Made by a program: the position numbers and the translations under genes. Source: Planctomycetota bacterium (GTDB taxonomy: Bacteria; Planctomycetota; Planctomycetia; Planctomycetales; Planctomycetaceae). From it: 48,018 bases of DNA. The notes under the pieces were generated by a model, which worked only from the letters and a program-made list of their open reading frames with translations, was not told the origin of the DNA and ran no database searches. The stretch is from contig VGZH01000043.1 in NCBI GenBank assembly GCA_016872645.1, positions 1 through 48,018 on the forward strand, in the 5' to 3' direction. Below are positions 1-48,018 of this stretch, piece by piece; the first letter of the stretch is position 1; the number at the start of each line of letters is the position of its first letter.

Positions 1-2366
1 TTGCTGGTTTCGGCGAGCGTCTTGGTCAGTTCGGTCAGTTCGTGGTAGTGCGTGGCGAACAGCGTGCGGCAGCGGATTTGATCGTGCAGGAATTCGGTGA
101 CGGCCCAGGCCAGCGAAATGCCGTCGTAGGTGCTCGTGCCCCGGCCGATCTCGTCGAGGATCACGAGGCTGCGGTCGCTGGCGGAGTTCAGAATTCGCGC
201 GGTCTCGGTCATCTCGACCATGAACGTGCTCTGACCTTTGCTAAGCTCATCGCTCGCGCCGACGCGGGCGAAGATGCGATCAGCGATCCCGATGCGCGCT
301 TCGCTGGCGGGGATGAAGCTGCCCATCTGAGCCATGATCGTCAGCAGCGCGGCTTGCCGGATGTAAGTGCTCTTGCCGGCCATGTTCGGGCCGGTGATGA
401 GTTGGACGCGGCCATGGGATTTCCGAGTTCGGAGCTCCGTATTCCGAGTATTCGGAACTTGCGGTTCGTCGCCACTTAAACCTTGGAGCTCGGCACTCGG
501 AACTCCTAGCTTCACATCATTCGGCACGAACGATCCGGACGGCATCAGCTTGTCGAGCACGGGGTGGCGGCCTTCGCGGATGTTAAGGATCGGGTCTTCG
601 GTCAACTCCGGACGGCAGTAACCTTGGTTGACGGCCAGCGTGGCCAGCGCGGCGAGGACATCGACTTCGGCGAGTACGTCGGCGGTCTGTTTCAGGCGAG
701 ACGTTGCAGCGGCGACCCGGTCGCGCAGAGCGTTGAACAATTCCAGTTCGAGCGAGATCGCTCGCTCTTCGGCTCGCAGGACTTTGTCTTCGTACTCTTT
801 CAGTTCGGGCGTGATGAAGCGCTCTTGGTTTTTGAGCGTTTGCTTGCGGATGTATTCCGGCGGAATCTTCACGGCTTGAGCGGCGGTGACTTCCAGATAG
901 TAGCCGAAGACCTTATTGAAGCCGACTTTCAAATTCGGCAGGCCGAGCCGTTCGGATTCCTTCGCCTGGTATCCGGCGATCCATTCTTTGCCGCCACGAG
1001 CGAGGTCGCGGAGTTCGTCGAGCGTCGCGTTGAAGCGGGTGCGGATCATGCCGCCGTCAGTCGTGAGCAACGGCGGTTCGTCGACGAGCGTTGCGTCGAT
1101 GTCGGCGCGAATCTCGGCGTTGAGATCAAGGTCGGCTTCGAGCAATTGCAGCAACACGCTGTGTCGTCCGGCGAGTTTGGCTTTGAGCTTGGGGAGCAAC
1201 GCCAGCGAGCGCGTCAAGCTCCCGAGATCTCGCGGACTGGCGCGGCCGGTGGCGACCTTCGCGGTCAGTCGTTGCAGGTCATAGGTCTCGGCGAGAATCT
1301 CGCGCAAGTCGCGACAGAACATCGTGTCGCGAGTCAGTTCCTCGACGGCATCCAGTCGGCGATTGATTGCCGCGATATCGGTCAGCGGATTCGACAGCCA
1401 ATCGGCCAGTAGTCGCGCGCCCATCGCCGAGACGGTTGCGTCGAGAACCGACAGCAGGCTGTTGTCGCGCTTGCCGTCGCGAATCGTGCGAGTCAGTTCG
1501 AGACTGGCTCGCGTGGCTTCGTCAATGAGCAGCGACGTGCCGCGGCGATAAGGTTCCAACCGGCTGATGTGAGCCAGCGAACTCTTCTGCATTTCTTGGA
1601 CGTATTCCAGCAACGCCCCTGCCGCCGTGACTCCGGCAGAAGTCGAGTCGATGTCGAAGCCTTCGAGCGTGGTCGTGCCCAAGTGCTTCAGCAGTGCCGT
1701 GTGACAAGCCGCCTCGGCCCAGTACCACGCGGCGCGCGGAGTCAGCAGCACGGTTCTCGCGAACAGCGGCCGCAGCCGCTCGTCGTTCGCGAGATGTTCG
1801 GGGTACAGGCACTCGCTTGGGCGGATGCGAGCGAGTTCGTCGGCCAGCTGAGCCGGTTGCAGATCGGCGGTGACGAAGCGACCGGTCGAAACTTCCAGCC
1901 ACGCCAGACCGACAGCTCCCGATCGGCTCGGCCAGACGCTGGCGAGGAAGTTCGATTCGCGTGGGTCGAGCAACGCTTCGTCGGTCAGTGTGCCGGGGGT
2001 CACGACTTGCGTGACCTCGCGCTTGACCATCCCTTTGGCGAGCTTCGGATCCTCCATCTGCTCGCAGACGGCGACGCGATGACCGGCGGTGATCAGCTTT
2101 CGCAGGTAGCCTTCCAGTGCGTGATATGGAAATCCCGCCATCGGGATCGGGTTCGGCGAGCCTTTGTCGCGGCTGGTCAGCGTCAGACCGAGCACTTTCG
2201 AGGAAACGACGGCGTCCTCGAAAAAAATCTCATAGAAGTCCCCCATGCGAAACAGGAGGATCGATCCGGGGTTCTGCCGTTTGACTTCGAGGTAACGCTC
2301 CATTGCCGGTGTGAGATTATGCGGCGCGGGATTTGTGGCAGACGTTTTCTCCGGCGGCTGGCTCAT
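1..2366 (-). CDS. mutS: DNA mismatch repair protein MutS (3' end outside window)
   Basis: Recognises mispaired bases and small loops and, with ATP, starts methyl-independent mismatch repair together with MutL. The minus strand is open without a stop from ATG 2366 to the window edge, about 788 codons. The mismatch-contacting GDFYE motif lies near residues 42-46 (Phe44, Glu46). The clamp and lever regions follow, and the Walker A motif GPNMAGKS is at about residues 659-666. A Walker B-like [15 protein letters not shown] and the FATHYHEL motif follow before the edge. The last 80-100 residues are missing only because the window ends. About 29 residues just before Walker A (about 621-649, encoded by 421-506) have no counterpart in ordinary MutS and are built from GAG/CTC-rich palindromic DNA; they look like an in-frame repeat insertion. 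The start is the first Met of a compact N-terminus. Family identity is certain. Confidence 0.97.
421..506. repeat. palindromic sequence inserted in frame within mutS
   Basis: This 86-bp stretch contains TTCCGAGT...ATTCGGAA (421-457), a central GGAGCTCC, and GGAG...CTCC arms at 485-506. Its short GAG/CTC words (ccgagt, ggagct, cggaact) recur several times. It is read through by mutS without breaking the frame and adds about 29 residues directly before the Walker A strand. The word set resembles the low-complexity intergenic repeat at 17757-17845 (gagtgccgagtgc). Treating it as a mobile or amplified repeat is inference; the inverted symmetry and the extra residues are seen directly. Confidence 0.55.
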
Positions 2367-2474
2367 GTCATCCTCAGGCTGAGAGTCTTGCAATGCGGCG
2401 GCAGAATAACGGGCGTGTTCGCAAGAATCTTGTTCGCTGGGAAAGACCGATCAACGAGCTGGTCAAAATGCCAT

Positions 2475-2535
2475 CAGCACGACGCGTCTGCGAGAGGTTG
2501 TGACGCTCGAACCACTCGCTGGCGCGTCGTACTGG
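2475..2535. repeat. dispersed palindromic element, family A copy 1
   Basis: An imperfect inverted repeat with arms of about 25 bp (2475-2499 and 2510-2535) around a 10-base centre. The right arm matches the right arm of the element at 15816-15841 in 23 of 26 positions. It begins one base after the TAG of the selenoprotein-like gene on the minus strand and lies upstream of mutS, so the transcript could fold into a long hairpin immediately 3' of that gene. It has no T-run, so a classical intrinsic terminator is not supported; a REP-like mRNA-stabilising role is possible. Confidence 0.6.
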
Positions 2536-2751
2536 CTAAGTGAGCTTCGACAACACTTCGTCGTGTGTCGGAAAGCGACCGGTCTGGTGCTTGCTGTAGA
2601 TCAACTTCCCGTCGGCGACGATCTCGAAGATGCCGCCTCCACCGGGAATCAATGTCGGCTCGACACCGAATCGCTGCTGAATCGCGGCCGCCAGACTGGT
2701 GGCCTGTGGTTTGTAGTTTCACGGCATGCAGTAGGTGATGCGAATGTCCAT
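2536..2751 (-). CDS. Rdx/SelW-like thioredoxin-fold protein, candidate selenoprotein (UGA at codon 11)
   Basis: A 71-residue protein of the Rdx family (SelW/SelT/SelH-like), small redox proteins with a beta-alpha-beta-beta thioredoxin-like fold and a CxxC or CxxU active site on the first loop. Reading from ATG 2751 gives MDIRITYCMP, then an in-frame TGA at 2719-2721, then NYKPQATSLAAAIQQRFG and a normal C-terminus containing GKLIYSKHQTGRFPTHDEV, ending at TAG 2536. The TGA sits exactly where the second redox Cys or Sec belongs (C8-M-P-U11). Downstream codons are intact, and no second lesion is present. A stem-loop with a GU-starting apical loop follows at 2686-2704, as expected of a bacterial SECIS. 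No start codon after the TGA could yield a protein with the redox motif. The alternative is a Cys codon TGC mutated to TGA, or a sequencing error. selA/selB/selC are not in this window. The ribosome site is weak (GGAA about 8 bases upstream). Confidence 0.75.
2686..2704 (-). promoter_or_regulatory. candidate bacterial SECIS hairpin
   Basis: On the coding (minus) strand, the RNA after the UGA contains GGCC-A-CCA-[GUC]-UGG-C-GGCC. This is a 7-pair stem with one A/C mismatch and a 3-base apical loop starting with GU. Twenty-two bases separate the UGA from the loop. Known bacterial SECIS elements need a small apical loop with a G in its first two positions and a UGA-to-loop spacing of roughly 16-37 bases, so it fits. 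A 19-base hairpin in GC-rich coding DNA could also arise by chance; the position is what makes it notable. Confidence 0.55.
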
Positions 2752-2872
2752 GAGAGGTTCCGATTAAAAGTCTGAGTTTCCGGCGGGCATGTGAAATCGA
2801 GTTGTCGTCCGCTGAGGAGCAGCGTACGTTCTCCGCCTCTCGAACCAGGCGATTTGACAATGGAGGCCCGGA

Positions 2873-3556
2873 ATGAGCAACTTAGGAAAAGAAATGAGGA
2901 GTACATCGGCGGGTCGCCGAATTCCGATGTGGCTCAAGGTGCTCTACACCGCGTTCGTCTGTGTGCTGGTTCCTGTCTATTGGCGGGACTACGGTCTGAC
3001 AAACTTTTTGTATTTCTGTGACGTGGCGGTGTTCTTCACGCTGGCCGCCGTGTGGTCCGAGTCTTCGTTGTTGGCATCGATGCCGGCGGTGGGAATTCTG
3101 GCTCCGCAGTTGTTGTGGATGGTGGACTTTCTTGGGGGATGCGTCGGGTTGTCGTTGACCGGCATGACCGCCTACATGTTTGACGAACGAATTCCGATTT
3201 TCACACGCGGTCTGTCTCTCTTTCACTTCTGGCTGCCGATCCTGATCGTGTGGTTGGTCTGGCGATTGCGTTACGACAGCCGGGCGTTTCGCAATTGGGC
3301 AGTCTTGGCCCTGGGTTTGATCCTGATGTGTTACTTCGGAATGCCTGCTCCACCGGCACCCGCGGAGAATCCCAACCTGCCGGTCAACATCAACTATGTT
3401 TACGGGTTGAGTAGTGATCGGCCTCAGACTTGGATGCCACCGCTGATTTATCTTGGCTTGATGATCGTCATCTTTCCGCTGGCGATCTTTTTGCCGACGC
3501 ACCTGGTATTGCAAAAGCTATTCGGCCATCGCTGTGACGCAATACGTTCGGCATGA
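2873..3556 (+). CDS. conserved multi-pass membrane protein of unknown function
   Basis: 227 residues with about six to seven hydrophobic segments: around residues 21-37, 46-66, 70-100, 115-135, 142-156 and 190-212. Motifs such as YWRDYGLTNFLYFCDVA near the N-terminus, the proline-rich turn GMPAPPAPAENPNLPVNINY and YGLSSDRPQTWMPP are the kind conserved in the 'membrane-associated protein' families of planctomycetes and Bacteroidetes. I recognise the type but not a function. The start at 2873 is followed by a possible internal Met (residue 8). It is divergent from the SelW-like gene and is followed by convergent cytochrome DNA. No ribosome site stronger than GGAGGCCCGGA upstream is seen. Confidence 0.8.
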   Translation: MSNLGKEMRSTSAGRRIPMWLKVLYTAFVCVLVPVYWRDYGLTNFLYFCDVAVFFTLAAVWSESSLLASMPAVGILAPQLLWMVDFLGGCVGLSLTGMTAYMFDERIPIFTRGLSLFHFWLPILIVWLVWRLRYDSRAFRNWAVLALGLILMCYFGMPAPPAPAENPNLPVNINYVYGLSSDRPQTWMPPLIYLGLMIVIFPLAIFLPTHLVLQKLFGHRCDAIRSA

Positions 3557-3587
3557 ATTGTATCGCTGACGAACATCGCAAGAGCCG

Positions 3588-5480
3588 TCAGGGAATGGCG
3601 CGGCGTTTGTGCCAATCGGCCTGCTGCTGTTCGCCGGCTTTTGCAAATCGCTCGGCCAATGCCTGATGGACTCTCCACAATCGCGGATTGATGCGTGTGG
3701 CGGTCAGCAACGCCAGTTGCACGGCCTCCGGGTGTTCCATTCGTTGTTCACATTCGGCGAGGAGCAGCCAGTCGACATGGTGACGCCGCAAGCGAGTCAA
3801 CTGCTGAAGTGTCGCGACGGCTTCTTTCCATCGGCCTGCTTGGAAGTGCGAATCAGCCAATAAAAACAATGCATTGGAGCGATCCTGGCCATCCAGCCCC
3901 TTCTGAGACAGCGTGCTCTCGGCCAGTGATTGCGTGCCGGGGATTTCCAGTTCGAAATGCAATCGAGCCAATGCCGCATCCAGCATCGGATCTCGCAGAC
4001 CAGTCGTGCGGGCATTCGTCAGCAAGTCCAGTGCGCGCTGGCGGTATTGGTCGGCCAGGTCTGGCTGAGACTCTCGATTCGCCGCCTCCAAATAGGCGAG
4101 GCCGAACGTTCGCTGCTGGTCGAGTTCGCTGGGCCACGATTCCATCAGAAAAGGACGCAGCACTCCCGGACGACTGGCGGGCGACGGACCGGCAACCGAC
4201 GATTTTGCGACCGGCTGGTGAACTCCAATTCGGTGGTGCGTGAAAGCGAGATGCGGAATCTCGGTGTTCGAACTGGGCATGTGGCATTGCACGCAATCAT
4301 TATCCGGGCTGAGCTTTCGCCGCTGCGATACCTCCTCGCGGCAATGTTCAGGGCGATGGCAACTCAGGCAGATGGCTTGATGAGGTTTCGATTTCTGCTC
4401 GCCTCCGACATCGTGCGGGGCGTGACACGTCAGGCAGGTCAGCTTGTTCGATTTTTGATAGCAACGGCTGAGATGCAATTGCTCCACATGACCAACGACG
4501 GTCATCGGCTTGTCGGGAACGTCGAGCCAAAAGTCCGTACGAAACTCCTGCAACCGCAGGCCGGGACGGAAATCGCTAATTTGCCGGCCTCGCGTGAGGA
4601 TGGTGGCAGTGCTGCGCAGATGGCATTGCTGACAGACCGCCTCGCTGAGCTCTCGCGACAAGTGGCTGGGATTGACGATCGTGCGATCGAGTTCAGTTTG
4701 TGAATCTGCCGCCGCGGTTCGTTCGCGGTGCTTTTCGACATGCAACTCACCGGGGCCGTGACAGCGTTCGCAGCCAATGGCCGCCTCAAAGATGTGCATG
4801 CGATGCAGGCTCTTGTCGAGGGCCTCCGCTCGGCTGGCGTGGCACGTCAAACAGCCCTCACCGGTGGCTCTTTCAAAGCCGGAGTGTTCGGCAACGTCGT
4901 AGCCCGGAGACATGCCCCAAGCCTTGCGCGACATGTACCACGTCAAGGGGGACTCCACTAAAAAACCATCCACTTCGACCAAGTAGGTCAGCGAGTGATG
5001 CCCCGAACCGATGACAAATTTCACGGGGTACTCGGCCAGCAACACTTCGGCGGGATCATCAACAAGCAGTAATTCGCGATGCCACAATTGCCCGTCGTGT
5101 CTTCGGACTTCGTAGCGGCGTTTGGAAACTGGATGCTCGAACTCGCCATCGGGCGGCTCACGAGTCAGATCGACGTCCGCCATCGAGCGGCCCATGCCCG
5201 TGTGCCGAAATGCCGCGTCATGGTCTGCGTGACACGTCCGACACGCTTCACTGCCGACGTAGGCGACATCCGGTTTCGTGTTGAGAAATGGACTCTCGGA
5301 AATCGTCGGCAACGGAAATGATTTGGCCCCCGCCGAGTTCGGCTGATTGGCCTGCGGCAGCGGTGGCCGGCGTGTCCAAACGACCAACGAGATGAAGACC
5401 AGGACCGCAAAACTGCCGATCAGCCACAGATGCCACGCCCGAGACGCTTTCACCGATTCGCGACGCGAAGGTTCGTTCAT
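3588..5480 (-). CDS. membrane-anchored seven-haem cytochrome c with TPR C-terminus
   Basis: 630 residues. An N-terminal cytoplasmic stretch and a single membrane segment (about residues 17-36) anchor the protein, with the rest presumably periplasmic. Seven CxxCH haem-binding motifs are at about residues 80 (CRTCH), 210 (CLTCH), 237 (CERCH), 283 (CQQCH), 349 (CLTCH), 371 (CLSCH) and 396 (CVQCH). This arrangement resembles the cytochrome c554/c-prime-like multihaem family (PF13435 type). Residues about 440-630 form helical TPR-like repeats (for example ADQYRQRALDLLTNARTTG and GRWKEAVATLQQLTRL). It probably carries electrons or acts as a multihaem oxidoreductase scaffold; the partner is unknown. 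ATG 5480 was chosen because GGAG precedes it; the frame is open much further upstream but that part lies inside the next gene. It follows the 5504-6247 gene by 23 bases and is probably cotranscribed with it. Confidence 0.88.
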   Translation of the reverse strand: MNEPSRRESVKASRAWHLWLIGSFAVLVFISLVVWTRRPPLPQANQPNSAGAKSFPLPTISESPFLNTKPDVAYVGSEACRTCHADHDAAFRHTGMGRSMADVDLTREPPDGEFEHPVSKRRYEVRRHDGQLWHRELLLVDDPAEVLLAEYPVKFVIGSGHHSLTYLVEVDGFLVESPLTWYMSRKAWGMSPGYDVAEHSGFERATGEGCLTCHASRAEALDKSLHRMHIFEAAIGCERCHGPGELHVEKHRERTAAADSQTELDRTIVNPSHLSRELSEAVCQQCHLRSTATILTRGRQISDFRPGLRLQEFRTDFWLDVPDKPMTVVGHVEQLHLSRCYQKSNKLTCLTCHAPHDVGGEQKSKPHQAICLSCHRPEHCREEVSQRRKLSPDNDCVQCHMPSSNTEIPHLAFTHHRIGVHQPVAKSSVAGPSPASRPGVLRPFLMESWPSELDQQRTFGLAYLEAANRESQPDLADQYRQRALDLLTNARTTGLRDPMLDAALARLHFELEIPGTQSLAESTLSQKGLDGQDRSNALFLLADSHFQAGRWKEAVATLQQLTRLRRHHVDWLLLAECEQRMEHPEAVQLALLTATRINPRLWRVHQALAERFAKAGEQQQADWHKRRAIP

Positions 5481-5503
5481 CGATCGCTCTCCGCGATGCC
5501 TGC

Positions 5504-6247
5504 TCAGCGCGTCGCAATGGCTTGCGCCAGCGGACGGAGAATCGGATCGACGACCAATTCCTCGATCAATTCGTCGCAGCGGCTGCGCAGCTTGTCGAGC
5601 GTTTGCTCGAACGTGCCCCCCGGTTCGAGGCTGCCGTACTGCCGCAGCGTGAAATAGACGCTGATGTTTTCCTCGGGGTACTCGCCACGGCGGACGTGAT
5701 AGGCGTTGGTTCGCGTCTCGATCATCAGCCGCGCTTGCATCCGGCACGACTCGTCGAGCGTCAGCGTGATCGCTGGTTCGTAGTTGAGGACTCGTGCGCC
5801 GGGAATTCGTACCAGGCCGTCTATGGCCGGGCAACCGCCGAGTGCCTCGGCGACCAACTCGTCGTGGTTGCCGCGGTACGCCATATCGAAGCCCATCATG
5901 AAGTCGAGCGCTTCGCAATCCAGCGGACTGACCGAGAGCATGTACGGCAGAAGTTCGAGCGTCAGGCGATGCTGCTCGACGGCAGTATTGATGTCCGGCG
6001 GGTTGAGAAATCCGCTGCAAACTCGTTTGGGTTCGACCGAGACCCAGCGTTGGTGGCCGAGGTCTTTGTCTTCTTCGAGCACGCAGTCGCCGGTCTCGCG
6101 GGTGTAAAAGTTCCGCATCATCGGATACGACTTTTGGATTCGCTCAAAGAATCCCAAAATCGTCTCACGAGCGGCCGGCAGCGGCATCTCGGTGCTGAGG
6201 TTCATATTGCAATAAAAGTCATCGACGTAGGAGTCGAAGGCCAACAT
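5504..6247 (-). CDS. conserved hypothetical protein
   Basis: 247 residues starting MLAFDSYVDDFYCNMNLS, preceded by AGGA at a good distance from ATG 6247. It is soluble, with no signal peptide or membrane segment. The composition is that of a folded cytosolic protein (charged helices, conserved-looking WVSVEPKRVCSGF, ALDFMMGFDMAYRGNHDEL, VLNYEPAITLTLDESCRMQ). I believe close relatives occur across planctomycetes without a known function. The frame stays open to 6343, but that extension lacks a ribosome site. It is upstream of the multihaem cytochrome in the same orientation and 23 bases away, suggesting an operon. It is divergent from ogt. Confidence 0.8.
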   Translation of the reverse strand: MLAFDSYVDDFYCNMNLSTEMPLPAARETILGFFERIQKSYPMMRNFYTRETGDCVLEEDKDLGHQRWVSVEPKRVCSGFLNPPDINTAVEQHRLTLELLPYMLSVSPLDCEALDFMMGFDMAYRGNHDELVAEALGGCPAIDGLVRIPGARVLNYEPAITLTLDESCRMQARLMIETRTNAYHVRRGEYPEENISVYFTLRQYGSLEPGGTFEQTLDKLRSRCDELIEELVVDPILRPLAQAIATR

Positions 6248-6428
6248 GATTCGGTCCTTTGACGAGAAAAGCGTGAGGTCCAGTTCGCACCAAGCGGCGT
6301 CTGCGAGGTCCTCACGCTTGTGGTGTTCGCCGGCGGCTGGCAATCAGTCGGCGGCGTCGTTAGTCGTCACTGGTATTCTAGGGGTGCTCCGGGATCAGGT
6401 CAAAGAATGCTTTTCCGAGGGGGCGGTT

Positions 6429-6938
6429 ATGACACTTCAGGCATGTGTGTTTTCGACAACACTGGGTTGGTTCGGTCTGGTGGGACGAGAACGTTGCGTG
6501 TGGCGGCTGGTAATGGGACATCGCCGCGCCGAGGAGGCCTGGGCCGCTCTGTATCGCCAGTTCGCAAAAGAAACACTCTCCGAGTCCGACTGGTATCCGG
6601 CGCTGCGAACGAAGCTGGAAGAGTTCGCGGCGGGCAAGCGAGTTTCGTTCGAACACATCCTGGTGCGCACCGAACATCGCACCAAGTTTCAACAGAATGT
6701 CATCCTCGCCGCGCGAGCGATCGGCTTTGGCGAAACCGTCAGCTACGGTGAACTTGCCGCGCGAGCCGGCTCTCTGAAGGCGGCGAGAGCTGTTGGGACA
6801 GTGATGGCGAACAACGAAGTGCCGATCATCATCCCTTGCCATCGCGTGCTTGCCAGCGGTGGAAAAATTGGCGGCTTTTCAGCTCCGCAGGGGGTGCATC
6901 TCAAGCGACGACTGCTCGCATTGGAATCTCAGACGTAG
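6429..6938 (+). CDS. ogt: methylated-DNA--protein-cysteine methyltransferase
   Basis: Repairs O6-alkylguanine in DNA by irreversible transfer of the alkyl group to its own cysteine. 169 residues, the usual length for Ogt. The active-site IIPCHRV motif is at residues 134-140 (Cys137). The DNA-binding helix-turn-helix segment (SYGELAARAGSLKAARAVGTVMANN) precedes it, and GGKIGGFS follows. ATG 6429 has GAGGGGG just upstream. An in-frame extension back to 6246 has no ribosome site and overlaps the divergent gene, so it was rejected. No ada-type regulator is adjacent. Confidence 0.93.
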   Translation: MTLQACVFSTTLGWFGLVGRERCVWRLVMGHRRAEEAWAALYRQFAKETLSESDWYPALRTKLEEFAAGKRVSFEHILVRTEHRTKFQQNVILAARAIGFGETVSYGELAARAGSLKAARAVGTVMANNEVPIIIPCHRVLASGGKIGGFSAPQGVHLKRRLLALESQT

Positions 6939-7179
6939 CCCGATACCTCGTGAGTCGATTGATTCCGGCGCTCAAGCAGTTCATTCAGGGCGCAAGGTTT
7001 CGGATGGCAGGTGACGAGGTTCGATTCTGTCTCTTTGTCAAGAGTCGAAATGCTGGTCACGACTAAGTTCATCACCTTCGTGAAATGGTCCACTCATCCG
7101 CTTCCGCGCTGTTGAAAGTCATGGCTAGAATCGTGGCCACCGCGCTCTGGTCAGTTTCGGGTTCAAGGAAAGTGTGAGT

Positions 7180-7734
7180 ATGACCGTTGGTTTCGTCAGG
7201 CCGGATGTTTCGGAACTGAAGCTCTCGATTCTAGGCCGTTCGGTGCATCCGGAATTGTTGGTCGTTTACGAGCGAACCTCCGTCGTTCGAGATGATTTCC
7301 AGCTGTATCTTGCCATCTGCGAAGCGGGCCATCTGCTCGAACTGCGCACGCCTCACCAAACGCTGAGCGAGATCGTTGCTCCCAATGGGCAATCGTTGCC
7401 GCACCGTGAGCGTTTCTTCGACAAGAAGTTGCGGGGCAGCCGCGATGAGTCGCTCCGGCTGCCGGGGGGCGTCGGCTACCAAGTCAGCTTTCAGGTCGAG
7501 CGACTGAACCCGGAAGTGTACCTCCAGTTGCACGAGGAATGTTCCGTCGACTGCCGCAAGGCGACCCTTGGCCGCATGTTTGACCCTCCCAATCGGCTGG
7601 CCCCGGCGGCTGTGAGCTATCTGCAGCTCGACTTGTTTCCGCGCAGCTTGCTGGTGCATGCCTTCCACACGTTTCCGGAAAACTGCGCCGTCGTGAAAAC
7701 GCAGACACTGATTGAACTGCCAAAAGCGAAGTAA
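7180..7734 (+). CDS. DUF2617 family protein
   Basis: 184 residues that I recognise as the DUF2617 type, known mainly from planctomycetes and actinobacteria, with no assigned function. Features are an N-terminal LGRSVHPELL, YQVSFQVERLNPEVYLQL, and a C-terminal LDLFPRSLLVHAFHTFPE. No signal peptide or membrane segment. ATG 7180 is 9 bases after CAAGGAA; a GTG at 7174 is in frame but too close to that site. The 241 bases upstream (6939-7179) hold no gene that I can support. Confidence 0.75.
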   Translation: MTVGFVRPDVSELKLSILGRSVHPELLVVYERTSVVRDDFQLYLAICEAGHLLELRTPHQTLSEIVAPNGQSLPHRERFFDKKLRGSRDESLRLPGGVGYQVSFQVERLNPEVYLQLHEECSVDCRKATLGRMFDPPNRLAPAAVSYLQLDLFPRSLLVHAFHTFPENCAVVKTQTLIELPKAK

Positions 7735-7820
7735 GTCCGGTTTTTGAGCGTGACCCGAACCATCGTCGAATTCCCGATTCAGATTTGTCAGCCTGGAAAG
7801 GCTGGTCTACAACTCGCCAC

Positions 7821-8444
7821 ATGACCGCCACTCAACTGCTGCTTGTCCGTCACGGTACGACCGATGCCAATGTCCAAGTCCCGTACATCCTGCAGGGGAG
7901 CAGCATTGATCTGCCGCTGAACGACAATGGTCGCAGGCAGGCTCAGCAGGTCGCTGGGTTCTTGGCCGACCACCCGATCAAGCACGTCTATTCCAGCCCG
8001 CTGCAGAGAGCTGCCGAGACAGCCGGTGTGATCGCTGGACGACACGGTCTGGCGGTGAATCAAATTGCGGAAATCACCGAATGCCATGTCGGTGTCTGGG
8101 AAGGAAAGGACTGGGATACGATTGCTCGTGAGACTCCGGAGGCATATCGGCTGTTCCACGAAGATCCCGCCGCGCATCCGTACCTCGGCGGCGAGTCGTA
8201 CTCGGACGTCCTGCGTCGCGCGTGGCCGGCCTTTGAGCGACTGCTGCACCGTCACGTCGGCGATACGGTCGTTGTGGTGGCTCACAACATTGTGAACCGC
8301 GTGCTGTGCGCTCACCTGATGGGGCTGGAACTCCGTAAAGCGAAGGGGCTGGCACAGGACAACTGCTGCGTAAACATCATTCAGCATGCGGACGGCAAGA
8401 GCACACTGGTCACGATGAACTCGGTGTTCCACCTTCGCGGCTGA
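7821..8444 (+). CDS. histidine phosphatase family protein (phosphoglycerate mutase-like)
   Basis: 207 residues of the two-histidine acid phosphatase superfamily. The phospho-acceptor LLVRHGTTD is at residues 7-15 (His11). The second arginine region YSSPLQRAAETA, the acid/base ITECHVGVWEGKDW and the second histidine in VVVVAHNIVNR are all present, so the catalytic set is complete. The substrate cannot be read; relatives act as cofactor-dependent phosphoglycerate mutases, cobalamin or sugar phosphatases. The in-frame extension to 7785 was dropped because the core fold begins directly at MTATQLLLVRHG. It lies on the same strand as DUF2617, 86 bases away. Confidence 0.88.
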   Translation: MTATQLLLVRHGTTDANVQVPYILQGSSIDLPLNDNGRRQAQQVAGFLADHPIKHVYSSPLQRAAETAGVIAGRHGLAVNQIAEITECHVGVWEGKDWDTIARETPEAYRLFHEDPAAHPYLGGESYSDVLRRAWPAFERLLHRHVGDTVVVVAHNIVNRVLCAHLMGLELRKAKGLAQDNCCVNIIQHADGKSTLVTMNSVFHLRG

Positions 8445-8517
8445 CACTTGCCGAAACGTTGCGAGTTTGGTCGGATGCTCGACGCATCTACCACGTTTCG
8501 ATTTTGAGGAGACCGCC

Positions 8518-9009
8518 ATGAGCCTGTTGACCTGCATCAAAGACGTTTGGGAATTCAACCGCACGCGCACGCTGGCGACGTTGGACGAGATTGCCAAGCA
8601 ACCCGACCCGACAGCGGTGCTCGGCTGGCGACCGGGGCCGGGGCGAGCACACATTTGTTGGCAACTCATGCACATCGGCGTGACCGAAGAACTCTTCGCC
8701 ACCGAACGGCTGTTCGGAAAACCGCCGACCTTCACCGAGCTAATTCCTCGCTTCAAAGGTGGAAGCACCCCTGACGACAACATCTTGAAAGTCGATCAGA
8801 TTTACGAAGTGCTCAACGCCTCGCGACAGCATTTGCTCGATGGTCTGCCGCAGTTGACCGAGGTGGACCTGAACCGGATTCCGGAGTCCGGTTTGTTGAA
8901 GGATCGCGGCTGGACGTTTGCGCGGGCCTTGCAAATCATCAATTGGCATGAAGCTCACCACCAAGGCCAGGCTCACATTACGTTCAATTTGTGGAAGAAC
9001 CGCGCATGA
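8518..9009 (+). CDS. DinB-like four-helix metal-binding protein
   Basis: 163 residues of the DinB/YfiT superfamily, four-helix bundles that usually bind a divalent metal through three histidines and include thiol-dependent transferases. Candidate ligands are His52 (WQLMHIG) and the C-terminal HEAHHQGQ (His144, 147, 148). ATG 8518 has GAGGAGA upstream; an in-frame ATG-equivalent at 8467 lacks one. Its stop overlaps the start of the aminotransferase (ATGA at 9006-9009), so the two are translationally coupled. The substrate is unknown. Confidence 0.85.
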   Translation: MSLLTCIKDVWEFNRTRTLATLDEIAKQPDPTAVLGWRPGPGRAHICWQLMHIGVTEELFATERLFGKPPTFTELIPRFKGGSTPDDNILKVDQIYEVLNASRQHLLDGLPQLTEVDLNRIPESGLLKDRGWTFARALQIINWHEAHHQGQAHITFNLWKNRA

Positions 9010-10313
9010 ATCTCTCCACTGATTACCGCGCACTGATTGAACGCGGCCGCGAGGTTTTGCCGGGTGGCGTTTGTTCCAGCACACGCTTCAACCAAGGTTG
9101 GGGCGCGCCGCTGTACGCCTCGCGAGCCAAAGGCGCGAAATTCTGGGATGTCGATGGTCGCGAGTTCCTCGACATGTCGATGAGCCACGGTGCGACGTTG
9201 CTCGGTCATGCGCCGGACTGCTTGCGCGAGGTGTTCGACAAGGTTTGGGAACTCGGCGTGCTGTGCAGTCTCGACGGCCAATATCCGATCGAACTGGCCG
9301 AGCAAATTTGTGAGATCGTGCCGTGTGCGGAACGTGTTCGCTTCACCGGATCGGGCAGCGAAGCGACGCTGCACGCGTTGCGGCTCTGCCGAGCGGTCAG
9401 CGGTCGGGACAAGATCATCCGCTTTCACGGACACTTCCACGGCTACCACGAATTCACATTCATCGGCGGCCATCCGCCGGCCGACCAGCTCGACGCGAAG
9501 CCGCCGTACCGCGAATCCGCAGGCATCCCGAAGTCGCTCGCCGAACTGATCATCACGGCCGAGTACAACGACTTCGACGCGCTCGAACGGCTGGTCAAGC
9601 AGCACAAGCACGAAGCCGGGACGATTTTGATCGAGCCGGTCGATTACAATTGCGGTGCGATTGGTCCGGAGCCGGGATTCCTGGAAGCAGCACGCCGGCT
9701 GGCAACCGAGCATGGCCTGATTTTGTTCTTCGACGAAATTCAATCGTTCGCCAAAAAATCTCCTGGTGGAGCACAGCAAGATTTCGGAGTCACGCCGGAC
9801 ATTTGCACGATCGGAAAATCGCTTGGCGCGGGTCTGCCGCTGTCGGCGATCGCTGGCAAAGCAGAGTTAATGGACCGCTTCAAGCCGGTTGGCGACGTCG
9901 CCCACTCCGGGACTTTCAATGCTCCGCTGCCGAGCATCCTGGCTGGGCTTGCATTCGTCCGGACGATCCGCACGGCGGATTTCTGGCGGACCATTCATTC
10001 CCTTTCGTCGCAGCTGTCTCGCGGACTGGCGGAGATCTCACAGCGAAGTCCGGTTGCCTGTCGTTTTCAGGTTCACGGCAGTCGATTTGGCCTGACCTTC
10101 GGCACGCGCGAACCGGTCAAATGTTACCGCGACAGTCTCTGCCATCGCCGCGAACAGATGCTGGAGTTTTGTCGGCAGACGACGGCTCGTGGCGTCTATT
10201 TTCACGACTACGGCGGTGCGCCGTGTCATCACGGTTTTTCGTCGGTTCACACGCCGGCGGAGATCGACCAGGTCCTGCAAGTGGTCGAGGACTCACTCAA
10301 GGCGATGGGATGA
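9006..10313 (+). CDS. class III aminotransferase (glutamate-1-semialdehyde aminomutase-like)
   Basis: A PLP-dependent enzyme of 435 residues. The PLP lysine is Lys271 in CTIGKSLGAGLP. Asp243 in FFDEIQSF binds the cofactor nitrogen, and GSGSEATLHALRL (115-127) holds the phosphate. It resembles HemL and related 'aspartate aminotransferase family' proteins. HFHGYHEF is present, but the surrounding sequence differs enough from true HemL that a role in haem synthesis cannot be asserted. ATG 9006 overlaps the stop of the DinB-like gene, implying a shared pathway or at least shared translation. An upstream GTG at 8991 is in frame but less likely. Confidence 0.88.
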   Translation: MNLSTDYRALIERGREVLPGGVCSSTRFNQGWGAPLYASRAKGAKFWDVDGREFLDMSMSHGATLLGHAPDCLREVFDKVWELGVLCSLDGQYPIELAEQICEIVPCAERVRFTGSGSEATLHALRLCRAVSGRDKIIRFHGHFHGYHEFTFIGGHPPADQLDAKPPYRESAGIPKSLAELIITAEYNDFDALERLVKQHKHEAGTILIEPVDYNCGAIGPEPGFLEAARRLATEHGLILFFDEIQSFAKKSPGGAQQDFGVTPDICTIGKSLGAGLPLSAIAGKAELMDRFKPVGDVAHSGTFNAPLPSILAGLAFVRTIRTADFWRTIHSLSSQLSRGLAEISQRSPVACRFQVHGSRFGLTFGTREPVKCYRDSLCHRREQMLEFCRQTTARGVYFHDYGGAPCHHGFSSVHTPAEIDQVLQVVEDSLKAMG

Positions 10314-10315
10314 TG

Positions 10316-10334
10316 GACTCCTCCCTAGGGAGTC
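10316..10334 (+). terminator. hairpin just after the aminotransferase gene
   Basis: GACTCC / GGAGTC form a 6-bp stem around a 7-base loop, two bases after the TGA of the aminotransferase. No T-run follows, so it could be a weak or factor-assisted terminator, or just a transcript-end hairpin. Confidence 0.35.
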
Positions 10335-10347
10335 TGCTGTCCAATTG

Positions 10348-10375
10348 TTGCAACTTGAAAGGGGCTTGTTAGAGT
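10348..10375 (+). promoter_or_regulatory. possible sigma-70-type promoter for rpsO
   Basis: TTGCAA (10348-10353), a 16-base spacer and TAGAGT (10370-10375) lie about 50 bases before the rpsO start. Planctomycete promoter consensus is poorly defined, so this is a weak call from resemblance to the general bacterial pattern. Confidence 0.3.
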
Positions 10376-10423
10376 ACCCCACTTATCGAAGTCTCAAAAA
10401 CGTTTTGGTTTAGGAAAGGTCCA

Positions 10424-10693
10424 ATGCCGCTGACAAAAGAACGAAAAACGGAGCTGATTCGTGGCCACGCGCGATCCGAGACGGACACAGGCTCCCCAGA
10501 AGTTCAGATCGCCATGCTGACCGATCGGATCACGCAACTGACCGATCACTTGAAGGGCCATGTGAAAGATCACGCTGGCCGACGTGGGTTGTTGATGGCG
10601 GTGAGCCGCCGTCGTCGCCTGCTGGATTACCTCAAGCGAGCCGATGTCGCTCGCTATCAGACGATTCTTGAAAAGCTCGAATTGCGCAAGTAG
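10424..10693 (+). CDS. rpsO: 30S ribosomal protein S15
   Basis: 89 residues, the exact usual size. S15 binds the three-way junction of 16S rRNA helices 20-22 early in small-subunit assembly. The family signature is complete: [34 protein letters not shown] and the C-terminal [11 protein letters not shown]...[20 protein letters not shown] ribosome site stands before ATG 10424. It is followed by pnp in the same orientation after a 307-base hairpin-rich spacer, the conserved rpsO-pnp order. Confidence 0.98.
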
Positions 10694-10695
10694 CC

Positions 10696-10958
10696 CCGGC
10701 CGACAAGGTGACGTTGTTTTAGGAGCTTCGGCCGGTGCGTCCGTCAGGGGACGGACGCAGACAGACATGCCAGCCGGTGAAAGTGGCTGGGTGACGGACC
10801 GAGGAATCGCTTGAGCCTGCGCGGTGGGTCCACGCGAAACGACGTTTGCCATAGCATCGGCCGCCGGCCTGGAAGTTGGCGTCGCTGTCGTTGCGACGCC
10901 GTGGATCATAGTCGTTAGGACGTTTTAGCTCGCTGTCGTTTGTCACTCATGGTGAGTG
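10696..10958 (+). promoter_or_regulatory. hairpin-rich rpsO-pnp spacer / pnp leader
   Basis: The 307 bases between rpsO and pnp hold no credible gene but four inverted repeats: CCGGCCG/CGGCCGG (10696-10702 with 10729-10735, 26-base loop); a perfect 9-bp stem with AGGG loop (10737-10758); a perfect 8-bp stem GGCGTCGC/GCGACGCC with 7-base loop (10878-10900); and CACTCA/TGAGTG with 3-base loop (10944-10958). In E. coli, pnp expression is controlled by RNase III cleavage of a leader hairpin followed by PNPase itself; these hairpins are placed where such control, or rpsO 3' end formation, would occur. That function is inference. Confidence 0.5.
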
Positions 10959-11000
10959 GTCTCGCAGGCTGACGTCCGTTGAAGTGGAAAGAAATCAGAA

Positions 11001-13121
<2,121 letters not shown>

Positions 13122-13154
13122 TCTTTGCTGATCCGAGCCAAAGAAAAAAGAAGA

Positions 13155-13200
13155 CAGACTTCCGAAGTCCCTGAGGCTTCGGAAGTCTGTTCATTTTTTT
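13155..13200 (+). terminator. strong rho-independent terminator after pnp
   Basis: A perfect 14-bp stem (13155-13168 with 13178-13191), a 9-base loop and TCATTTTTT after it. The A-rich left flank would also give a T-run on the opposite strand, so it may end transcription from both sides. It starts 33 bases after the pnp stop. Confidence 0.92.
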
Positions 13201-13214
13201 CCGGGCGAGAAGAC

Positions 13215-14025
13215 TTACTGGCTGGCGAATCCGCCGATGAAAGTTCCGTCGTTGCGAATTTGGAGTTTTTGGTACGTGTCCCAAAAGTTGTGGTTGTAGA
13301 AATCGACCGGATCGGCGGTGCTGTAAATGTTCTCGCTGACGAATTGGACGGATCCATCGGCCATCACGCACTGTGCACCAACGGTATGCTGACTGGAGAA
13401 CGCCCACCGGGCGAACGGAGTCACGGCCCCTCAACCAGGGGCCGCTGAACCTGTCGGAGCGTTGAGCAATTGCCCAGTCTGCAACTGCACGAGCGCACTG
13501 CCATACGGGGTTTCGAGAGTCGCCCGGGGATCACGTAGGGGTCTCGAAAAATGGCTCCCAACCAGACCGACGCATCCCCGTCTTTGAAAAACCGACGCTC
13601 ACCAACCAGAAATGTGGAGGCGGTGCCGTCGGTAATTTTCGACGGGCGAACGTGCTTGTCACCAGTGAAAAACCCCTGGCTGATGAATCCAAATGGGTCG
13701 GGATTGGAGAGATTCCAGACGCTCGCATTCGGAGCGGACGCGACGTAGTTCAACGTGGAGACTGCCAGAGTGTCGAACAAGCGGTGCGAGTTGAAGGACG
13801 TCTCTGCTCGGCCGGGCAAACGAACACAGGCGGTACACGACGTGCAAGATCAGGTTGATTCGCCAATACCTGTCCGAGCGATTGCGCTCTTGGGTCGAGT
13901 TGACGGTAAAGCGGTGAGGCTTCGAGATGCAGCAGGATGGTGACACTCCAGGGCCAGGCTGGTTCGGCGGCGGCCGTACCACGCGAAGCCTTTGTCGGGG
14001 TCAAGAGTGGTTCTCCCCGAAAAAC
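13215..14025 (-). pseudogene. DUF1559 (planctomycete type II pseudopilin-like) protein remnant
   Basis: Three minus-strand frames carry successive parts of a DUF1559 protein. About 14025-13850 reads WSVTILLHLEASPLYRQLD and LPPVF-type CPAEQ sequence. 13819-13430 reads LNYVASAPNASVWN, ITDGTASTFLVGERR and VWLGAIFRDPY. 13424-13215 reads WAFSSQHTVGAQCVMADGSVQF and ends TFIGGFASQ. At least two frameshifts separate them, and the N-terminal prepilin-type hydrophobic segment typical of the family is not found. DUF1559 proteins form very large paralogous sets in planctomycetes, so decay of one copy is unsurprising. Assembly errors could mimic frameshifts, but the missing N-terminus argues for real decay. 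Confidence 0.8.
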
Positions 14026-14141
14026 CGCCACAAAAAGTCGCTCAACAGGGGAGGTTTTTGTTGAGCAAGATTTTGCGAAGTCGCAGCCTGAAGCGTGAAT
14101 CTCGATTCCCACGTCGGTCGAATCGAACGCACGCCCGCAAT

Positions 14142-15764
14142 TCATTCGACACGACTCGTCACTTGGATCGGCGCGAAGGTGCGAACGACTTGCTTGGCAC
14201 TTAGCAGGCCATCGACCGCTGCGCTGACGATGCCGCCGGCAAAGCCCGCTCCCTCGCCCACCGGGTACAAGCCGCGGCAGCCGAGCGATTGTCGAGCGGG
14301 AACATCGCGGTCAATTCGCACAGGTGAACTGCCACGCATTTCGGGACCGATCAAGTTGGCATTTTTCAGAAAATCACCGCGCCACTTCTGGTTCATCAGC
14401 GGCAGGCCGGAGCGAATCGCGGACAGGACTGCCGATGGCAACGTGTTGTCGAGGCTCATCGGAGCCAGGCCGCGCGAATACGAACTATCGAAGCGTTGAT
14501 TTGGCGACGGTGAGCGGCCGGCGAGAAAATCATGCGCGGATTGAATTGGACAGAAGTAATTTCGTCCGGCCAACTCGAACGCGGCGGACTCGAAGCGGCG
14601 TTGCAGTTCGACCCCGGCGAGCGGGTGATCGCCGCCGAACTCGTGTGGTTCGAGTGTCACCATGATGCCGCTGTTGGCGAACGGCGTGTCATGACGCGAG
14701 TTGCTCATGCCGTTCGTCGCGAAGCGATTCGGCTCGGAGATGCTGGGGATCGCAATGCCGCCGGCGCACATGCAGAACGAATACACGTCCCGCTCGCCGC
14801 GAGCCGTCAGCGTGTAGTCCGCCGCGCCAAGCGTTTCGAGGTATTCCGGTCGGCCGTACTTGTGCCGATTGACTTGCTCCTGCGGTTGCTCGATCCGCAG
14901 GCCGAGCTGAAACGCTTTCTGCGTCATGGGGATGCCGGCGTCGAGCAGCATCTGGTAGGTGTCGCGAGCACTGTGGCCGATGCCGAGGATCGCCTGTGTC
15001 GTCGCGATGTGGCCGCTGGACGTCTGCAAACCGCGCAGTTGCCCGTCGACAATGTCGAGTCCTTCGAGCCGACAGCCGAAGCGGTACTCGCCGCCGAACT
15101 CTTCGATCTTGCGACGCAGATTGCGGACGATCATCGGCAACCGGTTGCTTCCCAGATGAGGCCGCTGCTCGTACATCAGCGATGGCTTGCCGCCACATTC
15201 GACGAACCGTGCGAGCACCCAATCGACATCGGGGCCACTGAGGCGACAGGTCAACTTGCCGTCACTGAACGTGCCGGCTCCCCCTTCGCCGAACAGGTAG
15301 TTGTTCTCGGGATCGTGCGGGCCGCCGGAATCGAACAGGCGAATCGCCGGAACTCGTTCTTTGACCGCTTGACCGCGCTCGATGATCAGGGGCTGATAGC
15401 CTTTGACCGCCAAAAAATATCCCGCCAACAATCCCGCCGGCCCGGAGCCGATCACGACTGGTCGCTGTTCAAGTGGCGTTGACCCACAGGGGACATCCTC
15501 AAATAACGGCGGGGAGAACAATTCGACGTTGGGTCGTTTTCCCGCGACCAGCGATGCGGCCTGATCGCTGTCGGGCAACTCAACGAGCAGCGTGTAGACG
15601 AATTTCAATTCGCGGCGCGATCGTGCATCGAGGCTCTTGCGCAGAATTCGCCAGCGAGCGATGTCCGCGTCGGCAACGCGCAGCGTGTGTGCGAGCCGTT
15701 TCGGGAGGTCCGCCTCTGGCTCGAACACGTTGGTCGTCAGGTTGGAAATGCGGATCGATGGCAT
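14142..15764 (-). CDS. FAD-dependent dehydrogenase (COG2509-like)
   Basis: 540 residues. A small N-terminal domain (about 1-95) is followed by the dinucleotide-binding GSGPAGLLAG motif (residues 106-115) with the acidic IIERG end of the second strand. Further FAD-binding elements are FGEGGAGTFSDGKL and the C-terminal GLYPVGEGAGFAGGI (about 505), where the flavin ring is held. It matches the 'uncharacterised FAD-dependent dehydrogenase' family, related to geranylgeranyl-reductase-like flavoproteins; the substrate is unknown. ATG 15764 was preferred to a TTG at 15779. A palindromic element lies directly upstream (15784-15841), so the promoter must be within or beyond it, or transcription comes from the 16338 gene. 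Confidence 0.87.
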   Translation of the reverse strand: MPSIRISNLTTNVFEPEADLPKRLAHTLRVADADIARWRILRKSLDARSRRELKFVYTLLVELPDSDQAASLVAGKRPNVELFSPPLFEDVPCGSTPLEQRPVVIGSGPAGLLAGYFLAVKGYQPLIIERGQAVKERVPAIRLFDSGGPHDPENNYLFGEGGAGTFSDGKLTCRLSGPDVDWVLARFVECGGKPSLMYEQRPHLGSNRLPMIVRNLRRKIEEFGGEYRFGCRLEGLDIVDGQLRGLQTSSGHIATTQAILGIGHSARDTYQMLLDAGIPMTQKAFQLGLRIEQPQEQVNRHKYGRPEYLETLGAADYTLTARGERDVYSFCMCAGGIAIPSISEPNRFATNGMSNSRHDTPFANSGIMVTLEPHEFGGDHPLAGVELQRRFESAAFELAGRNYFCPIQSAHDFLAGRSPSPNQRFDSSYSRGLAPMSLDNTLPSAVLSAIRSGLPLMNQKWRGDFLKNANLIGPEMRGSSPVRIDRDVPARQSLGCRGLYPVGEGAGFAGGIVSAAVDGLLSAKQVVRTFAPIQVTSRVE

Positions 15765-15783
15765 GTTGGATGAAATCAAAAGT

Positions 15784-15841
15784 CAGCACGACGCGCCAGC
15801 CAATGGCGGTCGCGGAACCACTTGCGGGCGCGTCGTGCTGG
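15784..15841. repeat. dispersed palindromic element, family A copy 2
   Basis: Arms 15784-15806 and 15816-15841 share the core CAGCACGACGCGCC and its complement. The right arm matches copy 1 (2510-2535) in 23 of 26 positions. It sits 17 bases after the stop of the molybdopterin-type gene and 20 bases before the FAD dehydrogenase start. Both copies in the window lie just 3' of a minus-strand gene. Confidence 0.6.
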
Positions 15842-15858
15842 ATCGAAGACGATCGGTT

Positions 15859-16338
15859 CTATCCGTGGTGATGCAATGCTTCTTGCGCTTGCTCGTCGTT
15901 TCTCCGAGTGTCGCGGCCACCGCCGGCGGTCAGTTCAATGCGGTCGAGGAATTTCACGTTCGCGCAGTCGTCAAGCGCATCCGTGTGGCACATGGCGGGA
16001 TTCTTGAGGAGAAACCGAAACGGCCCCCCTTTGGAATCTGGGTACGGCGTTCCATCAAGCTGATAGACGACGACCGCCTCATCCACGAGGTCTTCCAGCG
16101 GAATGCTCGCCGCGAAGTCGTCGCGCGTGGCGTGCAGCGTCAGGTAGGTAGCCTCGGAGGCGGGAGCTACACGGTTCAAGAGGGCTCGCAACGTCACGCC
16201 GTCTCCTGGTCGCTTCGGATGAAAGCGAGTGAAGTCGCGAACGTGCTCGGTCTCCGAAAACGCTTGCAAGTCGTCAAAAGAAAAGGATCGAGGCGAGGCG
16301 ACCAGGCCGTCTACTCGCAAGATTGCTGGCGAAGTCAT
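15859..16338 (-). CDS. stand-alone oxidoreductase molybdopterin-type domain protein
   Basis: 159 residues matching the short bacterial form of the sulfite-oxidase-type molybdopterin domain (PF00174 fold): ILRVDGLVASPRSFSFDDL, VTLRALLNRV, YLTLHATRDDFAASIPLEDL, VVYQLDGTPYPDSKGGPFRFL and VKFLDRIEL. The cysteine that ligates molybdenum in true sulfite oxidases should be around residues 65-75. No Cys is there; the only cysteines are in AMCHTDALDDC near 116-125, so cofactor binding is doubtful. It lies 26 bases downstream of the Rieske gene on the same strand, suggesting a two-gene unit. No Tat signal is seen. Confidence 0.78.
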   Translation of the reverse strand: MTSPAILRVDGLVASPRSFSFDDLQAFSETEHVRDFTRFHPKRPGDGVTLRALLNRVAPASEATYLTLHATRDDFAASIPLEDLVDEAVVVYQLDGTPYPDSKGGPFRFLLKNPAMCHTDALDDCANVKFLDRIELTAGGGRDTRRNDEQAQEALHHHG

Positions 16339-16364
16339 GAAGATTTCCGCTGAGGTTGTTGTGG

Positions 16365-16712
16365 TCAGGTTGTCGCACTCGGCACCGCCACTTGTGGATC
16401 AGGGACGAGCACTTGGATTTCGTTCCCCGTGACTCGCACTTCGAAAGTCTCGGTGCGGCACTTCGAGTTCGGATTGTCCAGCCACGTTCCTGTTTTGATC
16501 GAAAAACGCCAGGCGTGCCATGGACAAGTGACGCCATCGTCCTCGACGTAGCCGCTGGCCAACGAGGCTCCCATGTGCGGGCACAGATCGTTGATTGCCG
16601 AGTACTCGCCGTTGGTCAAGAAGACTGCGACCATCTTGCCGTTGACGCAGAAGGCTCGGCCTTCGCCTTCGGGAATATCGCCCACAAGAGCGACTGTCTG
16701 AAAATCTGCCAT
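16365..16712 (-). CDS. Rieske [2Fe-2S] ferredoxin-like protein (NirD type)
   Basis: 115 residues, a single small soluble Rieske domain. The cluster ligands are complete: Cys44-Pro-His46, 16 residues, then Cys63-Pro-Trp-His66. The family resembles NirD and the ferredoxin components of dioxygenases and probably transfers electrons in the cytosol. Its downstream neighbour, the molybdopterin-type domain gene, may be the partner. The end DPQVAVPSATT is a short unstructured tail. ATG is at 16712; no oxygenase subunit is nearby. Confidence 0.92.
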   Translation of the reverse strand: MADFQTVALVGDIPEGEGRAFCVNGKMVAVFLTNGEYSAINDLCPHMGASLASGYVEDDGVTCPWHAWRFSIKTGTWLDNPNSKCRTETFEVRVTGNEIQVLVPDPQVAVPSATT

Positions 16713-16873
16713 CGCATGCCTCGTCGTCGTTAACCCGCGCGAGCGGACGGACGAAGGGTAGAGGCTCGACGAACCCGGCTCAATTCAGTCGATTTGCAAT
16801 CGCAGGCGATAGCTGCCTTTCGTCGTTTGTCTCGATACATTTCGTCGCCTCAATCCTCTGATGATTGCGACTC

Positions 16874-17752
16874 ATGCCGCTGTTTGATTCGGACTTTCTG
16901 AAAAAGCTGGAATACCTGTCGTTGGTCTCGCGACGGATGTTTCGTGGTTCGCTGCTGGCTCAACGGCGGACGATGCAGACGGGCGGCGGTATCGAGTTCG
17001 CTGACCATCGCGAATATTCACACGGAGATGATTTTCGTCATCTGGATTGGAACGTCTTCGCGCGGCACGGCGAACTGCTGTTGAAGCGCTTTCAGGAAGA
17101 AGAGGACTTGCACGTCTACCTGCTGCTGGATTGCTCGCGAAGCATGGCGTTTGGCATGCCGCCGAAGTTCGATCTGGCTCGGCAGATCGCCGCCGCGCTG
17201 GCCTATATCGCGCTGGCGGACTTGGATCGAGTCGCCATCATCGCGTTCGCCGATGACATCATCGCCGACTTTCCGCTGACTCGCGGCAAGGATCGAATCC
17301 TTTCGCTGCTGAAGTTTCTAGAAGGGCTGGACGTGCAGGGCGAGGCAACCGATCTGGGCCGAGTCGCGAAAGCCTTCACGCAGCGTCCGCAACGTCACGG
17401 CCTGGCGGTTGTCATCAGCGATCTGTTCGACCCGCAGGGCTACGAACGGGGCCTCGACTTGCTCCGCTATCGCAACTACGAACTGCACGCCGTCCAACTG
17501 CACGATCGCCTCGAAGCCGAACCGAGCTTGTTGGGGGAATTGGAACTCGTTGACATCGAATCCGACGGCGGTCAAAAGGTGACGATCACCGAGAACGCCT
17601 TGAAAAAGTACCGAATGCTGTTCGAGGACTTCCAGGAGTCGTTGCGGAAGTACGGTCGCAGATACGGCGTGGGTCTGACGCAGACCCGGTGCGAGGTGCC
17701 GTTTGATGAATTCATTCTGAAGATGATGCGCGCATCGGGAGCGGTCGGATAA
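16874..17752 (+). CDS. DUF58 domain protein
   Basis: 292 residues with the DUF58 signature (DFRHLDWNVFARHGELLLKRF) followed by a VWA-like fold (LLLDCSRSMAFGMPPKFD, with DxSxS metal site). Such proteins are encoded with MoxR AAA+ ATPases and BatA/BatB VWA proteins and are thought to help assemble or activate protein complexes. It is the first gene of a three-gene set running in one direction. The start chosen is ATG 16874; a TTG at 16865 is also in frame. No MoxR gene lies within the adjoining 2 kb upstream. Confidence 0.9.
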   Translation: MPLFDSDFLKKLEYLSLVSRRMFRGSLLAQRRTMQTGGGIEFADHREYSHGDDFRHLDWNVFARHGELLLKRFQEEEDLHVYLLLDCSRSMAFGMPPKFDLARQIAAALAYIALADLDRVAIIAFADDIIADFPLTRGKDRILSLLKFLEGLDVQGEATDLGRVAKAFTQRPQRHGLAVVISDLFDPQGYERGLDLLRYRNYELHAVQLHDRLEAEPSLLGELELVDIESDGGQKVTITENALKKYRMLFEDFQESLRKYGRRYGVGLTQTRCEVPFDEFILKMMRASGAVG

Positions 17753-17756
17753 GGAG

Positions 17757-17845
17757 GAAGTGCAAAGTGCTGAGTGCCGAGTGCAAAGTGAAGAATGATC
17801 TGGCGGGGCACCGCTTGCGAAGCTGTCTGCGCTTTGCACTTTGCA
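17757..17845. repeat. low-complexity inverted intergenic repeat
   Basis: The 118-base gap between the DUF58 and BatA-like genes contains gtgcaaagtg (twice), gagtgccgagtgc, and on the other side cactttgca, giving imperfect inverted arms. The words gagtgccgag and gccgag also occur in the insert inside mutS (485-506). It has no coding potential. Confidence 0.45.
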
Positions 17846-17870
17846 TTGCTTGGAAATGGGAGGGCCGCAA

Positions 17871-19808
17871 ATGTCGTTAGCTTCTCCGCTCGCCCTCCTC
17901 TGGCTCGCCGCCCTCATTCCCGTCGTGGTCTTCTACATCTTGAAGGTCCGCCTCCGCCGTGTTCCGGTCTCGACGGTTCTGTTTTGGCGGCAGATCTACG
18001 ATGAGTATCAGCCTCGTTCGATTTGGGAACGTATGCGGCATTGGATGTCGTTGCTGGCTCAGGTCGTGCTGATCCTGTTGCTCGTTGGTGCTCTGACCGA
18101 TCCGTTCTTTGCCTGGGAAACTCGTCAACTGCGAAGGATCGTGTTGATCGTAGATAACTCGGCCAGTATGAATGCGACCGACGTTGCGCCGTCGCGTCTG
18201 GCCGCCGCGAAGGAAGAAGCGTTAAGAGTCATTCGGGGAATGCGCTTCGGCGATGAACTGGCGGTGGTGACTGCCGGTGGAACTCCGCGAGTTGCCTGTG
18301 GATTTTCCAGTCACGGTCGAACGTTGGCTGATGCCCTTGATGATGTTGTCTCGACGGACAATCCGACGCGTGTGGTCGCTGCTGTGGAACTCGCACACCG
18401 ATTACTCGGCGAACGGCAGGATGAGCATCGGCGCGAGATCGGCGTGTTGACCGACAGTGGATTTCACCGCCTCCGGGAGGACGAGGCTCCCGGCGAACCG
18501 GTGCGGCAGGAGCCTCCCCCTTCCGTTGAAACGCGGCTTATCGTCCATCGCTTCGGCTCAAGTGTCGGCAATGTTGGAATCACGCAGTTCCAAGTGCGGC
18601 GGAGTTTGATTGATCCGCTGGGCTACGAAATTCTTGCCGAGGTGACCAATGCCTCCGAGGAACCGATTGAGTGCCGGCTGGAAATTGACCTTAATGATGA
18701 AGTAGTCGATGTCGTGCCGCTGAAGCTGACGGCCGGACAACGCTGGAATCAATCGTTCGAGAAGGCCTCGGTCGACGGCGGACAACTTCTGGCGAAGCTC
18801 GATCGAGCGGATGCACTCGCGACAGACAATCGCGCGTGGGCCGTGCTGCCGAAGCGTGAGATGATTCCGGTGACTCTCGTGTCCGAAGGAAATCTGTTTC
18901 TCCAAAAGGTCTTTGAATCGAATCCGCTCATTGAGCTGACGCAAATCACCCCGCCCGGCGGAAAGCCGTTGGCTGATGGTCGAGAGCTGTCATCCAAAGC
19001 CTCAGCGTCGGCCGCCGCGATCACCATCTTTTATCGCCAGGTTCCCGGCGTTTTGCCAAAGGGGGCGGTGCTTGTCATTGATCCGCGAGAGAGTTGTGAT
19101 GCGTGGCAAGTCGGCGATGTGCTGCAAAATCCAGTCGTCCATCAGCAAGACAAAGACTCACCGCTGCTCCGTCATGTGCGGTTGGACAACGTCGTGATGC
19201 CGGAAGCTCGACAATTGAAATTCACCAACGACGAAGGAGTCAAAGTGATGGCTCAATCGGTCGCGGGGGATCCGTTGTTGGCGATGATCGAGCGGCCAGC
19301 ACAAAAGGTGTTGCTGCTGACCGTCAATCTCGATGAGGGCGACCTGCCGCTGCGCACCGCGTTCCCGATCTTGATGATGAACGCTCTGAATTGGTGTACC
19401 GAGAACCGAGGTGAACTCCGCGAGTCATTGCCGACCGGATCGATCACGGAGATCGATGTCGCAGCGATGGACCGTAGCCGTAGCCCCCTCGCGTTGATTG
19501 CGCCGGACGGCCGCCGTTCGGTGCTGCCGACGCCATCGGAAAGGTTCTCGCTGGGGCCGTTCGATCAATGCGGTGTGTGGCGAGTCGTTGCCGACGACAG
19601 GGACGCGACGTTGCTGGAACTCGCATGCAACCTCACGGATCGTTCGGAATCAGACGTGCGAGTTCTCGAAACGGACGAGCGGACAGAGATATCAGTGGTC
19701 TCGGCGAGCTTGTTCGGCAATCGGCCGGTTTGGTTTTGGCTGATCGCGTTGGCGTGGCTGTTGATGTCGGTCGAGTGGTGGGCCTATCAGCGGCGAGTGA
19801 TTTCTTGA
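17871..19808 (+). CDS. BatA-like aerotolerance-type VWA membrane protein
   Basis: 645 residues. Two N-terminal membrane segments (about 7-26 and 60-78) with the BatA N-terminal pattern (LASPLALLWLAALIPVVVFYILK), then a periplasmic or cytosolic VWA domain with MIDAS motif DNSASM (Asp95), and a C-terminal membrane segment at about 620-638. It has GGGAGGG before ATG 17871. It is between DUF58 and a large VWA gene, and follows the order known for MoxR-associated clusters. Residues about 200-217 (REDEAPGEPVRQEPPPS) are encoded by a palindromic sequence that seems to have been inserted in frame. Confidence 0.87.
   Translation: MSLASPLALLWLAALIPVVVFYILKVRLRRVPVSTVLFWRQIYDEYQPRSIWERMRHWMSLLAQVVLILLLVGALTDPFFAWETRQLRRIVLIVDNSASMNATDVAPSRLAAAKEEALRVIRGMRFGDELAVVTAGGTPRVACGFSSHGRTLADALDDVVSTDNPTRVVAAVELAHRLLGERQDEHRREIGVLTDSGFHRLREDEAPGEPVRQEPPPSVETRLIVHRFGSSVGNVGITQFQVRRSLIDPLGYEILAEVTNASEEPIECRLEIDLNDEVVDVVPLKLTAGQRWNQSFEKASVDGGQLLAKLDRADALATDNRAWAVLPKREMIPVTLVSEGNLFLQKVFESNPLIELTQITPPGGKPLADGRELSSKASASAAAITIFYRQVPGVLPKGAVLVIDPRESCDAWQVGDVLQNPVVHQQDKDSPLLRHVRLDNVVMPEARQLKFTNDEGVKVMAQSVAGDPLLAMIERPAQKVLLLTVNLDEGDLPLRTAFPILMMNALNWCTENRGELRESLPTGSITEIDVAAMDRSRSPLALIAPDGRRSVLPTPSERFSLGPFDQCGVWRVVADDRDATLLELACNLTDRSESDVRVLETDERTEISVVSASLFGNRPVWFWLIALAWLLMSVEWWAYQRRVIS
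18470..18525. repeat. palindromic sequence inserted in frame within the BatA-like gene
   Basis: Arms 18482-18499 and 18500-18517 are near-perfect complements (CGAGGCTCC...CC against GG...GGAGCCTCC), flanked by ctccgggagg and ccccttccg. It is translated without breaking the frame as part of residues 200-217, a proline- and acid-rich stretch between ordinary VWA-domain sequence. The sequence type (gggaggacgaggctcc) is one I associate with planctomycete intergenic repeats; that association is from memory and untested. Confidence 0.5.
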
Positions 19809-19814
19809 GGCGTT

Positions 19815-22556
19815 ATGTCGGAACTGCGTTACGGACTGGAATTCACTCATCCCGGCTGGCTGGCGGCGTTGGTCGCGGTGCCGTGGGTGGTGTGGTATTT
19901 CCGGCGGAGCTTGGTCGATTTCGCTCGGTGGCAGCGCATGGTTTCGACGGGTGTGCGAGTGGTGATTGTGGTGGTGCTGGTGTTGGCTTTGGCAGGGCTG
20001 ACGTGGCTGAGACCGACGGCTCGGCAGTTTGTGATTGTGGCGGTGGATCAGAGCGTAAGCGTCGGCGGGCCGATAGCGGCGAATCGATTTCTGGATGAAC
20101 TGTTGGCGGCGAAAGTGATTGATGCGGAGGATCGTGTCGCGTTCGTTCCGTTTGGGTTGCGGCCAGGGGTGGTGTCGGGTGAGCGGCCGAAGCAGGAAGT
20201 TGGTGACGGCGGTGGAGCGATCCAGAGTGGTGATGCGCGTTCGGCTCGTCACGCGGAGCTTGACGGGTACGTTGATGGGACTGACATCGCCGCTGTGATC
20301 GAAGCGGCGGCCGCAACGATGCCGCCGGATTATGTGCCTCGGATTGTGTTGTTGACGGACGGGAATCAGACGCGTGGAGATGCGCTGCAGGCGGCGCTGG
20401 CGACCACGAATCGGGGCGGACGACGTGAACTCATTCCGATCACGACGGTGCCGTTGCCGACGCGCGATGATCCGGAGGTGCAGTTGTCGCAGGTCAAGGT
20501 CCCGGCTCAGGTGCGCGAAGGGGAGCCGTTCTATGTCGAGGTCGTGATTGACTCGAACCACGATGACGAAGGGTTGATCGAAGTCTTTCGCGGTGCTCAC
20601 AAGGTGCTGTCGGAGACGAGGCCGCTCAAGATGGGGGAGAACCGGTTTCGGTTTCCGCAGTCGATTCAGCGTGAGCGGTTGGCCGAGTACTCCGCGAAGA
20701 TCAGCGGGGTGCAGCAGGACACGTTGCTCGACAACAACAGCGACAGCGGGTTGGTCTTCATGGCAGGGCCGCCGCGCGTGTTGCTGATCGACAGCGATCC
20801 CAAGCAGACCGAGCATCTCGTGTTCGCGTTGCAGCAGGAGGACATTCAGGTCGATGTCCGGCCGCCGCAGGGGATGCCGGAGGATCTCGCGGACTTGCAG
20901 AACTACGAATTGCTCGCGCTCTCGAACGTGCCGGCGACGGCGTTGACTCAGCGGCAGATGGAGCTGGCTCGGACTTATGTGCAAGACCTCGGCGGCGGCT
21001 TCGTGATGCTCGGCGGCGATCAGTCGTTTGGGCTGGGGGGCTACTTCAAGACGGTGCTCGAAGACATCCTGCCGGTGCGGTCGGACTTCGAAAAGGAAAA
21101 GGAGAAGCCGGGCCTTGCGATGGTGCTGGTCATCGACCGGTCCGGTTCGATGGCCGGGCAGAAGCTGGAGATGGCGAAGGAAGCCGCGAAGGCCGCTGCC
21201 GAATTGCTCGGCCCGAAGGACCAGATCGGCGTCATCTGTTTCGACGAGGCTCATTACTGGGTCAGCCCGCTGCAATCGGCAGCGAACAAGAACCGCATCG
21301 CCGACGAGATCAGCGGCATTCAGGTCGGCGGCGGCACAAGCCTCTATCCACCGTTGGAAGAGGCGTATCAAACGCTTGTCAGTTCAGTGTCGAAGCTGAA
21401 GCATGTCATCGCGCTGACCGACGGCATCTCGAACCCCGGCGACTTCGAGGGGCTGGCTCAGAACATGGCGTCCGCGCGGATCACCTGCACGACCGTCGGC
21501 GTCGGCAACGAAGCGGCGAACGATCTGCTGGAGACGATCGCTCGCATCGGTCAGGGGCGGCACTTTGTCGCGAACGATCCCGCGTCGCTGCCGCAAATCT
21601 TCGCCAAGGAAACGCTGACCGTCAGCAAGGCCGCGATCAACGAAGAGCCGTTCCTCCCGCAAGTCATCCGCCCGACGCAGGCCCTGGCCGGCATCGACTT
21701 CGACTCCGCGCCGTTTCTGCTCGGCTATGTGATGACCAAGCCGAAGGCGACCAGCGAATTGATCCTTGCCAGCGAGAAGGGCGATCCGGTGCTCGCGTGG
21801 TGGCGATACGGCTTGGGCACAACCGTCGCGTTCACGAGCGACGCGAAAAGCCGCTGGGCCGCCGAATGGCTGACGTGGCCCGACTTCAGCAAGTTCTGGG
21901 CTCAAACGATCCGCCACGCGATGCGCAAGAACGATACGAAGGGCGTCACCGTTGAAGTCGCTCAACGCGCCCGCCGAGCAACGATCACGCTCGACGCCGT
22001 CGATCCGACCGGCCGATTCCTCAACGGAGCCGAATCGGAAGTGACGATCATCGACCCGCGCATCGGCGAACGAAAACTCCCGCTCGTGCAAACCGCCCCC
22101 GGTCGCTACGTCGCCGAATTCGACACACCGCACTCCGGCGCGTACCACCTGAACCTCTCACAACGCGCCGCCAACAGCGGCCCGGTCCTCCACCAACAAA
22201 CCCGCGGCCTGACCGTTGGCTACTCTGACGAACTTCGTTTGCATCCGACGAACATCGAACTGCTCCAACAAATTGCCTCCGCGACCGGCGGGCGCTTCGA
22301 TCCGAAGCCCAGCGAAGCGCTGCTCGACGCGGCGAGCGCCTCATCCGTACCGCGACTCGCGCAGCAATCCCGTCCGCTCTGGCCGGAGTTGGTGATGCTG
22401 GCACTGATCCTGTTCATCTTCGATGTTGCACTGCGGCGGATCGACTTGTCGGTGTGGCTACCCGCTCATTGGACGGGATCGGCCCTGACGATTTCGCGTC
22501 CAGTGCCTCGACCGGACAAACGCCGTTCGGAACCGCGAGCAGTTTCGCGGCATTGA
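19815..22556 (+). CDS. large VWA-domain membrane protein with glutamine-amidotransferase-like domain
   Basis: 913 residues. Two N-terminal membrane segments (about 15-31 and 47-66) are followed by a first degenerate VWA-like domain (VAVDQSVSVGG, about 75-200). A Rossmann-like glutamine-amidotransferase-type domain spans about 315-425 (PPRVLLIDSDPKQTEHLVFAL...GGGFVMLGGDQSFGLGGY). A second VWA domain with full MIDAS IDRSGSM is at about 440, then beta-rich sequence and a C-terminal membrane segment near 855-872. This architecture is common in planctomycete and myxobacterial genomes and has no assigned role. It starts 6 bases after the BatA-like stop, so the genes are almost certainly one operon. 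Confidence 0.87.
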   Translation: MSELRYGLEFTHPGWLAALVAVPWVVWYFRRSLVDFARWQRMVSTGVRVVIVVVLVLALAGLTWLRPTARQFVIVAVDQSVSVGGPIAANRFLDELLAAKVIDAEDRVAFVPFGLRPGVVSGERPKQEVGDGGGAIQSGDARSARHAELDGYVDGTDIAAVIEAAAATMPPDYVPRIVLLTDGNQTRGDALQAALATTNRGGRRELIPITTVPLPTRDDPEVQLSQVKVPAQVREGEPFYVEVVIDSNHDDEGLIEVFRGAHKVLSETRPLKMGENRFRFPQSIQRERLAEYSAKISGVQQDTLLDNNSDSGLVFMAGPPRVLLIDSDPKQTEHLVFALQQEDIQVDVRPPQGMPEDLADLQNYELLALSNVPATALTQRQMELARTYVQDLGGGFVMLGGDQSFGLGGYFKTVLEDILPVRSDFEKEKEKPGLAMVLVIDRSGSMAGQKLEMAKEAAKAAAELLGPKDQIGVICFDEAHYWVSPLQSAANKNRIADEISGIQVGGGTSLYPPLEEAYQTLVSSVSKLKHVIALTDGISNPGDFEGLAQNMASARITCTTVGVGNEAANDLLETIARIGQGRHFVANDPASLPQIFAKETLTVSKAAINEEPFLPQVIRPTQALAGIDFDSAPFLLGYVMTKPKATSELILASEKGDPVLAWWRYGLGTTVAFTSDAKSRWAAEWLTWPDFSKFWAQTIRHAMRKNDTKGVTVEVAQRARRATITLDAVDPTGRFLNGAESEVTIIDPRIGERKLPLVQTAPGRYVAEFDTPHSGAYHLNLSQRAANSGPVLHQQTRGLTVGYSDELRLHPTNIELLQQIASATGGRFDPKPSEALLDAASASSVPRLAQQSRPLWPELVMLALILFIFDVALRRIDLSVWLPAHWTGSALTISRPVPRPDKRRSEPRAVSRH

Positions 22557-22693
22557 GCCGGCCTCGTCTCAGCCCTTGCTTCGCGCTCTTTGCTGCCTTC
22601 TGTTACAAGTCATTGAGTTTGAACAGAAGTCCGCGACGAGCGCGAAGGATGAATTTGGGCCGAAGTCCCACAGAAAGTCGATGGAGGCGGATC

Positions 22694-24724
22694 GTGCGAC
22701 AATCGATGTACTCTCGGATGTTTCTAACGCTCGCGGTTGTCCTTGCATGTCCGCTTATGTCCGAGTTCTCACAAGGTGCGGACGCTGAAAGGACTGTTGG
22801 CGGACTTTCGCTGTCAAATTGGTCGGCCGAATTAAAGTCGCCTTCGCCGGTCGTTCGGCGACGAGCGGTGTTGTCGCTGGGAGCGTTTGGCAAGAGCGCG
22901 GTGCCGGTGTTGACACAGGCGTTGGGTCACGATGATCCGGTCGTGCGGTATTGGGCGGCGAGCGAGTTGGGTGATCTTGGCGACGAGGCTAAGTCGGCGA
23001 TTGAACCGTTGCGGAAAATGCACAGCGAGAAGTCGATTGGCGTGCGAATCGCGGCGGCCTACGCGCTGTGTCGGATCGGACAGGTCGAGGAAGGGTTGCC
23101 GACGTTGCTTGAAGGACTGAAGGACGAGACACGCGGCGTGTGGAATTCGTCGGCCGATTTTCTCGCTCGAATCGGGCCGCCGGCGAAGGCTGCGATTCCG
23201 ACGATTGAAGAGGAAGCGAAACGCGGAGCCGATCACATCGCGGACATCTGTAACGAAGCGTTGCGGCGAATTCGCGGCGTCGATCAGCCGATACCGTCAA
23301 AGTCCTCGAACGCGACTCAAGGGGACGCGGCCGGAGGCAAGCCGAACAAGAAGGCCGCGAAAGAGTCAGTGTTCTCGAAAGCGTTTTTCGACGAGGACGT
23401 CAGCCGGTTTGCGCAGTCGAACGAAAAACGCAAGCAGCCGAACGTTCTGTGGATCAGCGCGGAGGACATTTCGCCGAGCCTCGGCTGTTACGGGGACTCG
23501 TATGCGATCACGCCGCGACTCGATCAACTCGCGAGTGAAGGGGTGCGGTTCACTCGGTGCTTCACTCATGCGGGGGTGTGCGCCATCTCACGGTCGGGGT
23601 TGATCACGGGGATGTACCCGGTCGCGATCGGCAGCCAGCACATGCGGTCGCAGATTGTGTTGCCGCCGCATGTCAAAGCGTTTCCCGAATACCTGCGAGC
23701 CGCCGGGTACTGGACGACGAACCGCTCGAAGACGGACTACAACTTCCCGCCGCCGAAGGCTGCGTGGGACGAGAACAGCGCGAACGCTCGCGACTGGCGC
23801 GGTCGAGCTCCCGGGCAGCCGTTCTTCAGCGTGATCAATCTCACAACGACACACGAGAGTCAGATTCGAGGCAAGTTCGGAGAGACTCTGCACGATCCGG
23901 CGAAGGCTCCGCTTCCGCCGTACATTCCGGACACGCCGGTGACTCGCCGAGATTGGGCGCGGTATGCCGATCTGCTGACGACGCTCGATCAACAAGTCGC
24001 TGCGATCCTGGATCAGCTTGAAGCGGACGGTCTCGCGAAGGACACGATCGTCTTCTTCTGGGGCGATCACGGTCAGGGGCTGCCTCGCGGCAAGCGTTGG
24101 CTGTACGACTCGGGGACGCGAGTGCCGCTCATCATTCGTTGGCCGGATCAGTTGAAGCCGGGATCAGTGTGCGATGACTTGGTTTGTTTTCTCGACTTCG
24201 CGCCGACGATGCTTCGACTGGCGGGAGTTGTGATTCCGACGCACTTGCATGGACGAGTTTTGCCATCGGTTGAGGAAAGGACTAGGGCCAACGGCTCTCG
24301 GCCTTCGGCTTCCGGCCGAGAATTCATTTTCGGGCATCGGGATCGGATGGATGAGACCTACGACTTGATCCGTTCGGCTCGCGACACGCGGTTCAAGTAC
24401 ATCCGCAACTATGCGCCGGAGCGGCCTTACGCTCAGAACATCACCTACATGAATCAAATGCCGACGATGCGCGAATGGCGGCGGCTAAACGGCGAAGGAA
24501 AATTGACCGGTGCGACGGCGCTGCACTTCCGCGAAAGAAAGCCGGTTGAGGAGTTGTTCGACACCGAAGCGGACCCGCACGAGATCGTGAATCTAGCCGA
24601 GCGTCCCGAACATGCTGCGACCCTGAAACGGATGCGAGCGGCTCTCGAACGCTGGCAAGAGGACGTCGGCGATTCGGGATTGATCCCGGAGCCGCTGTTG
24701 GTGACGCCGTTGAACATTCCGTAG
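22694..24724 (+). CDS. secreted sulfatase with N-terminal HEAT repeats
   Basis: 676 residues from GTG 22694, which has GGAGG 6 bases upstream; ATG 22649 and ATG 22706 are alternatives. A signal peptide (about 1-28, ending before DAERT) precedes about four HEAT/PBS-type repeats (45-195: PVVRRRAVLSLGAFGKSAV, PVVRYWAASELGDLG and so on). The alkaline-phosphatase-fold sulfatase begins with NVLWISAEDISPSLGCYG. Metal ligands are visible in SAEDIS and GDHGQ. The formylglycine signature reads CAISR at about 296-300, with Ile where Pro or Ala is normal. An in-frame palindrome adds about 15 residues near 530-545. Its TAG lies in the arm of a terminal palindrome. The substrate, probably a sulfated polysaccharide, is inference. 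Confidence 0.88.
   Translation: MRQSMYSRMFLTLAVVLACPLMSEFSQGADAERTVGGLSLSNWSAELKSPSPVVRRRAVLSLGAFGKSAVPVLTQALGHDDPVVRYWAASELGDLGDEAKSAIEPLRKMHSEKSIGVRIAAAYALCRIGQVEEGLPTLLEGLKDETRGVWNSSADFLARIGPPAKAAIPTIEEEAKRGADHIADICNEALRRIRGVDQPIPSKSSNATQGDAAGGKPNKKAAKESVFSKAFFDEDVSRFAQSNEKRKQPNVLWISAEDISPSLGCYGDSYAITPRLDQLASEGVRFTRCFTHAGVCAISRSGLITGMYPVAIGSQHMRSQIVLPPHVKAFPEYLRAAGYWTTNRSKTDYNFPPPKAAWDENSANARDWRGRAPGQPFFSVINLTTTHESQIRGKFGETLHDPAKAPLPPYIPDTPVTRRDWARYADLLTTLDQQVAAILDQLEADGLAKDTIVFFWGDHGQGLPRGKRWLYDSGTRVPLIIRWPDQLKPGSVCDDLVCFLDFAPTMLRLAGVVIPTHLHGRVLPSVEERTRANGSRPSASGREFIFGHRDRMDETYDLIRSARDTRFKYIRNYAPERPYAQNITYMNQMPTMREWRRLNGEGKLTGATALHFRERKPVEELFDTEADPHEIVNLAERPEHAATLKRMRAALERWQEDVGDSGLIPEPLLVTPLNIP
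24283..24321. repeat. palindromic sequence inserted in frame within the sulfatase gene
   Basis: A perfect 8-bp stem TCTCGGCC/GGCCGAGA (24296-24303 with 24314-24321, 10-base loop) is preceded by actagggccaacgg. It encodes roughly VEERTRANGSRPSASGREF, a hydrophilic stretch between LPSV and FIFGHRDRM of the sulfatase core where a short loop is expected. Confidence 0.5.
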
Positions 24725-24785
24725 CCGCGTTCGCCAGAACTCGGTGTGAGACGACGAACGCCCGCATTCTGGCGAATGCGGCTAC
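24721..24785. repeat. palindrome forming the ends of two convergent genes
   Basis: 19-base arms GTAGCCGCGTTCGCCAGAA (24721-24739) and its complement with one mismatch (24767-24785). The TAG in the left arm (24722-24724) stops the sulfatase gene, and the TAG in the right arm (24782-24784 read on the minus strand) stops the acyltransferase gene. It can act as a bidirectional end-of-transcript hairpin, without a T-run. Confidence 0.7.
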
Positions 24786-25450
24786 GAACGATCGCGCCAG
24801 TCGCAAGCTTGTGTCATGCACTCCTCCAACCGCGAGCGAATCAGGTCGAGCAACGCGGTCTCGCCGAGTTTCAATGTCTCGGCGACTTGCTCGGCGGATA
24901 TTGGGTCGCCGAAGACGACTCGGACGGTCGACAAGTGCGGGATCTTGTGATTGCGGCCGAGGGCGCGATCGGCCCCAGCGATTCCGACGGGACAGACGGG
25001 AACGTTGGCGCGGCGGAGCATGGCGAGGAAGCCAGGTTTGATTTCGCCCAGCGAACCGTCGGCGCTGCGCGTTCCCTCAGGAAAAATGCCGACCCAGAAG
25101 CCCGCTTTCAGGCGAGCGATCATCTCACGCAGAGCACCCGTGGCGGCGGACTCGCGGTTGATCGGCAAGACATAGGTGTTTCGCAGCACCCAGCCGACAA
25201 AAGGGACGCGAAACAAATTGTCGCGAGCCAGAAAACTCACCGGCCGACGCAACGGCAGGCCGACCAGCAGCGGATCGAGAAAACTTTGATGGTTGATGAT
25301 CAGCAGCATTCCTCCGCGATGCGTAATCTTGTCGTGCCCGCGTGCTCGGTAGCGCAGCCACAACGCGAAGGCCAACCGCAGTACGATCTGAATGACAGAC
25401 CAAACCCAATTGCGACGTTCGGGCTGCGTTTCGGTGGGAAAGTCGGGCAT
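24782..25450 (-). CDS. lysophospholipid acyltransferase, PlsC-like
   Basis: 222 residues (or 235 from ATG 25489, which has the better ribosome site GGGGGAG). Members transfer acyl groups to 1-acyl-glycerol-3-phosphate, making phosphatidate at the membrane. The catalytic NHQSFLD (HX4D) motif follows an N-terminal hydrophobic segment (WSVIQIVLRLAFALWLRY). VLPINRESAATGALREM and the FPEGTRS motif complete the usual blocks; VPVCPVGIAGAD is the fourth block. It is convergent with the sulfatase gene and divergent from the esterase gene. A second role such as ornithine-lipid acylation cannot be excluded. Confidence 0.9.
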   Translation of the reverse strand: MPDFPTETQPERRNWVWSVIQIVLRLAFALWLRYRARGHDKITHRGGMLLIINHQSFLDPLLVGLPLRRPVSFLARDNLFRVPFVGWVLRNTYVLPINRESAATGALREMIARLKAGFWVGIFPEGTRSADGSLGEIKPGFLAMLRRANVPVCPVGIAGADRALGRNHKIPHLSTVRVVFGDPISAEQVAETLKLGETALLDLIRSRLEECMTQACDWRDRS

Positions 25451-25659
25451 CGAACACGATCCAAGTAAGGCTGCTCGCTGGTCTGCCATTCTTCTCCCCC
25501 TTCCTCTGCCCCAAAGACAGATGTGACAGTGGAATCTGAGCAGGGGAAAGGGGGCAAGGAGTGAATGATGACTTTGTTGGGGTGTCTTGCAAATCGACCG
25601 AGCGGGGATAGCCTCTGCCCGCTTTGTTTCAGCCACTTTCAACGCAGAGAGAATCACTG

Positions 25660-27363
25660 ATGAAAACACTGATCGCATCGCTTGTTTGTTGGACGTTGTT
25701 GGTCGCGACGGTCACCGCTCAGGACGTGCCCAAGGGAGAAGTCACGAAGTACAGCTTTGAGAGCAGCAAGATCTTCCCCGGCACTTTCCGCGATTATTGG
25801 GTGTATGTGCCAAAGCAGTACGACCCGGCGAAACCGGCCTGCGTGTTCGTCTGCCAGGACGGCATTCAATACAACGCCCCGGCTGTATTCGACCAGTTGA
25901 TCGCCAAGAAAGAGATGCCGATCACGATCGGTGTCTTCGTGATGCATGGCCGAGTGAAAGCTCCGTCGGATCAAGCAATCGACCGATTCAATCGCAGCTT
26001 CGAGTACGACGGACTCGGCGACGGTTACGCCCGATTCATCCTCGACGAGATTCTGCCGGAGGTCGAAAAGCAGAAGACGGCGGACGGCCGCGAGATCAAA
26101 TTGTCGAAGAATGGAAACGATCGCTGCATTGCCGGCAGCAGCAGCGGAGCAATCTGTGCTTTCACGGCGGCGTGGGAGCGGCCCGATGCGTTTCGCCGAG
26201 TCTTCAGCGCGATCGGCACCTATGTTGGCCTGCGCGGAGGGCAAAACTATTCGACATTGATCCGCAAGTTTGAGCCGAAGCCGCTGCGCATCTTTCTGGA
26301 AGACGGCAGCAACGACAACAACATTTACGCCGGCGATTGGTGGATCGCGAACCAGGCGATGGAACGCTCGCTGGTCTTCGCGGGCTACGAAGTCGAGCAC
26401 AAATGGGGCGACGGTCCTCACAGCAGCAAACACGCGACGGAAATCTTCCCGGACGTGATGCGCTGGATTTGGAAGGACTGGCCAGCTCAGGTGAAAGTTG
26501 GCAAAGGCTCGCCGCAGCTTCAAGAGATTCTGATTTCCGGTGAGGACTGGCAGCTCGTCGGTGAAGGCTACAAGTTCACGGAAGGTCCGGCGGTCAACGC
26601 GAAAGGTGAAGTCTTCTATAACGACGTCGGCGCGAGCAAAACGTTCAAAGTTGGTCTTGATGGCAAAGTGTCGGAATTTCTCGCGGACTCGAAGCGCGGT
26701 GACGGACAGGCATTTGGACCCGACGGCCGTCTGTACGCGAATGCCGGTGCGACCGAGCAACTACTTGCGTGGGATGCGGACGGTAAATCGACCGTCTTTG
26801 CCGATGGCTTCAAGGGGAACGACCTCGTCGTGCGGCATGATGGCAGCATCTACGCGACGGCACCGTTCAAAACGCCGAACAACAGCGAGGTCTGGTATGT
26901 CTCGCCGAAGGGAGAGAAGAAGATCGTCGACACCGGCCTGAAGTTCGCCAACGGCATCTGCTGCTCGCCGGATCAGTCGCTGCTGTACGTCGCCGATAGC
27001 CGAACGCACTGGGTCTACAGCTATCAGATTCAGGTGGATGGCTCACTGGCTCACAAGCAAAAGTATTTCCATCTGCACGTTCGGGACGTCGATGAGGACA
27101 GCGGTGTGGATGGATTGCGAACGGATCGCGACGGCCGCTTGTGGGCGGCGACTCGCATGGGGTTGCAAGTCTGCGATCAACCTGGCCGAGTCAATTGCAT
27201 CATCCCGACTCCGAATGGCAAGCTCGCCAACCTGACGTTCGGCGGCGAGAACTTCGACACGATCTACGCCTGCTGTGGCGACAAGGTCTATCGTCGCAAA
27301 GTCAAAGTGAAGGGAGCCAACGCCTGGGCCGCTCCGATCAAGCCCGGCAACCCAAGATTGTGA
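25660..27363 (+). CDS. secreted esterase (EntF/Fes-like) fused to SMP-30/gluconolactonase
   Basis: 567 residues. Signal peptide 1-20 (MKTLIASLVCWTLLVATVTA). Residues about 25-275 are an alpha/beta hydrolase of the esterase D / enterochelin esterase type: nucleophile GSSSG at 159-163 (Ser161), with GPHSSKH carrying the probable catalytic histidine. Residues about 285-560 are a six-bladed SMP-30/gluconolactonase propeller: FTEGPAVNAKGEVFYND, GPDGRLYANAG, NDLVVRHDGSIYATA, FANGICCSPDQSLLYVADS and DGLRTDRDGRLWAA. The fusion probably hydrolyses carbohydrate esters and lactones outside the cytoplasm; the substrate is unknown. An in-frame upstream Met at 25624 lacks a signal-like N-terminus. Confidence 0.9.
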   Translation: MKTLIASLVCWTLLVATVTAQDVPKGEVTKYSFESSKIFPGTFRDYWVYVPKQYDPAKPACVFVCQDGIQYNAPAVFDQLIAKKEMPITIGVFVMHGRVKAPSDQAIDRFNRSFEYDGLGDGYARFILDEILPEVEKQKTADGREIKLSKNGNDRCIAGSSSGAICAFTAAWERPDAFRRVFSAIGTYVGLRGGQNYSTLIRKFEPKPLRIFLEDGSNDNNIYAGDWWIANQAMERSLVFAGYEVEHKWGDGPHSSKHATEIFPDVMRWIWKDWPAQVKVGKGSPQLQEILISGEDWQLVGEGYKFTEGPAVNAKGEVFYNDVGASKTFKVGLDGKVSEFLADSKRGDGQAFGPDGRLYANAGATEQLLAWDADGKSTVFADGFKGNDLVVRHDGSIYATAPFKTPNNSEVWYVSPKGEKKIVDTGLKFANGICCSPDQSLLYVADSRTHWVYSYQIQVDGSLAHKQKYFHLHVRDVDEDSGVDGLRTDRDGRLWAATRMGLQVCDQPGRVNCIIPTPNGKLANLTFGGENFDTIYACCGDKVYRRKVKVKGANAWAAPIKPGNPRL

Positions 27364-27448
27364 TTCAGCCCTCATCGAAACGATGAGCCGGGGACTGATG
27401 CACCCCAGCTCGCAAAAAAGGAATGCGATTTTCAAACCAGACGTCATC

Positions 27449-27988
27449 ATGCTCGCAAGTTTGATCCTACCCGTCGTGCTGGCTTCGGTGGCATTGTTCT
27501 TCGCCAGTTTTCTGTCGTGGATGGTCGTGCAACTTCATAAGGGCGGCTGCAAGAAAGTCGATAAGGAAGACGAATTGATGGATGCGGTCCGAAAGTGCGA
27601 AAGTCCGGTCGGCAGCTACATGTTCTCCGGCTGTAAGGACGCTGCGGAAATGAAGCGCGAGGCTGACGCCAAGAAGTGGGAAGCGGGGGCGTGCGGCATC
27701 ATGACGATCTATCCGCAGGTTAATCTGGAGCGAAACCTTGATCCGGCGTTTTTATGTTTTCTGGTGATTCAGTTTTGCCTGGGCTACCAGGCGACAATTG
27801 TGATCAAACTGGGGATCGGCTTTAGGGAGGTTTTCCGCTTTGTCTAGACGGCAGGGTTGCTGACGTATCTGGCGGCGATGGTGCAGCATGTCATTTGGTT
27901 TCTCAACCGAGTTGTTGGACACATCATTGAAGCGATCGCGTCTGCCGCGATCAGCGGAGCGATCCTTGCCGCGATGTGGCCGAAGTAG
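27449..27988 (+). pseudogene. membrane protein gene interrupted by an in-frame TAG
   Basis: From ATG 27449 the frame reads MLASLILPVVLASVALFFAS, a first membrane helix, then a cytosolic region (KKVDKEDELMDAVRK, SPVGSYMFSGCKDAAEMK, KKWEAGACGIMTIYP) and a second helix FLVIQFCLGYQATIVIKLGI. After FREVFRFV comes TAG at 27845-27847. The same frame then continues for 46 codons as TAGLLTYLAAMVQHVIWF and HIIEAIASAAISGAILAAMW, which supply the missing last two helices, up to TAG 27986. A TCG-to-TAG change is the simplest cause. The family is a common planctomycete membrane protein of unknown function. A shortened 132-residue product, read-through, or a sequence error are alternatives. Confidence 0.75.
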
Positions 27989-27989
27989 A

Positions 27990-28037
27990 CGAGTCCGCCG
28001 TGGCGGACTCGATGGTTTCCGGTCACGGAGTGACCGG
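27990..28037. repeat. two adjacent perfect hairpins
   Basis: CGAGTCCGCC / GGCGGACTCG with a 2-base centre (27990-28011), and CCGGTCAC / GTGACCGG with a 3-base loop (28019-28037). They lie between the interrupted membrane gene and the mannose-1-phosphate guanylyltransferase, ending 26 bases before its ATG. CCGGTCTAC at the right end is the complement of GTAGACCGG at 41764. No T-run follows either stem. Confidence 0.6.
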
Positions 28038-28063
28038 TCTACGATGTGGGGAAGGAGCGGAGC

Positions 28064-29131
28064 ATGTTGCATGCGTTGATCATGGCGGGTGGGAGCGGGA
28101 CGCGGTTCTGGCCTCAGAGCCGGCGGGCTTTGCCCAAGCAGTTCTTGCGATTCGGCAGCGACCGCACGTTGTTGCAAGAGGCGGTCGATCGGTGTCGTGG
28201 CTTTGTTCCGAGCGAACGAACTTGGATCGTGACTGGAGCCGTGCACGCGAGTGAGACGGCCCGGCAGGTGCCGGAGATTTCTGAAACCAACGTTTTGATC
28301 GAGCCTTGTGGCCGGAACACGGCTCCTTGCATCGGGCTGGCGGCCATGCGTTTGTTAGCGACCGACCCCGACGCAGTGATGCTCGTCATGCCGTCCGATC
28401 ACGTCATTCGTCCGGTCTCCGAGTTCCAGCGGACGGTCGAGCAAACTGTTGCCATCATCACACAAGACCCCGCCGCGCTGGTGTTGTTTGGCGTCACGCC
28501 GACGTATCCGGCGACCTGTTTCGGATATATCCAACGCGGCGAGCCATTGATCGGCTCGTCCGGGTTTCGAGTCGCTGCCTTTTACGAAAAGCCGGAGGTG
28601 GAAACAGCCACTCAATATCTCGCCACACAGAACTTCTTTTGGAACTGCGGCCTCTTCGTGTGGCGAGCGGCCACGATTCTGGAGCAACTCGAACGTCACG
28701 CGCCGGAGATCGCGACGCGGCTCAAGCGCTTGCAAGCGGTGGGTGCCGAGCAGTGGTCGGCTGCATTGGCGGAAGAGTTTCCACGGATGCCATCCGCCTC
28801 GATCGATTACGCCGTGCTGGAGAAAGCAAACTCAGTGGCTGTTGTTCCGGCGACGTTCAACTGGGACGACGTCGGCAGTTGGCAGGCACTCGCACGTCTG
28901 CTGCCGGCCGACCCGGACGGGAACACGATTTCTGGCCGCCACTGCGGAGTGAAGTCGACCGGCTGCATCGTGCGTTCCACGCATCAGCATCTCATCGCCA
29001 CCTATGGTGTGAGCGATCTCATCATCGTGCAGACACCAGACGCTACTCTGGTCGCGGACAAACGGGACGAGAACTCATTAAGACAGTTGATCGCGGAGTT
29101 GGAGCGGCGAGGAATGTCCGAGTTTTTGTAA
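28064..29131 (+). CDS. manC: mannose-1-phosphate guanylyltransferase
   Basis: Makes GDP-mannose from mannose-1-phosphate and GTP, feeding polysaccharide and glycan synthesis in the cytosol. 355 residues, the short form without a fused phosphomannose isomerase domain. The nucleotide-binding LIMAGGSGTRFWPQSR is at residues 5-20, followed by PKQFLRFGS, EPCGRNTAP, MPSDHVI and FYEKPE. NWDDVGSW and the C-terminal left-handed helix region follow. GGAAGGAGCGG precedes ATG 28064. The gene symbol is by analogy. Confidence 0.92.
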   Translation: MLHALIMAGGSGTRFWPQSRRALPKQFLRFGSDRTLLQEAVDRCRGFVPSERTWIVTGAVHASETARQVPEISETNVLIEPCGRNTAPCIGLAAMRLLATDPDAVMLVMPSDHVIRPVSEFQRTVEQTVAIITQDPAALVLFGVTPTYPATCFGYIQRGEPLIGSSGFRVAAFYEKPEVETATQYLATQNFFWNCGLFVWRAATILEQLERHAPEIATRLKRLQAVGAEQWSAALAEEFPRMPSASIDYAVLEKANSVAVVPATFNWDDVGSWQALARLLPADPDGNTISGRHCGVKSTGCIVRSTHQHLIATYGVSDLIIVQTPDATLVADKRDENSLRQLIAELERRGMSEFL

Positions 29132-29170
29132 TTCGGACGCCGATGCCCGATGCCCGGACATGGGCGTCCG
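29128..29170. repeat. palindrome at manC 3' end, family C
   Basis: CGGACGCC (29134-29141) pairs with GGCGTCCG (29163-29170). The 14-base GTAATTCGGACGCC (29128-29141) recurs exactly, in inverse orientation, at 41807-41820. It begins inside the stop codon of the guanylyltransferase and ends just before the convergent secA-like stop. Confidence 0.5.
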
Positions 29171-29180
29171 GCCACAGCCG

Positions 29181-31130
29181 TTACTCCGTCAACTCCAAGC
29201 ACGGGTCGAGTCCCATTCGCTTGTACATTTGCATGCGATGGCGTTCGGCTTTGAGCAGGTCTTTGCGTTGGCGGAGGTGGGTCTTCTCCAGGAACTTTTG
29301 CGTCTTCTTAAAGAAAGCGATCCAAGTGCGCGACAGTTCGCCCAAGGAATCCGGGCGAGCTTGGCGGCGCTCGGCGTCGAGGTCTTCGGGTTCGAGGCAG
29401 CGGAGCAGTTCGTCTTCGAGCGACAAGAAAAACTGGTAGCTACCGGGGTCACCTTGTCGAGCGGCGCGGCCGATGAGCTGGCGGTCGATGCGGGCGGAGC
29501 TGTGCATTTCGGTGGCGATGACGTGCAGTCCGCCGTTCTTGACGAGCTCTTGGTCCAGCTGGATGTCGGTGCCTCGACCGGCCATGTTGGTCGCCACGGT
29601 GACTTTGCCGACTCGGCCGGCGCGAGAAATGATGTCCGCTTCCTGTTCGTGGAAGTGCGCGTTGAGTATTTCAAACTCGATGCCCTTGTCGCTCAGCAAT
29701 TTGCCGATGGCTTCCGACGCCTCGACCGATGGTGTGCCGAGCAGGATGGCTCGGCCGGCAGTGATGAGTTCTTCGATGCTCTTGAGAATCGCTGCTCGTT
29801 TGGCGTCCATCGTCGAGAACACTCGCGTGGGCCAACCGACGCGAATGCAGGGTTTGTTCGTGGGGATCGGCGTGACGACCAGACCGTAGGTGCGCTTGAT
29901 CTCGCCGATGCCTTGCACGGCGGTGCCGGTCATGCCACTGATATAGTTGTAGAGTCGGAAGTAGCTCTGCACGGTGATGCGCGCCGCCTCACCCGACGCG
30001 GCGGTGACGGGGACCAGTTCTTTGGCTTCGATCGCTTGATGCAGTCCGTCTTGCCACTTACGGCCGTCCATGACTCGGCCGGTTCCTTCGTCGACGATTT
30101 TGACTTCATTGTTGACGATGACGTAATCCTTGTCGCGAATAAACGCGAACCGCGCGGTCAGTGATTGCTCGACGTGCTTGTAGATGCGTTCGGTATCGAC
30201 CGAGTCGATGAGGGCGGGCTTCGCGAGCAGCAGCACTTTGCGGCAGCCGGCGTCGGTCAGATACGCCGAGCGGCGTTGTGGCTCGTAGACGAAATCTTCG
30301 TTGGCTTCGAGATGTGAAACCGCTCGTTGACACCAACGGAAGAGGCTGACGGTGGCGGCGTCGTTGTGCATCGTCAAGCCGATGATCAGCGGCGTTCGAG
30401 CTTCGTCAATGAGAATGCTGTCCGCTTCGTCGATGAGCACTCCGTAGTGGCCGCGTTGGACGGGGCGTTCGCCGTCACCGCTGCCAGTCCCCTTTTGGAC
30501 GAAGACGTTGGGCTTGTGATCGTCTTGCGCGCCCACTCCCAGTCGCAGTCGATCGCGGAGGTAATCGAAGCCGAATTCTTTCGCGGTGCCGTAGGTGATG
30601 TCTTGAGCGTAGGCTCGCCGGCGATCATCGGTTTGATCGGGCGAAGTCACACAGCCGACGGACATCCCCAACGCGGCATAGATCGGAGCCATCAATTCGC
30701 AGTCGCGTTTGGCGAGATAATCGTTGACGGTGATAACGTGATAGCCGCGACCGGGGAGTGCTCGGAGGAATGAGGGCAACACGGCGGTCAAAGTCTTGCC
30801 CTCACCGGTCTGCATTTCGGCAATGCCTCCCTCGTACAGTCCGATGGCTCCCATGACCTGCACAGGATACGGCGTCATGCCCGTCGTGCGATGCGAGGCT
30901 TCAACAGCCAATGCGTAGGCCTCTGGCATCAGCTTCAGCAGCGAGACACCGGACTTCGCACGCCAACGGACTTCGAGGCTGGCTTGCAGCAGTTCGCGGT
31001 CGTCGAGCTTCTTGAGCTGCGTGGCACGTCGCCCGATGGCCTGGGCGAGCGCACGCCAGCGCGACAGGCGGGAAGGGATGGGTCGTCCGCCAGTTTTGAC
31101 CGTGTGATAGAGCCGATCGATCGCCAACAC
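29181..31130 (-). CDS. short SecA-type ATPase (SecA paralogue)
   Basis: 649 residues against 830-930 for housekeeping SecA. The motor is complete: Walker A EMQTGEGKT (105-113), DYLAKRDCE, ITYGTAKEFGFDYLRDRL, the DEAD box in LIDEADSILIDEARTP (234-237), the preprotein cross-linking region, and nucleotide-binding domain 2 with TVATNMAGRGTDIQL. The protein ends soon after the helical scaffold start (about residue 620-649, RTWIAFFKKTQKFLEKTHL). It therefore lacks the helical wing and the C-terminal zinc-binding linker seen in normal SecA. The GTG start at 31130 is 8 bases after AAGGAG. No secY-like gene is adjacent. It may be an accessory SecA2-like motor for a subset of exported proteins; this is inference. 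Confidence 0.88.
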   Translation of the reverse strand: MLAIDRLYHTVKTGGRPIPSRLSRWRALAQAIGRRATQLKKLDDRELLQASLEVRWRAKSGVSLLKLMPEAYALAVEASHRTTGMTPYPVQVMGAIGLYEGGIAEMQTGEGKTLTAVLPSFLRALPGRGYHVITVNDYLAKRDCELMAPIYAALGMSVGCVTSPDQTDDRRRAYAQDITYGTAKEFGFDYLRDRLRLGVGAQDDHKPNVFVQKGTGSGDGERPVQRGHYGVLIDEADSILIDEARTPLIIGLTMHNDAATVSLFRWCQRAVSHLEANEDFVYEPQRRSAYLTDAGCRKVLLLAKPALIDSVDTERIYKHVEQSLTARFAFIRDKDYVIVNNEVKIVDEGTGRVMDGRKWQDGLHQAIEAKELVPVTAASGEAARITVQSYFRLYNYISGMTGTAVQGIGEIKRTYGLVVTPIPTNKPCIRVGWPTRVFSTMDAKRAAILKSIEELITAGRAILLGTPSVEASEAIGKLLSDKGIEFEILNAHFHEQEADIISRAGRVGKVTVATNMAGRGTDIQLDQELVKNGGLHVIATEMHSSARIDRQLIGRAARQGDPGSYQFFLSLEDELLRCLEPEDLDAERRQARPDSLGELSRTWIAFFKKTQKFLEKTHLRQRKDLLKAERHRMQMYKRMGLDPCLELTE

Positions 31131-31593
31131 AGGGCTGCTCCTTCAGAGGTTGATCGAGGATGCTCGCAAGTTCAAACGGTTTGTAGCTCGCGACCGGGAG
31201 GCGTGCCAATCGGAATGTTTCGGTCGCAGTGCTCGAGCCGTTGGGAATGCGCCGGCTATCGTTTGACTGATGGTCGAGACTCTTTGCAGACGCCGCGGAC
31301 CAGCGGCGTTTCAATTTTGGGGGAGGAAAAGAAGGTCGATGGACTCCACGATTGCCGCTCCCGCGACTGCCGCCGACTTGGAGGACGATCTGCTGCGATT
31401 CAGGGGGCGAACTTCTCGTGGGGAGAGCAGGCGGACGTCTGGTATGGCTGGGGTTACGAGCAGTCGCGGTATCCGTCCAGCGTCGGCATGTCGCGGACGC
31501 CGAGGCTAAATTCTGATCGTCATCGGAAGCCGTCTTGTGGTGAATGACGGGCAGTCATAGCATTCGCTGCTTTTCCAGAAGTTGGGGCGGGAC
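31131..31593. other. 463-base gap between secA-like and glycosyltransferase genes
   Basis: No gene I can support. A 56-codon frame at 31339-31509 (+) starts MDSTIAAPATAADLEDDLL after GAAGG, but its second half is arginine/serine-rich and looks like an antisense or random frame; it may be the remnant of a gene start. A 7-bp stem ACGCCGC/GCGGCGT lies near 31294-31313. Promoters for the two divergent genes should be here, but no convincing boxes were identified. Confidence 0.4.
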
Positions 31594-32835
31594 ATGGTCC
31601 AAGGACGGACGTGGCTGATCGCGATTTTGCTCGTGGCGTTGGTCTTGCGACTGCTGACGGCGTACGTCGTGCAGCAGAAAGTCGGCGACCAATTGTGCCT
31701 CATCGCTGGCGACGCGGAAGGCTATTGGCAACTTGCTCGAAAGATTGCCGCCGGCGAGGAATTTTCATTCGCGGATCCGCCGCGGCGAGTGCATCGGATG
31801 CCCGGCTTTCCCGCCGTGCTGGCACTGTCGATGAAGCTGTTTGGCGAAAGTCCGTTGGCCGCTCGTTGTCTGCTGGCGATGATCGGGACCGCAGCGTGCG
31901 GTACCGTATATTTGCTCGGGCGGCAATTGTTCGACGAGCGAGTCGGCCTGATCGCCTGTGGTTTGACGGCGGTCTCCCCGGTGATGACGGGCTTCAGTGT
32001 GCTGCTGTTGAGCGAGACCCTGTTCGCGCTGACTCTGACGATGAGCGTCTGGTGTGCTGCGAAATGGTTATCGGCCGACAGCCGCCACCCGGCAGCCGAC
32101 AGTCCTTATGCGATTGTTGGGCCGATCATTACTGGTGTCAGTATTGCGATCGCGACGCACGTTCGACCGAGTTGGTTGCTCGCGGGGCCAGTGCTTGCGT
32201 TCGTGGCGGTCTGGTTCTGCAAACCAAGAAGGAAGACGATTCTCGAAGCGGCGGTGATGTTGTTGGCTTTGTTTGGTGCGCTGCTGCCGTGGGCGTGGCG
32301 GAATCATTCGGTCTGTGGGCATTGGGTGTTTACGACGTTGTGGTCCGGGCCGAGCTTGTACGACGGGTGGAATCCCGACGCGAATGGCGACAGCAACATG
32401 ACGTTCTTCGACCGCGACAACCTGATGGCGTCGAATTCGGAATGGGACGTCGATCAGCACTACAAGTCGGCCGCGTGGCAATACGCCAGCCAACATCCCG
32501 GACACGCGATCGAGCTGACCGTCCGAAAGTTGTTGCGCTATTGGATGCCGTGGCCGAACGCGAAGCAGTTTGGCGGGACTGGTCCGGCGCTGCTCGTTTT
32601 TGGGTTTTTCGCGCCGGTCTGTTTTCTGGCGGCAAGAGGCTGGTGGCTCACGCGACGCCGACTGTGGGCGTGGCTGCTGACACTGGGACCGATTCTGTAT
32701 TTCGCGGCGATTCACGCGGTGTTCGTTGGTTCGCTGAGGTATCGGCTGCCGGCGGAGTATCCGCTGTGTGTTTTGTCGGCTGTTGGGTTGAATGATTTGT
32801 TTCTGCGACGACGTGACCAGAAAACTGACGGATGA
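31594..32835 (+). CDS. GT39/ArnT-like membrane glycosyltransferase
   Basis: 413 residues with about ten membrane helices. The first extracytoplasmic loop contains GDAEGYWQLARKIAAGEEF, a DxE/DAE motif after helix 1 that matches the acidic pair of GT-C enzymes (Asp49-Glu51 region). PRRVHRMPGFPAVLALS follows. Such enzymes move sugars from polyprenyl phosphate carriers onto lipids or proteins on the periplasmic side. ATG 31594 is preferred to TTG 31582; GGGGCGGG precedes it. Its stop overlaps the AsmA-like start (ATGA at 32832), so the pair is translationally coupled. Confidence 0.85.
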   Translation: MVQGRTWLIAILLVALVLRLLTAYVVQQKVGDQLCLIAGDAEGYWQLARKIAAGEEFSFADPPRRVHRMPGFPAVLALSMKLFGESPLAARCLLAMIGTAACGTVYLLGRQLFDERVGLIACGLTAVSPVMTGFSVLLLSETLFALTLTMSVWCAAKWLSADSRHPAADSPYAIVGPIITGVSIAIATHVRPSWLLAGPVLAFVAVWFCKPRRKTILEAAVMLLALFGALLPWAWRNHSVCGHWVFTTLWSGPSLYDGWNPDANGDSNMTFFDRDNLMASNSEWDVDQHYKSAAWQYASQHPGHAIELTVRKLLRYWMPWPNAKQFGGTGPALLVFGFFAPVCFLAARGWWLTRRRLWAWLLTLGPILYFAAIHAVFVGSLRYRLPAEYPLCVLSAVGLNDLFLRRRDQKTDG

Positions 32836-35800
32836 AAACTTTCGTCAAAACTTTGCTGTGGATGATCGTGCTGGTGATGGCGGGAGCCTACATCGGCCGA
32901 CGGGAATTGCTGCGCGTGTGGAACGGTCGCGATGCGGTCCTCAAACAGGGGATCGTCGTGGCGTTGCAAAAGCTGTTGCCGGATGCCGATGTCGATCTAG
33001 GCGAAGTGTTGTACGACTTCGGGCAAGAGGTGGTGTTGACCGACTTTTCGCTGACCCCTCCGGGAGGCGACATTCCGATCGTTCAGTTGCCGGAAACGGT
33101 CGTGCATTTCAATCGCGACACGCTCATTGACCGATGGAAGTTGCCAGACGTGCAAGACGTACAGAAAGTCGTCATCAAGTCGCCTCGATTGGAGATTGTG
33201 CGCGGGCAGGACGGACGTTGGAACTGGGAATCGCTGCTCCCTTCGCCTAGTCAGGAGAAGGGAAGTCTCCCGGAGATTCTGATTGAGGATGGCACGGTTG
33301 TTGTCCGAGTCGAGCAGGCACCGGGCATTCCGCCGGGTGTGCTGACTTTGGAGCATGTGGATATCGACCTGTTGCCGTCTGGCAAGCGCCAGTTTCAGAT
33401 CACGGCGTCGTCGCACTGTGAGCATGCGGGGGTAATCAAACTGCGAGGCCGCTGGCACATCGACGAGCACACCGGGCAACTCGATGGCGAGCTGACGCAG
33501 ATCACCGTCGGCCAAGAGCTAGTCGGCGTGGTCGCAAGTTTTGCCCCTGAGGTCCGCACGAAGTTGGCAGAATGGGAAGCCAGGTTTCTCGCAATGTTGT
33601 CGGCTCCGGCGGATTCTCAAGCAGAGTCGCCGTTCGCGATGCCAGCACCAGTCCAGGCCGCAGGCGCGCCAGATTCGATCATGGGTCTCAAGGCCACATT
33701 CAACGTCGCTTTCCGAGTCTGTCGACCAGAGCCGGACACAACTCCAATTTTTCGCGTGGCGACGAGGATCGCCGATGGCGAAATCACGAATCCTGCGCTG
33801 CCGTTTAGTTTGCAACAGCTACGTGGCGAACTGGAGGCCGACAATGACCGGTTCGTCGTGAAGGAGCTGACTGCTCACAACGGTGTCACCAAGCTGCGCG
33901 TGAATGGCGAATTGGCGGGTCGCGAAGCTGGTTATCCCGGGAAGATCGAAATCACGGTCGAAAACATCGTCTGCGATCAGCAGCTGCGCAGTCGATTGTC
34001 AGCGGGATTCGGCCGCATGTACGACGCACACCATCCGATCGGCGAGCTCAATTTACACGCCTTTCTGGTGCATGAGAAAAAACGTTGGCGACCTGAGGGA
34101 TTGCTGGTCACGGCGAACCAGTGCAAGATCCAGCATGACGCATTCCCGTATCCGATCGAACAGGTGAACGGCTCCATTACTCAGCAGGGCCGCGACCTGA
34201 TCATCGACATGCGCGGCCTGGCGGGTGGGCGGCCAATTCTGCTCGAGGGGATGGTCAACAATCCGGGGCCGAATGCGACCGTCATGCTCAACATCCGTAC
34301 GTCCGACATCCCGATCGACGAGACATTCATCAATGCCTGCAATCCACAGATTCGATCGGCAGTACAGAAAATGCGGCTGAAGGGAGTGATTGACGGCACC
34401 GTGCGGCTGACGAAAGCGTCAAAGCAACCGTTCATCCCGGTCATCGACGCCGTGCTGCGGAATGGCGCGATGAGCTACGACGCCTTTCCGTATCCCGTGG
34501 AAGGGATCACCGGCCGTTTGACCGCGATTGGTCCGAATTTCGAATTCAAGGAATTGCTCGGCCGGCGTGGTGAGACGCGCGTCGCGGCGGAGGGTAACTA
34601 CCGGAAAACAAACCAGAACGTCGGCGAATTGAAGCTACGAATCATCGCGCAAGGTGCTCCGTTGGACAAAACGTTGCTCGACGCGATGCCCGATGCTTTG
34701 AAGCGAGTCTGGAAGGAACTTCGTCCCACCGGACTTGTCGACGTCGTCACCGACGTGCATTGGCTGAGCGACCGGCCGGCGGACATTCGGATGTCGAGTA
34801 TCGAAGTTTCCAAGGGGAGTTTGTCGCTCAAGATGCTGCCATACCGCTTGGAAGACGTGCATGCCAGTTTATCCTACGGTCCCGGCGAGAACGGACGACC
34901 CCAAATGATCATTAAGTCGATCGAAGCTCGGCATGGCGAGACGAAAACGTTGGCCTCTGGCTATCAATCGCTGGAAGACAATGGCAACTGGCGCGCTCAT
35001 TTCGACAAGTTCATGGTCGAGAAGTTGACACCGAATCAGGAGTTGCTCGAAGCGCTGACGCAGTTGCCCGGCTTGCGACAGCTGTTTGCGAGCTTCGATC
35101 CACAGCAATCGCTGCGCATCGTCGGTGTGATGGATTTCAAAGGAGCCTCTGACCCCCAAGTGCCGATCACCGCTGCCTGGGACTTGGATACCTACTTCTC
35201 CGGCGGCACGATTCACACCGGCCTCGATTTCAAGAACCTGCACGGCAAAGTGTGGTCCAGAGGAGAGTGGGATGGAGTCGAAGCGAAGATTGCCGGCAAG
35301 GTGGATTTGGCCTCGGCCCGCATTCTCGATTACGACATGTCGAAAATCACGGGTCCGTTCCGAGTCGTGAAAGGGGCGCTGCTGTTTGGCGCCGGAGATT
35401 CGCAGAAAGTCCCGCCGCTGATTGCGCAGCTATTCGGTGGCACGCTGGAGCTTGATGGAGTGGCAACGTTGGCGGAGCTGCCCGAATATCGCATTGCTAT
35501 GCGACTGCGTAATGCTCGGTTAGAACAATTTGCCGCGCTGCATGCTCCCAAGCAACGTGACTTGCGGGGAGTGGTGCATGGCTCGGTCGAGTTGCGGGGC
35601 AAGGGTAATGCACCCCAAGATGTTGTCGGCGGCGGTCGCATGCAGATTACGCAAGCTGCACTGCTCGACATGCCGGTCATGTTGAAAATGTACCAGGGGC
35701 TGAGCTTCACGCCTCCGGACGACTACACCTTCAATTCTGCGGAACTGAATTTCGACATTCGCAAAGCACAGTTTCAGTTCAAATCCATCATTTTGAATGG

Positions 35801-36086
35801 AGATGCAATCAGCTTTGTTGGTACTGGGTCGGCAGACTTCGACAGCAACGTGCGACTCAAGTTCTATTCGTTCCTGCCGCGCAATCAGATCCCGATACCG
35901 ATCCTGCACGAACTGGTGGGTGCGGCGACCAAAGGCTGGGTCCGAGCGGATGTCACCGGGAAGCTGTCCAACCCAAACGTCCAAATCAATCCCAGCTCGC
36001 AGATCGACGAAGCGCTGAAAGCGATTCCGCAAACGATCTTCCCCGTGGGCCAAGGCCTGTTGCCAAAAGGGACCCTCCGACAGTGA
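32832..36086 (+). CDS. giant AsmA/TamB-like protein
   Basis: 1084 residues with an N-terminal membrane helix (about 7-23). The remainder is a long beta-rich region of the AsmA/DUF3971 type, which in Gram-negative bacteria bridges inner and outer membranes and takes part in lipid transport. A motif of the form FPYP-(I/V)-E-x-(V/I)-x-G occurs near residues 438 (DAFPYPIEQVNGSI) and 550 (DAFPYPVEGITGRL), and a third, weaker one near 666 (LKMLPYRLEDVHASL). They are about 115 residues apart, showing an internal repeat. The C-terminal part (GGGRMQITQAALLDMPVMLKMYQGL...FYSFLPRNQIPIP) fits the AsmA C-terminal domain. A palindromic stretch at 33237-33265 is translated. It overlaps the glycosyltransferase gene by four bases. 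Confidence 0.85.
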   Translation: MKTFVKTLLWMIVLVMAGAYIGRRELLRVWNGRDAVLKQGIVVALQKLLPDADVDLGEVLYDFGQEVVLTDFSLTPPGGDIPIVQLPETVVHFNRDTLIDRWKLPDVQDVQKVVIKSPRLEIVRGQDGRWNWESLLPSPSQEKGSLPEILIEDGTVVVRVEQAPGIPPGVLTLEHVDIDLLPSGKRQFQITASSHCEHAGVIKLRGRWHIDEHTGQLDGELTQITVGQELVGVVASFAPEVRTKLAEWEARFLAMLSAPADSQAESPFAMPAPVQAAGAPDSIMGLKATFNVAFRVCRPEPDTTPIFRVATRIADGEITNPALPFSLQQLRGELEADNDRFVVKELTAHNGVTKLRVNGELAGREAGYPGKIEITVENIVCDQQLRSRLSAGFGRMYDAHHPIGELNLHAFLVHEKKRWRPEGLLVTANQCKIQHDAFPYPIEQVNGSITQQGRDLIIDMRGLAGGRPILLEGMVNNPGPNATVMLNIRTSDIPIDETFINACNPQIRSAVQKMRLKGVIDGTVRLTKASKQPFIPVIDAVLRNGAMSYDAFPYPVEGITGRLTAIGPNFEFKELLGRRGETRVAAEGNYRKTNQNVGELKLRIIAQGAPLDKTLLDAMPDALKRVWKELRPTGLVDVVTDVHWLSDRPADIRMSSIEVSKGSLSLKMLPYRLEDVHASLSYGPGENGRPQMIIKSIEARHGETKTLASGYQSLEDNGNWRAHFDKFMVEKLTPNQELLEALTQLPGLRQLFASFDPQQSLRIVGVMDFKGASDPQVPITAAWDLDTYFSGGTIHTGLDFKNLHGKVWSRGEWDGVEAKIAGKVDLASARILDYDMSKITGPFRVVKGALLFGAGDSQKVPPLIAQLFGGTLELDGVATLAELPEYRIAMRLRNARLEQFAALHAPKQRDLRGVVHGSVELRGKGNAPQDVVGGGRMQITQAALLDMPVMLKMYQGLSFTPPDDYTFNSAELNFDIRKAQFQFKSIILNGDAISFVGTGSADFDSNVRLKFYSFLPRNQIPIPILHELVGAATKGWVRADVTGKLSNPNVQINPSSQIDEALKAIPQTIFPVGQGLLPKGTLRQ
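33237..33265. repeat. possible in-frame palindrome in the AsmA-like gene
   Basis: CTCCCTTCGCC (33237-33247) pairs imperfectly with GGAGAAGGGAAG (33254-33265) around a 6-base loop. It encodes LLPSPSQEKGS, a loop between two beta-rich stretches. It is weaker than the other three in-gene palindromes. Confidence 0.3.
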
Positions 36087-36120
36087 CGACAGTCGCTTCA
36101 CTCTGCCGAACGTGATTGTG

Positions 36121-36906
36121 TCACTTCCAGCGTTCGTCCTCAAAAGGATGCAGCATCTTCGCGTTGCTCGGTTGCGGGATGTGATCGACCAGCGCTTGTG
36201 CCAGCCGAAAATCCTCCGGCGAGGTGATTTTCAGGTTCATCGGCGAGCATTCGACGACATGGACCGGCTGGCCAATTCGTTCCACCAACTGAGCCTCGTC
36301 GGTCGGCTGAAAGTCGCCGCGCTGCGCAAACGCATCGAGCAGCAATTGCCGCCGAAAGACCTGCGGAGTTTGAGCAGCCCACAACCCGTCGCGCGGGACC
36401 GTTTTCACGATCCGTCCGTCAGGAGCGACAAGCTTCAACGTGCTGCTGAGGGGCGTCGCGGGAATCGCCGCACCGTGTTTTTCAGCGGCGCGGAAGACTG
36501 CATCGATCCACTCGTAAGCCACCAACGGCCGCGCGGCGTCATGCACCGCAACAAACTCGACTTCGGCTCGCACTCGCGACAGCGCTCGCTCGACCGTATC
36601 GGCCCGCTCGGTACCCCCTTCGATCAGTTCCAGGTCGAGGAAGGCCAGGTTTGCTCGGTACTTGCTCTTGAACCAGTCGAGGTCTTCTGGCGAAAGCGCC
36701 ACGATCCGCTGCACAACGTCGTCTCGGTTGATGAACGGTTCGAGTGCCCGCAGCCAGACGGGCCGCCCTTTCAAATCCTGAAACGACTTCTTTTGGGGAG
36801 CCGCCATTCCAAGTGCGGCGAGTCCAGCTCCCTTGTCGCCGGTGAAACGGCTGCTCTTGCCAGCGGCCGGAAGGATCACAGCGAAGGTGGCATGAGGATT
36901 GGTCAT
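36121..36906 (-). CDS. ispD: 2-C-methyl-D-erythritol 4-phosphate cytidylyltransferase
   Basis: The third step of the non-mevalonate isoprenoid pathway: MEP + CTP to CDP-ME. 261 residues. The nucleotide-binding loop LPAAGKSSRFTG (12-23) and the catalytic VHDAARPLV (about 119-127) with the arginine and lysine positions of the family are clear; LWAAQTPQVFRR follows. An extra 15-20 residue stretch (GDKGAGLAALGMAAPQKKS) lies after the P-loop-like motif, where most IspD proteins read GAxxPKQY; PQKKSF is probably the PKQY equivalent. It is convergent with the AsmA-like gene; no ispF or other pathway gene is adjacent. Confidence 0.93.
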   Translation of the reverse strand: MTNPHATFAVILPAAGKSSRFTGDKGAGLAALGMAAPQKKSFQDLKGRPVWLRALEPFINRDDVVQRIVALSPEDLDWFKSKYRANLAFLDLELIEGGTERADTVERALSRVRAEVEFVAVHDAARPLVAYEWIDAVFRAAEKHGAAIPATPLSSTLKLVAPDGRIVKTVPRDGLWAAQTPQVFRRQLLLDAFAQRGDFQPTDEAQLVERIGQPVHVVECSPMNLKITSPEDFRLAQALVDHIPQPSNAKMLHPFEDERWK

Positions 36907-37498
36907 GGTTTGAAAACCGTACCGCGACCGCGAGAGCGCGGCCAGTCACTGCCGATTGACCTGAGCCGTTCTGCTTGACACCACAGCATCACATCCGTTG
37001 CCGAAAGTCGGCAACGTGGTGTTGCCATTTCGCCACATCGCCAGATTTCAATTTAAAAGCCGTCGCGGAAGGCCGAGGAATTGCCGCGTTTTCAGGCTCC
37101 TTCACGTTTGTTTCGGAAAATTGACGCGATTGGCATTGGCTTTGTTGAAAACGTAACCCCGCCAAACTCGTGGGGCAGGTTTCTAACCTGCCCGTCACCA
37201 TTCAGCGGTTAGGCAGATGGGAAAAATGTCCACGCAGCTTCCCCATGCGCAACCCGATCTTTTGTTCCAGCCTTTCTCTGGCATTGAGCGAGTGCGTTGA
37301 AGTGCAGTTCAGTGACACACTGCAGTAGGCGGGAGAGCTCTGTTTGAAACATCCGGCGCATGCATTGATTGGCGATTGCCAAGTTGCCAGTGATGGCGGT
37401 CATGCTCGGGAGTATGTCATCGGTCAACTGCGGCAGCGGGTGACGGGCCTCAAACGACAGGAGTTAAGAATCTGAAGCCTTAGCCAGAAGCCCGCAGT
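36907..37498. other. 592-base gap between ispD and the NtrC-type gene
   Basis: No gene that I can support. A perfect 8-bp stem GTTGCCGA/TCGGCAAC with a 3-base loop lies at 36997-37015. One family B repeat (37169-37194) lies in the middle. A minus-strand frame at 37209-37427 (72 codons; starts MTDDILPSMTAITGNL, ends AAWTFFPSA) has ordinary composition but no ribosome site, and remains a weak candidate. The promoter of ispD must be in the first part of the gap. Confidence 0.4.
37169..37194. repeat. family B palindrome, copy 1
   Basis: GGGCAGGTT / AACCTGCCC, a perfect 9-bp stem with TCT loop (37173-37193), flanked by CGTGG. The same sequence with few changes recurs at 38959-38984. Confidence 0.6.
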
Positions 37499-38902
37499 TC
37501 ATTCAATTCCGTACTGGTCGAGCTTCTTCCGCAGCGTGTGCCGATGCAGGCCGAGCTTGCGAGCTGCAGATGTGCATTGGCCGAACTCATGTGTCAGCGT
37601 GGCGTTCAACAGCGGTGGTTCGACGAGGCTCAAGAAGCGTTCGTAGAGGTCTTCCCGTTCGCCGTCCTCACGCAAACGAGCGTCGGCCCATTGCTGGATG
37701 AGCTGCGCGAGTGTCGCGGTGGGGGTTCCGTCGGAAGGGACGCCGGCAGGTGGAGCCGGCGGTGGGAATTGATCCAGTTCGATCTGCCCGCCGCGAGCGA
37801 TGATGACGGCGTGCTCGATGGCGTTTCGCAGCTCACGAACGTTGCCGTGCCACGGGCGGCGATTCAACTCGGCTTCGGCTTTCTTGCTGAGCGTCGGACG
37901 AGGGAGTTGGTTTTGGGTGGTCAAGTTGGTGATGAAGTGCTCGGTCAGTTCGAGAATGTCGGCACCTCGTGCTCGCAGCGGCGGTAACTCGATTTGAATC
38001 GTCACCAGCCGGAAGAACAGGTCGTGACGAAACGTGCCTGCGGCCACCTTCTCGCTGAGGTTCTGGTGCGTCGCAGAGACCAATCGAAAGTCGATCGTGC
38101 GCGGCTTGTCGGAGCCGACTGGCACGATCTCGCCATGTTCGAGCGCACGCAGCAGTTTGATCTGTAACGGCAACGGGATGTCAGCCACTTCGTCGAGAAA
38201 CAGGGTGCCGCCTTGAGCTTGTTCGAGGAGTCCGGTTCGTGGCGTGTCGGCTCCCGTGAATGCTCCGCGCACATGCCCGAAGAGTTCGCTTTCGGCCAGC
38301 ATCGGAGAAAGCGCGGCGACATGCACTGGCACGAACGGCCCGGCACTGCGGCGACTGAACCGGTGAATGGCCCGTGCGACGAGTTCCTTGCCGGTGCCGC
38401 TCTCACCGCGGACCAGCACGCATGCTTCCGATCCGGCGACCAACGCGATTTGTTTGAAAACTTCTTGCAGGGCGGGGGAGTGGCCGACAATCTGGTCCTG
38501 TAGTCCAGGCAACGTGACTGATGGTTGTTTTTCTTGCGGTCGACGTCTCAACGCTCGGTCGAGCACTTTTTCGGCGAGCGTCAAATCGAATGGCTTGGTG
38601 AGGTACTCGAATGCCCCGTTTCGGATCGCAGCGACGGCGGTTTCCAGCTCGCCATGCGCAGTCATCACGATGATCGGTGCGTCCGGCAGCCGTTCACGCA
38701 ACCGCGGCATCGCATTGATTCCGTCCAGTCCGGGCAATCGCACGTCGAGAAACAGAGCTTCTGGCTTCGGCGACTTCTCCGCTTCTCGCAGTCCCGCTTC
38801 GGCCGACGATGCGGTGCGCGCGACATGCCCCAAGCTCTCAGCCATTTTTTTCAGTCCCCAGCAAATGCTGGGTTCGTCGTCGATGATGAGCAATTGAGCC
38901 AT
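37499..38902 (-). CDS. NtrC-family sigma-54-dependent response regulator
   Basis: 467 residues. Receiver domain 1-120 with phospho-acceptor Asp53 (FLDVRLPG), Thr81 and Lys103. AAA+ domain about 138-365: Walker A GESGTGKE (166-173), the sigma-54-contacting GAFTGA loop (213-218) and Walker B GGTLFLDEVADI (231-242). The C-terminal Fis-type helix-turn-helix (about 425-465) reads ARKLGLHRHTLRKKLDQYG. It activates sigma-54 promoters after phosphorylation. ATG 38902 starts exactly at the receiver fold; a longer frame to 39181 adds unrelated sequence. No histidine kinase gene is adjacent, so the partner is elsewhere. Confidence 0.95.
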   Translation of the reverse strand: MAQLLIIDDEPSICWGLKKMAESLGHVARTASSAEAGLREAEKSPKPEALFLDVRLPGLDGINAMPRLRERLPDAPIIVMTAHGELETAVAAIRNGAFEYLTKPFDLTLAEKVLDRALRRRPQEKQPSVTLPGLQDQIVGHSPALQEVFKQIALVAGSEACVLVRGESGTGKELVARAIHRFSRRSAGPFVPVHVAALSPMLAESELFGHVRGAFTGADTPRTGLLEQAQGGTLFLDEVADIPLPLQIKLLRALEHGEIVPVGSDKPRTIDFRLVSATHQNLSEKVAAGTFRHDLFFRLVTIQIELPPLRARGADILELTEHFITNLTTQNQLPRPTLSKKAEAELNRRPWHGNVRELRNAIEHAVIIARGGQIELDQFPPPAPPAGVPSDGTPTATLAQLIQQWADARLREDGEREDLYERFLSLVEPPLLNATLTHEFGQCTSAARKLGLHRHTLRKKLDQYGIE

Positions 38903-38958
38903 ACTTGCCTCGCGAGAATGCGTGTAGCAGTCTAAAAGACGCGATGTCTCTTTGCGAC

Positions 38959-38984
38959 GTGGGGCAGGTTTACAATCTGCCCGG
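38959..38984. repeat. family B palindrome, copy 2
   Basis: GTGGGGCAGGTTT(A)CAATCTGCCCGG: the stem GGGCAGGTT against AATCTGCCC has one G/T pair. It lies between the divergent NtrC-type gene and the Nudix gene. Confidence 0.55.
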
Positions 38985-39028
38985 ATTAACAGGTCGCCTG
39001 AAAACTTGACCGGTGGATCGGAGCCATC

Positions 39029-39586
39029 ATGAACGCGTCCCAATTGGAAACACTGCACGCTGGCCGCTATTTGTCGTTGGTACGGCGCGGGCATTGGGAA
39101 TTCGCAACTCGTCACGGCGCGACCGGCGTCGTCGGCCTGATTGCCGTGACGAATGAGGCGAAGATGCTGCTTGTCGAACAACTCCGGCCTCCGCTCGGCA
39201 AACGAGTCCTCGAACTACCGGCCGGACTGTCCGGCGACATTCCCGGTGAAGAAGCCGAATCGTTGGTCAGGGCCGCGCGGCGCGAGTTGCTGGAAGAGAC
39301 GGGCTACGAAGCTCAAGAGGTCCGGTTGCTCACGGAAGGGCCGAGTTCCGCCGGATTGACCGACGAGATGATCTCATTTTTTCTGATGACCGGCCTCACA
39401 AAAACGGGCGCAGGGGGAGGTGATGCTTCCGAGAACATCATCGTCCACGAAGTGCCGCTAACAGCGATGCCGAGGTGGTTGGAAGAGCATCGCCACGCAG
39501 GCTGGGCCATTGATCCCAAAATCTATGTGGGATTGTTTTGGATCGAACACAATTCCCGTTCAATGGGTGACAATGACCGGACGTGA
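39029..39586 (+). CDS. Nudix hydrolase (ADP-ribose pyrophosphatase-like)
   Basis: 185 residues. The Nudix box is read as GDIPGEEAESLVRAARRELLEETG (about 70-95), with the REllEETG helix that binds metal. The N-terminal LSLVRRGHWEFATR, VEQLRPPLGKRVLELPAG and TSAGLTDE-like GPSSAGLTDEM fit the ADP-ribose pyrophosphatase (NudF) subgroup. The probable reaction is ADP-ribose to AMP plus ribose 5-phosphate. It starts at ATG 39029 and is divergent from the NtrC-type gene. Confidence 0.9.
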   Translation: MNASQLETLHAGRYLSLVRRGHWEFATRHGATGVVGLIAVTNEAKMLLVEQLRPPLGKRVLELPAGLSGDIPGEEAESLVRAARRELLEETGYEAQEVRLLTEGPSSAGLTDEMISFFLMTGLTKTGAGGGDASENIIVHEVPLTAMPRWLEEHRHAGWAIDPKIYVGLFWIEHNSRSMGDNDRT

Positions 39587-39653
39587 CCTTTAAAGTTCTC
39601 ACGTTTTCAAACCAACCTACTTCCTTCCTCACTCCGCAGACTCACGAGAACAA

Positions 39654-40310
39654 ATGAGCCAGGAAGCGACCGTTTACGTCGTCGATGATGATCCCGCAGT
39701 CCGCGACTCCGTCAGTGCCTTGGTTAACTCCGCTGGCCTGCGTGCGCAGACGTTTCCATCGGCCGAGGCTTTTTTGGCGGACTACAAGCCCGAACAACCC
39801 GGCTGTCTGGTGACCGACTTGCGGATGCTGGGCATGAGCGGGTTGGATCTGCTCGAAACGCTGGCCAAGAGCGAATCGCCGCTGCCGGCGATTTTGATTT
39901 CGGCGTACGCCGACGTGCCGGTCGCCGTCCGGGCGATAGAAAAGGGAGCGGTCACGGTGCTCGAAAAACCGTGCCGCAACGATCAACTCGTGCAGGCAAT
40001 CCACAAGGCCCTGGAACGGAACGCGGTTCAACGAACCGAGCAAGACATCAAAGCTCGCCTCGCGACGCTCACGCCGGAAGAGTACGAAGTCATGCAACGC
40101 ATGGTCGCCGGCAAGCTCAACAAAGTGATCGCCAGCGAACTCCTCATCAGCCTCCGCACCGTCGAGACTCGGCGACACAATGCGATGGAAAAAATGAAAG
40201 CTGAATCGCTCGCAGAATTGGTGGCGTTTGTGCTCAAAGTCCACCCCGAATTGTGTCCGACACCAATTGTCGAAAGTGGAATAACGGATGACGAAAAGAA
40301 TGCGAACTGA
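39654..40310 (+). CDS. FixJ-type response regulator
   Basis: 218 residues. The receiver domain is 1-125, with the DDD acidic pocket at residues 11-13, phospho-acceptor Asp55 (TDLRM), and YVVDDDPAVRDSV as its first strand. A LuxR-type helix-turn-helix is at about 140-205 (LTPEEYEVMQRMVAGKLNKVIASELLISLRTVETRRHNAMEKM). It is a transcriptional regulator controlled by an unseen histidine kinase. It is on the same strand as the Nudix gene, 67 bases away, and convergent with trpB. Confidence 0.94.
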   Translation: MSQEATVYVVDDDPAVRDSVSALVNSAGLRAQTFPSAEAFLADYKPEQPGCLVTDLRMLGMSGLDLLETLAKSESPLPAILISAYADVPVAVRAIEKGAVTVLEKPCRNDQLVQAIHKALERNAVQRTEQDIKARLATLTPEEYEVMQRMVAGKLNKVIASELLISLRTVETRRHNAMEKMKAESLAELVAFVLKVHPELCPTPIVESGITDDEKNAN

Positions 40311-40414
40311 GTTCCGGCGGACGCCCACAACAGAAATCGGTATTGTCCGCCGCATGTGAGTGGCGGAAGTTTGGAAAAGGGTGTGCACGCATTATTGAGA
40401 ATATGCACGGGTGA

Positions 40415-40441
40415 CACGCCCAGACCATCGGGATGGGCGTG
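40415..40441. terminator. hairpin between convergent fixJ-type and trpB genes
   Basis: CACGCCCA / TGGGCGTG, 8-bp stem with an 11-base loop. A second stem, CGGCGGAC / GTCCGCCG (40315-40322 with 40345-40352), begins four bases after the FixJ-type stop. Neither has a T-run; either could form the shared transcript end. Confidence 0.45.
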
Positions 40442-40512
40442 GGGACGAATCCATCAACACGCCCGCCCTCCGGTGACTCACGGCCTGCCACCCTCCGTGA
40501 ACTCCTTCACGC

Positions 40513-41742
40513 TCAAATCTCTTTTCCCAGCAGTCGTGCGACTTCGTAGACATCTTTGTCGCCTCGGCCGGAGAGGCAGATCACCACGATGTCGTCTTTG
40601 CTGCGTTGGCCGGCGGTCTTGAGGGCTTGGGCGATCGCGTGTGAGCTTTCGATGGCGGGGAGGATGCCTTCGAGCTTCGCCAGCGTTTGGAACGCGGCGA
40701 GGGCTTCGTCGTCGCGGATGTTGACGTAGTTCACTCGGCCGGAGTCTTTCCAATAGCTGTGCTCCGGGCCGACACCGGGATAGTCGAGGCCGGCGGAGAT
40801 TGAATGCACGGGCATCGTCTGGCCGTCGGCATCTTGCAGGACGTAGCTGTAGCTGCCGTGCAGCACACCCTTGTTGCCGAAGCTGAGCGTGCTGGCGTGA
40901 TCGCCCGGCTTGGGGCCTCGGCCGCCCGCTTCGACGCCGGTCAGAGCGACCGAATCGTCTTCGACGAACGGATAAAACATTCCGGCCGAATTCGATCCGC
41001 CGCCGACGCAGGCGATGACTTCGTTCGGCAAGCGACCTTCGAGGTCGAGGCACTGCTGCCGAGTTTCATTGCCGATGATCGATTGAAAATCGCGGACGAT
41101 CATCGGAAACGGATGTGGCCCCACGACACTGCCGATGATGTAGTGCGTGTGTTCGACCGAACCCATCCAGTCGCGCATCGCCTCGTTGATCGCATCCGCC
41201 AGCGTGCGTGAGCCACTCGTCACCGGACGGACTTCGGCCCCCATCATCTTCATGTTGAAGACGTTCAACTTCTGGCGGCGGATGTCTTCCTCGCCCATGT
41301 ACACGACGCACTCGAAGCCGAACCGAGCACACGCGGTGGCGGTGGCGACGCCGTGCTGGCCGGCCCCGGTCTCGGCGATGACTCGCTTTTTGCCCATACG
41401 CCGAGTCAGCAGGACTTGCCCCATCGTATTGTTGATCTTGTGAGCACCAGTGTGATTCAAGTCCTCTCGCTTGAGATAAATCTTGGCTCCACCGAGATGC
41501 TTGGTCAGCCGCTCGGCAAAGTAGAGCGGGTTCGGCCGTCCGACGAAGTTCTTCAGCAGTCCATTCAACTCACGTTGAAATTCCGGATCGCGTTGAGCCT
41601 CCTCGTACTCGGCCGTCAGCTGCTCGAGCGCCTGCATCAGCGTTTCGGGAACGAAGCGGCGACCAAACTCGCCGAATCGACCGCTGAGGTCTGGCACTTG
41701 TGAGGATGCGGAGTGTTTGCGAGCGGCAACAGCGGCGGTCAT
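40513..41742 (-). CDS. trpB: tryptophan synthase beta chain
   Basis: Catalyses the last step of tryptophan synthesis from indole and serine with PLP. 409 residues, the usual length for TrpB1. The PLP lysine is Lys102 in [50 protein letters not shown] and the phosphate-binding [10 protein letters not shown] (about 247-256) are all present. The C-terminal SGRGDKDVY is complete. trpA and the other trp genes are not in the window, so this gene stands alone, as is common in planctomycetes. Confidence 0.97.
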
Positions 41743-41763
41743 CAGAAACTTTCTGGCTTGATG

Positions 41764-41820
41764 TAGACCGGATGTCTACGTCCGGTCGCTTAAGGGTACA
41801 GACGTAGGCGTCCGAATTAC
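41764..41820. repeat. palindrome between trpB and PFK genes, with family C word
   Basis: GACCGGA / TCCGGTC form a 7-bp stem with an 8-base loop (41766-41787). GGCGTCCGAATTAC at 41807-41820 is the exact inverse of 29128-29141. The gap holds no gene. Confidence 0.5.
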
Positions 41821-41851
41821 GAGGCGATCGACTTTAACTGGAACGTCGATC

Positions 41852-43192
41852 TCAATGTCGGCGGTCAGGACCGGAATACGGGTGTTCGGTGACGTTTGTC
41901 TCCAGGAATCGGGCGAGCTTGTAGAAGTCGCTTTCCCGACGGATAAAACGAACGTGAGTGGTAAGAGTGGCTTGATCAACCAGTTCCTCAAATGGAACGT
42001 ACTTGAGATCGAACTGTTTTTCGACGGAGACCATCACTCCGCTCTTGCCTTCTTCGACCAGCGCTCGGTAGGCGCCGACTCCGAGTTGGCTGCCGAGGAT
42101 GACGTCGTAGGCGTGCGGCCGGGCGCAGCGTACTTCGTAGCCGAGTTGCACGCCGTTGACCTTGCGCTTCGAGCCAGTGACGGCGGCGTATCGCTTGGCG
42201 ACTCGTTTCGCAATCCGTTTGCCGAGATCGACGCTGGAGGACGAGATGTGCCCGAACGGGTCGTACTCCACTTCGATCGGCGGCTCCTCGGATGCGGGCA
42301 ATGTCAGCGGATAGTACGACGCCAAACCCTCGGCCAGTACGACGACGCCGAACTCTTTACCCTCAGTCTCGCGGTATCGCATCAAGTTGACGATGCGGTC
42401 CACAATCAAGTCGAGCTTCATGATCTTGTGTGTCTCTTTTTGGCCAGTGACTTTGTTTTCGACCTCCTCGGTGGTGAGCATGGATTCGTCGAGATCTTCG
42501 ATGCTCATAACGTGGCTGGCCTCGCCGGCCATTGCGGCCGCGTAGGCCAACCATCCGGCCCCTCGGCCCATCGACTCAACGATGAAATAGGCTCGCCCCG
42601 CTTCGGCGTCAGCCAGCAGATTGCGAATCTCGCCGGCCATCGTTTCGACGGCCGTGAAGAAGCCGAACGTGAAGTCGATGCCGAAGTAGTCGTTGTCGAT
42701 CGTCTTCGGCACATGCACGACGGGAATCTTGCGACTGCTGGCAGGGAGCGTGTCTTGAAACAGCTTCATCTTGTTGGCGGTTCGGAGCGTGTCATCGCCG
42801 CCGATGGAAATGAGTGCATCGATTTCCATTGAACAAAGCGCGTCGTACACGGTGCGTAGCCGCGCGCACTTCTGGGGGTTCTGCAAATCGCCAAGCGTAT
42901 CAACGCCCTTTCCGGGATTCTCACGGGCGGTTCCGATCATGATTCCCGGTGTGTTCCGCGTACGTCGCAGGCGATTGGAATCGAGCACGATGAAATCGCG
43001 GCCATTGTGCATGGCTCGATCGGGGCCAAACTTCACGAGATTCGAGTAGCCATTTTTCATCCCCAGAACTTCGATACCGTGATGGTTGAACGATGCGGCC
43101 GCCGTCGAAATCACCGCGTTTGCGGCCGGTGCGGGGCCACCGGAAAACAACATCGCAACGCGTTTGATCGCGGACTTGGCAGTATTCGACAT
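41852..43192 (-). CDS. pfp: pyrophosphate-dependent 6-phosphofructokinase
   Basis: Phosphorylates fructose 6-phosphate to the 1,6-bisphosphate, reversibly when PPi is the donor. 446 residues. GGDDT (131-135) and PKTIDND (162-168) are the forms found in PPi-dependent enzymes, whereas ATP enzymes carry GGDGS and GTIDND. SMGRGAGWLA is the fructose 6-phosphate site and is present. Length and insertions match the long bacterial/plant-type PPi-PFK. Start ATG 43192 at MSNTAKSAIKRV. The donor assignment rests only on the two motifs. Confidence 0.9.
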   Translation of the reverse strand: MSNTAKSAIKRVAMLFSGGPAPAANAVISTAAASFNHHGIEVLGMKNGYSNLVKFGPDRAMHNGRDFIVLDSNRLRRTRNTPGIMIGTARENPGKGVDTLGDLQNPQKCARLRTVYDALCSMEIDALISIGGDDTLRTANKMKLFQDTLPASSRKIPVVHVPKTIDNDYFGIDFTFGFFTAVETMAGEIRNLLADAEAGRAYFIVESMGRGAGWLAYAAAMAGEASHVMSIEDLDESMLTTEEVENKVTGQKETHKIMKLDLIVDRIVNLMRYRETEGKEFGVVVLAEGLASYYPLTLPASEEPPIEVEYDPFGHISSSSVDLGKRIAKRVAKRYAAVTGSKRKVNGVQLGYEVRCARPHAYDVILGSQLGVGAYRALVEEGKSGVMVSVEKQFDLKYVPFEELVDQATLTTHVRFIRRESDFYKLARFLETNVTEHPYSGPDRRH

Positions 43193-44074
43193 AAGGAGGC
43201 TCCTGAAACCGAAACGCGGCTGGCAGAGGGCAATTGCCCAGGAAATAGGTCATCCAACCGTTGAGACTGGGATATGATTGTGGCCGCGAGTTGGCGAGAC
43301 GTTTGCTCGTCGACGGTCAGTCGGATTGTGGTCGTGACCTCGCGCGCGAGCAAGTTTCGGGAGTCAAAAAGGGATCGACCGGATTCCGAAAGACGTCGAA
43401 TCAACCACGCTCTCCTGGCGGATCGCGTCTTTGCTCCGCCTCAATTCTTGCCAAACTCCTCTCAACTTCCGAATTCGATCCTGTTGCGACTGCACTGGCT
43501 GTTGGTCTGCGCTGGAACTGTGTTTACGTTGAGCTGCACCTCCGCGAACTCATCGAATACGGCTCGGACCGCAACCGAACAGATGCTGATCTCGAACGCC
43601 GTCGATCATTCGCTGAGCAAAGTCGACTTTTAGGTATTCGGCGGCTGAAAAGGAGTTTGTCGAAGAGAAGTATCTTGACTGCCCCGGTATTTTCTGGGGA
43701 ATGGCCCTTTGCAGAACGGATCGGTCAAAAAAGAAATCGGGTTTTGACGGCCTCGCTATTCCAATTGGCGTTGGATCGAAGTGCCGCCGCAGAGGGTCCT
43801 CGCAGCGTCGCGGCAAGCTCCGCCGGCCGATAAGGACCAAGTCCGACTGACCTCGGGGAACAAGGGGAGCGAAACGGGCGACAAGTAAAATGGGGAATCG
43901 AACTTCTCTGCCGATTCTGGCGGCGCGCGAGACCTTTCCGGTTGCTCCGCCAACAAGAGATTCCTTTGTCGCTTGCGAGGGACGAAACCGATATTCGGGA
44001 TGAATGGATCGGTTCGCGCTGGCATGAGTTGCCGGTGCTGATGTCGTCACGCCAGCCTCAGAGGGGTACAGAGC
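43193..44074 (+). other. 882-base gap with decaying coding sequence
   Basis: The gap between the PFK gene and the secreted protein gene at 44075 holds a lipoprotein-like remnant (43466-43700, listed separately). It has no other frame I can support. The plus-strand frame 43261-43833 and the minus-strand frame 43550-44284 have composition typical of spurious frames (Arg/Ser rich, no family features). Confidence 0.6.
43466..43700 (+). pseudogene. DUF6655-like lipoprotein remnant
   Basis: The frame reads LRLHWLLVCAGTVFTLSC (signal/lipobox-like), then TARTATEQMLISNAVDHSL and SKVDF, followed by TAG at about 43631. Shifting one frame gives AAEKEFVEEKYLDC, which fits the next block of the planctomycete DUF6655 family (VFLDDKYVDC in relatives, from memory). 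After that the similarity fades. No clear Met start is seen upstream of the hydrophobic segment. A frameshift plus loss of the 3' part indicates a pseudogene. Confidence 0.55.
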
Positions 44075-45055
44075 ATGTTGGACGCTCTCAAGTTTTGCCT
44101 GATCCGCAAAGTCGCGGGTTTGTTCACTGTCGTGACCTTGGTGGTCGGTGGAGCATCGCTGGTGAACGCGCAAGTCGTTCCCGGGACCGGCGAAAAAATG
44201 AGCGAGATCGGCGACGACTTCGAAGATGCGAATTGGTCGTACATCCCCAATCTTCCCAAGAGCAGCAACAACATCGATAAGCAAGTGCGCTACCCGTCGG
44301 GAACGTCCAACAACAATCGCTGGTTTGAGAGTCTATTACGGGGGCAGCCCGACGTCGTCGAACGAGTTGAGACTCCCGCAGGCGGACTGCCAAGCAGCAA
44401 AGGCGCCCTGAAGCTGCGTTCGGTGCAGACCGGAATCCCCGGCGCGCCGAGCTACAAGATGCAGCAAGATGACTACATTATGAACGGCAACAGTCGTTTT
44501 GGCGGCACGATTCCCGCCATGTGGACACCCAGCGCGGTCGCTCGCGTGTACCTGCCGCCGTTCGATCAATGGGAGAAGCGAACCGGTTCGTCGTTCGGCT
44601 TCCGCATCGAAACGCTGACGCGTGTGATGAAGCCGGTCACTGATCGCAAACTCTTCAAGAAGATTGGGAAGACGAAGCAACTCGACCAAGCCTGGCCGGG
44701 GATGTTCTTGCAGCTCAACAGCAAAACGGATGGTCAGAACAAAGAGGACACGGCCGTGTTCGTGATTCGCGCTGATCAGTACGGCCAAGATTTCGTGGCC
44801 GGCCCAGTGATAAAGGAAACCGGCTGGTGGACGCTGGGTATGACACTCTCTCCGGATGGCCGCGTGCATTACTACGCGACAAAGGGGACTGGCCCACTCA
44901 AGCCGTCCGACCACATCGCCACGTCGATGCCGTACGGAGAGCCAAATCTGCAGATGAACACGCTCTTTTTCAACGTGATGAGTGCCGACAACGGCAGAAC
45001 TTGGTCGACAGAATGGATCGTCGATGACGTCGAAGTCTTCTTCGTGCGTCGGTAA
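44075..45055 (+). CDS. secreted conserved planctomycete protein
   Basis: 326 residues with a signal peptide (about 1-31, cleavage near VNAQVV). The mature part contains DDFEDANWSYIPNLPKSSNNIDKQVRYP and a beta-rich core (LKLRSVQTGIPG, MWTPSAVARVYLPP, EDTAVFVIRADQYGQDF, GWWTLGMTLSPDGRVHYYATKG, TLFFNVMSADNGRTW), ending WIVDDVEVFFVRR. I believe relatives are widespread in planctomycetes but the function is unknown; a jelly-roll or concanavalin-like fold is plausible. It is convergent with the OMP-like gene (5 bases apart). Confidence 0.82.
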   Translation: MLDALKFCLIRKVAGLFTVVTLVVGGASLVNAQVVPGTGEKMSEIGDDFEDANWSYIPNLPKSSNNIDKQVRYPSGTSNNNRWFESLLRGQPDVVERVETPAGGLPSSKGALKLRSVQTGIPGAPSYKMQQDDYIMNGNSRFGGTIPAMWTPSAVARVYLPPFDQWEKRTGSSFGFRIETLTRVMKPVTDRKLFKKIGKTKQLDQAWPGMFLQLNSKTDGQNKEDTAVFVIRADQYGQDFVAGPVIKETGWWTLGMTLSPDGRVHYYATKGTGPLKPSDHIATSMPYGEPNLQMNTLFFNVMSADNGRTWSTEWIVDDVEVFFVRR

Positions 45056-45060
45056 ATCCG

Positions 45061-46161
45061 TCAGAAGGTGATTCCCAGGCGAACGATGGCCGTGCTCGGC
45101 AATTGGATTTCTTCGGGCGTCGACGTGTATTCTAGAGTCCGGCTGAAGACGTATCCGGCTTCGACGAGCCAACCTCGGCCGCTCACCCATTTCCGCTCGT
45201 AGCCGGCCATCACTCGATAGTCGCTCAGCGTGGCGACGTCGTTGAGACCGGAGGCTCGGCGAACTGCCCAAGTACCGCCGCCAAATTCGCCAACCAAGTA
45301 GGCCCAGCGAGCTGATTCGTCATCGTGCGAGAATCTCCACGCGATGCGCGGGCGCGGAGCTGCGAGTTCAAACTTCCAATCCGCGTTGGGATTCCAGAGC
45401 AAGCCCGCGCTGGGGATCGCATTCACGTCATCGCGGTCCAAATACAGGATGCCGCCGGTAAGCGTCAGGGTGTCGGAGTATTTCCAGAACGCCAATGCGC
45501 GTCCCGGCAATCGCAAGGCTTTTCGGCCGGTGTTCTGTGAATCCGTGAAAAACGACGGAGCAATCGCGGCCTGTACAAACCAGCGTTCACCGATCGGAAG
45601 CATTCCGATCGTCTCGAAGGAGGTGTCGTACAACTGAGTCGGCAGATCGATTTTGGCGGAGCCGCTGAGGAAGTGGGCAGCAATTCGCGGTACGAACCAA
45701 AGTGCTTGAAAATCAGGAAACTCAAGCGAGCCTCGAACATCCAAACTCGTTACGCCCAGGCCGTCGGTGTTGGGAGCAATCCAGGTCGCGGTGCCGATGG
45801 TCTTCTTCCATTCGATCCACGGAGCCTCGTCATTGGCAAAGCGGTCGGTAATTTCCGAAGCCGACTCTTCTTCGACACGACGCCAATGATCTTCATGCGG
45901 CAACAGGTCTTCAGAGTCCTTGCTCAGGGGATATTGATCTTGATACGCCGTTCGCCGGATCGGATTTGACTCGGAAGTCTCGTCGAACTCCTCATCCTCC
46001 CAGACGAATCGTACTGGCGAGCGAGGCTCAGCGGCGGAACTTGCTGGTTGAGAGAGCGGATCATGCCACTGCAGAAGAACCTCTTGTCCGCGGACCGAGG
46101 GCCCGATCAACAGGCACGCTACGCTCAGCGAGAACAACGTCTGCCGCCGTGCTAGTTTCAT
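45061..46161 (-). CDS. predicted outer-membrane beta-barrel protein
   Basis: 366 residues from ATG 46161 (an upstream GTG at 46185 is also in frame). The signal peptide is about 1-26 (LFSLSVACLLIGPSVRG). An acidic linker is followed by alternating strands typical of small outer-membrane barrels: GLGVTSLDVRGSLEFPDF, LWFVPRIAAHFLSG, RWFVQAAIAPSFF, LTGGILYLDR, RMAW-like WRFSH and VMAGYERKW, YVFSRTLEYTS, ending VRLGITF. The terminal aromatic is the usual barrel-assembly signal. It resembles proteins annotated as DUF6268-type porins. Function is unknown. It lies between two secreted-protein genes. Confidence 0.75.
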   Translation of the reverse strand: MKLARRQTLFSLSVACLLIGPSVRGQEVLLQWHDPLSQPASSAAEPRSPVRFVWEDEEFDETSESNPIRRTAYQDQYPLSKDSEDLLPHEDHWRRVEEESASEITDRFANDEAPWIEWKKTIGTATWIAPNTDGLGVTSLDVRGSLEFPDFQALWFVPRIAAHFLSGSAKIDLPTQLYDTSFETIGMLPIGERWFVQAAIAPSFFTDSQNTGRKALRLPGRALAFWKYSDTLTLTGGILYLDRDDVNAIPSAGLLWNPNADWKFELAAPRPRIAWRFSHDDESARWAYLVGEFGGGTWAVRRASGLNDVATLSDYRVMAGYERKWVSGRGWLVEAGYVFSRTLEYTSTPEEIQLPSTAIVRLGITF

Positions 46162-46470
46162 TCGTTTCAGGCAGCCGAGTTGCACGGGTCAAATCCTCAC
46201 GATTCAGCGCATTCCGTGATCCCGACTTGAGAATCGTCCGTCCGTTCCGACCTATCGAGCAAAACCGGAAAAGTTTGGCGCGTCTTCTCGAAAGGTGCCG
46301 TCAGCACACGCGGCAATTCCGGCATTTTGCCCAGTCTTTCGGAGTCGAGCCGCTCGACATAATCGCTTTGGTGGCACTTTTCAGCACAGCCCGTCGATAG
46401 CGATGAGCAAACCCCATCGCGACTCGCTGACTTTGTCCAGCGCTGGTTCGCGCGTCAGGAGGACGGGATT
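46162..46470. other. 309-base gap between divergent outer-membrane genes
   Basis: No gene. The two genes are transcribed away from each other, so both promoters should lie here. CATAAT near 46358 is a possible -10 box for the DUF1207 gene, but I find no matching -35 box. An inverted TCGAG..CTCGA stem is just upstream of it. AGGAGG at the right end is the ribosome site of the next gene. Confidence 0.35.
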
Positions 46471-47478
46471 TTGCGACGGCACGGAATGCTCTGGATGATG
46501 GCTCTGCTGGCGACGTGCCGTCTGTCGCTCGGCGTCGCACTCGCTCGTGAAGTGACCGTCGAAACACGCTTCGACGATGCCGCCGCGTATCCTCCCCTGC
46601 GGTTAATCGACGAACGATTAGAAAATCCATCTTTCGACCACGACGGATTCGAACCGTTTCGAGACGTGCGAGAGGTTCCTGTTTTTGACGATGAGTCAGA
46701 GCACCAGTTCAGTGAATCGTTCGGGGTTCAAGTTCTGCCGAAAGGGTTGCTCTATCGGTCTTACATTGCTGGGGAAAAAGAACCACGCTTCAACGCCGTC
46801 TGGCTGAAAGAGAGGGGCAGGGGGCTCGTGTGGGAAACGCAGATGGGGGGCCGAATCGGATTGCTGGGCCGCAGCAATCATGACGAAGCGAATCCTCGAG
46901 CATGGCAATTCGATATGGAAGGAGGAGCGCAGGCTCGTGTCGATCCGCAACAGAACTCGGATCTCGAAGCCGTCGACTTTCGCTTTGGATTGCTCTTCAC
47001 TCGAAGGAATGGCCCGAATGCTTACAAGGCCGGCTACTACCACCTCAGCTCGCACATCGGTGACGAATACTTGCTGCGGAATCCGGGATATCTCCGTCTG
47101 AATTATGTCCGTGACTCACTGATCTTTGGCATCACCCGCAACCTGAGCGACAACATGCAGCTCTACGGTGAAGTCGGCTACGCCGTCGGGTACGAGGGAG
47201 GGGCGGAACCCTTGGAATTGCAATACGGCTATCAATACACCCCGCTGCGAGCCTATGGACTGAAGGGCGCACCGTACTTTGGAATCAATGGCCACACGCG
47301 CCAGGATTTTCAATGGATCACCAGCGTCAACACCGTTGCCGGTTGGCAATGGCGAGGTGAAGAATCGAACCATCTCTTCCGAGTGGGCTTTCAGTACTAC
47401 ACCGGTCCTGCCTTGCAATGGCAATTCGCTGGCCGCAATGAAACGCTCTGCGGAGCCGGCATGTGGTTCGATTACTGA
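46471..47478 (+). CDS. DUF1207 family secreted protein
   Basis: 335 residues. The TTG start at 46471 is preferred to ATG 46486 because AGGAGG stands 8 bases before it. Signal peptide about 1-25 (LWMMALLATCRLSLGVALA). The mature protein carries the DUF1207 hallmarks: LPKGLLYRSYIAGEKEPRF, ETQMGGRIGLLGR, GFQLDLEG-like WQFDMEGGAQARVDPQ, RFGLLFTRRNGPNAYKAGYYHLSSHIGDEYLLR and LQYGYQYTP, ending LCGAGMWFDY. Many beta strands and aromatic residues suggest a barrel or a surface protein. Role unknown. The tmRNA gene follows on the same strand. Confidence 0.85.
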   Translation: MRRHGMLWMMALLATCRLSLGVALAREVTVETRFDDAAAYPPLRLIDERLENPSFDHDGFEPFRDVREVPVFDDESEHQFSESFGVQVLPKGLLYRSYIAGEKEPRFNAVWLKERGRGLVWETQMGGRIGLLGRSNHDEANPRAWQFDMEGGAQARVDPQQNSDLEAVDFRFGLLFTRRNGPNAYKAGYYHLSSHIGDEYLLRNPGYLRLNYVRDSLIFGITRNLSDNMQLYGEVGYAVGYEGGAEPLELQYGYQYTPLRAYGLKGAPYFGINGHTRQDFQWITSVNTVAGWQWRGEESNHLFRVGFQYYTGPALQWQFAGRNETLCGAGMWFDY

Positions 47479-47663
47479 ATTTCGTATCTTCCTTTTTAAT
47501 CAGATTTGGAAACAGGTTGCCATGACGATTGCTTTGACTGTTTGCTTGATGAAATGGCTGCGTCGCGCGGCCGATATCGTCCCGGCACGATCCGCAGAAT
47601 TTGTGGATCAGAGGATTTTCGACCTTCATCATTCGAAGTTTGTTGCGTATCCTGTCCGCACCC

Positions 47664-48018
<355 letters not shown>

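Follow-up and report, generated by a model that had tools for sequence, protein, structure and literature searches.

The minus strand of the window (the whole 48,018-nucleotide stretch that was analyzed) carries at 2536..2751 what is, with a probability of about 96%, a genuine SelW-like (Rdx) selenoprotein gene, here called rdx, whose UGA at codon 11 would be decoded as selenocysteine (Sec). We infer Sec insertion in this organism from sequence, namely from the reading frame, its protein family, the conservation of the TGA, the Sec machinery of the genome, the selection acting on a hairpin and the predicted fold. The window corresponds to contig C43 in a 5.76-Mb draft genome with an estimated completeness of 99.99%, and a tmRNA with the tag ANRQFSLAA lies at its right end (47701-48016, plus strand). 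Read from 2751 to 2536, the gene consists of ATG (2751-2749), nine further sense codons, TGA (2719..2721), 60 sense codons and TAG (2538-2536), which gives the 71-residue translation MDIRITYCMPU NYKPQATSLAAAIQQRFGVEPTLIPGGGGIFEIVADGKLIYSKHQTGRFPTHDEVLSKLT. Because an in-frame TAA (2764-2766) is found shortly upstream of the ATG and TAG terminates the gene, the frame is closed at both ends. The sequence-only reading had described an intact 71-codon frame broken by a single TGA at codon 11, and this can be read directly from the minus strand; other lesions are absent from the translation of 2536-2751. A gene caller stopping at TGA would reduce rdx to 10 codons.

Judged by its profile matches, the frame is an Rdx frame far beyond chance. 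It scores 71.3 bits with the Pfam Rdx family PF10262 (curated cut-off 22.6), 59 bits with TIGR02174 (cut-off 34.2) and 90.4 bits, just above the cut-off of 88, with NCBIfam NF041051 ("SelT/SelW/SelH family (seleno)protein", SelTWH_Campy); the SelW/Rdx-like identity proposed from the letters holds. A six-frame profile search of the whole genome recovered the same frame at 63.1 bits, flagged with one TGA, together with a second Rdx copy on contig C34 that is stop-free and has CxxC. The redox motif C8-M-P-U11 follows the first strand (residues 3-8 in the model), and both its Cys (TGC, codon 8, 2728..2730) and its TGA are invariant (n = 20 sequences). An AlphaFold2 model, computed with Cys at residue 11 in place of Sec, has a pLDDT of 97.1 and a predicted thioredoxin-like Rdx fold that superimposes on SelW-related 2fa8 with a TMq of 0.92 and an rmsd of 1.1; by sequence, the nearest structures are 2fa8 and 2ljk (Protein C17orf37). 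The product would be a 71-residue thioredoxin-like protein in which the Cys8-x-x-Sec11 pair cycles between selenol/thiol and selenenylsulfide. It is most likely a small thiol/selenol redox protein acting through this Cys8-Sec11 selenenylsulfide, and the pair would most likely reduce a substrate or hand electrons to it.

A hairpin downstream of the TGA

A bSECIS-type hairpin is located at 2686..2704 on the minus strand. Its stem-loop starts at the 15th base after the TGA and, counted from the T of the TGA, pairs columns 18-24 with 30-36 around the loop AGUCU (2697-2693); six of the seven stem positions are paired, the remaining one being an A.C mismatch, and 21 nt separate the TGA from the loop. 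The minimum free energy (MFE) is -13.1 kcal/mol when the 45 bases that follow the TGA are folded and -9.9 kcal/mol for the hairpin alone. The published rules for bSECIS elements are a loop of 3-9 nt, an upper stem of 4-16 bp, a G within the first two loop positions, a distance of 16-37 nt from the UGA and an MFE of -7.5 kcal/mol or lower (PMC13188914), and these rules, applied by hand, accommodate the window hairpin in its loop, its stem, its spacing and its energy.

On the evidence of aligned sequences, the hairpin covaries and is under selection. A related set of 59 genomes was assembled from this genome and 58 relatives. It holds 20 copies of rdx with the TGA, and the 18 distinct sequences among them form standard pairs in 86.5% of the pair cells, as compared with 13.5-51.6% for slid structures. 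Covariation scores 0.322, as compared with 0.179 (sd 0.029) for shuffled alignments, of which 0/500 are equally high, and changes on both sides of a pair occur in 14 cells (0/500 shuffles as high) and in four of the seven pairs (6/500 as high). The hairpin could nevertheless be a by-product of the coding sequence, with Sec insertion independent of it, as its weak RNAalifold consensus energy (only -3.05 kcal/mol) and the lack of an Rfam match (E up to 10, window 2500-2800) might suggest. Because the hairpin region is coding, a second control was added in which codons were exchanged among sequences sharing the amino acid in the same column. Such codon shuffles alone give 75.0% paired cells (sd 0.7%), as a by-product would, yet not one of 1000 attained the observed 83.3% (top shuffle 77.3%, with 105 distinct sequences). 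Either shuffle control destroys the kinship among the sequences, a loss that can raise such scores on its own, whereas the slid structures preserve it. The 105 distinct sequences derive from 123, since the sample sets overlap; of 26 phylum loci, 23 were used, three (L076, L096 and L101) not having been placed by the text pattern. The loop reads [AG]GT[CT]T in 95 of the 105 and differs in the other 10, and 101 fold to -7.5 kcal/mol or lower, with four above this value. None of ten CxxC copies, drawn from the 19 stop-free ones listed (the copy L046 of genome G011 being left out), has the loop motif. Scanning the window strictly for the motif yielded two TGA codons followed by such a hairpin, 1.2 being expected in base shuffles, and only the one at 2721 precedes a long frame (60 codons vs 11).

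Two genes from another family have this loop motif after their TGA as well, which also argues against a by-product. A search of the genome for AhpC-TSA proteins gave 30 matches, two of them with one TGA, on contigs C5 (L196, TGA at locus position 682) and C93 (L197, locus position 803). Both genes read FGCLT-U-PPF, match Redoxin as well as AhpC-TSA, and score 28.5 (C5) and 35.2 (C93) with the iodothyronine deiodinase family PF00837 (cut-off 27). Their loops begin 24 nt after the TGA and read AGTCT (C5) and GGTCT (C93), on stems with 6/7 pairs (-6.2 kcal/mol) and 7/7 pairs (-10.0 kcal/mol), respectively, both energies being those of the hairpin alone; when the 45 bases following the TGA are folded to minimum energy, the hairpin is present for C93 and absent for C5. 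These deiodinase-like genes probably encode two additional selenoproteins, and a deiodinase-like protein is among the bacterial selenoprotein families listed in PMC13188914. Molybdopterin enzymes (PF00384) gave five matches in the genome, none with an internal stop. The loop common to rdx and the deiodinase-like genes suggests what the local SelB may read. Taken with the slid structures and the codon shuffles, it makes a hairpin without a part in Sec insertion very unlikely, and the covariation of the hairpin, together with its recurrent loop, could be used to look for further planctomycete selenoproteins.

Selenocysteine machinery and the decoding of UGA

In the Sec pathway, SelD synthesizes selenophosphate, SelA converts Ser-tRNA-Sec to Sec-tRNA-Sec, and SelB delivers Sec-tRNA to the ribosome. 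The sequence-only reading had named selA, selB, selC (tRNA-Sec with a UCA anticodon) and selD as genes to look for, and all four are present in the genome: tRNA-Sec on contig C16 (75.3 bits; identified by ARAGORN as tRNA-SeC, anticodon TCA), SelB on C36 (333.5 bits, cut-off 242.25), SelA on C27 (519.5 bits) and SelD on C23 (297 bits, within a 753-codon frame). SelB has its GTPase domains, the SelB beta-barrel, PF09107 (SelB-wing_3) and PF25461. In this organism, SelD would supply selenophosphate, SelA would convert Ser-tRNA-Sec(UCA) into Sec-tRNA-Sec, and SelB would bind, through its C-terminal winged-helix part, the hairpin that closely follows the UGA and carry Sec-tRNA to the ribosome.

The specificity of these searches was gauged in 14 control genomes. 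SelA (1e-20) matched in E. coli alone, SelB (1e-60) in E. coli and M. jannaschii, and SelD (1e-20) in four, with scores above the cut-off in two (E. coli and M. jannaschii). The tRNA-Sec model matched in 14/14 controls and exceeded its cut-off in five; since weak matches are unspecific, only tRNA-Sec matches above 60 bits were counted. By these thresholds, the 20 genomes of the related set with a TGA copy of rdx all have SelB (vs 13/39 of the others) and SelA (in two pieces in G006), 19 have SelD (absent from G006), and 16 have tRNA-Sec. In G010 and G021, tRNA-Sec copies are interrupted by a contig end inside the gene, and no tRNA-Sec was found in the drafts of the congeners G002 and G003, which have the TGA copy, SelA, SelB and SelD. 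Such absences in the related genomes are soft because the genomes are drafts.

Several features of the machinery genes were observed alongside. The tRNA-Sec gene (L102-L109; from this genome, its congeners and G021) occurs both whole and in fragments, the latter comprising either bases 1-46 followed by other sequence (G005, L107, and G009:C2) or bases 29-94 (G009:C103 and G010:C23). The 18 bases common to both fragment types are the anticodon arm, and the fragments look as though an integrative element had used tRNA-Sec as its attachment site. The selD frame of this genome (L198) has a long N-terminal part, which we take to resemble an NADH-dehydrogenase-like flavoprotein, and selD frames of more than 700 codons are found in 11 of the 12 genomes of the genus. 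In G041, a single strand carries rdx, followed by selD, selB, selA and finally tRNA-Sec, over a span of about 5.2 kb (G041:C184:24632-29790), and the selD of this cluster has one TGA inside its match.

With a complete set of Sec genes in the same genome, decoding of the UGA at codon 11 as some other residue, for example Cys or Trp via an unusual tRNA, is less likely than Sec. The idea has some precedent in that CxxC, CxxG and one Ala form are known in other Rdx branches and paralogues. It would have to be reconciled, however, with a tRNA-Sec carrying the TCA anticodon beside SelA, SelB and SelD, with a hairpin conserved after the TGA beyond the need of the protein, and with a TGA that terminates an ordinary gene of this genome, the second Rdx copy. 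We consider it exceedingly improbable, and Sec remains the preferred reading of codon 11.

Conservation of the TGA and of the gene

Within the related set, an Rdx match is found in 30/59 genomes and a copy with one TGA in 20/59 (this genome included), and in 20/20 of these copies the TGA is the U of CxxU. Six of the 12 genomes of the genus have the TGA copy, and none was shown in the other six. One of these other six, G011, has a broken rdx (L046, G011:C48) in which only profile positions 16-72 are matched, with a TAG inside; this match does not include the part with the TGA and the hairpin. Pairwise comparisons pooled across six congeners give a pN/pS of 0.229 in codons 1-10 and of 0.243 in codons 12-70, and these low values on both sides of the TGA indicate that both halves of rdx are kept as protein. 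A pseudogene or sequencing error with the TGA as a true stop, to which the table 11 reading (ending after 10 codons) and the broken 3' part in G011 might point, is rejected as extremely improbable, given the identical TGA in 19 relatives from the related set and in all 80 named loci described below, the selection on either side of the TGA and a frame free of other lesions.

The phylum at large was sampled with 392 genomes, this one included (Rdx match threshold 1e-5). A match is found in 143/392, and in at least 138 of these genomes a copy has a single TGA somewhere within the match. The five that were not counted are G062 and G389, which have a stop-free copy among the matches listed, and G195, G223 and G341, which have no entry among the matches listed. 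SelB (1e-60) is found in 127/138 genomes with a TGA copy vs 109/254 others (Fisher p 7.6e-24, the genomes not being independent), and it was not found in 11/138, with three candidates scored per genome. A further search of named genomes used only the part of the protein after residue 11 and recovered 85 relatives, of which 80 were kept; the TGA and a Cys three residues earlier are found in 80/80, in a search that was blind to residue 11 and relied on patterns derived from the branch of the window gene, so that a distant Cys offshoot would escape it. The titles of these records name Planctomycetota, Deltaproteobacteria, Acidobacteria, KSB1, Gammaproteobacteria and others, the taxa being those given by the depositors, with at least one that appears wrong (L171, titled Kuenenia). 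The sets overlap, as several named loci are contigs of genomes in the related and phylum sets.

Copies with a residue other than Sec were also found. Seven of the 11 stop-free phylum copies among the matches listed were read at the Sec position: two have Cys (G389 and G062), four have Gly (G204, G398, G189 and G370), and one has Ala, with Ser replacing the first Cys (G121). Unrelated residues in relatives had been named in the sequence-only reading as evidence against Sec; the Gly and Ala copies are taken as paralogues because a TGA copy accompanies them in each of the five genomes, and the reading stands. Among Rdx paralogues (L199-L203), CVPG, CEVG and CELG motifs, or Ala at the Sec position (L203), are seen in proteins ending in EIFYH or EIAYH. 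The alternation of Cys and Sec that had been anticipated at residue 11 was borne out with a shift of emphasis: relatives share the TGA and Cys occurs in other Rdx branches, but the branch of the window gene itself is near-exclusively Sec. As Sec is never replaced by Cys in the 80 kept loci, which were found without using residue 11, and as some genomes keep a Gly or Ala paralogue beside the Sec copy, this branch might be an obligate selenoprotein, although we regard this as doubtful. If true, obligate Sec would imply a chemistry for which sulphur is insufficient. With Sec used almost exclusively, the reason for preferring it to Cys can be tested in a protein of 71 residues.

Downstream of rdx lies mutS (mismatch repair; 3..2393, minus strand), which runs off the window, and upstream are a divergent ORF of 227 residues (2873..3556, plus strand; no Pfam match at E 0.01) and a frame with cytochrome c3-like and TPR matches (3588-5783, minus strand). 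A gene similar to mutS is found downstream in five congener loci, as is, by eye, a gene similar to the cytochrome c3-like frame upstream in five congener loci. The largest clusters of neighbors among the 80 named loci comprise six loci each, the mutS cluster consisting of five congeners with the gene downstream and one other locus. Gene neighbors as a hint to function were dropped, as nothing is common beyond close kin in these 80 loci. In the related set, rdx immediately precedes selD in 5/20 TGA-bearing genomes; no selA, selB or selD is found near rdx in the 80 named loci or in 26 phylum loci with flanks of about 1.5 kb, and the neighbor search for sel genes recovered the loci already known to hold selD. 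If this branch is indeed an obligate selenoprotein, the position of rdx directly before selD in five genomes would point to a possible role in selenium handling itself, although no selD was found in any of the 80 wider loci.

Relation to known SelW-like proteins

To a selenoprotein specialist, a selenoprotein in this family will be unsurprising, and it is well supported. The existence of bacterial SelW-type proteins with CxxU, on which the sequence-only reading had drawn, is documented in the literature. A SELENOW-like family (PF10262, CxxU) is listed among bacterial selenoproteins as "predicted with high confidence" (PMC13188914). From the Sargasso Sea, 48 SelW-like genes with Sec (CxxU) were reported alongside seven Cys homologues (PMC1088965), a table elsewhere has the row "Selenoprotein W like 35 35" (PMC5029168), and SelW-like proteins were placed among the families whose Cys homologues are very rare or lacking in organisms that use Sec (PMC1794560). 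Work on planctomycetes describes Sec machinery and selenoproteins in P1 and P2, and machinery in G. obscuriglobus and I. pallida (PMC4807772); "SelW" occurs 0 times in the main text of that paper, whose list of selenoprotein candidates is a separate supplement. No title on planctomycete SelW-like proteins was found in the literature searched, which is not proof that there is none.

Like the bacterial SelW-like selenoproteins, the window gene encodes a small Rdx domain with CxxU and has a TGA with an in-gene bSECIS-type hairpin. No difference of kind was found between the two, and the excerpts compared describe no planctomycete member. The Agrobacterium protein 2fa8 and the C34 Rdx copy of this genome share the family and the fold of the window protein and differ from it in having Cys instead of Sec; the C34 copy is also without the loop motif of the window hairpin. 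Mammalian SELENOW (mouse, 2npb) has the Rdx fold as well (32.5 bits in a profile match, TMq 0.69 with the model), at an identity of only 24% in the fold alignment. In eukaryotes, the SECIS element sits in the 3'-UTR, in contrast to the in-gene hairpin of rdx. Mammalian SELENOW also has the CxxU motif (PMC8508763). Set beside these systems, the window gene is a well supported additional member of the already known SelW-like family.
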